Source of the DNA: Buxus sempervirens
Taxonomy: Eukaryota > Streptophyta > Magnoliopsida > Buxales > Buxaceae
Assembly: GCA_947561395.2 (NCBI GenBank)
Contig: OX387183.1
Location: 44,634,890-44,698,889, forward strand
DNA: 64,000 nucleotides
Reading direction: 5' to 3'
The notes beneath the pieces were generated by a model that saw nothing but the letters and a program-made list of their open reading frames with translations, was not told the DNA's origin and searched no databases. Shown here in pieces: positions 1 to 64,000 of the stretch. A program made the translations under genes and the position numbers. The first letter of the stretch is position 1. Each line of letters starts with the position of its first letter.

Positions 1-2054
1 GTTTAAAAATTTTGTCTCAAATCTCACTTCATAGCCGCGAGTGCTCAGTGAGACTAGAGAGGAGGATTTGCCCCTTATGATTAGGGACTTTTCAGCAAAT
101 CTTCCGCAATAAATTCTTTTTCCAAAATCATCCATTTAATCCTTGAAAAATGCAATTAGTTAGAGAAAAATCTCAAAAAGTGCAATTGGTGGGTCTTTTT
201 GCTCTCTGCTCGTAATTGGTTCCAATTACCAGTAAAGAGGGGGCAGTTGTAGACACCCAAAATTGCACTACAAAATGAGAAAAAAATAAAAACATGTAAT
301 TGGGATTTAAAACAGGTCAAAAATGCATGAAATTCAATAATTTAAGCCTTGCCCGTATTGTTTATACGGGTTGAGCGCGCCCGAAATTTTTGTATGGGTA
401 CGCAACGCCCGTAAATCAAATACGGACACCACTTGCCCGTAATACATTTACGAGCGCATTAGATTTATGCGAATTTTATCCTTTCTCGATTTCTGAGCTT
501 TATCTTCATTCTAATATCTCTTTAAATGAGCGAATTATATCTTTTATTCGTTCGGATTATCCTTGTTGGCTATGGATGGGCATTATCCTTGTGTTTAATT
601 CAATCTGAAACTCTATCTTGCCAAACCCTGGACCAACCTTGCCCCTAAGTTTGCCTATAAATAGAGGGCCTCTCCTCAAGCAAAAGTCCACGAAAATTTG
701 AAGTCCAAGGAGCTCCAAGAGAAGAGAGGAATTCCTGCTGCTCTGCTTGCTCAATCCAGGTAAGTCCCTTTTCCCTTTTATTTTCTGTCTTCAATTCTAG
801 AAGTAATAGGATCTTCTCCATTGCTGTAGAATAAGGCCATCTTTTATTCTGTATTCCTAAACTTGTCTCTAAGTACCTCAAGAGTCTCTCTAGCCGTAAA
901 ACGTGAAGAAAGAGCTAGGGGAAAGGGGAACAAGTGGATCCCTAGAATAGAACCCCATATCTGTTTTTCTTCTTTTTCATAGAATAAAGCCTTTGATTGT
1001 GTTTGTATACCCAAACCTATCTCTAAGTACCTCAAGAATCCTCTCTAGCCATAAAACGTGAAGAGAGAGCTAGGAGAAAAGAGAACAGGTGGATCCGTAG
1101 GGTAGACCCCCATGTGCTCTAATCTGTAAGATGTGGTTGCTTTGGATATCCTGGTAATATTTTAATGATCTTGTGATTCAATCTGAATGAATCCTATGAA
1201 TCCATGATGTTTATAGCATGAGATCCCCACTTTTCTCTAAAATTTGGATTTTTCACACTTTTGCACCTACAGCACTGTTTTCGTGATTTTTTTGATAATA
1301 GGCTAAGATCCTGGATCTATCATAATCTATATGATAGATCTGGATTTAGAAGCCTGAAAGTAACTTCTAGGGTTTCATGATGTGGTTTTTGAATCCTTTT
1401 TCATTATTGAGAGAAGACCCTACGGTCTAAGTTCTCCCATTTTGATGTTCTTCATCAACGTGGGTATTTTTGGTTTTGATTTCTTGATTTAATGTGAAAT
1501 TTGGGCTATACCTATGTCTTGGACTGTTCAAGTTCAATTCTGCAATATTTCATAAAAATCATATTTTTCTAGATTTCTAGAATTTAACTTGGAATCAGAT
1601 TTTTGAAGTTTTCACTTTAGATTGGTTTTATTTGATTTTATCTCAATTTTATTTTAATCATGAAACCCTAAGAATGGTATGATTATATTTGAAAGTTCTG
1701 GATCAATCAGGCTATTCGTATGAAAAAACAATACATTTTTTGTCTTTTTTATGATTTTTCATGATTTTTATAGCAAGCCTTTTCCTTTATTTTAACATGA
1801 ACAATGCCTGACAACCGCCTTGTGTGGATGAATAGGGGTGCCTAACACCTTCCCCTGTTCATAACCTAATCCCCTTACCTATCTCTGGTTGTTTTTTTTA
1901 AGAGGCTTATTTTTACCCTAAATTTGCCTTTTTGTGCTTATTTGATATTTTGGTGTCCATTCACACCTAAACAGAATGGTGGTGACTATTTGTTTTTAAC
2001 CAATCCCGTGTGATGATCAAGAAGTCATTGAAATGATTTTTCCCATGTCTTACA
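1..2054 (+). mobile_element. 3' end of a Tat-1 family LTR retrotransposon, cut by the window edge
   Basis: Bases 1-247 match the last 249 bases of the internal region of the complete Tat-1 element at 15519-15767, including the shared landmark TTCATAGCCNCGAGTGCTCA. They end in a purine-rich tract at about 235-246 just before an LTR. The LTR follows at 248-2054. This is therefore the 3' terminal part of an element whose 5' part lies left of the window. No coding frame of the element is visible here. It is clearly more diverged from the complete copy than that copy's two LTRs are from each other, so it is probably an older insertion. Family assignment (Ty3/gypsy, Tat lineage) is inferred from the complete relative. 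Confidence 0.85.
248..2054 (+). repeat. 3' LTR, Tat-1 family
   Basis: It begins TGTAGACACCC and ends TGTCTTACA, matching both LTRs of the complete element in length (1807 against about 1814 bp) and order of landmarks. A TATA-like box (TATAAATAG) lies near 656. Two imperfect copies of a segment containing CTCTCTAGCCGTAAAACGTG lie at about 860-960 and 1020-1110. A cluster of CCCGTAT/ATACGGG inverted repeats lies at about 350-460. The left half of the target duplication is outside the window, so it cannot be tested. Confidence 0.85.
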
Positions 2055-3180
2055 AGCTGTGCATGGTTTGTTTGTGCACAGCCGAATTCATTGACTCATT
2101 GTCTCCTTTTGACTCTTTGTTTCTAACTCTAAGCATTCTCTTCTTTTCTTCATTTTGCCATTTCTCACTTGCAAACATTAAGGGAACGAAGCAAAACATA
2201 AAGGAGAAGCTAGCAATGGCAGCTTTGGTTTGGTATATCAGAAAATTTCGGAAAAATAGAGCAAACATTTGCTCCGCATCCCTTAACACTTGGCATTTCT
2301 GGCCCTTCATTAGTTTCAATAAACCACCAACCTATCATACTACAACACTCATGAACTAAAATAAACTAGAGGATAACACGTTTCAACATGGGATTTTGTC
2401 TGTGCAAGCATAAAACAATGGCTATCTTTGCTTTTTCTTCACATGAATTCTTTTTGAAAATAACCTCAGAATCAGGTTAAAACTCATAGACAATAATGTA
2501 AGCATGCTTTAACAAACTTGAAAAGAAGAGATGAAACCTTTGTTTACAGTATTTAGACCTAGGAAAAACCTGTTTTCTCTACTGTTGAACTAGATGCAAA
2601 ACAAAGGTGCTGGATAGCAGTCTTCTTCTTCTAGGGTGCTCAACCTTTGCTAATGGACATCCTCCCCTTTTGCTAAGAGACTCCCCTATTTGCTGCTCCC
2701 CTCTCTCTTGGACGTCCTCTCTCTTTTTCCACTTCTTCACTTCTTTTTTCTCCCTTTTTTTAAAGACTCCTCTCCTTTTTATAAGAGACTCACACCCTTT
2801 CAACTTCCTTTTTTTTTAACTCCCAGACCTCTCATCTTCTAGACCTTTCCTCTTCCTCTCTTAGTGACTCTTCCTTGCTTAACCTTTTTTTTAACTCCCA
2901 AACCTCTCATCTTTTGGACCTTTCCTCTTCCTCTCTTAGTGACTCTTCCTCTTTTTCATTGAATTTTAACCATGTGGCATGTTGCCAAGAGAGTCTAAAC
3001 AGCATTCCAATTTCCAAGAGGCCATGAGTTGGACCATACATCCAACTCATCTTGCCTCGTGGAATTTTTTTTATTATTTTTTTATAAATCTTACTTTTGT
3101 TATTTATTTATTATTTATTATTTTTTTATAAATAAATTGGCAAACAACCATATTGGAAAACTCAATTTCTTTTAATAGGA
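2055..3180. other. intergenic AT-rich DNA, no gene seen
   Basis: No credible coding sequence was found. The short open frames here lack domain-like composition and overlap on both strands. The stretch holds a small hairpin at 2055-2081 (GCTGTGCA/TGTGCACAGC), a T-rich tandem duplication at 2809-2955, and an A/T-rich run at about 3065-3135. Confidence 0.6.
2809..2955. repeat. two-copy tandem duplication, period about 75 bp
   Basis: Two adjacent near-identical units each start with a run of T and AACTCCC, continue through CCTCTCATCTT and CCTTTCCTCTTCC, and end in TTAGTGACTCTTCC. Copy one is 2809-2884 and copy two is 2885-2955. The few mismatches suggest a moderately recent duplication. No function is visible. 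Confidence 0.85.
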
Positions 3181-5359
3181 GGGTCCCAATGTTTTAATGC
3201 CACATTAGACACATGACAGCCACCATGGCACACACGTGGCTGTCACGTGGCACCCAATTTCGATTTTATCAAAAATACCCAAACTATCCTTTATTTCTTT
3301 TATCCATAATTTAGCCGTTTGAGATCCGATTTGAGCACGATTTGGTGCATCAGAATCGGCTTGGAATTCTCTTTATTATGGGCTTGTTATTCCAAAAAAG
3401 ATGGTTCCACTATAAAAAAAAAACCTCGATTTATGTGCCCACATATGTGCCGGTTCAACATACGCATATTGGGCAATTCTATGGTGCAAAAATGGGGTGC
3501 TAACACTCATCTTCTACCTTTTTGTAGTGTAAGGCCTTGTTGTGTTATTAAACCCCAAAACATGCTTAAAGTACCTTAAGCATCCTCTCTAGTCGTAAAA
3601 TGTGAAGAGAGAGCTAGGGGAAATAAGTATTGGAATGGATCCTTTACACTTATAACGATTTGGATGAGATACTTGCATGATTCATGTTTATTTGTGTGTG
3701 GATGCTGTTTGTGCATGTTGGTTTTAATTTTGGAGGAATTACATAGATCTATGCTATTTTATAGCATTACATCTCAATTCTCTCCTCAAATATGGTTTTC
3801 TATGCACTTCATGCACACAATCACTTGTTTTCTTTGATTTAGGCACATATCTTAGATCTACTATGCTCAATATAGTAGATCTGAGATCAGAAGCCTTAGA
3901 GCAATTTCTCAGGACTTTTTGAGTTGGTTTTAATTGTATTTAATCTTCTAGAGAAAACCTCATAGTCTAACCTCTTTTGATTTGAGCAAATCTTATTCAA
4001 AATTAGGTAGATTTGGTTCTCCCTCTCCAAATAATGAGAGATCTGAGCCAAATCCATGCCCTACATATTTTTGGGTTATTTTCAAGTCAAATCAAGTGAT
4101 TTCAAGTCAGATCTATTGAGTCAAATGCACACACACTTGGTCTTGTCTTGGTTTTCATTCATTTTTATAGATCCAGACAGAACCTGTACCATGTCTTGGA
4201 TCATTCATAACTTCATTATATGGATGAATTTTTGAATGATTCCAGAGGCATGTGAAACGTGAGGAATTCTAGTTTAATCCTGTAAAATTTAAGCAATTTA
4301 TATGAAGCTGATTTTTTAAACCATTTGATTGAAGTCTATGAGTTATATCAAAATAAATTGTTGTACTTATCACTTTGATTGAGCACTGAAAGCTCATTTC
4401 AACTCCAATTTAAGTGATTTCAATTTTTGAGTCTTCCTTTATGAGTCTACTTTCAAATCCAATTGGTTTCATATCTTTTCATTTTGATTTGAACTCTGTG
4501 TGCTTGATTGACTCTATGCTGCTTAGTAGCAGATCACAGAGTCAATCTGTGATCCTTTAAGCATGTTTGAGAGAGCACATAAGCTACAAATGGATAAATT
4601 TTTGAGTGAAGCCTATTTCATTCAAAATATGACACCTCATACTTCATTCACACCAATTTTCAATTATTTATATGGAACCAATCTCCACAAATAGATTTTC
4701 AAAGTTTGCTACTTATCACTTTTTTTTTTTACATCAATAAACTTTGAGCAAGTATATCTTCTTTGATTTTAATTGGATTTGAATGGAAATTTTACTGAAT
4801 CTTCCACTTCATACAAGTTTTCAAGTGGCTTTGGTTTCAGTCAATTTGAGTTTGAATTGAATGATTTATGATTGATTGAGGTTTCCAAGTTCAAATAGCT
4901 AAACCTTGTATTGATTTTTCCAAATTTGTTTTAATTTGCTTTCCTTCAATTTTTACCCTGATTTTTACTTGGATCATGAAGTCCTAGAGGTGATATATCC
5001 ATAAAGAAAGTCCAGAATCTATTGGACTACTCATATGGAGGAATCACACATGTATTTGTTTACTTTTACTTTTATTTTTATTTTTTTTATGCAAGCACAT
5101 ATGTAGCATGAATAAGCATATGTCAACCACTTTATGTGGAAGAGTAGGGGTGCCTAACACCTTCCCCTATTCATAACCTAACCCCCTTACCCAATATCTG
5201 GACTAAACCATAAAGTAAAGCTACTTTAGCTCTATTTTTACTTTTTATGCTCATTTTGGTGTCCATTCACACCTTAAACTTGAATAGTGGCGACTCCTTT
5301 GTTTTGTGAAATTATATAGTGTCTAGGAGGTCACATAGGTGATTTTCCATGGTTCCACA
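3180..5359 (+). mobile_element. diverged LTR related to the Tat-1 family (start not resolved)
   Basis: The segment shares ordered landmarks with Tat-1 LTRs. These are CTCTCTAGTCGTAAAATGTGAAGAGAG near 3585, the GATCT-rich middle, GGGGTGCCTAACACCTTCCC near 5148, GGTGTCCATTCACACC near 5259, and an end resembling the Tat-1 terminus with CCATGGTTCCACA at 5347-5359. A palindromic stretch (GACAGCCAC/GTGGCTGTC) lies at about 3214-3247, followed by a possible TATA box near 3410. This is the same order seen in the young LTRs. The left boundary is unclear and no second LTR or primer site follows, so it is a solo LTR or an LTR remnant, older than the other copies. Confidence 0.7.
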
Positions 5360-5429
5360 TGCCCAGATTCAAATTGCAACACTCCTAGATCTTTCTTAAA
5401 CTCTCATTAAGAACAATTTGGGCCAAGCA

Positions 5430-5810
5430 CACCCCCAAGTAAACCAAATGTACATCCTTCCAAGTATACCACCCAAGTATACCTAAGGTACACCCATATA
5501 TTACCTAAAGTATACCCACATATTATCCAAGGTACCACCCAAGTATTACCTAAAGTACACCCCCCCCCAATTATACCTAAAGTACCCCCAAGTATGCCTA
5601 AGGTACATTGTTTATATTACCTAAGGTACTCCGCTTTTATACCTAAGGTACACCCTTTTGTATACCTATGGTACACCCTCTTGTATACCTATGGTACACC
5701 CTCTTGTATTACTAAGGTACCCCCTTGTATAACTAAGGTATACCCCTTCTATAACTAAGGTATACCTTTGGTATAACTAAGGTATACCCCCAAGCATATC
5801 TAAAGTATAC
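5430..5810. repeat. CTAAGGTAC-type minisatellite, left half
   Basis: Degenerate short units of the form (C)CTAAGGTACACCC or CCAAGTATACCTAAAGTAC are repeated for about 380 bp, with unit lengths near 20-27 bp. The same repeat resumes at 20576 on the far side of two nested retrotransposon insertions. The array was therefore one continuous minisatellite of about 500 bp before the insertions. It is not coding. Confidence 0.85.
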
Positions 5811-5816
5811 TGTAAG

Positions 5817-7629
5817 TGTAGACACCCCAAATTGCACTAAAAATGAGAAAATAATTGAAAATATTAATTGGGATTTGAAACAGGTCAAAAAAGTGTAAAA
5901 GCTGGCCAAACTGGTCATGACCGTATTTTGTTTACGGACTGGTCATACCTGCAGTTGATATACGGTCACGGCGTGCCCGTATTAATAATACGGGCAGGGC
6001 ACGACCGTAATATATATACGGGCACGGGGTCTTTGTGCGAATTTTACCTTTTTGATTTTTGAGCCTTATCTGCACCCAAATATCTCTCTTGGATAAGTGA
6101 ATTCTCTTATTTATCTGTTCGAATTATCTCATTTATCCTTGTGGATAAAGGATTGGCATGATCTTGTGTTTAACTCAAACTGAAACTCTATCTTGCCAAA
6201 CCTTGGACCAACCATACCCCTGTGTTTGCCTATAAATAGAGGCTCTCTCCTCTAGCTAAGGGCCACGAAATTTTGAAGTCAAGGAATTCTAAGAAGCTCC
6301 AAGAGAAGAGAAAGGAATCCCTGCTGCCTGCCTGCTCAATCCAGGTAAGTCCCCTATCCCTTTTTATTTTCTGTCTTCAATTCTAGATGTAATAGGATCA
6401 TCTCTATTGCTGTAGAATAAGGCCATATCTGTTTTTGTATTCCTAAACTTGTCTCCAAGTACCTCAAGGGTCTCTCTAGCCGTAAAACGTGAAGAGAGAA
6501 CTAGGGGAAAGGGGAACAGGTGGATCCCTAGAATAGAACCCCATATCTGTTTTTTTTCTTTTTTTAGAATAAGGCCTGTGATTGTGTTTGTGTAACCAAA
6601 CCTATCTCTAAGTACCTCAAGAGTCTCTCTAGCCGTAAAACGTGAAGAGAGAACTAGGGGAAAAGGGAACAAGTAGATCCGTAGGGTAGACCCCCATGTG
6701 CTCTAATTTGTGAGATGTGGCTGTTTTGAATATCCTGATCATTTTTAATTGTTTTTATGATGAATCTGAATGAATAACATGAATCTATGATGTTTATAGC
6801 ATGAGATCCCCTATTTTTGCCAAAATTTGATTTTTACCACTTTTGCACCTACAGCACTGTTTTCGTGATTTTAGGCTAAGATCTTGGATTTATCATGATC
6901 AATATGGTAGATCTGGATCCAGAAGCCTGAAAATAAATTCTAGGGTTTCATGATGTGGTTTTTAAATTGTTTTTCATTATTGAGAGAAGACCCTACGGTC
7001 TAAATTCTCCCCTTTTGGTGTTTTTCATCAACGTGGGTCTTTTTGGTTTTGATTTACCGATTTAATGTGAAATTTGGGCTTTATCTATGTCCTGGACTAT
7101 TCAAGTTCAATTTTGAAATATTTTATAAAAATCATATTTTTCTAGATTTCTAGAATTTTGACTTGAAACCAGATTTTTGGATTTTTCACTTTAAATTGAT
7201 TTTATTTGATTTTATCTAAATTTTATTTTGATCATGAAACCCTAGGAATGGTATGATCATGTTTGATAGTTCTGGATCAATCAGACTATTCATATGAAAA
7301 AACCATATATTTTTGCCTTTTTTGTGATTTTGTGTGATTTTTATAGCAAGCTTTTTCTTTTATTTTAAACATGAACAATACCTGGTAACCACCTTGTGTG
7401 GATGAATAGGGGTGCCTAACACCTTCCCCTGTTCATAACCTAATCCCCTTACCCATCTCTAGTTGTTTTTTTTAGGAGGGATATTTTGCCCTAAAATTTG
7501 CCTTTTGTGCTTATTTGATATGTTGGTGTCCATTCACACCTAAATTGAATGGTGGCGACTCTTTGTTTAATATAATCCCGTGTGATGATTGAGGAAATCA
7601 GTAGATTGATTTTTTTCCCATGTCTCACA
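5817..7629 (+). repeat. 5' LTR of the complete Tat-1 element
   Basis: It is 1813 bp long and begins TGTAGACACCCC and ends TGTCTCACA. A palindromic CCGTA block lies at 5911-6028 and a TATA box (TATAAATAGAGG) at 6231. A twice-repeated stretch carrying CTCTCTAGCCGTAAAACGTG lies at about 6465-6530 and 6610-6680. The order is the same in all Tat-1 LTRs in the window (248, 15768 and 42117). Confidence 0.93.
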
Positions 7630-7631
7630 AC

Positions 7632-7649
7632 TGGCGACTCTGCTGGGGA
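7632..7649 (+). other. primer binding site of the Tat-1 element
   Basis: TGGCGACTCTGCTGGGGA starts two bases after the 5' LTR. It opens with TGG, complementary to the CCA end of a tRNA. From memory this resembles the tRNA-Arg type primer site used by Ogre/Tat elements. The Tat-2 family in this window uses close variants at 40545 and 61628. Confidence 0.8.
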
Positions 7650-9100
7650 GTTGTGGATTTGAGCCTTTTGGTGTTTTAGTTCATGTTTTTGATTTTTTGA
7701 TTTGCTTGCTATTTTATGTTCTTAAGCATGTTGAGTATATTCTAAATTTGAATTATTGCTTAAGAATTCATGGGGGTAGAAACATGCATAATTTTGATTT
7801 ATAGGATTGTTTCTACAAACATGCGTAGGGGAGGTCCGTTTTGCTGAACCATGCTTATTTCTTGCTATATTTTTATAATACATGTTTTAATTTTCAGCAT
7901 GATCTCCATGATGATTTTGGGTGTATAACATGATCATATGTTTGCATGATAGATATTTTTTTATGAGCATGTTTTAGGTGCTATAGGATTGCTTTATTTA
8001 CTTGTTTATTTTAAATATGTTTTCCTATTATACCTTGGTTTGTTTATGCATGGCTGCGAAAAGAGTGGCAAGGGTGTGGGACGTTGTGAATGTGACCTAT
8101 GTTTACAATGCACTGTGCACCTTTTATTTTTTACACGGCCTACCTATCACCTATAGGAAGTTGAACAAGAATGTGTGTAGCTTGGCGCACCGAGGTCGAT
8201 ACTTCGAAAAGCGAAAGTGAAAACATTCACCTTAGAACTTTGAGCTAATGATGTGATGATAATGTGGATCTGGGATTCTGGTCATCACTAGGCTTGAGTG
8301 CTAAGTTGCCATTAAGCCAAAACCCAAAACCCCTACGCTTGAAGGTGGAGTTACACGTTTTTGGCTAAAGTACACAATTACGGGGGAATATGGGGTTGTA
8401 TGATTGTGGGAAGGCCGTGTGCATGGCTTACAAACCAGGGCATAATGCGGATGCCATATTGAAGGTAAACAAGGTAACAAGGTAATCTTGGTTTTGCATT
8501 ATTTTCATGTCATAGGGGTGTCATGGTACCCATGGGTTCGGGATAAAATTGGTCCCAAAATTTACACATTTTCTGAAATTGGTGCAGCCCATAGGAAGAG
8601 TTTCTAACTCTGTTTAGAATCAATCATACCCTATGTTCATACAAGAGGCAATAAAAGGGTACCAAATTCTTGAGTATGGTGTCAATTTGGAGGGTGCATG
8701 TGCCTTCCTAAGCATGTGTTTTAGCAAAAAGGCCAAGGTCCACTTTGGGACAGTTTAGAAGCTCTGCATTGGGTGAACCGTACGTTTGGATGAACAATGA
8801 AAGTGATCAAACCATGTAAAAACTGGAAAAATATAACAGAGTTCCGTAAAACCGCATTTGGTACACGGGCTGGGCTTGCCCGTATTGGTCATACGGGCTA
8901 GGCTCGCCCGTGGATTGCATACGGTCACGGCAGGCTCGTAATTTGAATACGGGCAGGGCTGGACCGTACTGTGTATACGGTTTTTTCGGAATATTCAACT
9001 TTAATCAGTTTTTTCCACCAAAATATTCTTTTAACCTTTAAATAATGATAAAGGGAAACAAGTTTGAATAAAATGCTTCAAAAAAAAAAAACAAACAAAA
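7650..9100 (+). other. untranslated leader of the Tat-1 element, no gene seen
   Basis: The stretch between the primer site and the repeat array has no convincing open frame. It contains the palindromic block at 8846-8980, annotated separately, and ordinary AT-rich sequence. Tat-lineage elements often carry an additional ORF upstream of gag. I see none that is intact or recognisable here. Confidence 0.55.
8846..8980 (+). repeat. palindromic CCGTA block in the Tat-1 leader, diverged copy of the LTR block
   Basis: Consecutive inverted repeats with CCGTA/TACGG cores are packed here, for example GCCCGTAT/ATACGGGC around 8877-8897. The order ATACGGTCACGGC, then ATACGGGCAGGGC, then GGACCGTA, then TATACGG repeats the order seen in the LTR block at 5911-6028, with changed spacers. 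This internal block therefore looks like a second, diverged copy of the LTR block. Confidence 0.75.
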
Positions 9101-9120
9101 TAATGTGAGAGAAAGGTTCC

Positions 9121-10590
9121 TTGGGCTTCTGAAAGCCTTTGAATTTCCGACTTCTTCAAAACTCTTGGGCCTCTGAAAGCCTTTGAATTTCAGATTTTTC
9201 AAAAAAATCCTGGGCCTCTGAAAGCCTTTGAATTTCAGACTTTTTCTCCAAAAAAAAAAAATCCTGGGCCTCTGAAAGCCTTTGAATTTCAGACTTTTTC
9301 TGAAAGCCTTTGAATTTCAGACTTTTTCTCAAAAAACTCCGGGCCTCTGAAAGCCTTTGAATTTCAGATCTTTTGGGCTTCTGAAAGCCTTTGAATTTCA
9401 GAACTTTTGGGCCTCTGAAAGCCTTTGAATTTCAGACCTTTTTCTTTTGGGCCTCTGAAAGCCTTTGAATTTCAGAACTTTTGGGCCTCTGAAAGCCTTT
9501 GAATTTCAGACCTTTTTCTTTTGGGCCTCTGAAAGCCTTTGAATTTCAGACCTTTTTTTGGGCCTCTGAAAGCCTTTGAATTTCAGAACTTTTGGGCCTC
9601 TGAAAGCCTTTGAATTTCAGACCTTTTTCTTTTGGGCCTCTGAAAGCCTTTGAATTCCAGACCTTTTTCTTTTGGGCCTCTGAAAGCCTTTGAATTTCAG
9701 AACTTTTGGGCCTCTGAAAGCCTTTGAATTTCAGACCTTTTTCTTTTGGGCCTCTGAAAGCCTTTGAATTTCAGAACTTTTGGGCCTCTGAAAGCCTTTG
9801 AATTTCAGAACTTTTGGGCCTCTGAAAGCCTTTGAATTTCAGACCTTTTTCTTTTGGGCCTCTGAAAGCCTTTGAATTTCAGAACTTTTGGGCCTCTGAA
9901 AGCCTTTGAATTTCAGACCTTTTCCTTTTGGGCCTCTGGAAGCCTTTGAATTTCAGAACTTTTGGGCCTCTGAAAGCTTTTGAATTTCAGACCTTTTCTT
10001 TTTGGGCCTCTGAAAGCCTTTGAATTTAAGACTTCCATCAACGGGCCTCTGAAAGCCTCTGAATTTCAGACCTTTTCCAAAAATATCCTTGGGCCTCTGA
10101 AAGCCTTTGAATTTCAGATTTTTTTTCAAAAATATCCTTGGGCCGTCTAAAAGCCTCTGAATTTTAGACAAATCATTTCTTTGGGCCGTCTATAAGCCTC
10201 TGAATTATAGACACATATCCTTTGGGCCGTCTAAAAGCCTCTGAATTTTAGACAAATCATTTCTTTTGGGCCGTCTAAAAGCCTCTGAATTTTAGACCAA
10301 TCATTTCTTTGGGCCGTCTATAAGCCTCTGAATTATAGACACATATCCTCTGGGCCTCTGAAAGCCTTTGAATTTCAGAATTTTTTCAAAAATATCCCTG
10401 GGCCTCTGAAAGCCTTTGAATTTCAGACTTTTTTTTCAAAAATATCCCTGGGCCTCTGAAAGCCTTTGAATTTCAGACTTTTTCCAAAAATTTCTTTGGG
10501 CCTCTGAAAGCCTTTGAATTTCAGATCCTTTTCTTTTTTTGTGGGACCTGTTGGAAGCCCTAGAATATTCCAACAATTCAATTCAAAAAA
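9121..10590 (+). repeat. array of about 36 hairpin-forming units upstream of gag
   Basis: Units of about 30-50 bp each carry an inverted repeat around a conserved loop close to GCCTTTGAA. The commonest stem is TCTGAAA/TTTCAGA. Within 10140-10345 the stem changes to GTCTAAAA/TTTTAGAC or GTCTATAA/TTATAGAC. The last unit at 10549-10575 has TGTTGGAA/TTCCAACA with a loop related to GCCCTAGAA. Spacers are pyrimidine-rich (ACCTTTTTCTTTTGGGC). I counted about 36 units by eye. The array sits in the leader, roughly 180 bp before the likely gag start. Confidence 0.93.
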
Positions 10591-10765
10591 AAAAGAAGAA
10601 GCAAATAAAGAAACAAAATCCAAACTCGTGTTCACCCAGCTTGCACATAGACATTCCTAGGCATGTGAATGAGATTAAATGGGCACTGATATTTTCCCTT
10701 TATTTTTGCCAGGTACCAATACACTTGCAATCATAGCTCCTGTAACCAGATCAAGAGCTCACACC

Positions 10766-12463
10766 ATGAATCCCATTGAGACTGAAGCTGATGCTCCTCA
10801 CCCAGATCTTGTCCTGCTTCAGGAGCAAGTGGCAGGACTAGCCCGAATGCTAGAGAACATACTATCGGTGCAGGCCCAACAAGTTCAATCCCAGAACCAA
10901 GCATCCACTTCCAACCAAGCACCTCCACCTCCAATTAATATCCCACCTCCGGTTCAACCTATTCCTGAACCCATTTCTGAACCTACCCCTGAACCTATAC
11001 TGATCAGGGAGGAGATGGTTGAGTCTGAGAAAGAGAATGAAAAAGAAAAGATGAGGGATGAAATAGAAAGAAAATTCATGCACAGGCTGGAGATGATCCA
11101 GGAGGAAATGAGAGAGGTGAAAGGGATACGTAACTTTGGGGGCACCAATTTTGAAGATTTGTGTCTATACCCCAATGTATGCTTACCGGCCAAATTCAAG
11201 TGTCCGGACTTTGACAAGTATGATGGCACTGGCTGCCCAATGAGCCATTTGAAGTTATACTGCGGGGCTTTATGCCAGTTTGGCCGGGATGACGGCATAC
11301 TAATTCAACTCTTCCAAAGGAGTTTAACTGGAGCTGCTTTGAGGTGGTTTGCCACTTTGGATCATGGGAAAATAAGAAGGTGGAAGGATTTAGCAGATTC
11401 ATTTTTGGCACAATACAGGTTCAACTCTGAGATTATACCAGATAGGTATGACATGATGAGGATGACGAAGAGAAATGATGAGACCATAAGGCAATATGCT
11501 AAAAGGTGGAGGGAGTTGGCTGCACAAGTCAAGCCACCCATGGGAGAACCAGAAATGATTTCAACCTTCATCATGACACTGGGGCAACCGTTTTACAGTC
11601 ACTTAGTGGGTCAAACTACCACCAACTTTGCTGCTCTAGTACAAGTGGCAGACAGAATTGAAGATGGGATCAAGTCTGGGAAAATAGCTGATTACTCTGC
11701 AGTGTTGAACCAGGAAGCTCCCACCACTTTCTCTACACAGAAAAAGGAGAATGGTAATGGAAAAATAAAGAATGAAGAAAGGAGAGAAGCAGGAATGAAT
11801 ATGGTGCAACTTCCTAGGGAACCCTTTCAAATCAATGCCTATCCACCTCCTATCAAGCCAACCCATCAAGTTCCTTTGCTGCCTATCCAAATTAATGTCC
11901 CTTCTGCACAGCCTATGAAGGAGGAAACAGAAGTAAGGAAGAGAAGGGAATTTTCTAAACTGCCTATGAGACCATCTGAACTTTTGCCTACCTTACTTCA
12001 GAAGGGTTATGTGACTTTGAGGTTGCCAAATCCTCATGCAAGCAAAGGGAAGGGTTATGATCCATCTGCAATTTGTGAATATCATATGAGTAGTCCAGGG
12101 CATACCACAGATCGTTGCTTGGCCCTAAAGCATGCAATTCAGGATTTGCTGGATAATAACTCTTTATCATTCAATTCAGTCACTCCTATCCCACCTACCG
12201 ATAACAATGGGGCAGGCAGCTCAAATGCAATAGGGGCAATTTTCTCTGAAGAAAGAAGATTTGACCCTTCTCAGCTTATCGCTCCTATTGGTCCAACAGT
12301 CAGGGTTTATCTTGAAAGAAATGCTCCTGGTTATGAGCAGGAAGGCTTGCCTTACTCAGTAGGAGAAAGAAATTATCAGAAAAAGGAAGAAAAATCAACT
12401 TTTGCCTTTGAGAACAGGGGCAGTTTTCGAACTCCCATGTTCTCTGAAAAGAAACCTGCATAA
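10766..12463 (+). CDS. gag: Gag polyprotein of the Tat-1 retrotransposon
   Basis: This is the structural capsid protein of a Ty3/gypsy Tat-lineage element. I chose the ATG that opens MNPIETEAD, giving 565 residues. The same frame is open from 10679, but that start lies before a pyrimidine-rich stretch ending in CAG near 10712 that looks like a splice acceptor. In order it has an N-terminal coiled-coil-like helix (LVLLQEQVAGLARMLENIL), a proline-rich linker, a charged E/K/M-rich helix, and then the retrotransposon gag core. The core includes FDKYDGTGCPMSHLKLYCG, then AALRWFATLD, then WKDLADSFLAQY, then RQYAKRWRELAAQVKPP. Near the C-terminus CEYH, PGH and DRCLALKHAIQDLLD form the zinc-knuckle-like motif typical of Ogre/Tat gag. 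The frame looks whole. Function follows from family knowledge, and expression is not shown. Confidence 0.9.
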   Translation: MNPIETEADAPHPDLVLLQEQVAGLARMLENILSVQAQQVQSQNQASTSNQAPPPPINIPPPVQPIPEPISEPTPEPILIREEMVESEKENEKEKMRDEIERKFMHRLEMIQEEMREVKGIRNFGGTNFEDLCLYPNVCLPAKFKCPDFDKYDGTGCPMSHLKLYCGALCQFGRDDGILIQLFQRSLTGAALRWFATLDHGKIRRWKDLADSFLAQYRFNSEIIPDRYDMMRMTKRNDETIRQYAKRWRELAAQVKPPMGEPEMISTFIMTLGQPFYSHLVGQTTTNFAALVQVADRIEDGIKSGKIADYSAVLNQEAPTTFSTQKKENGNGKIKNEERREAGMNMVQLPREPFQINAYPPPIKPTHQVPLLPIQINVPSAQPMKEETEVRKRREFSKLPMRPSELLPTLLQKGYVTLRLPNPHASKGKGYDPSAICEYHMSSPGHTTDRCLALKHAIQDLLDNNSLSFNSVTPIPPTDNNGAGSSNAIGAIFSEERRFDPSQLIAPIGPTVRVYLERNAPGYEQEGLPYSVGERNYQKKEEKSTFAFENRGSFRTPMFSEKKPA

Positions 12464-15400
12464 AAAGAATGCACATTTCCTGAGGATCCTAAGGAGCCTT
12501 GTTCTCAGGAAGTGATTTCAATAAAGGCTCTTCAAAAAAAAAAATTTTCCCTTTTAACATTTTTCTAGAAAAAAAAAAAGTTTTCTACAAGGTCCTTTTT
12601 TACTTATGAATCATATCTCTTATTGAATTTCATTGAGTTGAATATGACTTTGACATTGGGCTCGATTTTGAGACCAAAATCAAAGAAAAAGACATTTTAT
12701 GTGAAAATTCAAATCTTTTTAAGTGTCATGAGAAGAATATTCTTCAAAATTATGAAGTGACCAATTTTATGGCCTTTAGAACCAAAGATGACCCACAGTC
12801 TTCAACAGAAAAGATAGAAGAAGATTTGAAGTTTCTTCATTAGAATACAGAAAGGATCGCACCACTTGCTGATGCGTTCAAAGGGAAGTTGATAATATTG
12901 TTTGAAGAAATTTTGGGGCTTTGCATTTGAAAATATGTGAGAATCTGACATTTTCGTTGGAAATAGAATTGGGCATCATTTGATGGAAAGAATCCAAATT
13001 CATAAGACTGATCAAAAGTTGAAGAACTTGTTCATAACAGAAGTTCTATTTAAAGAGGCTTTCATGTTGACAAAAGGTGATTAAGAAAAAAAAAGAGAAG
13101 AAAAAATCCTGAGCCAGTCATGTAGTATAACTTTACCAAGTCTAAAATTCAAACTTTTCTTAAAATGATAAGAGGCCTTTCTTTCTTATATCCCCAAAAA
13201 TTTTGAAATCCCTAGTTAAACCCTTTGAGCTTGATACATTTTTCCAAGTAACCTAAACTGAGAATTGTAACCCCACACTGGGGCAAATTTATTAAGGCAT
13301 AAAAAAAAGGGAATGAAGGGACAATTATTGAAGTTCAAAAAGGATTTTGAATATGTTTTCAGAAAATGGGGCAAAGAAATGAAAAAAAAAAAAGAAAAAA
13401 AAAGGGAAGAAAAAAAGATAATCAAATGCTATTTGGAGAATGTCTTCAAAATTGTGAAGGAAAGAATGGAAAAAAGAAGTTCAATAGTGGGGAATAAGTT
13501 TCAAATGAAGAAATCAAATTGTGGGAAGAACTTCATTACTGGGGCAATTTTGTATTCATTCCAAGGGAAGAAATGCCTTAAAAATTACAATTTCAGTTAA
13601 CCCATTTGATCATAGGGTATTTGAGCCTTTTATTCCTTTTCTTTCTAAACTAACACCAAGCCTTCGTTTCGTCCTATTCATAAGTCCTCTTTGATTAAGA
13701 AATTTTTAATTAAGGCAGTTTTGACTACATGGTTGCTGGTGATGAAGGATTAAAAAAAAAGAAAAAAGAAAAAAAAAGAAAAAAGAAGAAGAAAAAAAAA
13801 GGAAAAAATGGAGAAAATGTGGTGAAAACCCGAAAGGGCGCTACATGGCAAATAATCAGCTATCTACAAGAAGGAAATCGTCAGAGAGGAAAGTCCAGAA
13901 TTGGCATAGGTCCAGGTGAAGTCCTCCTGTTGGTGGTTACTTTTGAGATATAGTCACTCTTCAAGTGATTGAGGAAAGTCTTCTTTTCAAGACTGAAGCA
14001 ACATAATCAGAACTATGGTATGAATCATCTGTGAACAAGTTGATGGCCATCAAAATTGCCATTAGGAAATTATTGCTGAAGTTGAAGTCATAAATTCTCA
14101 TACCATGGATACAATGGAGAAACAATTGTTCTTCAATTGGATGAAGGAAGATGTCTTTCTAGACTGGGGCAAAATAGTCAGATTGAAAGAGTTGTCATAT
14201 CAGGAGCATTAATTGACAAGCCGATGGTCATGGGAATGATTCTAAAGGTTCCAAAGGTTGATTTTGGTCTTTCTGCATTTTCTGAAATAATCTTCTCATT
14301 ATTCAACTTGATTTTAATTCTTTTGGACTATATGCTAATAAGTGATTGGATCATTTTTTCAAAAAAATATAAAAACACAGAAAAGCAAACAAAATATATT
14401 TTAGGCCTATGATGAGAATCTATATCTTTTCATAAAACATTGGTTTTGCAAGCATTAGAGAATTCTGAGGCCACTAGTATAAAACCTATTTTCTTATGTT
14501 TGCATTTGCATTCTTCTATTAGGGTTTCTTTTTGGCAAAGGTTAAAAAAAAAAAAAAGAAAGAAAGAGAAAGAGAAAAAAAAAGAAAAAAAAGAAAAAAA
14601 AAGAGAAAAAGGAAAAAAGAGGATCATTTCTACTGAGGGGCAAATACTTCTTTAAACAATCAAAACCGGGGCATGCTCAATGTCTTTCCTTCTGGGTTTT
14701 CATTGGAATGAATTCCAAATTCTGGAAGAAGCAATCAAGCTTTATTCTTCGAATTTGAAAGAAAAAAAAAAGGCTTCGAAGCAATAGCATGTTTTCTTTA
14801 TTAAACAAGGGTTCCCAATTCCTCAATCATGAAGAAGTATTTACTGGGGCAGCAAGAAGGCATGAAAGACAGATCATAGGTTGTAAAGGGCATGAGATTA
14901 GATCAACAGATCATGATCCATCAATCAAGATGAGGGCATTCACTTGGGCACTTAAAAAGCATGAAGACTGGTTATGGGCAGTAAAGGCACATACATCGTT
15001 ATTAAAAGAGCAAGAAGATGAAGAAGCAGAAGCAAGTTGCAGAATATTCAAGCACAGGTTTGGGCATCAAATGGCACCCAGGTATATCAAATAAGAAAAT
15101 CAATCAGGAAAATTCAAAAAGTGAAAAAAATCAAAATCAATTGAGTTTGCAGTGGTCAATTTTAAATCCACATTCTTTTCAAAATTTGCTTGTTTCAGAT
15201 TTCTTTTCATAGCCACGAGAGCTCCAAGAAATCTGAGATAAGGAAGAGACGCCACCCCATCAGACTTCAAGCAGGGGTTTTATTGGCTATCTTCGAATCC
15301 ATGTTTTTATCATTTCATTGTTTAACCAAAGCAAGTTCAATTAATGAGATGTTTTTCAAATTTGTAATTTTGAGTTGTGTCTGTTCTTTGCTGTTCATTA

Positions 15401-15754
15401 TGCTACAACTGCAGGCCACCCAGAAAAATTGTCTTTTTCATCATTTTCTCCACACTTTTCAGGAGATTAATGTTTATATTAGTTGTAAGTTGCAAGGATC
15501 ACCACCTTACCCTCTTTTGTTTAAAAATTTTGTCTCAAATCTCACTTCATAGCCACGAGTGCTCAGTGAGAGGAGAGAGGAGGATTTGGCCCTTAAGCTG
15601 AGGGACTTCTTAGCAAATCTTCCACAATCAATTCTTTTTTTCAAAAATCATCCATTTAATCCTTGCAAAGTGCAATTGATTAGACAAAAATCTTAGAAAG
15701 TGCAATTGGTGGGTCTTTTTGCTCTCTGCTTGTAATTGGTTCCAATTACCAGCA
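12464..15754 (+). other. 3' interior of the Tat-1 element, no recognisable pol
   Basis: About 3.3 kb between gag and the polypurine tract carry only short open frames without recognisable reverse transcriptase, integrase or protease motifs. Long A-rich purine tracts (AAAAAGAAAAAAAG type) occur near 13376-13420, 13750-13805 and 14545-14625. The motif TCATAGCCACGAG occurs twice, near 15209 and 15549. The stretch could be degenerate pol or unrelated captured DNA. I cannot tell which. Confidence 0.6.
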
Positions 15755-15767
15755 AAGAGGGGGCAGC
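15755..15767 (+). other. polypurine tract of the Tat-1 element
   Basis: AAAGAGGGGGCAG lies directly before the 3' LTR. This is the position where plus-strand DNA synthesis is primed in LTR retrotransposons. An equivalent tract precedes the LTR at 248. Confidence 0.8.
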
Positions 15768-17582
15768 TGTAGACACCCCAAATTGCACTAAAAATGAGAA
15801 AATAATTGAAAATATTAATTGGGATTTGAAACAGGTCAAAAAAGTGTAAAAGCTGGCCAAACTGGTCATGACCGTATTTTGTTTACGGACTGGTCATACC
15901 TGCAGTTGATATACGGTCACGGCGTGCCCGTATTAATAATACGGGCAGGGCACGACCGTAATATATATACGGGCACGGGGGTCTTTGTGCGAATTTTACC
16001 TTTTTGATTTTTGAGCCTTATCTGCACCCAAATATATCTCTTGGATAAGTGAATTCTCTTATTTATCTGTTCGAATTATCTCATTTATCCTTGTGGATAA
16101 AGGATTGGCATGATCTTGTGTTTAACTCAAACTGAAACTCTATCTTGCCAAACCTTGGACCAACCATACCCCTGTGTTTGCCTATAAATAGAGGCTCTCT
16201 CCTCTAGCTAAGGGCCACGAAATTTTGAAGTCAAGGAATTCTAAGAAGCTCCAAGAGAAGAGAAAGGAATCCCTGCTGCCTGCCTGCTCAATCCACGTAA
16301 GTCCCCTATCCCTTTTTATTTTCTGTCTTCAATTCTAGATGTAATAGGATCATCTCTATTGCTGTAGAATAAGGCCATATCTGTTTTTGTATTCCTAAAC
16401 TTGTCTCCAAGTACCTCAAGGGTCTCTCTAGCCGTAAAACGTGAAGAGAGAACTAGGGGAAAGGGGAACAGGTGGATCCCTAGAATAGAACCCCATATCT
16501 GTTTTTTTTCTTTTTTTAGAATAAGGCCTGTGATTGTGTTTGTGTAACCAAACCTATCTCTAAGTACCTCAAGAGTCTCTCTAGCCGTAAAACGTGAAGA
16601 GAGAACTAGGGGAAAAGGGAACAGGTGGATCCGTAGGGTAGACCCCCATGTGCTCTAATTTGTGAGATGTGGCTGTTTTGAATATCCTGATCATGTTTAA
16701 TTGTTTTTATGATGAATCTGAATGAATAACATGAATCTATGATGTTTATAGCATGAGATCCCCTATTTTTGCCAAAATTTGGATTTTTACCACTTTTGCA
16801 CCTACAGCACTGTTTTCGTGATTTTAGGCTAAGATCTTGGATTTATCATGATCAATATGGTAGATCTGGATCCAGAAGCCTGAAAATAAATTCTAGGGTT
16901 TCATGATGTGGTTTTTAAATTGTTTTTCATTATTGAGAGAAGACCCTACGGTCTAAATTCTCCCATTTTGGTGTTTTTCATCAACGTGGGTCTTTTTGGT
17001 TTTGATTTACCGATTTAATGTGAAATTTGGGCTTTATCTATGTCCTGGACTATTCAAGTTCAATTTTGAAATATTTTATAAAAATCATATTTTTCTAGAT
17101 TTCTAGAATTTTGACTTGAAACCAGATTTTTGGATTTTTCACTTTAAATTGATTTTATTTGATTTTATCTAAATTTTATTTTGATCATGAAACCCTAGGA
17201 ATGGTATGATCATGTTTGATAGTTCTGGATCAATCAGACTATTCATATGAAAAAACCATATATTTTTGCCTTTTTTGTGATTTTGTGTGATTTTTATAAC
17301 AAGCTTTTTCCTTTATTTTAAACATGAACAATACCTGGTAACCACCTTGTGTGGATGAATAGGGGTGCCTAACACCTTCCCCTGTTCATAACCTAATCCC
17401 CTTACCCATCTCTGGTTGTTTTTTTTAGGAGGGATATTTTGCCCTAAAATTTGCCTTTTGTGCTTATTTGATATGTTGGTGTCCATTCACACCTAAATTG
17501 AATGGTGGCGACTCTTTGTTTAATATAATCCCGTGTGATGATTGAGGAAATCAGTAGATTGATTTTTTTCCCATGTCTCACA
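15768..17582 (+). repeat. 3' LTR of the complete Tat-1 element
   Basis: It is 1815 bp long and nearly identical to 5817-7629, with about 11 differences seen by eye including two single-base indels. It ends TGTCTCACA and is followed at once by the target duplication GTAAG at 17583-17587. Confidence 0.93.
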
Positions 17583-20575
17583 GTAAGACCCCGAATTTTC
17601 ACATAATAAATAAATAAATATATAAATAAAAGAAAATATGAGTTAAGTTATAATTAAAATAAAAAGTGAAGATTTAGAGGATAAGTAATTCAAATAGATA
17701 ATAAGTTGTAAATAAAGAAGAACTTTTAAGGAAATTATCCTAAAAGGGTAAAAGGGTATTTTGGTAATTTTCAGAAAGGGTAATTTATGAAATAAATCAT
17801 TAAATGATAATTAAGGTTAGAAAATAGAAGGAAATAATTTATTAAGTCAAGTAAGAAATAAAATAGTGATAATTAAGACATAAAGTGGGAAAAAGGGTAA
17901 TTAGGTAAATTCGATTCTTAATTGGGAGAAAAGTAACTTAATTTGGGTTTTAGGTGATATTTAGGATGTAAGTGAGTGTTAGGCACGAAATTAGGTTGTA
18001 AGGAGGAGTCTAGATAATAAGAGATTTAATTAGTATTGTTTTTGTAGAAAAATAGAAGGTGGAGAAAAAGTAGGAATTAATTAGGAGTTAGACTTTAATT
18101 AGACCTTGCTTGGGTTAGCCTAATTAAAGGAGCCTATTAGGGTTGGTTTAGGACTTCTAAAGCCAAGTATAAATAGGAGAGTAAGGTGAGACAAAAGAGA
18201 ATTTTCGTGGGTTTTATAATGAGAGAAAAGAGGGAGAGAAAGGAAGAAAAGGTTGCTGGAGATGTCCGACCAGTCTCCATCAAATCGCGATCAGGGAAAA
18301 TCCGTACGATGGATCAACTTCAAATTTGGTTGTTTTGATCTTCACTGATGGAACTACAATGTGAACGGTGGAGATTGGAATTGAAAAACTCTAGGTTGGT
18401 GCGTTTGTGAGCAGAAGTTGGGTCCAGAATTAGAAACTTCAATGAAAGATGGATTTTTAGCGTATGAGGCAAGTAGTAACCCTTGAAAACTAGAGGAATT
18501 GCATGGTTTCGTTTCCTATGATCTAATATGGTTTGAATGGATTAGTCGGAACTGGATTTACATGGAATCAAATTTTTTATATTATAGGATTTTGTATTCT
18601 TGAAGGATTGGTTAAAGTAATGAAGAAAACTTGGTTTAATCATGCAAATAATCATAGGATGGTATTTAATTGAAACAAATTAATCTAGAAGGCTTTAGGT
18701 ATGATTTAGAATGTTAATAGAGTAATTTAGACCAATGAAACTTATAGCCAAAGCCTAAAAATCCGAACTTGGTAAATCTGGAAATTACTATTGAAAATTT
18801 GCACGAGCGCCTAGGACTGCCTAGACAGCAGAAGTACGCGCTCTAATTAGAATTTAAGGGATTTTTGGATTTTGATAATACGATTAAATACCTAGTAATT
18901 TTTCTAATATGATAATCATTCTACCAACTTTATAAAGACCTAATTAAGGTATAAAAATTTATAAAATTGAATTGGAAAAATTAACCAATTAATTGAAGGT
19001 TATAATGTAAGGTTGGTGCATGAAAATGTCTAAATGGTATGAGATATTGATAGGAATAATACTACTGGAATTCATAGAGTAAAAACATCTTCTAAACTTT
19101 ACTTTAGGTCTGGAAGATATGCTGGACAATAAAAACATGGAAAATTTAAATAGAAACTATTTTAGGTATTAAGATGGGAAATTGGATTCTAATAAAGGGA
19201 TTAATAAGGAAAACCCTAAACAAGACTTGAATTACTTTTGGTCTGTACTTTAAATATTAATATTGGTTTCTGTAATTGCATAAACTCTTATTTCTATCGA
19301 ATTTATGATACATGAGTTCTATTTTGAATATAACTGGGAAATTGCATATGTTATTCGGAAAAAGGCTTTAGTTGGACTTTTAAGGATTGAATCATGGTTT
19401 TCTCTTAGAATTGAATATTTGGGTATGGATTGGTATGTGGTATGATGTTATTCGCTTTTCTTTACGGTTGAGTGATACGGCTTCTGTGGTTGAGTTGATA
19501 CTAGCTTTTACGGCAGAGATGGGTAATCCTCTGTGTAGAGATGTGTAATCCTTTACGGGTAAAGGTGTGTATGCCTCCTACAGTAGTGTGTCCTCCCGTA
19601 TGTGGTTTTATCGTGTTTTATGTCAGTGGGCTTAGCTGTATATGGATCTATAGTTTTGGCTGGTTAGCTAAGTGGTATTTCGTTTGGGTTGAATTACTCC
19701 TATGTGCGAGCGCGCTTCCTTTGTAAATTACTTTGCTATGGAAGGTCCTATGTCTGGAAGGACACCCCGGTGCTCCACTGGTGATTCCCTGTACATGTGG
19801 ACAAGCGGTCACCTCCATGTATTGATTCCGGTGCTGCATGCTGGTGGTACATGCCAACTCTGTTGAGTTCGTGCGCAATAAGTCGATGACTACGGCTCCT
19901 ATCTAAGGTGAACTTCACGAGTTTGAGTGTCTTAGTAGCTTCGCCCATAAGCCGCACGGTAGTATAGCATTTAGTCGAGTGTCATCTCAAATACTTATCA
20001 TCTTTGTGAGTCCTGCAATGACACCTGTTTTATCGCTTTGGTTGGTTTTACCTCGATAACATCTAATTGCTGGAATTTATGCGTGATTATCAGTTTTATC
20101 GCTTTATTTGGATTGCCATCGATAATTTGAACTCATCGTCTTATCGTTTATTAATCGCATACCTCATGACTATTTGCTTACATTAGACTGTTTCCAATTT
20201 CATGCACCTGCTACTTGCTGAGATATAAATCTCACTCCGTTTTCCCCTATTTTTCAGGTTGCTTGGAGAGATCGCGAAGATGGGGTTTTATTTGATGGGT
20301 AGAATTGTAATTGATATTAATGTTCACATTTTAATTGGACAAACTTTATTGTAAACTGAATTGATTAAATTGAATAAAGAATTGTTTTATTTCCCACCAG
20401 AACTCTGATGTAATTAATTAGTATTAAAAATTATTGTGATTCTTAGTTTGTATCTGACCCCAGCTTCGCAGTAACACCTCGGGTTTGGTTGTTGAAATGG
20501 ACTTGGGTTGTTACAGTAGCGAACCGGGTTTGGGTTCGGTGCTGGTTTGCACAAACCCGGGTTCGGGGCGTTACA
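17583..20575 (+). mobile_element. solo LTR, Ty3/gypsy chromovirus-like, split by the Tat-1 insertion
   Basis: The solo LTR starts TGTAAG at 5811-5816, is interrupted by the Tat-1 element, resumes at 17583 (repeating GTAAG) and ends GGGGCGTTACA at 20575. A 5-bp target duplication TATAC lies at 5806-5810 and 20576-20580. Net length is just under 3 kb. The TGTAA(G/C)ACCCC start, the GGGGCGTTACA end and a GAGATATAAATCTC hairpin near 20219 followed by TTTTTCAG are shared with the Tekay-type LTR in this window (49541 end, GAGATATTCGTATCTC near 49170). No internal region remains. Open frames such as 19541-19726 are not credible genes. Confidence 0.88.
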
Positions 20576-20710
20576 TATACCCCTTAGAATAGCTAAGGTA
20601 AATCCCTTGAAACACCTAGGTACCCCTTAAATAATACTAAGATACCGCCCACATAACACTAAGGTACCCCCCTAGTATGCCTTAGGTACATCCTAAGGAT
20701 TTAGTGGAAT
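20576..20710. repeat. CTAAGGTAC-type minisatellite, right half
   Basis: It continues the array at 5430-5810 with units such as GCTAAGGTAAATCCC, ACACCTAGGTACCCC and CACTAAGGTACCCCCC. Its first five bases are also the right copy of the TATAC target duplication of the solo LTR. Confidence 0.8.
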
Positions 20711-22777
20711 AAAGGCTTTGTTGATGGGCAAATTTGAAATATCAAAAGTAAGGTATATAAAAGGATGCAGTAACTAAAATTCTAAGTGTTTTGAACCCTC
20801 TTTTCTTGTCTTGGACATATAGAACAAGAGGAAGAGTGTGTGATTGCTTGAAAGCTTGAAAAAGATGAGAGATTGAAGAGAAGTGAGCTTCTTCATTAAA
20901 CAAGTAGCAAACCCTTCAAACCAAAATGTATTGCCAAAATTCGTATTCTCTCTATAGCGTTTGATTTATTTGAGGAAATAGTCTTGCATGTTGGTTTTTG
21001 CTTCTAAAATTCATAGGGTTTTGGTTGTATAACATTTCTATTTGGTTTTCTATTGATTTGCTGTGGATTTGCAACCTACATTGATTATATTTCAGTTTTG
21101 GATTTGAGTTTGGTAGGTTGAGTTCATGTGTTTGGAATTGTGTTCATGTGGATTTGAGATAAACTTTTGTTTCGGAAGGTGTTTTTAAGCAAGTTGGGAT
21201 GATTTATGATCATCCCACTTGGTGTTGGAAAGGTTAGAAATGGTTTGTATGAGCTTGGTGTTGAAAAATAGCCAAAAGGTTTCAAAACCCGATCTGGCAA
21301 TTAATCCTAAAAATTGGCAGTTAATCCTAAGCCAAAACCCCCAAAACAGTCCTTGTTAGGACTAATCGTGAGACAGGATTAATCTTACGATTAATCACGA
21401 ATTAGGATTTGCTCAGTGATTAATCGTGAACCTAATAGCAAAACTAATCGCCCAGGGGCAATTAATCGTGGAGCTAATCGTGAGCCTTGTTTTTGATAGT
21501 TTTTCACCATTTGTTTCCCCAACAACTTCCTAAGCAACTTATACCTCCTAGACATCACCCTTATTCACCTGAAATTTACATGTAAGTAAGGTTTTACCCC
21601 ACATTTGGAACCACTAAAAATACTCCCAAGACTTAATTCCTCGCCAATAAAAAGTCAACTTTCCAGTTCATGCATAAAATTCTTGTTTCACTGAATTTTC
21701 ATGAAAAACCACTTCTTGGGTTTGATGCCCAAATGAGTGATTCAGAAGTCCATAAAATTATAAAAAATTTGTCTACCTTCATTAGACTACGATCAAAATT
21801 TGAGCCCGAAACTCCTAGTAGACTTGTCAAGAAAAATCATATAACCAAAAAGTCAACGGTTTTAACCAAACTACGAATATTTTTCAAGTTCGAAAACTTT
21901 TTATCTCAGAATCCATTGATTTTTTTATATGATGACTTTATTGGAAAGCCTGAGACTATCCCACTCATAAAATATGTATTTTCTGGATTTTATGCAATTC
22001 ATTTTGCTTGATTTGGTTTTATGAAAATGAGGTTGAAAACTCTTATGTGATTTGGCAAGGCTTATGGCCTATGGTTTGAATGGCAGTGGATGGGGAATTC
22101 CACTTAGCTTCAGTTGGTTTGGTAGTGAATGGGGAATACCAGTTAACATATGGTTTGGTTTGGCAGTGGATGGGGAATTCCATTTGGTTGGGTTTGACAT
22201 ATGGTTTGGTTTACTCATTGATTTAGATGGTTTGGTTTTGAGTTGTGAGCGTCTAATTGGGCATTGTACTTAGTATGGATCCACAGTGAATCTAGTCAGT
22301 GTGTTAGTGTTGGCTTGTTAGCTTTAATGACCTTCTCCATATAGTTTGCCACTATGGGGTATCAGTGAGACCCTCTTGGGGCATAGAGGTGCTATGGCAA
22401 ACACCCGCCATGGGGTATCGGCAAGATCTTCTTGTGATCCATGTTATTTATTCGTCAATGGATGGGGTATTCGACTTGGCCTTGACTATTAGTTTGGTTG
22501 TCACTTGCTCGCCCATACGTGGGCGCTCTGCTTGCTGAGTTGGTGGTGGGCATCTTAGTTGCCTTTCTGTATACAAAAATATCTTATTTTTGGAGATTAT
22601 TACATAGGTGATCTTTTGTTAGATGGAAACTTTAATTCCATGCTTCTTTTGCTTATGCACTCTAATGATTACTTTGTAACAGGTTGATTGTATTAATTAG
22701 GTTCTTTTGGGCCCATAAGTAAGGCTCGGGGAAGGGTTGGTGCCCAGTATGGGCAGACCCGGTTCTGGGGCACTACA
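20711..22777 (+). repeat. LTR-like sequence of a Ty3/gypsy element, left boundary unresolved
   Basis: It ends with GGTTCTGGGGCACTACA, matching the terminus class of the other chromovirus-like LTRs here. It contains a block of ATTAATCGTGA and its inverted forms near 21360-21490, and repeated GGCAGTGGATGGGGAATTCC units near 22080-22190, both typical of the variable parts of these LTRs. It abuts copia gag sequence directly at 22778, so it probably inserted into that element. The expected left target duplication was not found, so the left side has been lost or rearranged. Confidence 0.6.
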
Positions 22778-24405
22778 GCATGGGATATTTTGGAAACAAC
22801 ACATGAAGGTACTGCAACTGTCAAGAACTCAAAACTCCACTTGTTGACCACAAGGTTTGAAGAAATCAGAATGAAGGATGATGAAAGCTTCGATGTGTTC
22901 TATGCAAAATTGAATGATATTGTGAACTCTAGCTTTAATTTAGGTGAAGAAATTCCTGAACATAGGGTAGTTCAAAAAATTCTCAAATCCTTACTTGAAA
23001 GGTTCAGATCAAAAGTTACTGCAATTGAGGAAAGTAAGAATGTGAATCAAATGAAAGTAGAAGATCTTGTAGGGTCTCTTCAAACATATGAACTTACTTT
23101 TCCCTCATCTAAAAAGCACAAGTCAATTGCTTTAAAAACTATTGATGAAAGGATTTGTGAACGTACTGATGAGGATTCCTTGGATGATGAAGATGTGACT
23201 TTGGTTGTCAAAGAATTTAAGAAATTCTTTAGACCTAGAAGAGGCAATAAGGGTAAACTTTCTAGGAATCTGGAAAAATCCAAATGAAATTCTTGTGGAA
23301 AAATGAGGAACTTTGATGATTAGGAGACTAAAGACATTGTTAAAAAATCTTCAATTATCAAGTGTCATGAATGTGGAGGCATTGATCATGTAAGGAGAGA
23401 GTGTCCTACCTACTTGAAAAGGAATAAAGGAAAGGCCATGAATGCTTCTTTGAGTGATGATGAATCTAAATTTAATAATCAAAGTTATGAAGAGTCTCGA
23501 GACACTAAAGTAAATTATATGGCTTTTGTCTCTTCCATAAAGAGTAATAATAAATCAGATCATGAGAAATTGGAGTATTCAAATTCTGATCAAATTTTAA
23601 CTGAGTCATATGATGAATCAAGTTTACAGTTAGCATATGATAAGCTCTTTAGAACTAGTTTGAAACAAGAAAAGATCAATAAGATTAATTTCAGGAAACT
23701 AAATGAGATTGACCTTGAAAAACAGAAACTAACTGTAGAACTTGATGGGTCTAGGGTAGAGATAGAAAGGCTTAAAAAAGTCAATGAATCCCTGGAGTGA
23801 CATGTTAAGGATTTAGAGAGTGAATTAGAGAAAACCAAAGCAAGTCTTCTTTCATTCTCTAGTGGAAAATAGAGACTAGACCATTTGTTAGGTATAGGAA
23901 AATCTGTTGGAAATAAAAAGGGTCTAGGTTTTTCTGAGTTTGATACACCTGGTGTAGGATCTTCCAAGACTGTCTTTGTAGTGCTTCTTCCACAAACAAA
24001 AAGGTTAATGAAGTTAACCCAGCAGTCCAACTTAAGGTTTAGAACCGAAATTCTGAGTTTAGAAAGCTAAAAGGAAAGTCTACATCTATATTTGTCCCTA
24101 CTTGTTTTCATTGTGGTAGGATAGGTCATACCCAACCAAATTTTTTCAACTATAAAGGACAAGTGAATAATTCTTATAGAAAGAGTCCTAGGAGAAACAA
24201 TGATTTGTTGTCTAGTCAAGTTCATGCTCTTACATTTCAAACTAGACTCCTAAGTGAGAAACTAGCAAATTTGACAAAGACACTTGCCAAAACTAGAAAC
24301 ATTTGGGTGAAAAAGAGTGAATTAGTTGATCTTTCCACAAAGCCTTTGGACTCCCTTAGATTTGAGCCTCTTAGAAAAGTAGTTGATGTTTGTCCTTTTT
24401 CTTGA
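22778..24405 (+). pseudogene. broken gag of a SIRE-like copia element
   Basis: The first part has the copia gag (UBN2-type) pattern: ETTHEGTATVKNSKLHLLT, then FEEIRMKDDESFDVFYAKLN, then KILKSLLERFRSKVTAIEES, then LVGSLQTYEL. A zinc knuckle of the form CHECGGIDHVRREC lies near 23370. It is followed by an acidic, serine-rich and coiled-coil part (KLNEIDLEKQKLTVELDG), and a second CxxC-type finger (CFHCGRIGHTQPNFF) near 24110. Such long gags with a coiled coil are known from SIRE elements. The reading frame is broken at about five places. The host function is none. Confidence 0.8.
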
Positions 24406-26374
24406 GTATTCTCTTGTATTTCTCTTAGGTCAGGTTTTTTTTTTTTTTTTGTGTTTTATTTAAAAAAAAAAAAGAGGAAGGAGATCATAGTTTTGAGAAT
24501 ATGAATTAGCTTTGAGGTTCGAGATTGGAATTCCCTAATATAAATTGAGATGTGATCTGTTTTGATTTTTCTTTTTGTTTCAAAATGGTGATTGAGTAAT
24601 TTTGATTATATTTTGTGTTATTTTGCACTTGCACTCATATTAGCTTTTATTGAAATTGGTGGACTTGTGTGAGTCTAGAGAGGGCAGCCATGAGTGTATG
24701 GAATTGACTTATGAGTTGATTTGACCTTGAACTAGATGACCTACATTTCACTAACTTCCCTTAGTAATTTAAAACACAAAAAAGATTATTTCAAAAGTGA
24801 TAAAAAAATTTATTTCAAAAGTAAAAGAAAAAAAAGGAAAAAGGTTTATTACAAAAGTGATAAAAAATAGGTGATGAAAAAAAAAGTGAGCTTGATGACA
24901 GGGGGAATGCAAAAAGAATAGTGACAATCAAGTGTATAGGTCCTAGTGGCATTGGTTTTGACTTTCAATTCATGAGAAAATGTTTCAGTACATGATTGAC
25001 TTCATCTCAAAACCTAAACTTTGCTCATAGTATTTTTGTACTTTTCTAAAGCAATAGTGATTCACTCCACGGTTAGCACTCAGTATGATCCAAATTGCTT
25101 TTCATATTTTGAAATTTTATGAATAATTAACTAAGATCACCTTGATTTATTTTGAGAATTTCTGTATTTTTTATCTCTTAGTTTGTGTATTATTCTCATA
25201 ACTACATTTTCTTTCAATTTGTAGATTATTTTTGTAAATGACTTTGTTCTGTTTTGGGGATAATGGTTTTTAAGTTTGTCCAGAGTTTTTGGGGAGCTTG
25301 TGCATCGTTTCCTATACTCAGATATCAAGAAACCCAAGAGTGATGAGTTTGGGAAGTTTTCTGTGAGCTTGAGCATCAGTTTTAACCCTCAACTCTGTAG
25401 GAAACCCAAGAGTTGCGAGTTTGGAAAGAGTTCTTTTAGCTTGAGCGTCGGTTTAACTGCACTTTTATGTAGGCAACCCGAGAGTGGCGAGTTTGACAAG
25501 AATTCGGTCAACTCAAGCATCAAAGTGTTTCGTTATTTAAAGAAAGAAATTTGAGAGTGAAGTTTTTCCGGATATTTACGTGGTGAACCAGAAGTGAAAA
25601 GGAAATCTAAGGGTGAAGTTTTTCTCGAGTTTTGCGTAAGCTCAAGCACCAAAGTGTTTTAAGTTCATTCTTTTCTCTTTATCTGTTTCTCTTCTTCTTC
25701 GAATTGTATGTTCATGAGTTCCTAAAATCTCTCATCTCATAGTTCTTGCCTAGATCCATTCTTCTTCTGTAATAACTTTGCAAGATTAAGGTAAGCATCT
25801 CATATTTTTTGAAACAAAAAAAAGATGATTAGATTTTCATGATAAGGATGAGGATGCTTTTGAGGATGATGATAATTAGAATTTCATGATAGTGGAGTCC
25901 TTCCTTCTTTTTCATTCGTGACAAAAAGGGGGAGATTTTTTTGTATAGGAAGAGTTATTTTGCTTAGGAGGAGTTCTCTTATACCATTTTCATTATTTTG
26001 TTTAGGGGGAGCTATTTTATGATGTTATACTATGTTGATGTCCACATTTTCATGCTGTTGATGCTATTGATAGATGTTAATTTCTCACTGTTATGTTCTA
26101 CTACATTCATTTGTATATATCTCAAAGTATGTGTGAGCTATTGTTTTTGCAATTATATGTGAGAAATTGTTTTTACAGGTTACAGGTATCTTGACCTTGA
26201 GACAGGTTGGTAGTGTGTCATTTTTTTTTATTGTTTTTGAGAGAATAAAATTAAGCTTATCTTGGTGGTTCAATAAGCTTGTTTTATTACTTTCTTTTCT
26301 TCTGTAATTTGTGTTATAGAGTAGGTTTTTTCACTGAATGCCAAAGGGGGAGATTTTTAGTTTTATATTATTTA
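24406..26374 (+). other. noncoding 3' part of the copia element
   Basis: No credible gene is present. Three to four diverged units of about 85-110 bp lie at 25290-25660. Each carries ACCCRAGAGTG-GAGTTTG and AGCTTGAGC or CTCAAGCA landmarks. GGGGGAG purine tracts occur near 25928, 26003 and 26345, and only the last directly precedes the LTR. Confidence 0.6.
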
Positions 26375-27083
26375 TGTTGGCATTATCCTTGAACAAAAGA
26401 AGGTTAATAATGTCAATTCAAAATCAAATTAGTTTGATCCTATTTTTTCTCCTTTAAGAGATATCCTTCTTATCTCTTTTTGAAAAGGAATAAAAGAAGG
26501 GGGGCAAACATTTGGAGATCTAGAGAGGCTGGTAGAGATTTTTGGGTCTTTATTTTAAAGAAGAAAGGATCTCTCGTGTGATGGTTTTGTTGAAGATTGA
26601 TTGTCCAAATCCATGAACCATTGTTGTTCATTTACTTGTAACCTGAGAAATCCATCAAAGTTCTGTTTGAGGTTACATTGTTGGACTCCAATTGTTGAAC
26701 AAGGTTTGTTCGTCTCCACAAGAAAGGATCCAGAAGTTCTGGAGTTGCTGAAGCTTGCTGATCTGAAGAGGTTCTTCAGTGTAGTCAAGGGTGTCATAGT
26801 CAACAAGAGTCCTTGTCTAGTCTGACCCACTAGTTGTAAGTTCTTTTCTTTCATAGTGGATGTTTCGGGCGGTGCCTATAGCTCAGAGGGTTTTTACTTT
26901 GAAGAGTTTTTTAAGAGTTTTTCCCTTCATCAACAAAATTGTTGTGTTTATGTTTTAAATTTTCTGCAAGTAATTTTGTTTATATGATTCATCTAGATTT
27001 TTGTTTCGACGTTTGGTTGAAACACAAAATTCCGCAAATACACCTATTCAACCCCCTTTCTAGGTGTTTATAGGGTCTAAACA
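26375..27083 (+). repeat. 3' LTR of the SIRE-like copia element
   Basis: It starts TGTTGGCATTATCC and ends near TAGGGTCTAAACA. Near its end it carries TTCCGCAAATACACCTATTCAACCCCC, split here as TTCCGCAAATACACC plus TATTCAACCCCC, a pattern I associate with SIRE-type LTR ends. A polypurine tract lies about 22 bp upstream. The exact right end is uncertain by a few bases. Confidence 0.65.
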
Positions 27084-27119
27084 TTTCTTTTAGTTTTTGG
27101 AAATAAGTGACGAAAAAAA

Positions 27120-27655
27120 CCTGTTTGGTAGCATTTAATAAACTCAATTATGATTTTAAAATTCATTAAAATGAGTTTGGTAAAGTTTTTAGAAAAAATT
27201 TACAAATATCGTAGTTGTGTTTGTTATTGTTATGGTAATAATAATGATACTGATGATGTTGACAGTTAGTGCAATGGTCATGGTGGAAGAGGTGGTGATG
27301 GTGATTGTTGTAGAAGTGTTAGAGATGATGGTCGTGATTATGGTGCTGGTGATGGTGGTGGTACGTGGTGGGAGTGTAGGAGTTGGTATTGTAGTTTTGG
27401 TGTTACTATTGATGGTGGCGATGGAGGCAATGAAAAATAAAGGCATGAGTGATTTGCTTAACCAAATAATAATTGAGATGCCATCAAAAAAATTTTAAAA
27501 CTATTCTCTCTTTTCAAAATGTGAAATTTTCAGCTTCTAAAAACAGCAATGCTTTTGGATTGGTTTTTTTAAGACACTATTTGAAAATTGTACTCACCAA
27601 ACAAGATTTTGAGTTTTTTTATTTTCAAAGACGTTATCAAACAACCTCTAAGGCA
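27120..27655. repeat. possible MITE-like repeat with inverted ends and a GTGATG-rich core
   Basis: The left end (ACCTGTTTGGTAGC) and the reverse complement of the right end (GAGGTTGTTTGATAACG) are similar. A second inverted pair, GAGTTTGGTAAAG and CTTGTTTGGTGAG, lies just inside. The core at 27210-27430 is a degenerate GTGATGGTGG-type low-complexity stretch with overlapping open frames on both strands, which I treat as repeat, not genes. A target duplication was not identified. Confidence 0.35.
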
Positions 27656-27659
27656 CATG

Positions 27660-29600
27660 ATGTGGTGTGTGCCTTTGGGATGATTAATTTTGTATATAAA
27701 CTATAGTAAACGGGAATCTATTTTATTTAAAAGTTTCAATAGTAAACTTATCTTATTTTTAAATATTCTTAGAAACTAAGATGTATTTGTAAATACTTGA
27801 AATTTATGAGCCTTTATTAAATTTTAGTTTATCCGGTAAAGTATGGTTGAAACCTAATTTTGCTTGAAGTGAAGCAAAATGCATATATTTCTCAATTTTT
27901 CTCGTGGATCACTATTTTCGCATCATATCTTCAATAATAAGATGTGCAATGTGCAACGTTGGGAGGAAAAAATGTAAAGTAATTAATCCAAAGATATGAA
28001 AATTTTCAAACAAAAATTATTGTAACATTTCATGTTGAGTAAAATAAAACGGTGGGGGAAATGTTGGAGAAAAAAGAAATGCAAAGGAGGAAAAAAAGTG
28101 AACAAGTCTTATATTAGATATAAAATTGTATATGTTGTGTTCATTGGAATTATCTGTCTGCATATACAAGAAGTTTGTGATCCGTACATCCGGAAAGGAG
28201 GGACAAAAAGGATAAGAAATTAAACCGAAGAAAAGTCTGGCTTTTATAAATTAATTAATGGATACTCGCGAAAAATTTTCATAATTTTTTTAAAACATGG
28301 CGTGTACTGTGTAGTAAGCGAATTCATGTGTTTCATGTGATGTAGGATTTGTATATTTTTTTTCCCTCCTTCGCTGGAAGTCCGGATTGGTGCTCAAGAA
28401 TCCAAAATTAGGGTTTTAAGAACTGAAATCAAAACTTGAGCTTGGAGGGGCCAATACAGATCGAACTTGGTTTAAAAAGCTATGGAGTCACGAAATACTG
28501 AACCGGAACCATCGAAATTGATAGCGTTGACTTGTTTTCTGATGGTATCAGTCTAACCCAATATTATTATGAATAGGGTGGATTTCGGAATGATAAAATG
28601 TCATTAATGTGTCACTATTGAGATTATTAATTATTGAGTTCATTTACACTGCCCAACAGCCAGTTACCACATTAAGAAGTAGTTATTTCTCTCCTTAATT
28701 AGAAAGTTAAAAAATTTTACCCTTTTTATTGTAGTTCTTAGCTAATGTGGGAACAAACTGTTAGGTACTATCAAATCTCTTTTACTGGCTTGACAGTAGA
28801 TAATCTCAATCAAAATATCTTGAAACAAATTATATAAACACCAAATGCACTAATGAGTTGCAGAATTTTTTTTTTTTGTTTCTTTTGATGAGAATTTTAA
28901 TCTTCAGAGGAAAGAAATCCTCTCTCCTATGTGCATATGATATTGCACACAACTCCTATGTACATCCATTTGTTAGTGCTAGCTGTATCAACAACTAACT
29001 ACTAACATTTTAATACCCAAAATGCCCTCAATTCTCTTTCTAATTCTCTATGCACATAGTGTGTGCATTAATTATTGAAAAGAAAATAAACTGTCTATGG
29101 TCAGTTTTGTCTGGGCCTTGGACCTAGCAGCACTAGGTTGCTATTGGCAATAATGCGTCATATATGGCCATGGGAACGGAAATTGTCTCCTTACAAGATG
29201 TTTTGTCTACGATGTGTTGGTGTCTTGGTGATGTGGGGCAATTTAAACGTACAGTAAGTGGAACCCAACTTAAAGTGCATCTTATTAACTAATCAATATT
29301 TCAAAAGCCGCTAGTGAAGTTTCGTCAAAAAGAGAGACTAATGGACCGTTCCATCAGTTTCACACATACGGCAGCATTTTTATTGACCAGGTGTTCATAT
29401 CACTTTATTGATTCTGTCGCTTCAAACATATGAAGGGAAAAACAAAATATTATTAGAAAACGCTTTCTTCTCACTTTTTTTCCCTTTTTTTTACATTCCT
29501 TTTAATTAAACGTCCTTTTTTCCTTTAGATGTCTTTGATCAAAAAGAACCCATAAGATTAAAAAAAGACAGAGAGGAGCGAAAAAAAGAGAGGAGATATT
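27660..29600. other. AT-rich intergenic DNA, no gene seen
   Basis: No domain-bearing open frame, RNA gene or clear repeat was recognised. Short frames such as 28032-28223 are lysine-rich by base composition. Confidence 0.6.
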
Positions 29601-30105
29601 CACAATCTACCCCTTGAGGTTTAAGTCAATCCATCCCACCGTCATCCTTGAGATTTTTGAAATACAAGTTTACCACCTTAAGGTTTTGTTGTGTGTAATA
29701 CTCCTCCTTTTAGAGGTTTGACCATTAAAAATTTTAACATTATTGATGAGATGGCAATACAAAAACATATATGTTGATAATTTTGCCCCCACAACATTTT
29801 TGGTACTCAAGGAATAAATAAAGCTTTTTACTTTTAAATGTATATGGGTGGGGAAAATTAATTTTTCAATTACTAATATTTTATTAGTTATGATTTTAAG
29901 CATTAAACCTCTAGAAGGGGAAATTTTTACACACAAAAAACCTCAGGTGGTAAATTGTTATTTTAAAAATTTCGAGGAAGTCGATAAATCTAATATTTTC
30001 TTAGTTATGATTTTAAATGTCAATCCTCTAGAAGGGGAAATTTAACTACAAAACACTTCAAGGAGGAAAGTGGATTGTCAAAAACCTCAAGGGCGTATGC
30101 TGTAA
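29601..30105. mobile_element. MITE-like foldback element
   Basis: The left end (CTACCCCTTGAGGTTTAAGT then CAATCCA) matches the reverse complement of the right end (TACGCCCTTGAGGTTTTTGA then CAATCCA), giving imperfect terminal inverted repeats of about 38 bp flanked by ATATT-like sequence on both sides. Inside, a segment with TTAGTTATGATTTTAA and CCTCTAGAAGGGGAAATTT occurs twice (about 29880-29930 and 30000-30045). A matching inverted form lies near 29700. Plants carry many short nonautonomous elements beginning with CCCTTGAGGTTT. The superfamily is not determined. Confidence 0.6.
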
Positions 30106-31062
30106 ATATTTTAAAAGAAAATGATACTTGTTCACGTAATAGTATGGACTCGTCCTTTAAAAACATTTTCATTAATTGAAAACAATTAACACATCCTTTA
30201 ATAAAAATAGAATCCTATTGTTGCATAAAATGCCCATCAAAGTTTTCCTTTTAAAATTAAGTGAACAATAAAAAGGGAATGCAAGTATTACTTCAATTTC
30301 CTTTCCACATTGTTTCCTATACCAACCATAACTTAAACTCTTGTACCTCTTTTAATTTCTATATGTTATTGATACTAGAAGTGCAGCACGAGTATTACTC
30401 AAAGTGACAAATCCTGCCCCCATAACAAAAATGTCACAATAACGCATTGCGATCTTGTCTTGGGAAAAGGTAGTTTTGTTTTTAACACATTCTCATCGAA
30501 CTCGGAACAGGCCTCAACCCGTAACCATTCATGCGACGCCACCTTAGCCAAATCGTGCTTTCATTGTCACGTCATGACGAAAGGCAGAAACCATACAGCG
30601 TTAACGTTACGGGGTTCTTTTAAAACAAAACTAATTTTTTATTTGGTGCGACAGTCGAAGCCTGCGCCTCAACTGTCGGACCCGCGTACTGGTTTGACGT
30701 TACTCCCTTCCCTTGCAGAAGTGCAGAACCCATGACTTCCAAACATCCTCCCCTCTTCCTCTCTGTAAATCGACGTTGCTCCTTGCTCTCTGCAAATCGA
30801 CGAAAATTCGAGAAGGTCATGCTTGCAACTGCTTCTTTAAAATCAACTTAGATCTTATTAATGGCTGGCATAAGCACATGTTTTTGGGCAAGCGCCATTA
30901 AAGGACTACTCAACTACCTTCCCTTATGAGTGTGTGTCCACTTCTACACTACAATAGAATCTTTCTATCTTTTGTTCATTCATCAACTACCTTCCTTTAT
31001 TGCTCGAAATTGCCATGGAGGATTCGTTGCTGCTATAGCTTCATCTTGTACAACTTCAACTT
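30106..31062. other. intergenic DNA, no confident gene
   Basis: The open frame at 30460-30735 has no recognisable domain. Bases 30512-30612 form a diverged, inverted copy of the 125-bp unit found upstream of the PUP gene. The 21-mer TTGTTTTTAACACATTCTCAT, here near 30478, recurs near 33563, just after that unit. Confidence 0.5.
30512..30612 (-). repeat. inverted diverged copy of the 33275-33524 unit
   Basis: Read on the minus strand it runs AACGTTAACGC, then TTCGTCATGACGTGAC, then GGTTACGGGTTGAG, with nearly the same spacing as AACGTTAACGC, TGACGTGG and GGTTACGGGTTGAG in the 125-bp unit. Only short blocks are exact, so this is an old copy. Confidence 0.55.
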
Positions 31063-31397
31063 CGTTAATGATAGAAGCAATCGCTGCCTTGAAACTGGCA
31101 CAAGTTTTGAAGCTACTCCAAGGTGATCTTGAGGTAACCAAATGGGCGAGAATGCAGGTTACCGCTTTAGAAGAGTCTGATACAATGGATGATGAATCTT
31201 CTCTGCCTTCTAATATAAAGTCATATCTAAACCTAGCATTGCTTGACATCGAGGACGACTCACTCTCTGTCAGCAGCTTCAAGCAAAGCATCTCATTAGA
31301 GGACTATTTGCAAGGGATGTGGAGCTGTTCATCAAGCTTTGCCTTACTATATTTCTTGCATAATGGATATAAAACATTGTTCCGCGTGTGTATGTGA
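31063..31397 (+). CDS. unrecognised coding-like segment, possible exon or gene remnant
   Basis: An open frame contains MIEAIAALKLAQVLKLLQGD, then EVTKWARMQVTALEESD, then SYLNLALLDIEDDSLSVSSF, then SISLEDYLQG. Composition is protein-like, with amphipathic helix, acidic and serine-rich parts, unlike the random frames nearby. The frame is open upstream to 30930, but that part looks less protein-like. I do not recognise the family. It may be the last exon of a host gene or a remnant, since no convincing upstream exons or downstream conserved frame were seen and a solo LTR lies 220 bp downstream. Boundaries are approximate. No function is proposed. Confidence 0.35.
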
Positions 31398-31616
31398 TTC
31401 TTTTTGTACATTCTTTTGGTTTTGTTGCGATTTTCTGTCTTGTTTTTCACTTTCTCATAGATGGGTCTTGGACGAGAGGTTGTTTGCAGAATGTGTGCCC
31501 TCCTCCTTACCTTAGTGGTCATGACCCCATTTGTATGTCTGGTTTCCTTTGAGTCTTGTTCATGCTCACAAAGGGTGAGAAGTGAATTTGTAATCAAAAT
31601 GCTGAAACAGTATCTG

Positions 31617-32716
31617 TGTTTACACCCTATATAACCGACGAATAAGAGAAGGACACGTGGAGCCTAGGTGGCTTAGGTAGGCCACGACATCAAGGCACGT
31701 AGGCTTTGAATGGTTGAGCAAGCCACGTCAGCACGCATACAGAAGAATGCGGTTCGAGCCACGCAAGCCAATACGACAAAACCACAAATATCAGAAGATC
31801 GTGCCATCGGCCGTTCCAGAATAAAACTATTTTAAGATCATGGCCGGGCGGTTATCATTCTGAAACAGAGAACTGAAGATGACCAACCGCCATGAAGATC
31901 GTGCAAGAGTAGGACGTTGAGCAACCGTCAAGGATCAGCTATAAAAGGCACCAATTCAAAGAGCTCGAGGACACAATCCACACAACCGCAACCGGTTATT
32001 ATATTATTTTGATCATCCGTGATCCTTTATTCCCTCTAATACAGACGGATAAACTAGGACTTCTCTCACTGCTTCCAGTCGCAGTGACATCTTCGACCCC
32101 TTTTTACTCCGACTAACACCAGAATCCTGCCACCGGAGAGTAAGTTGAGGCCGCCCCTGACTCGCAGTTCTGTCTTTACAGAATCCCGAGCAGCCGGTTC
32201 CGAGACTCGCTTTGTTCACGCCAGGTGACTTGTGTATTTTCGGGCAAGCAGCAATCCAAGGTGAACCCCCTGAATTGGCTTTGTTAGCAGCCGCCCCCTT
32301 CCTCCTGCGCTTATACTCGATTACGGCTATAAGACCAGGACAGGCCGGTCCTGCGAGCCCTGTCAGTTTTCTTTTGTACTTTTTGTTTCCATTTCGAGGA
32401 TTATCTGTTGTCGCTTTCGGCTCGTCGGCCGATTTTATTATAAAAGGATTTGTGTGCCATTAGTTGCTTTCTCTTTCAAACACTTACAAGAACCCAAAAC
32501 GAAGACCGAACCCCTAGTCTTCATACCATCGCCTGACCAATTTTATTACAGGTGACTTGCAGTACGACTGAACCGATCCCGGTTCAGATTCGGAACAGGT
32601 GCCCGGGGTCAGGAATCGACTCAAAAATCATTGTATCAAACGATACTGGCACGCCCGCGTAGAAACACATCACCACCTTCGACACGTGTCCACACCGGCC
32701 CATTTTTGGAGCAACA
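31617..32716. mobile_element. solo LTR, 1.1 kb, with target duplication ATCTG
   Basis: The segment starts TGTTTACACC and ends GGAGCAACA, so it has TGTT/AACA inverted termini. It is flanked by a perfect 5-bp duplication ATCTG at 31612-31616 and 32717-32721. It is more GC-rich than its surroundings and has a TATA-like box (CTATAAAAGG) near 31941. No terminal repeat pair or internal coding region is present. The ending resembles Ty3/gypsy LTRs from memory, but the lineage is not determined. Open frames inside are not credible genes. Confidence 0.85.
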
Positions 32717-32721
32717 ATCTG

Positions 32722-33274
32722 TTAAGATGATAAAATGTAACCATTGCTCTATATGATATCTGTATAATGACAATAACAACACCTCACTTCTTCCCCTTTT
32801 GATTTTGACTATATTGCATCCATATTAACATCTTAGATTCTACTTTTCCATCATGTTTGTTGCTTAATCCGTTAAGATAAAAAAATGTATGAATCACTTC
32901 TTTGTATTCTATCTGTAGAAGGTAAAATGAAGCACCTAACTCCTTTCTTCCCTTTGTACTTTTGCAAATAATATTTTCATTAACACTTGAGATTCCATTT
33001 CTTCCTGACTATTTTTTCCCATCAACATAATGCGATCAATTTGGCTTCCAATTATCCCAAACACCATATTGGCAAGTCTATTCCCATGATAGAAACCGAG
33101 GCATGTGATTTACTCTGTGCTTGCTCGAGTTGTGTGTGTACAATAGAGAAGAGGAAGAGAAACAGTCGAGAGAGAGAGAAGCCAGTTGGGAGAGAGAAGC
33201 AGTTGGGGAAGACAGAAACGACAGAGAGGAAGAGAGGGCGTGCCAGTCGAGGCGCAGCCATCGACTATCGCGCC
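32722..33274. other. intergenic DNA with a GA-rich tract
   Basis: The tract at about 33145-33240 is dominated by GAGA, AGAGAAG and GGAAGAGA words on the plus strand. Open frames on both strands across it result from this composition. No gene was recognised. Confidence 0.5.
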
Positions 33275-33524
33275 TTAATAAAATATTCATATCTCCTCTT
33301 AAACGTTAACGCCTTTGGCACTGGGAGTTCGTTTGCTGACGTGGTTTGGCAGGTCAAATGACCTGACGTGTCGTTCAACCAGTGGTTACGGGTTGAGCAT
33401 TAATAAAATATTCATATCTCCTCTTAAACGTTAACGCCTTTGGCACTGGGAGTTCGTTTGCTGACGTGGTTTGGCAGGTCAAATGACCTGACGTGTCGTT
33501 CAACCAGTGGTTACGGGTTGAGCA
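33275..33524. repeat. exact 125-bp tandem duplication upstream of the PUP gene
   Basis: Two units (33275-33399 and 33400-33524) appear identical base for base. Each contains AACGTTAACGCC, TGACGTGG, a GTCAAATGACCTGACGTG stretch with TGACG-type motifs, and GGTTACGGGTTGAG. The second unit ends 399 bp before the PUP start codon. Identity of both copies implies a very recent duplication or conversion. Regulatory meaning is inference. Confidence 0.93.
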
Positions 33525-33739
33525 TTTTACGAGCCCGACCTTAGAGGATCCGAATGTCCTTGTTTTTAACACATTCTCATTGATACCGCGTATCATTAAA
33601 AAGAAACTCGATGGCGTTTCTCACAAACTGTTTCAATTTGAATGCGACTGCCTTTGTCCACATTGTTCAAAATGTAATGATATATAGGCCCCAGTCTTAA
33701 ACTAACTTCATAAACGCAGATCGCGAGCTTTCCGTGCTT

Positions 33740-33786
33740 CACGTGCAAATTTTTTTCTCCTTTTCCTTCCCCTCGCTCCTATAAAC
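33740..33786 (+). promoter_or_regulatory. candidate core promoter of the PUP gene
   Basis: A G-box-like CACGTG lies at 33740-33745 and a TATA-like box TATAAAC at 33780-33786, in the correct orientation. The box is 138 bp before the ATG, leaving room for a 5' leader of about 100 bp. This is sequence-based only. Confidence 0.5.
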
Positions 33787-33923
33787 TACACCCAATTCCC
33801 TGTTACAACAATCAATTCATCTCATCTCCCATCTCACTAAGACTTTCTTGGCATAGGGAGTGATAGGTTCTTGGCTTTCTATTTCATCGATCACTATATT
33901 TGCCGTTATAGACTTATAGTAAG

Positions 33924-35137
33924 ATGGCCATGAACATCGAGAAGATCGAGCTGGGCAACAATGATGAACAGCCCTGTGACAACAACCCTACACAAGATCA
34001 GAACTCCAAGAAATTCAGTTTCACCAAATGGGGACTCTTCCTGCTGAATTATGTCCTCTATGCCGTCGGAAGCGTCGGAGGGCCGATGCTCAGCAGGGTC
34101 TACTACATGCACGGCGGCAACCGGAAATGGTTGTACAGTTCGACACAAGTTGTGGGCTTCCCTCTAATGTTTGTTCCCATAACAGTCTTCTATCTGCGTG
34201 ACCGCAAATCCGGTATCAAGACCATTGCCTCCCCACATCTTATTGGATACAGTGTTTTACTGGGCATCATCAATGGAATACTCAGCTTTACCTATTCCTA
34301 CGGCTTGTCTTACCTTCCAGTGTCAACAGTGACAATCCTCACTGCCACAAACCTGGCTTTCACTGCTTTATTCGCCAAGCTTATCGTCCGGCACAAATTT
34401 ACTCCTTTCTCTATTAATGCGGTCGTGTTGATGACATTCGGCGCTGTCTTGCTGGGGTTGAAGAAGGATGCTGACAGGTTGCCCGGTGTCTCAAATGGCG
34501 AATACATATTGGGATTCATCCTCACAATGGCCACGGCAGCATTGAGTGGTTTCATTTTCCCTTGCAGTGAATATGCCTTTGCCAAGACAGGCAAAGACAT
34601 GAGTTATTCTGTGGTTTTGCAGTTTTTATGTGTGGTCAACTTTGTTGCTACAATCTTTTGCACCATTGGAATGATTATAAGCAAAGATTTTCAGGTATGA
34701 CGTATTGATTGATTGATGGTTAATTATTTCTTCCGTTTGTTGGTAGCTGGATGTTCAAATCTCATATGCATTAACATGACTTAAATCTAAATCTGGGGTG
34801 TTTGTGTTAATTTGTTCAGGCAATAAGTGGAGAAGCGAGAGAGTTTGGGTTGGGCATAACCAAGTACTATCTCATACTAGCTTCAAGCATGATTGTTTGG
34901 TCGATGCTCACACTGGGTTCATTTGGACTCGTCTACTGCTCTTCATCGCTGTCCTCGGGGATTTATGGGTCATTGCTGGTTCCAATAGCGGAGGTTGCTG
35001 CACTGGTTGCGTTTCATGAGAAATTTACAGGAGAAAAAGGCATGTCCATGGCTCTCTGCCTGTGGGGATTCACCTCATATTTCTACGGATCTTACAAGGA
35101 AAACAAGAAGCAGAAGCAGACACCAATTGACACTTAG
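33924..35137 (+). CDS. PUP: purine permease family transporter (PUP), two exons
   Basis: Coding exons are 33924-34694 and 34820-35137, joined across a 125-bp GT-AG intron with the phase preserved, giving 362 residues, a normal length for plant PUPs. The N-terminus is hydrophilic (residues 1-33). About ten hydrophobic segments follow, the first near 36-56 (WGLFLLNYVLYAVGSVGGPM). Family landmarks are GGPMLSRVYYMHGG (52-65), YLPVST (130-135), FTPFSINAVVLMTFGAVLLGL (159-179, central part), EAREFGLG near 262-269, FHEKFTGEKG (322-331) and GFTSYFYGS (340-348). Family members move purines, cytokinins and some alkaloids across plant membranes by proton coupling. The exact substrate and membrane are not evident here. 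The gene looks intact. The ATG follows an unobstructed leader and an MAMN start. It stands alone in its neighbourhood, with an exact 125-bp promoter-side duplication upstream. Confidence 0.93.
34695..34819 (+). other. intron of the PUP gene
   Basis: It begins GTATGA after CAG and ends TTTGTTCAG before GCAATAAG. It lies between codons, after residue 257 (phase 0). Many plant PUP genes are known to have one or few introns. Confidence 0.9.
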
Positions 35138-36992
35138 CCTGCGCGCGATCGAGGTGACAAAAAAGATAACCACATCTTTGAGTTATTAATTAATTTGTTT
35201 TTGTCATAATGTCACCATTTGTGATACGTAGAATACACTCGACCTAGAGTACTTTGAAGTTGGTTTACGAAAGTGTGTTGATGGAGCCATTATCCACGAT
35301 GTGTGCTGTAATAAGGAGATTCAATGCCATCAGCAGAAGTTGAAGTAGATTACCCAAAAGGATAAAAAAAAAAAAAAAAAGGCAGCAATTGAAGTATGCA
35401 AATCAAGTCTGCATAAAAATCGAAAAGTTGGTGGGAAACGTGGATTGGTAACAGTGTTGAATAAAAAGGTAAAAAAATTCAGATCCAAGAAGATAAATAC
35501 TTTTTTATTTACTTTTAAAAAAAAAAACAGAAGAAGAAGAAAAATGAAAAAAGAAAAAGAAAGCAATTAAGAACTTTACTCACGAGACATAAGAAAGTCT
35601 GCCAGAATTTGGATGGTGCTCAAAAGGAATGGAACCTTCCAGAAATATCTCGTATGCTCCAGCTTATATTCAGTGCTATCGTTTTCTTCCGTATTAATGT
35701 AACACATCTTATATATCTATTATGTTGAATATATTAAGCGGAATTGGGTATTTCGTTGATTGAAACGTCACCCGTCTCATTTCTCCCTTGGAAAGAAAAC
35801 CCGATTAGAAAGAACCCCCGGCACGTTAAATCAAACGGCGGGTCTGGTACAGGCGGCCGCATCGACCCCATCACCCTTCCATGACACGCGAATCCCAACT
35901 CTCCATCTCACTCTTCGCTAATTATTTATTTATTTACTTAATGTTAATGGTTTTTTTTTGTCACGAAATGTTTTTCGCTATTTTAACGTGGCAGTTGTCA
36001 CATGGGATTCCCATTTATTGTAGTCAAATGGTCAAAGAGGCCAATCTCTGATATTCTCTAAACAACCGTACATGGCACAGGATACAGGAAAAGATTGAGT
36101 GAGAGTGGCTGTAAAACCCCCAAATCCGCCAGGAAAGTCAAAAAGGGACTGTCCGTCCGTCTGATATGTTGGCACGCTTAAAGGACGTATCAATAACTCA
36201 GGTCTCGGGTTCCGTGTAAACAAATCAACAAAGAGAAATATACGGTTTAGCACTTAGAAATTAGAATCGGAGAAATTAATTTTTAGTGATAATTTACAAA
36301 AGTCTTCTTCCAAAAATACCCTCATAGATGACTTAAAAAAATCCCACGGTTAAAATCAATCTCCAATGCTTATGAATATAATGCCATTAAAATTAACAAA
36401 AATACAAAACCTTTTCCACCATCATCAGGCCACATAACCTTTCAAAGTACACATAACTTCTACAATATACAAGTGAATGTGGTTGGATCGTTATATTTTA
36501 AAAATAAATTAATATAAGTTTTTGCATTTTGAACTACCAATAAGAAGGTAACATACCACAAATTGAAGACTGTTTCAACCCATCATTAGAAGCGAGTGGA
36601 TAGCTGAAATCAATAACAATCACTACTTATTGAATCTAGATGACACATAGGTTGATCTCCAAGACCCCACAATCACTATTTATTATTAGAGACTAATTAT
36701 TTAGTAACCTAATATAATAAGGCAAACAGGTCTCTAGAGGGTAATATATTAAACTAAGAAATTTTGTAATTTTTTTTATACACCATTCCATCTTCCCCAT
36801 TTTATAATTCTCTCTCTTCTTAAATTGGGAACGTAGTAGGGAAGAGTTCAAGGACCTCTTTAGTGAAGTGATCGAGCAAACGCTTCTCTCTCTACATTGG
36901 AGCGAAGAGTGTGGGATGTTTGGGTTAAGCAATGGAGGGTGCACCACTCTCTCTTTTCCATATTGTTATTCTACTTATGAATCTTTTCATTA
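35138..36992. other. PUP 3' flank and intergenic DNA, no further gene
   Basis: An A-rich run lies near 35363-35381 and T/A-rich sequence near 35500-35570. AATAAGGAG near 35310 could serve as a poly(A) signal for PUP. No other gene or element boundary was recognised before the Tat-1 LTR fragment at 36993. Confidence 0.55.
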
Positions 36993-37582
36993 ATGAGATT
37001 ATGTTATGAATAGGGGAAGGTGTTAGGCACCCCTATTCATCCACACAAGGTGGTTGTCAAGTGTTGTTCATGCGAGAAACGTTTGCTAACAAAAATCAAA
37101 TCAAAAGTAAAGAAAAAGAGTAAAAAGATGTATGGCTTTTTCTATATGAATGACCCAATTAATTCTGAACCCTTCATATGAATATACCATTTTGAGGGTT
37201 TCATGAATAAAAAAATAATAATAAACATCAATGAAAATAAACATAAAGCAAAACTTAGAATATTAGCCTTGGGTTAAATCATTAAAGTATTGAAAAATCA
37301 TCATGACCAGAAGTAAAAATCTTTTATAAAAAAAACAATGAGAAATAAACCTGAACCATTTAGGGTACAAATCTGGACCAGATCTCTCATTAGTTGAGAA
37401 ATCTGAATTCAATACACCCGTGTTGATGAAAAACATCAAAAAGGGAGAGTTTAGACCACAGGATCCTCTCTTAAAGATTAAAAGAACTTGAAAATCACCT
37501 CATGAAACCCTAGAGGTTACTTTAAGGCTTCTGATCTCAGATCTTCTATATTGATCATGGTAGATCCAAAATCCTAGCCTAA
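36993..37582 (-). mobile_element. fragment of a Tat-1 family LTR, reverse orientation
   Basis: It contains the reverse complement of the Tat-1 LTR landmarks: GGGGAAGGTGTTAGGCACCCC near 37015, CATCCACACAAGGTGGTTG, a GATGAAAAACATCAAAAAGG region near 37425, and GATCCAAAATCCTAGCCTAA at its right end. It is cut at 37582 by the Tat-2 insertion. The left side does not reach the expected LTR terminus. Its divergence suggests an old copy. Confidence 0.75.
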
Positions 37583-40541
37583 TGTAAGCACCTCATTTTT
37601 GTACCCCTCGGAAATGCTGAAAATAAAAACCCTAGCTGAAAAGTCAAACCCTGAGGGGAGCAAAATTTGACTCTTTGATCAAGTGATAATTAGCCACCTT
37701 GCTTTATCCCAGTGGATAGGGAATCCCGACGTGGCTCCAACGCAACTGAGTTTGCAGGAATCGGAGCCCGGATGGAGAAGATATGAGCAAAACAGTCCTA
37801 GGGGCAAAGTTAAAATATCTTAATTAAACTAATTAAGATAAATGGAAAATAATAAAAATTGGGGAAGTCTAATTTGTCCGAGTGAGCGGCTAAGTTGCCT
37901 CAGCAGTCAACTCAACCCAAAAAGAGGGAGAAAAAGGGAAGCAACCGCATATTGTGTGCAGTTGATTTTTTCGGCCACCGCTCGCGCCAGCCAATTAGCG
38001 CAAGCAGTGCGCGAAAAGTAACCGCACTTACAGTGCTGTTGCATGGCGCACCAGACTGCGCCTAACCAATTTGTCCCATAATCATTGCTTAAAAAACATG
38101 GCCAAAACCGCACATACCCTGCGGTTTTGACCGAACCGCACAGTATGTGCGGTTATTGTTCATTTTTTGCCAAACCGCATTGAGTATACGGTTTTGTCCC
38201 TGTGTTCTATAAATAGAAAACCCGAACAGCAGATAAGGGCTGGCTGAATTTGGCTCTTTTCTACTCCTTCTCCCCCACTGCCCTAGATCGGAAATCCTTC
38301 TCTTTAGTCCCTCCTTGCCTCCCAAACCTAGAAAAGACTTCCCTTTTGATCATTCCAGCCCCCCACTCTCTTTCCCTTCTCCATCTATCATTCACCTACA
38401 CACTTGAAGAAGGAGAGGACCTATTATTGCTGCTTGGAGGAGTGCCTCCAGCATTTGTTTGCCTTCAAGGGTGTCTCCACACTATACAAGGGCTCCAAAG
38501 CCCCCAAGGTATTATTCCCCATTGCATCTTATGCTATATATGTAAAAATGAATGTGATCCATGATGTCTAGTAAGCTTTGTTTATTCCATGCTTAAATCA
38601 GTGTCCCAAAGTGACTCATATGTAGTCTTGCACTCATTTTTGAGGCATGGGAGTCTCTAAGGGTAAAAGAGACCCCATGTATGATCCAAGGGAGGATGAG
38701 AGACTTGTCCCCATAGTTACTTTCTTGCATTTTTCGGCTACTATTTTACACATTTAATCTTACTATTGGAGGGAGCATGTTCCCTCCCTTCCTCCAATCT
38801 AATATATCTCTCATGTAACCCCCCTCATCCTTTCTAACACCAGCTCTCCTTCCCACTTTGACATGCTGTTTTCTTTGGATGCTGGGCATGCCATGAGAAA
38901 TGCATGGTGAGTGACAATCTTTTCTGTGGCATTCATGATGCGTGCCTTAACCTATAACCCCTTGCCATGATAGATGTGAGTTACTGCTGGGAGGTGACCG
39001 TAAGTCTCCTCTCTCCTTCCTCGCTTCACGACCACCGGTTTTGATGTATTCATGTATTCATGTATCATGGTTTGTGCTTGGGAGGTTTTGCTTGCTGTCT
39101 TGTGTTATTAGTGTACTTGAGGTGCTATATAATGTGCATGCTGTAGGATAGGTTGCTTATTTTATGTTGGTATTGCATGCTCCCTTTTTCCCCCTAGCCA
39201 TTTGCTCTCTAGCATGTTCCCTTACCCTAGTGGTATACTAGGTCATTCCCACACCTGTTATCCTCTCTATTTGGCATGAGTTTGAGCCTCAAGCATTGCT
39301 GTCCCATGGATAGAGCATAGGAGAGCATGCTTTAGGTTTTGACAAGATGAATGTTCATTGGATTGTGAGCTCGCTGTTTTGTGTAGGTTGAGAGACCAGA
39401 ATAGGGACCTCATGGTCCCTGTTTAATTGCTGTATGTGGCTCAAATGAGAGGAGGCTGTATCACATGCCCCCCCCCCCCCAATTTCTTTCTCTTTGCTGT
39501 AAGGCTCCCAAAACATACCAAATGGGGTGATCCTCCATCCTTTGAACCACTGTGGGCCCACACAGGGGCCTACACGACTGCTGGAACACCCTGGAGAAAA
39601 ACCGAGCTGAATCCCGAGGCCATTTTGGCATTTTCTGGATTTTCGAGCCTGAATCGCATACTCAAAGCGGTTCGGGCGAAACCACACTTGATCTGCGGTT
39701 GTGCTTTGACCGCACAGGATGTGCGTTCAGTTCTAAGAATCCCTTAAAAAATCCATTTTGGGACCCGGTTGGACTCAATCCAACCCGAATGCACATGACC
39801 CGACCTATGGGGTTTCTAGGGTCAACCCAATTCCATTTTGAGACTGTGGGCCCATCCAGGCCCCCAAGCTTTGTGGGCCCTCCAACGAGGCCCACACCCA
39901 GTCCGGCCCAACGAAGTTCTGTTTTTAATAAACGGGCCCAAGGCCACTTGATTAATTGCCAGTGGGCCAAATCCAAGCCCATTAGGCCCCAAAAGTTTTA
40001 ACCCACTAATTTTGTAAATATTTAATAAATCTTTTAAACCAAATAACCAAGTCCAATAAGGGTTACCCAATAACCCTAGATGGGCCTTGGGCTTGGCCTA
40101 AGCCCTATTTTGCATTCCATGGGCCTTCCAACGGGGCCCATATCAGACCTAGATCACCTAACTAATCCAAATAAAAACAAATAAAAGAAGGGGATCCACA
40201 CCACTTTGGCGGTCCCCACCTGGACCTGAAATAAGAGTGCGTGTTGGCTTAGGAATCAGGTGAGTGAAAACCAAGTTAACTCAAAACCAGGGAAACCAAT
40301 GGGACTTGTCATTCGACGGGGCGGATCGGGGTGTCTACGGACTTCCCCGGACCGTAACTGAGCCCTTTCTCAAAATCACAAGCCGTAGACCGCCTAATAG
40401 AAAAACCTAGGCACCCAGGTGTCCGCTTGAACCCCATCAAGTGGTGGTGACTCCCTTTTCCCATTTTACCCTTTATGAGGCACGCACCTTTTCCGTGTAC
40501 CTCGCGTGCGCCCTCGCGTCTCATCTCACAACGTGCGCACA
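37583..40541 (+). repeat. 5' LTR of Tat-2 copy A
   Basis: It starts TGTAAGCACCTCATTTTTG and ends GTGCGCACA, 2959 bp. Near its start it holds one unit of a family repeat with CAACGCAACTGAGTTTGCAG. A palindromic block rich in ACCGCAC/GTGCGGT words lies at 37925-38195, just before a TATA box at 38208. A second block with the same words lies at 39655-39735. There is a poly-C run near 39469-39480. Repeated GGGCCC-type words (TGGGCC, GGCCCA) fill 39840-40140. Confidence 0.82.
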
Positions 40542-41180
40542 GCCTGGAGACTCCACTGGGGATTGGTCAACTCAGTCGAACCCTAGTTAGGAAAAAGAGT
40601 CAACTCACCTAGTTTAGTGCACAGCACTGAACCACAGGCACAAAAATGCACTCACCACACCGTGGATTGTTTTACTGCTTTTTGATATGAATTGCGTGGG
40701 GTGACACGCACGAGGGAGTCTATGTGGATGATCTGACTTGAATGGATATGTAATGGAATTGTGAATGCTCTTCTTCACCAAAACCTAGATCTCTCTAGCA
40801 GCCACCCTTCTTCACCGTATAAACAACTTTTGGGATGATATTAGCCTCACACGCCTCTGGCTTGCCGGGGAGAAGCGAAGGTAAAACATCCCCCCAGGTT
40901 TTTGGATCCCTATAGCACCGCTGGTTTGTTGCCGTAGTACGCGAGGGGTCTTGGACCTGGCACAGACCCTTGTAGGCGTTTGTCTCGGGCGGTGTACCTT
41001 TTTTCCCACCTAATGTTCTGATATACCTTTGTGATTGTGATGTGATGTGAATGATGAAATAAGAAGATGAATAAAATCAATTTAAAATCCAAGAGTCCAT
41101 TAGGGGCAGCAACCCCTACCCTCTTTGCATCAAATTGAGTGGACGCTAGACTCTAGGCTATCTCAGCCCTAAATTAGGAA
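37583..41180 (+). mobile_element. Tat-2 family LTR retrotransposon, copy A, 5' part
   Basis: It has a 5' LTR (37583-40541), a primer binding site (TGGAGACTCCACTGGGGA at 40545) and about 620 bp of leader up to 41180, where a reverse Tekay-type LTR interrupts it. The leader matches that of copy B (61628-62520), with GGGGTGACACGCACGAGGGAG and GAGTCCATTAGGGGCAGCAA in the same order. It inserted into a Tat-1 LTR fragment, with CCTAA as the left target site. The rest of the element is not visible in the window. The Tat lineage is inferred from the primer site and from ORF1 in copy B. Confidence 0.82.
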
Positions 41181-44100
41181 TGTAACGCCCCAAATCCGAG
41201 TCACGAAATAACACCATAACTCATCCCCAGAGGTTAATATAAAACACAGGATTGCAATATTAGAGTGAAGGAAAAACATGAATACGACAATAACTATATA
41301 ACAGAGTGCGCTAAAATAATCCCAAAAGGAAATAAACTCACATGACCAAGTAACTACCCGCAAGTATCGTCCTCTCCTGGAGTAGTCGAAAACAAAGCAA
41401 AAAACAACCTGAATGAGATACGAATATCCCAGTGAGCAGTACATGCATGCACAAATACATTTAGTTCAGTTCTAAAACATGGCACGATTACAAACCATAT
41501 ACAATGATGATAACACACATAGTTTGAATAATCCGACTAAATTTCAACACTCCAATTTATATCAGTGCAGAAATCCATTATGTAAATCAAGTAATAACAT
41601 CCGTTTCAAATCACGAAGATAGCGAGAAAATAATGATTAACTGACAACAACATAACGAATAATCATAATTTCACGTCTCAAAATATACTTCCAGACATAC
41701 CAATGTCACATAAAACCAAGTCTTCTCATAACCATGTCCATGCCTCCAAATGTATATCCAACCAACTCAGGGTTTCGGATATTGAAATGACGGCCTACTC
41801 AAGGTATTGTCATCCAATGCCGGCCTACTCCGGGTATTGGCATTGACAACACCGAACCACTCAGGGTCATGATGCTGCTCTATACCGGCGGAAGAAATAC
41901 AAATACCAAATAACCGATAAACCACATTCAGTGAACCATAAATACCAATAAACAAGCGGATAGAACATATCGTGCCAAATAAAACAAATCCCAACAGTGG
42001 TCAATGTCATGTAGTTGCTTAGATTGGTTAATCAACATGCCAGAGCGACATCCACACCTCCATGTACACAATTCCGGCCTACTCAGGGTATCAAACACTC
42101 TGAAATGACGACCTACTGTGAGACATGGAAAAATCAATTTAATGATTTCCTAATCATCACACGGGATTATATAAAACAAAGAGTCGCCACCATTCAATTT
42201 AGGTGTGAATGGACACCAAAATATTAAATAAACACAAAAGGCAAATTTTAGGGTAAAAATAACCCTCCTAAAAAAACAACCAGAGATGGGTAAGGGGATT
42301 AAGTTATGAACAGGGGAAGGTGTTAGGCACCCCTATTCATCCACACAAGGTGGTTGCCAGGTATTGTTCATGTTTAAAATAAAGGAAAAAAGCTTGCTAT
42401 AAAAATCACACAAAATCACAAAAAGGGCAAAAATATATGGTTTTTTCATATGAATAGTCTGATTGATCCAGAACTTTCAAATATGATCATACCATGCCTA
42501 GGGTTTCATGATCAAAACAAAATTGAGATGAAATCAAATAAAATCAATTTAAAGTGAAAAATCCAAAAATCTGGCTTCAAGTCAAAATTCTAGAAATCTA
42601 GAAAAATATGATTTTTATAAAATATTTCAAAATTGAACTTGAATAGTCCAGGACATAGATAAAGCCCAAATTTCACATTAAATCAAGAAAATCAAAAACC
42701 AAAAATACCCACGTTGATGAAGAACATCAAAAGGGGAGAACTGAGACCGTAGGGTCTTCTCTCAATAATGAAAAACAATTTAAAAACCACATCATGAAAC
42801 CCTAGAATTTATTTTCAGGCTTCTGGATCCAGATCTACCATATTGATCATGATAAATCCAAGATCTTAGCCTAAAACCACAAAAATCACGAAAACAGTGC
42901 TGTAGGTGCAAAAGTGGTGAAAATCCAAATTTTGGAAAAAAGTGGGGATCTCATGCTATAAACATCATAGATTCATGTTATTCATTCAAATATATCATAA
43001 AAAGCATTAAAACATGATCAGGATATTTAAAACAGCCACATCTCACAGATTATAGCACATGGGGGTCTACCCTACGGATCCACCTGTTCCCCTTTCCCCT
43101 AGTTCTCTCTTCACGTTTTATGGCTAGAGAGACTCTTGAGGTACTTAGAGATAGGTTTGGTTACACAAACACCATCAAAGGCCTTAAAATAGAAAAAAAC
43201 AGATATGGGGTTCTATTCTAGGGATCCACCTGTTCCCCTTTCCCCTAGTTCTCTCTTCAGGTTTTACAGCTAGAGAGACTCTTGATGTACTAAGAGACAA
43301 GTTTAGGAATACAAAAACAGATATGGCCTTATTCTACAGCAATAGAGATGATCCTATTACTTCTAGAATTGAAGACAGAAAAATAAAAAGGGATAGGGGA
43401 CTTACCTGGATTGAGCAGGCAGGCAGCAGGAGTTCTTCTCTTCTCTTGGAGCTTCTTAGAATTCCTTGGACTCAAAATTTCGTGGCCCTTAGCTAGAGGA
43501 GAGAGCCTCTATTTATAGACACACCCAGGGGCAAGGCTGGTCCAGTATTTGGCAAGATAGAATTTCAGTTTAAGTTAAATATAAGATAATGCCTATCCAT
43601 AGCCAACCAAGGTGGCTTCAGCGAATAAAATACGTAATTCGCTCATTTAAAGATATATTGGACGAAAGATAAAGCTCGGAAATCGAGAGAAGGACAAAAC
43701 TCGCACGTGTCTTTAGTGACCGTAAATGCACTACGGTCCAACGGTGACCGTATAGTTTCCACGGGCGCGCCTGACCATAGAGTGATCTCGGGCGCGACCG
43801 GCCCGTGAATGAAATACGGGCAAAGCCTATTTATTCAATTTTTATGCATTTTTAACCTATTTTAAGCTCTAATTACATGTTTTTATTATTTTCTCATTCT
43901 GTAGTGCAATTTGGGGTGTCTACACCTAATCAGGGTATCGTCATCCAATGCCGGCCTACTCCGAGTGTCGGCAATGACAACCAGGCCTACTCAGGGTTTC
44001 TGGCTACTCTACACTGGTCGTGGCAACACTCCATGGCCATGCCATTACCCAAATAAAACAAATACATCACATTACTAAGCTTAAACTCTGGATCCAGGAT

Positions 44101-44401
44101 TGGTTAAACCAAAATAGAAAACCATCGCATATAACTCAGTATTTGCAAAACAATAAACCTACACCGATTACCATCAGGTGTATCACAATACACTCATCAC
44201 AAGTCATTCCAACCAGAATAGCAACTCATGAAATTTTAGTAGGTATCCCAACCCCAACAACAACAAACCTCATTAGCAGTGAAATCCTTTTACTCACACA
44301 AGAAAATTTACAATACTATTCAGCCCTTTGATATCAAACAAATCCAGATTTAACAGATTCATAATCAGATAACAAATATAATACATAAAGAAAACTAACT
44401 T
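41181..44401 (-). mobile_element. Tekay-type LTR fragment, reverse orientation, split by a Tat-1 solo LTR
   Basis: Reading from 41181, TGTAACGCCCC is the reverse complement of a GGGGCGTTACA LTR end. GAGATACGAATATCCCAGTGAG near 41423 and the CCGGCCTACTCAGGG tandem repeats (41765-42115, 43925-44010) match the reverse complement of the Tekay LTR at 48722-49541. So does the run GGATCCAGGATTGGTT near 44091. It inserted into the Tat-2 copy A leader. The far end of this LTR is not reached before the forward Tekay element begins at 44402, which probably inserted into it. Its remainder would then lie right of the window. Confidence 0.68.
42117..43924 (-). mobile_element. Tat-1 family solo LTR, reverse orientation
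   Basis: It starts TGTGAGACATGG and ends GGGGTGTCTACA, the reverse complement of the Tat-1 LTR termini, over 1808 bp. The flanking target duplication is CCTAC (42112-42116) against CCTAA (43925-43929), so one base differs. The host sequence on both sides is the same CCTACTCAGGG-type repeat, which supports CCTAC as the original site. No internal region is left, so this is a product of LTR-LTR recombination. The block at about 43720-43830 carries the CCGTA-type palindromes. Confidence 0.88.
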
Positions 44402-47400
44402 TGTAAAACCCCAATATTTTCTACATGATTTTTTTAATTATTTATTTGGATGAATAAACCTAATGAGCTGTGTGTATGTAGGGAATCTCGGTGGGAGAGC
44501 ATGTACGGAATCATAGGTTTTCAAAAACTCGTTGAGCGGCAATGTAAGTATAGTAAGTATAAATACTTAAGGAAATTAGATTCGTAGGTTTTCACAATAC
44601 TCGCATACCTTGTGCTGAAGGCGATTTCGGCTATTGATCTAGGGTTTTGGGAGAGAAGAATACTGTGAGTTTTTCCTGCCGATCAGAGTGTTCAGAATCA
44701 AGGTTTTCAGAAGAAAAACCTCTTGCAAACAGAGGAGCAACTGGGTGACGATTGCGAATAGACGAGCGACTGGGTGGCGATCGACTGTGGGTTTACTGTT
44801 TGAGTAGTTGCTGTTGCAATGATTTGAGCGTGTAAGAGGTGAGTAGCATCATTTTAATCTGGGTTTTTGGCTTTGATCAGTGAGTTTAGTCGTATTGCAT
44901 AAGTTTTTGGAAAATACAGTTCGACCGTGAGTTTTTGAAAGGATTTTTGAAGATAAATTTTAATGTGTTTAGAATAATTCAAAACTTGTTTAAACGTCTT
45001 TTGGGGATAGTAGAAGGTTAGGAAAATTGTTGCAGAGATCAAAAATTCAGTCAGTCATGGAGTTTTCGCATTAACAGAGAGTTGAAACTCGTAAGGGGTG
45101 TCCGCCGGGTTGGCACCTACCTAGCGCCAACTAGTTTTAGTCGGCGCGAGAATTACAAGTAGTTATCGCCGAGCTCGCGCCCACCTCGCGCCGAGTGGTT
45201 TAGTTAAGCGCGAGACTAATTTTTCTTACCGCCAAGTTCGCACCTAGCTCTCGCCTAGTTTATTTTGAGTTAGTGCGACGTGTATTTTGTATGACTGAGT
45301 TCTTGCCGACCTCGCGCCAAGCGCTAGAGGTCAGCGCAACCCCTATTACTTTGCCGAAATGGGTTTTTGATCAAATTAAGCAAGAGTTTGATATTTGGAA
45401 GTTTCAATCACTTAGCCAATGACTTGTTTAGGATCTTAGAAATACTTTTACATGTTTCAAATACTCTATGATTTTTTTGTTGAATTATTGGTAATCCTTA
45501 GGAGGTTCCAAGGTGAATTTTAGGGGCTATCGGTGGGTGATGTTATTGTTCCAAACACTAGGAGTTCATGATTTATTTCTCTTTTGTTATACACTTGTAC
45601 TTGATTGAGAATTGATTTAACCTGGTTTTATTTGATTGAAAGTTCTGAAATGTATTTATAACGATTCTCTTGGTGTGAGTAAATGGGTTATTACATCTGG
45701 TCTTGTGTTATGAGATTTGAGTAAATACTGAAAGTACATGAGGTACTATTCTGGTCCAGAGGGACAAGTGGTGAGCTGTGTTGTGTTATACATGATGTTG
45801 AACATATTGATTTATTGTGATGTCAGAGTTGAGATTATACTGTGCGTGCCTGACTTCGGTTGTCGCACTGGGTGAAAATGGGAAATTGGAGTCGCCACTG
45901 CCTGATGGGGTGCAGGCGGACACCTGGGTGCCTAGATTTTCTATTGGACTGGTCTGCGGCTTAGAGATTCTAAGTAAGTTCTCGGTTACGGTCCGGGGAA
46001 GTCCGTAGACACCCTGATCCGCCCCGTCAAGTGACGGGTCCCATAGGTTTCCCTGGTTTGAGTCAACTTTGGTCTCTCACTCACCCGATTCCTATTCCAG
46101 CATGCACATTTGGTTAAGTCTGGCAGGACCGCCAAAGTGGTGTGGGTCCCTTTACTTGATTTTATCTTCTTAGCTTAAAGTGAAGTGAGTCTGATTGGGT
46201 GGGCCCCGTTGGAGGGCCCACGGATCCCTTGGTGGGCCAAGTGTGGCCCACATGTTCCTTGGTGGGCCAAGTGTGGCCCTTTGGACTTTGGTACAATTTG
46301 ACTTGATTTTATTTTGAAGTTCAAGTTGGGTTATTAAGTGATTTCCATGCCAAAGTGGGCCGGTTTGGTTTGTAGGCCACACATGGTAGCCAAGTGATTT
46401 ATTGGATTTATCTTGATTAAGTTTAAAAAATGGGCCAGGCCTTGGGCTTGGGGCCCTTTACCTGGGCTTGGGCTTGAAAGCCCAAGACTTCCTGAGTTAG
46501 GGTTAGAAACCCTAATTTTTATTTAGTGAGTGAGCTTGGTGGGCCCGACAGGCCCCGCCCTTGGTCTCGGCCGAACCACAATTTTAAAACGCATATGCAT
46601 GCCCCAAGCTGGGCTTTGGTGGGCCTCCAGTGGGTTTGGCCTACTCAATTCCTTTTTAATTATCTTATTTAGGCTCAATTGAATGGTTCGGGCTGGGTGG
46701 GCCCCGTTGGAAGGCCCACTGGAAATCAAGTTAGACCAGGTGGTCTGAGTCCCATGTTGGGTTTCCGGGTAGCCCGGAAACCCTACTGGTTCGCTTTGGT
46801 ATAGTTTGAAAGTGTTACTCACATGCAGTAGAAATCATAGCATATACAGAAATCACAAAATACACAAAATATACGAAAATCACATAATCTGGGTCCAAGC
46901 CGCGCCAAGGAACGAGTTGGACGTGTTGTGAACAATGGGGTTGGACGCCCCCCGCGGTACGGTACAAGGGTACTTTCGGGTTTTAAAAAATATAAGCAAT
47001 TCGGCCTTTTAAAGGGGGTGCGCTGACCTCCGGGCGCTGGGTGCGAGGTCGAGCCCGGTGGACCGAAAAACGGCCGAAAAAAGGCACTCGTGCGTGCGCT
47101 CAGCACGCGCTAGGCCCGAGCTAGGCGGACCGAAAAGGCCCTTGCACGCACGCGCTGAGCGCGAGCGTAAAGCTCCTCGCGTGAGCTTCGCGCTAGCTCG
47201 GCGGACACCCCTGCCCGAACCCGATTCTCCGTTTTCTTGCTCAAACTCCATTAACACCTGGTTTTTAACATCTGTAACAACTTTCTGGGGATCCTTAGAC
47301 TCCCAAAAGACCTTTAAACATGCATCGCAAATAATCTAACCTACTTCATAACCCAAATCAAAATCCCTTGGAAAACAAAAATCAAAACCCCTTGGCAAAT

Positions 47401-49541
47401 AGGCATGCCCGACTCCGGCTATCCCGGACGACAGACCTAACACATCATTACAAAACAAGGGGGAAGAAGAGAAGCCGAGAAAGGTAGTGGGGGGTTTGTT
47501 TTGGGGTACAACAGATGAAGAGATCATGGGTAACATGCTCCCCCAATCGAATCAAACAAGCACGAACAGCAAACAATATGCTAGAAAAGAAAGTATACTG
47601 GAAAAGGAATGGGGGGCATGCTCGATGGAGTTGACCCTCCGAGCACGCCCCGATTTATAAATGTTGAACTAACAAACAGGGAGAGCTCACCTTGGGGTCT
47701 TAAGCCCTTGTACAGTGTGCGTGAGGCCCCCCGGAGCAGACGAGTGCCAGAACCTCCTTCTTCTTCTGGCACCAGCAGCAAGTCCCCCTTCAGATTAGAC
47801 GAGAAAGGAGAGGGAGCGAGAAACCGGGGTCCAAAGGGGCTTGAGGTGTCGCCGGGGACTTTGTGGAGGCAAGGAGTGGCCTGGGGAGGGGGTCTCGAGC
47901 CAGGCAGAGTGGGGAAGAAGAAGAGAAAAACCGGCAGTCGTGTCGATCAAGAAGGAAAGCCAACCAAAAATCCCCCAAACCCTGCAAGAGCCTTCGAAAA
48001 AAGAAAGCCGAACCCTTTGCAAGAGGGTTGCCGTGGCTTTTATAGGAGAAGAAAGGGGGATCCGCCGGGTTTGGCACCGAGCTCGCTCCGAGCAGCTGTC
48101 GCTCGGTGCGAGCGACACAATGATTAAATCAATTAATTCGGCCGCGAATTCGTCCGGAAAATCTGAAAATTAAGATTTAGTCCCTAGAGATTTTTGATTT
48201 AATCCGATACTCTTGGATTTTTTTAGATTTAATCCCTGGGATATTTGGGATGTTTGGATATTTACGGATTTAATCCCCGAGATATTTTCCTGCGCCACTT
48301 GCCACGTGTGCAGCTCTCTGCCACGTGTGCAATTTTCCAGTTTTACTGCTCGGAAATTTTGACAGCTCATATTTTCTTCATCTGGGCTCCGTTCTGGGCA
48401 AACTCAGTTGCGTTAGAATCGTATCAGAGCCCTCTATCCAATGGCATGGGGGTAAGCACCTGGATCGTGGTTTAGCAGAAAGTCAACTTTCGGCTCCCCC
48501 TCAAGTTTGATCGCCCGCAGAACCTTCATCTGGACTCTGATTCCTGCAAACTCAGTTGCGTTGGAACCGTGTCGGGATTCTCTATCCAATGAGATAAAGC
48601 AAGGTGGTCAACTATCACCTGATCAAAAAGTCAACTTTTTGTCCCCTTGGGGTTTGACTTTCTGCCAGGGTTTTCATTTTTAGCACTTCCAGGGGTGCAA
48701 AAATAAGGTGCTTACATATACGATGGTTTTCTGTTTTGGTTTAGCTTGTCCTGGATCCATGCTTAAACTTAGTAATGTAATGGTATTGTTGGTTGTTGTA
48801 ATTGCATGGCCTTGTGTGTTGCCACGACCGGTGTAGAGCAGCCAGAAACCCTGAGTAGGCCTGGTTGTCAATGCCGAAACCCGGGGAGTAGGTCGGCATT
48901 GGATGACGAAACCCTGAGTAGGCCGGACCTGTGTACAAGGAGGTGTGGAGTGTCTACTTTGCATGTTAATTTATTAACTTAACAATAGTCATGACATTGA
49001 CCATTTCAAAGTGTTGTCGGTGTTGTTATTGAAATGTGATTGGAAACTATTATTGTGTTTTGGATTTAAACTTGGAAATTGTCTTGGTTGCTTTAAATCG
49101 TACTGGTTATTTATCGATGCATAATTTGAACTGTTGTTAACTATTTTCTGCATGCATATGCTACTCGTTGAGATATTCGTATCTCGCTCTTTTGTTTTTG
49201 TTTTGTTTTCAGATACTCGAAGTGAGGCGACTATTGGGGTAGATCCGACTGAGACATATAGGGAGGAAGATTACTATTACATTCCTTAGACCTGTAGGTT
49301 ATTTTTGAATTGACACTTTTGAATTAATTAAATTTTGGAAGTGTAATAAAGTAGTTCGAGGTTGAACCATTTGATCTTAATTAAGTTGAATATTGAATTC
49401 TTAGATAAATTTTGATTGTGCACTCTGATATGGTTTAGTTTAGATGATTATTCAGCGATCACAATTTCTTTAAGATACTTACCTAACACTCCGTGAGACG
49501 TGTGATACCTTTATTGAACAACACGGATCCGGGGCATTACA
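44402..49541 (+). repeat. 5' LTR of the Tekay-type element, split by a Tat-2 solo LTR
   Basis: It starts TGTAAAACCCC and ends GGGGCATTACA. Features are a GC-rich block of GCGCGAG/CTCGCGC words at about 45095-45345, CCTGAGTAGGCC tandem repeats at 48848-48925, and a GAGATATTCGTATCTC hairpin near 49170. The end at 49541 is followed by the primer binding site. Confidence 0.85.
45841..48716 (-). mobile_element. Tat-2 family solo LTR, reverse, in the Tekay LTR
   Basis: It starts TGTGCGTGCC and ends AAGGTGCTTACA, the reverse complement of Tat-2 LTR ends, 2876 bp. It has a perfect target duplication TATAC at 45836-45840 and 48717-48721. It contains the same landmarks as the 5' LTR of copy A in reverse: GGGTGCAGGCGGACACCTGG near 45908, the GGGCCCAC-rich part, the GC palindromic blocks at about 47020-47215 and 48055-48118, and two units of the CAACGCAACTGAG repeat near its right end. 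Open frames such as 47609-48127 arise from GC-rich noncoding sequence and are not genes. Confidence 0.9.
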
Positions 49542-49545
49542 GAGA

Positions 49546-49556
49546 TGGTATCAGAG
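49546..49556 (+). other. primer binding site of the Tekay-type element, cut by an insertion
   Basis: TGGTATCAGAG starts five bases after the LTR. It is the beginning of the initiator tRNA-Met type site used by most chromoviruses. The next base is the start of a reverse Tat-2 solo LTR, whose target duplication CAGAG is made of the last five bases of this site. The site sequence continues at 53345. Confidence 0.85.
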
Positions 49557-52086
49557 TGTGCACGCGTCGGAAACGCGGCACAGGAAAATTCGGAGTCGCC
49601 ACCGCCTGATGGGGTGCAGGCGGACACCTGGGTGCCTAATCTTGTCTATTAGGGCTTTTGGTCTGCGGCTTTGAGATTCTAAGTAGGGTCTCGGTTGTGG
49701 TCCGGGGAAGTTCGTAGACACCCTGGTCCACCCCATCGGGTGACGGGTCCCTTAGGTTTATCCTAGTTTGAGTCAGCTTACTTGGGTCTCACCCGATTCC
49801 TAATCCGATATGCAGTTTGGTTAAGTCTGGTGGGACCACCTGAGTGGTATGGGTCTCTTTAATTGCTTTCATCTTGATTAGTTAGGTAATCTGAGTCTGG
49901 TTGGGTGGGCCCCGTTGGAAGACCCACGGTGTCCTTGGCGGGCTTTGATTAAGCCCATGTACCCTTGTAGGCCTCAGTCTAAGCCTGAGAGGCCCTTTGG
50001 ATTTTTGGTTCAATGAGTTGGTTTTAATTTGGAGTTCAAGTTGGGTTATTAAGTGATTTACATGCAAAGTCGGGCGGTTCGGTTTGTGGGCCCATTGGGT
50101 GGGCCGCACATGGTGGCCAGATAATTTATTGGATTTATCTTACTTAAGTTTCCAAAAATGGGTGGGACACTGGGCTTGGGGCCCGTAGTCCTGATTAGGG
50201 CTTGAAAGCCCAGGTTATGTGAAGTTAGGGTTTTGAACCCTTACTTGGTTGGTTCGTGGGCTTTGGCGGGCCCGATAGGCCCTTGCCCTTAGTCTCAGCC
50301 AAACCACACATTTCATACATCAATTCACCGGGTTTGGTTCGGGTGGGCCGCTTTGGGGTTTGGCCCGTCCGGGTTGATCAGTTAATTTACTTATCTTGGT
50401 TAAGTCACGTGTATGTATTCCATTGTGTTCATTGGGCTTGGTGGGCCCCGTTGGAAGGCCCATGGGAAATCAAATTGGACCGGGGGTCCAAGTCCCATAT
50501 GACCCGGAAACCCTATTGGTTCATTTGGCTCGATTTAGGAATGCCACCCATATTTAGCAAAAGTTACAGAATATGCATCACAAAAACATACAAAATTGAC
50601 ATTTACCAGGGAGAGACTGGCTCACTATGCTGGGTCCAAGGGGAGGGACCTGGGGCCCCTCCCCGCACCAAGGAACGAGTTGGATGCGCAACGAACAAAG
50701 GGGGTGGGGGTGCAGGGGTGCGAAGCCCCCCGCGGTACGATAAAGGGCATTTTCGGGCTTTCAAAAAATACAAGTAATTTGGCCTTAAAAGGGTATGCGC
50801 TGACCTCCGGGCGCTAGGTGTGAAGTCAGCGCAAGCTGGGCGGACCGAAAACCGACAAAAACCATCCGCGCGTGAGCTAGGCGCGAGCTCGGCGGATGCA
50901 AAAAATGCTCCGCGCGAGCTAAGCGCAAGCTCAGCGCGAGCTCGGCGGATGCAAAAATGCTCAGTGCGAGCTCGGCGGATGCAAAAATGCTCTGCGCGAG
51001 CTGAGCGCAGCGTGAGCTGAGCGCAAGCTCGGTGCATACCCACTACGAAATCCGATCTTCTGTTTTTTGCTCAAACTCCATTTCTGACTGGTTTTTTAAG
51101 CTCTGAAACACCTCCCAGGTGCTTCCAGCATCCCAGGAGACACTTAAACATGCTTTGAAGCTTAATCTAAGCTACTTTAGTACACAACTCCAAATCTCCT
51201 TAACAAGAAACAAACTCAACCATTATAAAAAAAACATCACAGGCTACAGGGGGTAATGGGGGAATGGGAGCATGCTTGGTAATGGGGGAATGGGAGCATG
51301 CTTGCAGGTGCACAGACAGGGTGTTGGGGGAGCATGTTAGCAAATTTGGCAAGATGAGAAGAAAAACACAATAATCAACAGAGCTTACATGCATAGAAAA
51401 CAAGTCTACACCTACGCATGGACTGGACCTCCGAGCATGCACACGAGCGTTCGAAGAAGGGAAGAAGGAGGGGGGGGGGGTTTACAAGGATACATTAGAT
51501 GAGATAAATGAGGAGCCGGTTCTTCGTAGGAGTGCCAGGTACCTCACGAGCACTCGATGGAGCAATAAAACCCTTGTCTTCTAAGAGGGGTCGTGCATGG
51601 GTCTCCCTTACCCTTGGAGACCTCCGTGCCGCCCGAGAGGGAAGAGCATGCGTGTCATAACCAGAAAAAAACAGATGCGGATAACAACTCATACCATTCC
51701 CATTTTCATGTGTGTAAAGCTAAAAATGAGTGAGGACAAACCTGAGGTTCCCTATGTTCTTGTGCACGGCGGCGGCTTCTCCTTGAGGTGGCACGATCAC
51801 TGGAGCTCTCCTCTCTTGCACCTCCAACAGCAACCGGCCTCCGTTTGTTTGTGTGGGGATGAAGAAGAAGCAAGAATAGAGGAGTGTTGGATCAAGGTGG
51901 GGGGGCTTGGGGAGGCCGAAGCGACTGAGACAAGTTGGGTTCAGATGGGGAAGAAGCTTGGGCACTGCACCTGGAGCCAACGAAAATTCCCCAACCCAAA
52001 AATCTTCCAACCTTAAAATTTTCAACCAAAAACTTTCCCACCCCCCGCACGAAGAGTCGCACGGCTTTATATAGGCGAGGAAAAAG

Positions 52087-52131
52087 GGGTATGCGCTAAG
52101 CTTGCGCTCAGCGCAAGCTTAGCGCATACCC
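52087..52131. repeat. 45-bp palindrome in the Tat-2 LTR
   Basis: Two perfectly complementary 22-bp arms (starting GGGTATGCGCTAAGC and ending GCTTAGCGCATACCC) flank a single central base. It lies just upstream of the LTR TATA box, read on the minus strand. Confidence 0.95.
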
Positions 52132-52429
52132 ACTTGCCACGTTTGCGCGAGTGGCAATATGATGAGAAAACATTTAATGCGGCCGCTCGTCGGTCGGAAA
52201 ATCTGAATTTTTCATATTTAGTCCCTGGCCATTTTCGATTTAATCCGATATTCTCGGATTTTTATAGATTTAGTCCCTAGGATATTTCGGACATTTGGAT
52301 ATTTACGGATTTGATCCCCGAGATATTTTCCTGCGCAACTCACCACGTGTGCAGCTTTTTGCCACGTGTGCAGTTTGCCGGTTTTGCTGCTCGGAAACTT
52401 CGTCAGCTTATATTTTCTCCATCCGGACT

Positions 52430-53260
52430 TCGATCTGGGCAAACTTAGTTGCGTTAGAATCGTATTGGAGCCCTCTATCCTATGACCTAGGGGTAGGCAT
52501 CTGGATCGGATTTTAGCAGAATGTCAACTTTTGGCTCCGCTCAAGTTTGACCGCCCGCAGAACCCTCATCCGGACTCTGATTCCTGCAAACTCAGTTGCG
52601 TTGGAACCGTGTCGGGATTCTCTATCCAATGATATAGAGGTAAGCATCTGGATCAGGTTTTAGCAGAAAGTCAACTTTCGGCTCCCCTCAAGTTTGATTG
52701 CCCGCAGAACCCTTATCTGGACTCCGATTCCTGCAAACTCAGTTGCGTTGGAACCGTGTCGGGATTCTCTATCCAATGATATAGAGGTAAGCATCTGGAT
52801 CGGGCTTTAGCAGAAAGTCAACTTTCGGCTCCCCTCAAGTTTGACCGCCCGCAGAACCCTCATCCGGACTCCAATTCCTACAAACTCAGTTGCGTTGGAA
52901 CCATGTCGGGATTCTCTATCCAATGATATAGAGGTAAGCATCTGGATCGGGCTTTAGCAGAAAGTCAACTTTCGGCTCCCCTCAAGTTTGACCGCCCGTA
53001 GAACCCTCATTAGGACTCCAATTCCTGCAAACTCAGTTGCGTTGGAACCGTGTCGGGATTCTCTATCCAATGATATAGAGGTAAGCATCTGGATCGGGTT
53101 TTAGCAGAAAGTCAACTTTCGGCTCCCCTCAAATTTGACCGCTCGCAGAACCCTCATCCGGACTCCGACTCCTGCAAACTCAGTTGCGTTGGAACCGTGT
53201 CGGGATTCTCTATCCAATGATATAAAGCGAGGTGGTCAATTTTCACTTGATCAAAAAGTC
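52430..53260 (-). repeat. LTR-internal tandem repeat, period about 147 bp, six units
   Basis: Each unit holds CAAACTCAGTTGCGTTGGAA, CGTGTCGGGATTCTCTATCC, a TAAGCATCTGGATCGG stretch and AGTCAACTTTCGGCTCC. Units begin near 52440, 52590, 52737, 52885, 53033 and 53180. The equivalent place in other Tat-2 LTRs here has one unit (copy A, near 37740) or two units (45841 copy and copy B). Confidence 0.88.
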
Positions 53261-53349
53261 AACTTTTGACCCCTCAGGGTTTGACCTTTTGTCCAGGGTT
53301 TGCATTTCTGGTTTTTCTGGTAGAGCAAAAATGAGGTGCTTACACAGAG

Positions 53350-53719
53350 CATAAAGCTGGAATTAGAAGTTCCTAGGTAGTATGACCTTAGGAAACCCTG
53401 GGAAAATATTGTGTGTACGTTAGATAGAACCATGAGGATTAAAAGAGAGTTCGTAACTAATGTGGTGTTTTATGTTTACAGGTATACATGGTTGGTAGAG
53501 GCAGACGAACGAGGGCTGTGGAATATCCAAAGGAGGATATACCACAGGAGCAGCCACCTGCACCACCACGAGGGGCTCCACCGCCAGTGGAGGATATTTG
53601 GGCTGCTGTTGGCTCACTTAGCCACATCCTTGTAATGGAAAGGGAGGGAGAGGATGAGTCAAACTAGGAATGGGAATGGCCATCGGAATGGTCATGGAGC
53701 TGCAGTAGATTAGCAGCTG
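53350..53719 (+). other. leader of the Tekay-type element between primer site and gag
   Basis: About 370 bp resume the element after the Tat-2 solo LTR. They include a GGCAGACGAACGAGGGCTGTG stretch, given here as GGCAGACGAACGAGG, and AGGAGCAGCCACCTGCACC. These probably encode the N-terminal part of gag in a frame that is no longer continuous. Confidence 0.5.
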
Positions 53720-56700
53720 ATGGGAGAGGAGTTGTCCTTGAGGGACATCGACCAGTTCAGGAAGTTGACTGCCCCGCCTTTTCATGGAGTTCCAGATCCG
53801 TTGGAGGCGGAAAGCTGGGTGGCTAGAGTGGAGCGCATGTTTGATACTATGGACTATCCGGAGGACCGGAAGGTGAGGTTGGTTACCTTTACCTTAGAGG
53901 GCGAGGCTCAGCACTAGTGGCGGTCATTCCGGAGGCGAGCTGTAGAGGGGATGCAGATGACTTGGGACCAATTCAGGCAAGTCTTCTACGAGCAGTACTT
54001 CTCTGCAGAGGTGAGGTTGCAGAAGGAGAGAGAGTTCATGGACATCTCTCAGGGGTCACTGACCGTGGCACAGTACGAGGCCCGGTTCGCAGTTCTTTCT
54101 AGATTTGCTCACCATATCGTACACGATGAGCAGAGACGCACTCAGCATTTCAAGAGAGGGTTGAGGGCAGATATTAGGCGCATGGTCTCAGTGTTGATGT
54201 GCACTAAGTATTCTGATCTAGTAGGGAGAGCACTGTGTGTTGAGAGAGAGATTCGAGACTCAGGAGCTGAGCAAAGCAGAGTGAGAGTGCAGCCGAGTGT
54301 TGCAGAGCCACGGAGGGTCTCGGATAGAGACAAGAGGCCGAGGATCGATTATGGACAGAGGGACAGGAGAGGTTATAGAGGTTGCTTTAGTTGCGGCCGA
54401 TTCCACATCCCAAGTCCTTGTGTGTCACCGCCAGGTGCATGTTTTAGATGTGGCCAGCATGGACATCGAGTTGCTGATTGCCCACACCCTAATACTTATC
54501 ATTTACTCAAGCCAACCCTTACTGCACCCACGGATACCCGATCGGCCGAGGCTTCTAGATATCAGTATCCTAGACTAGTACCAGCACTACCAGCACCACC
54601 GAGATTTCAGGGTCAGGGCAGTGGTGGATATCAGGGTAGGCAGGCACCACAGCGACAGCAGGCATCGCAGAGGCAGCAGGCACCACCCCCACGCCCTCAG
54701 CAGACTAAGGTGTATGCAATAGCAGCTCAGGAGGATGAGCCAGAGGAGGGACATACTGAGGAGGCTTGTGAGGAGGAGCCGGATGCACCACAGCTGGTTG
54801 GAGGTATTCTTTTCATACATGGTAGATCAACTATATGCTTGTTTGATTCGGGTGCTTCTAGATCTTTTATTACTTCTCATATTGTGCGTGTCATATTGGT
54901 CTGATCCCTGCCACACTTGAGTCTGAGTTACTTGTACACACACCATTGGGGGAGGCCACTAGAGTACAAACCGTATTTAGAGATTGCATGATCCGATTAG
55001 GTTCTTTGGAGTTTCTAGGAGACTTGGTAGAGCTGAAATTTGGGGAGTTTGATGTAATCTTAGGCATTGATTGGCTGTTTAGACATCATGTGAACATAGA
55101 CTGCTATAGGGGTACCATTATGGTGTGTCAGCCGGATCAGCCTGTGCACTGTTTCCGTTGTGAGGGGTTGAGTACACGAATCAGTTTGGTGGCGTCCATT
55201 GAGGTTGAGGAGGCAGAGTCTATGGCACCTAATCTTTCTAGTGTGCCTGTGGCATCGGAGTTTGAGGACATATTTCCTAAGGATTTGCCGGGATTACCAC
55301 CATCTAGAGAGGTCGAGTTCAGTATACAACTCTTACCTAGTACGGCACCTATGTCCAAACCACCATACAGAATGTCACAACCTGAGAATCAAGAGATGAA
55401 AAAGCAGTTGGATGAGCTGGAAGCGAAGGGCTTTATTAGACCCAGTGTGTCACCATGGGGTGCACCAGTCCTGTTTGTCCAGAAGAAGGACGGGTCGATG
55501 CGGATGTGTATAGACTACTGCCAGTTGAACCAAGTCACCATTAAGAACAAATATCTGTTACTTCAGATTAACTACTTGTTCGACCAGTAGAGGGGAGCGT
55601 CTTGGTTTTATAAGATCGACCGGAGATCTGGATATCACCAGTTGAGAGTAGCACCTGAGGATATAGAGAAGACGGTTTTCTGCACTCGATACGAGCACTA
55701 TGAGTTTTTGGTTATGCCATTTGGGATGACTAATGCCCCAGCTGTCTTCATGAACCTAATGAATCGGGTATTCCACACATACTTGGACAGATTTGTGGTT
55801 GTTTTCATTGACGATATTCTGGTTTACTCTCGGAGTAGAGAGGATCATGTTCAGCACCTCAGGATTGTATTGCAGACATTGAGAGAGCATAGATTATATA
55901 CAAAGTTCAGTAAGTGCCAGTTTTGGTTGAGAGAGGTGAGCTTCTTGGGGCATGTGATTTCTAGAGATGGAATAGTAGTGGATCCAACTAAGGTTTAGGC
56001 TATTGCAGATTGGCCTAGACCTTCATCTGTGACAGAGATTCGGAGTTTCTTGGGTATGGCTGGGTATTATAGAAGGTTTATAGAAAACTTTTCCAGAGTG
56101 GCAGCACCTTTATCCAATCTCATTAAGAAGGCAGTGAAGTTTGAATGGGATGTCAAGTGTGAAGCTAGCTTCCAAGAGTTGAAGGGTAAACTGTCTTCAA
56201 CTCCAATTCTGATTGTACCTTCAGTAAGTGAGGGATTTTCGATCTATTGTGATGCTTCTCAAGTAGGTTTGGGCTGTGTTTTGATGCAGTAGAGGCGTGT
56301 TGTAGCATATGCTTCAAGGTTGCTACGTCCACATGAGAAGAATTATCCTACACTCGATCTGGAGTTAGCAGCGATTGTGTTTGCACTCAAGCTATGGAGG
56401 CACTACTTGATGGGAGCCCAATTCGAGATATTCTCAGATCATAAAAGCTTGAGGTATATATTCTCTCAGCGAGAGCTAAATATGAGACAAAGGAGATGGA
56501 TGGACCTCCTAAAGGATTATGATTTCACTCTTCATTACCACCCGGGCAAGGCAAATGTGGTGGCAAATGCATTGAGCCATAGGGGTGTTTCTCAGGAGGA
56601 GGTGGCCACACTAGCTACTTTCATGGCTAGCCAGTGCACTCTAGTTGATACAGTCGTGGATTGGCCTGGGGAGTTCAGCACTCATGGGCATGGATTGATT

Positions 56701-58163
56701 ATGGCATGGGTTCAGGCAGAGCCAGAGTTGATTTAGTGTATACGTGAAGGTCAGTTGGCAGATTCCGATTTGATACGCATCAACGGGTTAATGGAGAAGG
56801 GTGATGAGGCTGCGAGGGATTTTGAGATTCGAGATGGATTGGTGAGGTTCCGAAGGCGGACTTGTGTTCCAGATAATGCGGAAGTCAAAGGATTGATATT
56901 AGACAAGAGTCACAGGTCCAAATATGCAGTTCACCCGGGTAGTACCAAGATGTACAAGAATCTGAAATCAGTGTATTGGTGGTCGGGCATGAAGAAGGAC
57001 ATTGCAGAATATGTAGCCAAATGCTTTACATGCCAACAAGTGAAAGCAGAGCATAGGAGACCTCCAGGTTTGATGCAACCTTTGCCGGTTCCCGAGTGGA
57101 AATGGGAACATATATCGATGGATTTTGTGAATGGGCTACTGCCTACAGCTAAGAACGACAATGGCGTATGGGTAATTGTGGATAGGCTGACCAAATCAGC
57201 TCACTTTTTGCCTTATCAAACCACTCAAAATTTAGCATCATTGGTTGAGCTTTATACACGGGAGATAGTCAGGTTGTATGGAGTCCCAGTATCGATTGTA
57301 TCAGATAGGGATTCCCGTTTCACATCTCATTTTTGGCAGTGTTTCCAAGAGGCCATGGGAACTAAGTTGAGTTTTAGCACTAGTTTCCATCCACAGACTG
57401 ATGGTCAGTCCGAGAGAACTATTCAGACTTTGGAAGATATGTTGAGGTGTTGTGTCATGGATTGGGGTGGCAGCTGGAGTAAGTATTTACACTTAGCAGA
57501 ATTTGCCTATAACAATAGCTACCAAGCTAGCATACATATGGCACCCTATGAGGCACTTTATGGCAGGATTTGTAGATCTCCAGTATGTTGGGTGGAGGTA
57601 GGTGAGAAGCAGTACTTTGGGCCCAAGATTATACAAGACAGCATGGAGAAGGTGAAGTTGATTAGACAACGGTTGTTGACTGTGCAGAGTCATCAAAAAA
57701 GTTATTCAGATACCTGACGACGTGAGCTGAAATTTGAAGTGGGAGACCGGGTGTTTTTGAAGATATCACCTTCCAAAGGTATTTTGAGATTTGGGAAGAA
57801 AGGGAAGTTGTCTCCACGTTTATTGGCCCATTTGAGATTGTGAAGGACATTAACCCAGTAGCTTATAAGCTAGTTTTGCCAGATCATTTGGCAGGAGTAC
57901 ATGACGTATTCCATATATCCATGTTACGACAGTACATAGTAGTTCCTAGCCATGTGATAGATCCTGAGCCTTTAGTGATTCGGGAGGATCTGACATACAA
58001 GGAGAGACCAGTTCAGATCCTAGATCGCCGTGAGCAGATTCTTTGCACCAAAGTGGTTCCCTTGGTGAAAGTGCTATGGCAGAATCATACCACAGAAGAA
58101 TGCACTTGGGAAGGTGAAGAAGAGATGAAGAAGAAGTATCCGGAGTTATTCGTTTCCTCTTGA
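53720..58163 (+). pseudogene. broken gag-pol of the Tekay-type chromovirus
   Basis: Parts in order: capsid region about 53.72-54.35 kb (RDIDQFRKLTAPPFHG, then LEAESWVARVERMFDTM); CCHC zinc knuckle CFRCGQHGHRVADC near 54.46 kb; aspartic protease about 54.83-55.1 kb ([11 protein letters not shown], then VILGIDWL); reverse transcriptase about 55.35-56.0 kb ([15 protein letters not shown], then FIDDILVYS); RNase H about 56.2-56.6 kb ([14 protein letters not shown], then [11 protein letters not shown]); integrase about 56.9-57.7 kb (zinc-binding H-H-C-C part ending CFTCQQVKAEHRRP, catalytic part with DRLTKSAHFLP and FHPQTDGQSERTIQTLEDM); and a chromodomain at the end (PVQILDRREQILCTKV, then PLVKVLWQNH). 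The frame is broken at about seven or eight places, so this is a fossil. Chromodomains of this family are known to steer integration to heterochromatin. Confidence 0.92.
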
Positions 58164-58188
58164 GGTAAATTTTGAGGACGAAATTTTT

Positions 58189-58202
58189 GTAGGGGGGGAG
58201 AA
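58189..58202 (+). other. polypurine tract of the Tekay-type element
   Basis: GTAGGGGGGGAGAA lies directly before the 3' LTR start TGTAAAATCC. It follows GAGGACGAAATTTTT, a sequence often seen at this place in Tekay/Del elements. Confidence 0.85.
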
Positions 58203-58276
58203 TGTAAAATCCTGATATTTTCTACATGATTTTTTTATTATTTATTTGGACAAATAAACCTAATGAGTTGTGTATA
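58203..58276 (+). repeat. start of the 3' LTR of the Tekay-type element
   Basis: Matches 44402-44476 with about seven or eight differences. It is interrupted by Tat-2 copy B, and the remainder is right of the window. Confidence 0.85.
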
Positions 58277-61200
58277 TGCAAGCACCTCATTTTTGCGTTC
58301 CCGGAAGAGCCGAGAATGCAAAACCCAGCTAGAAAGTCAAACCCTGAGGGGTCAAAAATTGACTTTTTAATCAAGTGATAATTGGCCACATTGCTTTATC
58401 TCAATGGATTGAGAATCTCGACACGGTTCCAACGCAACTGAGTTTGCAAGAATCGAAGTCCAGATGAAGGTTCTGTGGGCCGGTTAAACTTAAGGGGAGC
58501 TGAAAGTTGACTTTCTGCTAAAACCCGATCCAGATGCTTACCCCTATGTCATTGGATAGAGGGCTCCGATACGGTTCTAACGCAACTGAGTTTGCCCAGA
58601 TCGGAGTTAGGATGAGGAAGATATGAGCTGTTGAAGTTTCTGAGTGGCAAAGCCGACAAACTGCACACATGGCAGAGAGCTGCACACGTGGCAAGTGGCG
58701 CAGGAAAATAACTCGGGGATCAAATCTGTAAATATCCAAACATACGAAATATCCCAGGGATTAAATCAAAAATATCCAGGGACCAAATATATAAATATCC
58801 AAGAGTATCGGATTAAATCAAAAATATCCAGGGACTAAATCCGTAAATACCTGATTTTCCGACCGTTTAGCGGCCGCATTTAATTCTTGGAATCATTATG
58901 CCGCTCACGCCAAGCTCCAGCTACCCGGTGCCAGCTCGGCGCCAACTCGGCGGACTATCTCTTTTTTTTTCTCTATAAAACCCACAACCACCCTCGGACA
59001 AAGGGTTGGCTTTTTGGTTTTCGTTGGCTCCCTTTGCTGTTCTCGAGTCTTCTTCCCCATCGGTTTTGGTCTGAACCCTTCTCTTCTCAGCCCTCCTTGC
59101 CCCCATTACCTCCTTGGACCATCCGAAGTTATTCTCACCCCTCCTCCCTCTATTCTTCTCCATCTTCACTCAAGCAAGAAGAAGTTTGGCTGCTGTTGGT
59201 GGAGCAAAGGAGCTTTCCAGCTGTTGTAGGAGCTCCAGGGGAAGTCTACGTACCTCAAGAGAGTCTCAAATACACTAGGTATCACTCCTTGACACTTTCT
59301 TGTTCACATATATAAAAATGGATAGATGTTGCCATGTTTAGAAAGTTAAGTTTCTCCCCTGCTCAGATTTACTGTCTCAGTAGTTTGCATGTGCTAATGT
59401 CCCATTTCTATGAGCATGGAAGACTCTCAAATTAAGAGAGACTACGTGTGCAATTTCATGAGAGAATGAGAGTCACGTTCACACTCATTTGGGGTCCTCC
59501 ACCCTGCTATTTTGGGGTTGTTCTTTGATTATTTTCAAGGGAGTGTGTTCCCTATTAAGTAAGTCTTTTGTACCTCCCATGTAAGCCTCCTCCTCTTCCC
59601 TTTCTCTAAATTTTTGTGAAGTTTAAGCACGCATCTCAAGTTCAGATTTCAATAGGACTGCGGGTTATGCATGCTAATTAGAGTTCCACTTGAGGTCTTC
59701 TTACATGTACATGATTTGATGTTCCACTTTTTGCATGCATATTTTGGTGTTCTCTTTCTGATCCAAGGAGACCCAAACCTGCTTGCTCAACCCTTGTCTA
59801 CATGTTTTTGTTCTATTACTTGTGTTGGTGTATGCTCCCTAACCCCTTTACCAGTTTCTGTCCTTTTGTTTGTGTATTTAAAGCATGATCCCCTAGCCCC
59901 CTCACTGTGCTACTATTTTGAGGCTAAGGAACGGGAATCCTTACCCGTAGCCTACTGTGATAGCCCACCTGAGTTGCTTTTGGGGACGGCGGCAGCACCC
60001 CCACCCTTTTTGTGTACCATGTCCAGCATGATCCCTTCCCCCACTCACCCGTTAGATTAATTTCGAGGCCTGTGTAAGTGTCTTCTGGGACGGGTAGAAG
60101 CATTGGGAAGTGTTACAGAGGTTAGAAACTCAGCCAGTCTTGGAGTTTTTGGAAAACAACAGAGAGTCGTTTTCGCCAAAGGGTGTCCGCCGAGTTGGCG
60201 CTAACCTTGCGCGGAGTGCTTTTCGCGATCGCTGAGCTCGCGCTTGGCACTTTTTGCGTCCGCCGATTTCACACTGAGCTCGCACCCGGCGCTTTTCTCG
60301 TCCGCCGATTTCGCGCTGGGCTGGCGCCGATCTCGCGCTAACCTGTTTGAGGTCAGCGCACCCACCTATTTTTCCAGGTGTGGTGCAGTTGACCATCCTG
60401 GGTCCTCTTTTTTTGCAGTCCAAGGTTTCGGCCTCTCTGCTAGAGGCTTGTTTGGGATGTTAGAAGCACCTTAAGGTGCTCGAAAACCTTGGGAGGTTAT
60501 TCAATCAGTTCTTTTTCTTAGGATCTAGGAATTCCGAAGGTGAACCCGAAGTGCTGTGAGCAATTTATTTTCTGATGCCATGAGTTTAGAGTCCTTGTTC
60601 TTTGTTGCTTATTCATGTTAATGCCATTGTTAACTTAGCCAATCAAGCCAATAGGGTTTCCGGTCACCCGGAAACCCAACATGGGACATGGACCACCGAT
60701 CCAATTCGGCACATTATTGGGCCTTCTAACGGGGCCCATCCAGCCCAACAAGCACAATGGAATACATGTATGTGACCTAAGCAAGATAAACAAATTAACT
60801 GATCCAATCTGGGCGGGCCAAACCCAATGTGGCCAACCCGAGCTTGTCTTGTGAAATGATGTTTGAAATGTGTGGTTTGGCCGAGACCAAGGGCAAGGGC
60901 CTACTGGGCCCGCCAAAGCCCAAAAACCAACTCAAGGAAGGGTGCAAACCCTAAACCCCAAAGAACTTGGGCTTTCAAGCCCAAATTTGGACTATGGGCC
61001 CCAAGCCCAATGCCCAACTCACCTTGGCAAAAATAAGTAAAGATAAAATCGAAAACACTTTGGCAACCATCATGGGGGCCCACCTAAGGGCCCGCAAGCC
61101 AAGGCCGACCCACTTTTGCATGTAAGTCACCTAAGCTTTCAAATTGAACCATTAAATAAAAACAATTCACTTGAACCAAGCCCAAAGGGCCTCCTAGGAC

Positions 61201-61623
61201 TAGACAGAGGCCCACCAGAGGCATGTGGGCTTAACTAAGACCACCAAGAGCACCGTGGGCCTTCCAACGGGGCCCACCCAACTAGACTCAGATTACCTCA
61301 TTAATCAAGATAAAAGCAATTAAAGGGACCCACACAACTCAGGTGGTCCCACCAGACTTAACCAGTTTGCATGCTGACTTAGGAATCGGGTGAGAAACCA
61401 AAGTGAGTTGACTCAAACCAGGGCACCCACGGGACCCGTCATCCGACGGGGTGGTCCAAGGTGTCTACGGACTTGCCCAGACCACAACCGAGATCCTACT
61501 TAGAATCTCAAAGCCGCAGACCAAAGCCCAATAGACAAAATTAGGCACTCAGGTGTCCGCCTGCACCCCATCAGGCGGTGGCGACTACAAACTTTCCCGT
61601 GTCGCGTTTCCAACGGGCACACA
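58277..61623 (+). repeat. 5' LTR of Tat-2 copy B
   Basis: It starts TGCAAGCACCTCATTTTTG and ends GGGCACACA, 3347 bp. It has two units of the CAACGCAACTGAG repeat at 58425-58600 and a palindromic block at 58900-58957 before a TATA box at 58974. A second block lies at 60180-60360 that contains the exact reverse complement of 17 bases of the first. There is a TGGGCC/GGCCCA-rich stretch at 60700-61330. Confidence 0.82.
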
Positions 61624-61627
61624 GCCC

Positions 61628-61645
61628 TGGCGACTCCACTAGGGA
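61628..61645 (+). other. primer binding site of Tat-2 copy B
   Basis: TGGCGACTCCACTAGGGA starts four bases after the LTR. It is the same class of site as in Tat-1 and in Tat-2 copy A (TGGAGACTCCACTGGGGA at 40545). Confidence 0.75.
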
Positions 61646-63349
61646 CTTCTCAGCCCAGTAGGACCCTGGTTAGATGAGTCAACACAAGAGGGATTAGTTG
61701 GTTTAGGATTCTTACTATCTCGCTTTGTAAAGTACATAATACGCGTAAATATGCATTCTGGGGAGTCTTGTCAAAAGGACGAGATAATTGCCTAAGGCAA
61801 GTGGGATTTAAGCGGTTCCCTTTGACCCTCCACTTACCTGGGGACTCTCTCGGAACCTCGTATTGCGTGCCAATTCTGCACCTTACTATACGAGACGGTA
61901 GCAATCCCTTTATCAACAAAATCCAGAGAAAACTCACCCGAGTAGACACAGCATTCAGCCTAACTGCACACATGGGCACGCCACCACACTGTGGATGGAT
62001 TTAATTTCCCGCTTTTGTGTAATAAACTGCGTGGGGTGACATGCACGAGGGAGGCTGCGTGGATGATCCGACCCTGAATGAATGAGTGAAATGCGGATAT
62101 TGCATCTTCTTTATTGAGACCTCTCTAGCAGCCTACCCTTCTGATTCCTATAAACTGATTTTTGGGATGGTATTAGCTCCTACGCTCCCGTGGCTTGCCG
62201 AGGAAAGCAGGGTAAACCCATCCCCCAAATTTTCTGGAGTCCATTAGCACCACCGGTTTCTTGCCGTGGCACGCGAGGATCCAGTACTGGTCCAGACCCT
62301 TGTAGGCTTATGTCTCGGGTTGGGTATCCTTCCCCACCTAATGTTTCTGAATGAACCACGCGTTGTGCATGTGAGGGTGATTGTGTTGTGAATGATGAAT
62401 ACAAGAGGAGTAAAATCGGAATAAAATCCAGAGTCCATTAGGGGCAGTAACCCCCGCTTTTTGAATCAAATTGAGTAAACCCTAGATCATGGGCTACCTC
62501 AGCCCTAATTTAGGAAGCTAACCTAACTTTGATTAGGGGAACCACCCCAGATCCATGCATTGAGTCCTGTAAGCTATGGGTCTTGACCCATTAGAGTCCG
62601 CTGGGAGCACTCTAAGTCCAAATTGGTCTTTTAGAATAGATGAAAGCCGGCCAGATCAGACAAACAGATAAAAGCATGCCAGATCAAAACATGGGCACTA
62701 AACCCTAGATCTAGGAATTTGTAGCCTGCCCACCTTGGAAGCAATTTGTATCCTTCCTGTCGGCTCCCAACAGCCTTAAGGATGAATTCTTTACAGCTTT
62801 GTAAATATCATGTAAAATTCCGCCCTCGATGGCAAGTTGTAGTTTTGCTGAGGTCCGACACCGAAAGCAAATGAAAGAACAGATGAAAGACAGAAGATTA
62901 ATCAGGACTTGAACGTGCTCCTCTTCACAAGTATGTCTAGGAGTCACGCCTTCATTGGCGCCAACCCTTAGGACCACACACCATGTGTGCTTAACTTAAA
63001 TTCCGCACTGTTTTAGTTTTTTGCTTTATTTTATGAAGCATGTTAAAACTGCTAGTGGTTTGTCCTTTTGCTTAAGATTATGCATGTCTTAGAACTGATT
63101 GAGAGTTTGGTGTGGAACCTTAAATTGATTTGGAATTTCGATCGGATAGTTGGCATGGCATCTTCATCCTCATCTGAGAGAGTCCGTTCCCTAGGATAGA
63201 GAAGTGCGCCTGGGATACCCCCTGGATCCATTCTTGGACAAAGCAGCTCCAAGGGAGTGAGTAGATTGAATGGGAGCACAAATACCGTATGAGACAAACT
63301 TTGTCCCTATTAAACGTGCCAATCAACTGGGATATGATCCAAGCAGCTT
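61646..63349 (+). other. leader of Tat-2 copy B, no confident gene
   Basis: No long open frame is present. The stretch shares with copy A the ordered blocks GGGGTGACATGCACGAGGGAG (shortened here to GGGGTGACATGCACGAGG), GCTTGCCGAGGAAAGC and GAGTCCATTAGGGGCAG. ATGGCATCTTCATCCTCATC near 63154 could mark the usual start of an ORF1 reading MASSSS, in a stretch that is not continuous with the longer frame. Confidence 0.5.
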
Positions 63350-63958
63350 TTGCTTTTCTGGGAACCCCAGCTATCAGTGTTTGGATTCGGGATCAATGAG
63401 TTGACTCCCACAATTGAGGAACTTGACCTGTTCCTCCGATTTCGCGACTTAGGAGAACCCGCTAGGCCAAGTCTCAAAGAAAGCTACAAGAATGAGGCTT
63501 GTGTTTTCTTTGGCTTCTTAAGGGGAGAATTCCTGACCTTAGGAGGTGACAAAGCATTCACGAGGGTTTCCAAAGCATTCCTGGCTAAAAAAATAAGAAG
63601 CAAAAAGCAGGAAAGACCCCGTGCTTGGTTTGACACCTTCACCCTTGTGGTTCTATCGCAAATCTTCTTTCCAACTGGGGGAGACACCATTAATTTGGCC
63701 CTCATGGAAATTGTGGATCAACTCAGGGCAGGGTACCGAATCATACCACTGATCCTAGCTCATATGTTCCATTCCTTAACTTTGTCCAAAAATGGAACCC
63801 GGAGGTTTCAGGGATGCGCTCCCCTCCTCCACATTTGGCTGCAAGACCACCTAATGGTGTCAACACCCGTCAGTGCACATTATGGGTTAGCCTGTGATAA
63901 CATCATATGGCTGGTCCGAAGAGAGATCGAACCAGACCTACCTGCTCGTGAGGATTAG
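63350..63958 (+). CDS. ORF1 protein region of a Tat (Ogre-like) element
   Basis: An open frame of 202 residues reads MLFWEPQLSVFGFGINELTP, then TIEELDLFLRFRDLGEPARP, then FFGFLRGEFLTLGGDKAF, then FTLVVLSQIFFPTGGDTINL, then GAPLL-like CAPLLHIWLQDHL, and ends at a stop within the window. Proteins of this kind, with ELTPTIEE near the N-terminus and a conserved W..L..HL helix, are encoded upstream of gag in Ogre and related Tat elements, and their role is unknown. They resemble the plant mobile domain class, an assignment made from memory. Usual ORF1 products are longer, so this is probably only part of the original reading frame. Confidence 0.65.
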   Translation: MLFWEPQLSVFGFGINELTPTIEELDLFLRFRDLGEPARPSLKESYKNEACVFFGFLRGEFLTLGGDKAFTRVSKAFLAKKIRSKKQERPRAWFDTFTLVVLSQIFFPTGGDTINLALMEIVDQLRAGYRIIPLILAHMFHSLTLSKNGTRRFQGCAPLLHIWLQDHLMVSTPVSAHYGLACDNIIWLVRREIEPDLPARED

Positions 63959-64000
63959 TTCAACCACTTTCTCCACCTGAAGGGAGAAACAGAAATTTGA

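Follow-up and report, generated by a model that had tools for sequence, protein, structure and literature searches.

Covarying hairpins in a tandem array upstream of gag in LTR retrotransposons of Buxus sempervirens

Why should the two arms of an inverted repeat change together, unit after unit, in a tandem array that lies in the leader of a retrotransposon? The question is raised by a locus of Buxus sempervirens for which a preliminary description, made from the letters of the DNA, proposed selection for a structured RNA or single-stranded DNA. We compared the array with its relatives elsewhere in the same genome and weighed this proposal against processes that could match the arms in other ways.

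The element and its array

The window is the whole stretch of DNA that was analysed, 64,000 nucleotides belonging to a 62 Mb contig in a 676 Mb genome. The element that carries the array spans 5817-17582 and has the following parts:

5812-5816 and 17583-17587, target-site duplication GTAAG, letters read directly
5817-7629, + strand, 5' LTR with TG...CA ends
7632-7649, + strand, putative primer binding site TGGCGACTCTGCTGGGGA, 2 nt past the 5' LTR, read from the sequence
10679-12463, + strand, gag open reading frame (PF03732, E 2.7e-12)
12464-15767, + strand, no recognisable pol (no long frame; Pfam scan)
15768-17582, + strand, 3' LTR, 99.4% identical to the 5' LTR

With a pair of 1.8 kb LTRs, TG...CA termini, a target-site duplication and a gag domain, this is a full-length LTR retrotransposon. 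Between gag and the 3' LTR, six + strand frames that were scanned gave no Pfam match above the curated cut-off, the best sub-threshold score being that of DUF6702 in a lysine-rich frame (20.1 bits against a cut-off of 24). Since it has gag and LTRs and pol was not found, the window copy is a gag-only, non-autonomous element. As far as partial accounts of TR-GAG elements go, it is like them in having two LTRs and gag without pol, a likeness that is established for the window copy alone as regards the absence of pol. We know of no hairpin array in TR-GAG elements. The gag is presumably of the kind that resembles Tat/Ogre; the Tat lineage of Ty3/gypsy is itself defined, in the part of the source cited here, by an additional RNase H (aRH) and a Tat reverse transcriptase (PMC6317226).

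Within the leader of this element lie the units in question:

9127-10575, + strand, hairpin array upstream of gag, 36 units, 32 of them perfect over the seven inner pairs
10145-10340, + strand, block of five units with 8-bp stems GTCTAAAA/TTTTAGAC and GTCTATAA/TTATAGAC
10549-10575, + strand, last unit, stem TGTTGGAA/TTCCAACA, 11-nt loop

Picking units by the loop motif alone reproduced the approximately 36 tandem hairpins first reported upstream of gag, together with all four of the stems then listed: stem a (TCTGAAA/TTTCAGA), GTCTAAAA/TTTTAGAC (three units), GTCTATAA/TTATAGAC (two units) and stem D, TGTTGGAA/TTCCAACA, with its 11-nt loop (one unit). The names B and C are used here for TCTAAAA/TTTTAGA and TCTATAA/TTATAGA, in both of which an eighth pair, G-C, is usual. 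A unit combines a stem of 7-8 bp, a loop of 9-11 nt and a 5' flank of the GGGCC or GGGACC type. The claim that the arms are altered together and remain paired is borne out by the number of perfect units, and a minority with single-arm changes is present as well: four imperfect units start at 9127 (TTTCCGA), 9638 (TTCCAGA), 9934 (TCTGGAA, a G-U pair) and 10008 (TTTAAGA), three of which had already been named. Unit 9968 has an altered loop and unit 9298 is without the GGGC flank. The loop, said to be constant near GCCTYTGAA, is nearly the same throughout, except that position 5 is T or C, position 7 changes in some units and the terminal type has 11 nt.

Covariation and inheritance of the stems

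Similarity to the array or its flanks yielded 68 stretches of the genome, of which four were duplicates and were dropped (L002, L006, L031, L040), so that with the window 65 arrays were available; 13 later arrays (L069-L081) brought the number compared to 78, that is, the window and 77 others. Loci were selected for likeness to the window copy or its array, and L073-L081 for holding a fifth stem, E (TTTGAAA/TTTCAAA), which occurs in other arrays of the genome and is absent from that of the window; the search pattern behind these stem-E loci permitted unpaired forms. In the 65 arrays, units were selected by loop and 5' flank only, and the resulting 1422 comprise 880 a, 202 B, 77 C, 8 E and 59 D-like units (the last classed by loop), the commonest single-arm types being represented 26, 21, 21, 20, 17 and 16 times. 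The GTCTAAAA/TTTTAGAC type was found in 27 of the 65 arrays and the GTCTATAA/TTATAGAC type in 26. Genome-wide, TCTGAAA/TTTCAGA has 19,502 exact matches; the B/C frame, GTCTA[N]AA/TT[N]TAGAC, has 4,071, with N matched in 99 of 100 among the matches listed; and the E frame has 638, all 100 of those listed being paired under a pattern that left C/T and A/G free. About 24,000 units in one genome thus match the three stem frames counted (a, B/C and E). The D frame has 1,267 matches, and the 100 listed include 91 with the standard stem, one with a matched change at -7 and eight that are single-arm variants or otherwise not fully paired. Array length and unit order vary strongly from copy to copy, and a D-like unit closes the array at its 3' end in most of the copies listed.

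A covariation test against a shuffled null had been suggested at the outset, and we ran it on the arrays of this one genome: the covariation score lies above 1000 of 1000 shuffles, while other measures are weaker. Distinct haplotypes were scored in a fixed register of 26 columns (325 column pairs), since an alignment of units by MAFFT put those with 11-nt loops out of register; the unit finder behind the test demands GG in the flank, and the shuffles ignore relatedness. Paired cells amounted to 90.3% among 189 haplotypes and 94.8% among the 74 present in at least two arrays, with scores of 0.394 and 0.314 against shuffle means of 0.178 and 0.154; neither score nor percentage paired was reached by any of 1000 shuffles in either set, relatedness again being ignored, and the result holds when four split arrays are merged. 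Ranked by corrected correlation among the 325 column pairs, -3:+3 and -4:+4 come first and second. For all haplotypes, -7:+7 is fourth and -6:+6 eleventh; for those in at least two arrays they are eighth and fifth, respectively. Columns -8 with -4 and +4 also rank high though unpaired, because of shared descent. Leaving out L073-L085 (nine array stretches selected because they contain stem E, plus a stretch immediately before the array in four of these cases) gave 0.358 against 0.158 and 0.195 against 0.106, score and percentage paired both staying above 1000 of 1000 shuffles; -4:+4, -3:+3 and -7:+7 then stay in the top seven and -6:+6 drops to 27 (all) or 18 (at least two arrays). The weaker measures are the number of pairs with change on both sides, reached by 1 of 1000 shuffles for all haplotypes and by 259 of 1000 for those in at least two arrays, and the number of extra pair types, reached by 4 and 14 of 1000. 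With the register slid by +1, all haplotypes give equally many pairs with both-side change (7) and 21 instead of 20 pair types, at a score of 0.10 against 0.394.

Stem types are linked to their own spacers. Because of this link, and because the shuffles are blind to relatedness, we counted events and not copies, and arrived at about six independent matched changes: at -4 (between a and B), at -3 (between B and C), at -6 (E) and at -3, -6 and -7 (D), with further -7 states within D. The recurrent stems differ in matched fashion at four pair positions, two of which, -3 and -7, show three Watson-Crick states.

Inheritance was followed with both arms masked, by reciprocal best partners across the 65 arrays, the context compared being the 110 bases to either side of a unit. 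Where this context is 94% identical, the fraction of units whose partner has the identical stem is 0.84 for a, 0.91 for B, 0.64 for C and 0.97 for D, and 0 to 0.22 for the single-arm types listed, with the exception of CCTGAAA/TTTCAGA, mismatched in its outermost pair, at 0.46. Expressed as clusters shared or private at the same 0.94 context identity, internal mismatches are 5 to 78, wobbles 9 to 56, outermost mismatches 2 to 9, units with more than one defect 0 to 13 and stem E 0 to 8; the two inherited clusters with an outermost-pair mismatch are among these. Stem E looks private in this context test, and its recurrent status rests on the genome-wide matches to the E frame and on the arrays of a divergent subfamily. 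Most changes that disrupt pairing are private to one copy, resembling decay after insertion, and the stems common to many insertions stay paired. Unpaired arms as frequent as paired ones in other copies would have spoken against the preliminary description; it is paired stems that are found again at corresponding places in many copies.

The divergent subfamily has leaders with 69.5-79.8% identity to the window element in BLAST pieces and 77.9-84.6% in ungapped comparison (three loci), and 71.8% from the end of the array into gag (one locus). Its B, C and E units are letter-identical to those of the first subfamily. No a units occur among the scored units of its arrays, and D-like units are many, with G-C, C-G or T-A at -7 and with several shortened to 5-6 bp. 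Matched arm change is confirmed and extended: the arms covary, and inheritance of the main paired types reaches across insertions and across subfamilies.

A candidate leader intron and the explanations for pairing

Two sets of motifs flank the array:

8462-8485, + strand, three donor-like AAG/GTAA motifs, with a possible intron start at 8465, 8474 or 8482
10686-10714, + strand, acceptor-like site with a CTGAT branch-like motif, a pyrimidine tract and CAG/GT at 10712/10713

Two or three of the AAG/GTAA motifs are found in 65 of 65 fetched loci in which the region was located, four of the divergent subfamily included, one of the two anchors used to locate it overlapping the motif. CTGAY, a pyrimidine tract and CAG/GTAC follow the array in both subfamilies; the arrangement was present in 62 of 82 stretches scanned, stretches that do not cover the site being scored as misses, and the differences in tract length from copy to copy are not always multiples of three. 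These motifs suggest that the array sits within a candidate leader intron and would be retained only in unspliced RNA. Provided that the predicted acceptor is used, translation of gag likely starts at the ATG at 10766.

An array in a leader intron ending at 10712 would be carried by unspliced, genomic-length RNA only, and its repeated loops could jointly serve as a recognition platform for packaging, export or retention of that RNA. We regard it as very probable that hairpin pairing is maintained in the replicating lineage. The whole chain, in which maintained pairing, leader intron and loops as a platform for recognising genomic RNA would all have to hold, is read from sequence and more tentative, with a probability of about 0.4. 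We consider the array best explained by a role as RNA in genomic-length transcripts, with arm-copying during reverse transcription as a competitor. A more elaborate proposal would have a multi-hairpin signal, confined to genomic RNA by splicing, mark that RNA for packaging or export through a single loop repeated dozens of times on stems that are interchangeable, so that a pol-less copy keeps its cis-acting signal; in this full form it is speculative and improbable.

Of the original proposal of selection for structured RNA or single-stranded DNA, what stands is that the arms covary beyond shuffling, in many insertions and two subfamilies; an excess of G-U pairs is missing, and folding is little or no better than that of shuffled sequences. 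At pair -4, a preference for wobble over A-C intermediates is absent genome-wide (761 G-U against 879 A-C), and wobble clusters are shared in 9 of 65 cases against 5 of 83 for internal mismatches (Fisher p 0.16). With no significant difference, wobble asymmetry was rejected as proof of a + strand RNA. CTG/CAG sites are methylated in plants, and both intermediates look like the result of deamination because both are transitions in such methylated sites. Single units alone fold into the drawn hairpin at -6.1 to -9.9 kcal/mol, with z of -0.08 to -1.62 against dinucleotide shuffles. A two-unit stretch has z of -0.28 on the + strand and 0.00 on the - strand, one of the two units mispairing, and for a 1000-nt stretch of the array the minimum free energy has z of -1.24 and 0.18, respectively; in that longer fold many a units pair with their neighbours and five B/C units retain their own hairpins. 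As evidence for structure, folding energy is unremarkable. Rfam gave no family at gathering score for window positions 7600-10800, the best hit reaching 15.8 bits against a cut-off of 68.

Quasi-palindrome correction, in which one arm is copied onto the other when a polymerase stalls in a hairpin, offers a different route to matched arms. Applied here, a reverse transcriptase stalled in the hairpin would copy one arm onto the other, and the arms would match without selection for structure. All seven pairs of the recurrent stems are Watson-Crick, with no visible tolerance of G-U. Matched types are those of the replicating lineage, and most private changes affect a single arm, as expected of matching during reverse transcription. 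What arm-copying alone leaves unexplained is the rest of the unit. In exact-stem units, flank bases 2 and 3 (GG), the loop CC and the loop AA are altered in at most about 2.4%, in counts whose unit finder demands GG in the flank; the share of changed units is 3-7% for flank base 1, 4-13% for flank base 5, 2-10% for loop position 5 and 2-6% for loop position 7. The spacers between units, in contrast, vary in length and sequence. Nor does arm-copying alone account for units identical between subfamilies whose surroundings differ by 15-30%. Inverted loops, which would have C at position 9, are also missing: that position is A in 1488 of 1489 exact-stem units, and the sole C is without the G expected at position 8. 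As the sole cause, arm-copying is a serious candidate that we nevertheless consider unlikely. In such arrays, variants that have been through replication can be set against those acquired since insertion, and this natural contrast could help to tell selection apart from arm-copying.

It is very unlikely that a founder effect lies behind the pattern, in the sense that a few units palindromic by chance were multiplied and covariation mostly reflects copy number. The link of stems to spacers leaves few independent events, copies have arrays of very different length and order, and a few single-arm types are inherited too, all of which would suit such a history. It fits poorly with matched changes at four pair positions and three Watson-Crick states at two of them, and most single-arm variants, equally free to multiply, were not multiplied; distinct haplotypes alone, moreover, still beat every shuffle, in shuffles that ignore relatedness. 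Least probable of all is a function in DNA, as palindromic binding sites or extruded hairpins acting in chromatin, transcription or the integration complex. The lack of a preference for wobble suits DNA no less than RNA, but a sequence-reading dimer would keep its half-sites and vary the spacer, whereas in these units variation is in the stem and most flanks and loops are retained.

To our knowledge, the cis signals of plant LTR retrotransposons are poorly known, and known structured leader and transport elements are single structures, not dozens of near-identical tandem hairpins. Retroviral packaging signals, which are needed in cis for packaging and left out of spliced RNA, are structured RNA of the genomic transcript. 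So are the MusD and IAP transport elements and the caulimovirus leader, in the sections cited of a source that also calls it unclear whether plant LTR retrotransposons possess one class of export motif (PMC12786077). As far as those sections describe them, the Buxus array is like all of these in lying outside coding sequence, its own RNA structure being predicted. In the same sections, the introns of Ogre, EVADE and BARE1 are said to yield distinct pools of RNA that meet different fates (PMC12786077); unlike these, so far as they are described there, the intron here is predicted from motifs and located in the leader. The tandem repeats in the 3' UTR of Tat/Ogre elements are portrayed, in an excerpt citing Macas et al. 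2009, as hypervariable in sequence and length, a source of satellites, and downstream of gag-pol (PMC7004042). On that excerpt's account, the two have in common that they are short tandem arrays within plant LTR retrotransposons, multiplied along with the element; they differ in that the Buxus array is upstream of gag, keeps its hairpin and shows matched arm changes. We found no published description of a hairpin array upstream of gag in a search of the literature made largely outside subscription papers. The covarying array, with about 24,000 units across the genome that match the three stem frames, is a defined candidate cis signal for plant LTR retrotransposons.

An unsupported flank-loop pairing, and other repeats in the window

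A pseudoknot between flank and loop (GGG with CCC, AGG with CCT) was examined and is not supported: genome-wide, AGG-flanked terminal units have GCCC in 10 of 11 cases. Among 130 D-like units, collected like the rest with GG demanded in the flank, 12 of the 13 with AGG have GCCT and all 115 with GGG have GCCC, T or C standing at that flank base in the remaining two; the 12 AGG/GCCT units come from only two groups of related arrays. The 1575 units of non-D types show no flank-loop association, F1:L4 ranking 46 to 293 of 325.

A second set of inverted repeats lies between the donor-like motifs and the array:

8861-8981, + strand, shorter inverted-repeat group of the TACGGGC...GCCCGTA type, partly paired

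Because many copies share mismatches in this group, we make no pairing claim for it: a unit with a G-A mismatch is common to 38 copies, and the most frequent form of the third unit is not fully paired either. A similar tandem repeat is present in both LTRs (5958-6027 and 15909-15978), and the divergent subfamily has TATCCGG/CCGGATA hairpins at about the matching place of its leader.

Directly before the 5' LTR, and hence at the insertion site, is a tandem repeat of about 22-23 bases of the CTAAGGTACACC type (5572-5789). Two LTR copies related to that of the element are found at 1-2054 and 42114-43924, with 85% identity over 2.1 kb and, for the second, 93% over 1.5 kb; they are solo or 3' LTRs, as neither has a primer binding site after it. 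Further downstream, a 147-base tandem repeat of five and a half copies occupies 52420-53224, and related sequence is found near 48.1-48.7 kb and 58.3-58.8 kb. Bases 33275-33526 form a perfect tandem duplication of 125 bases, about 400 bases upstream of a frame that matches purine nucleobase transporters (33924-34700).
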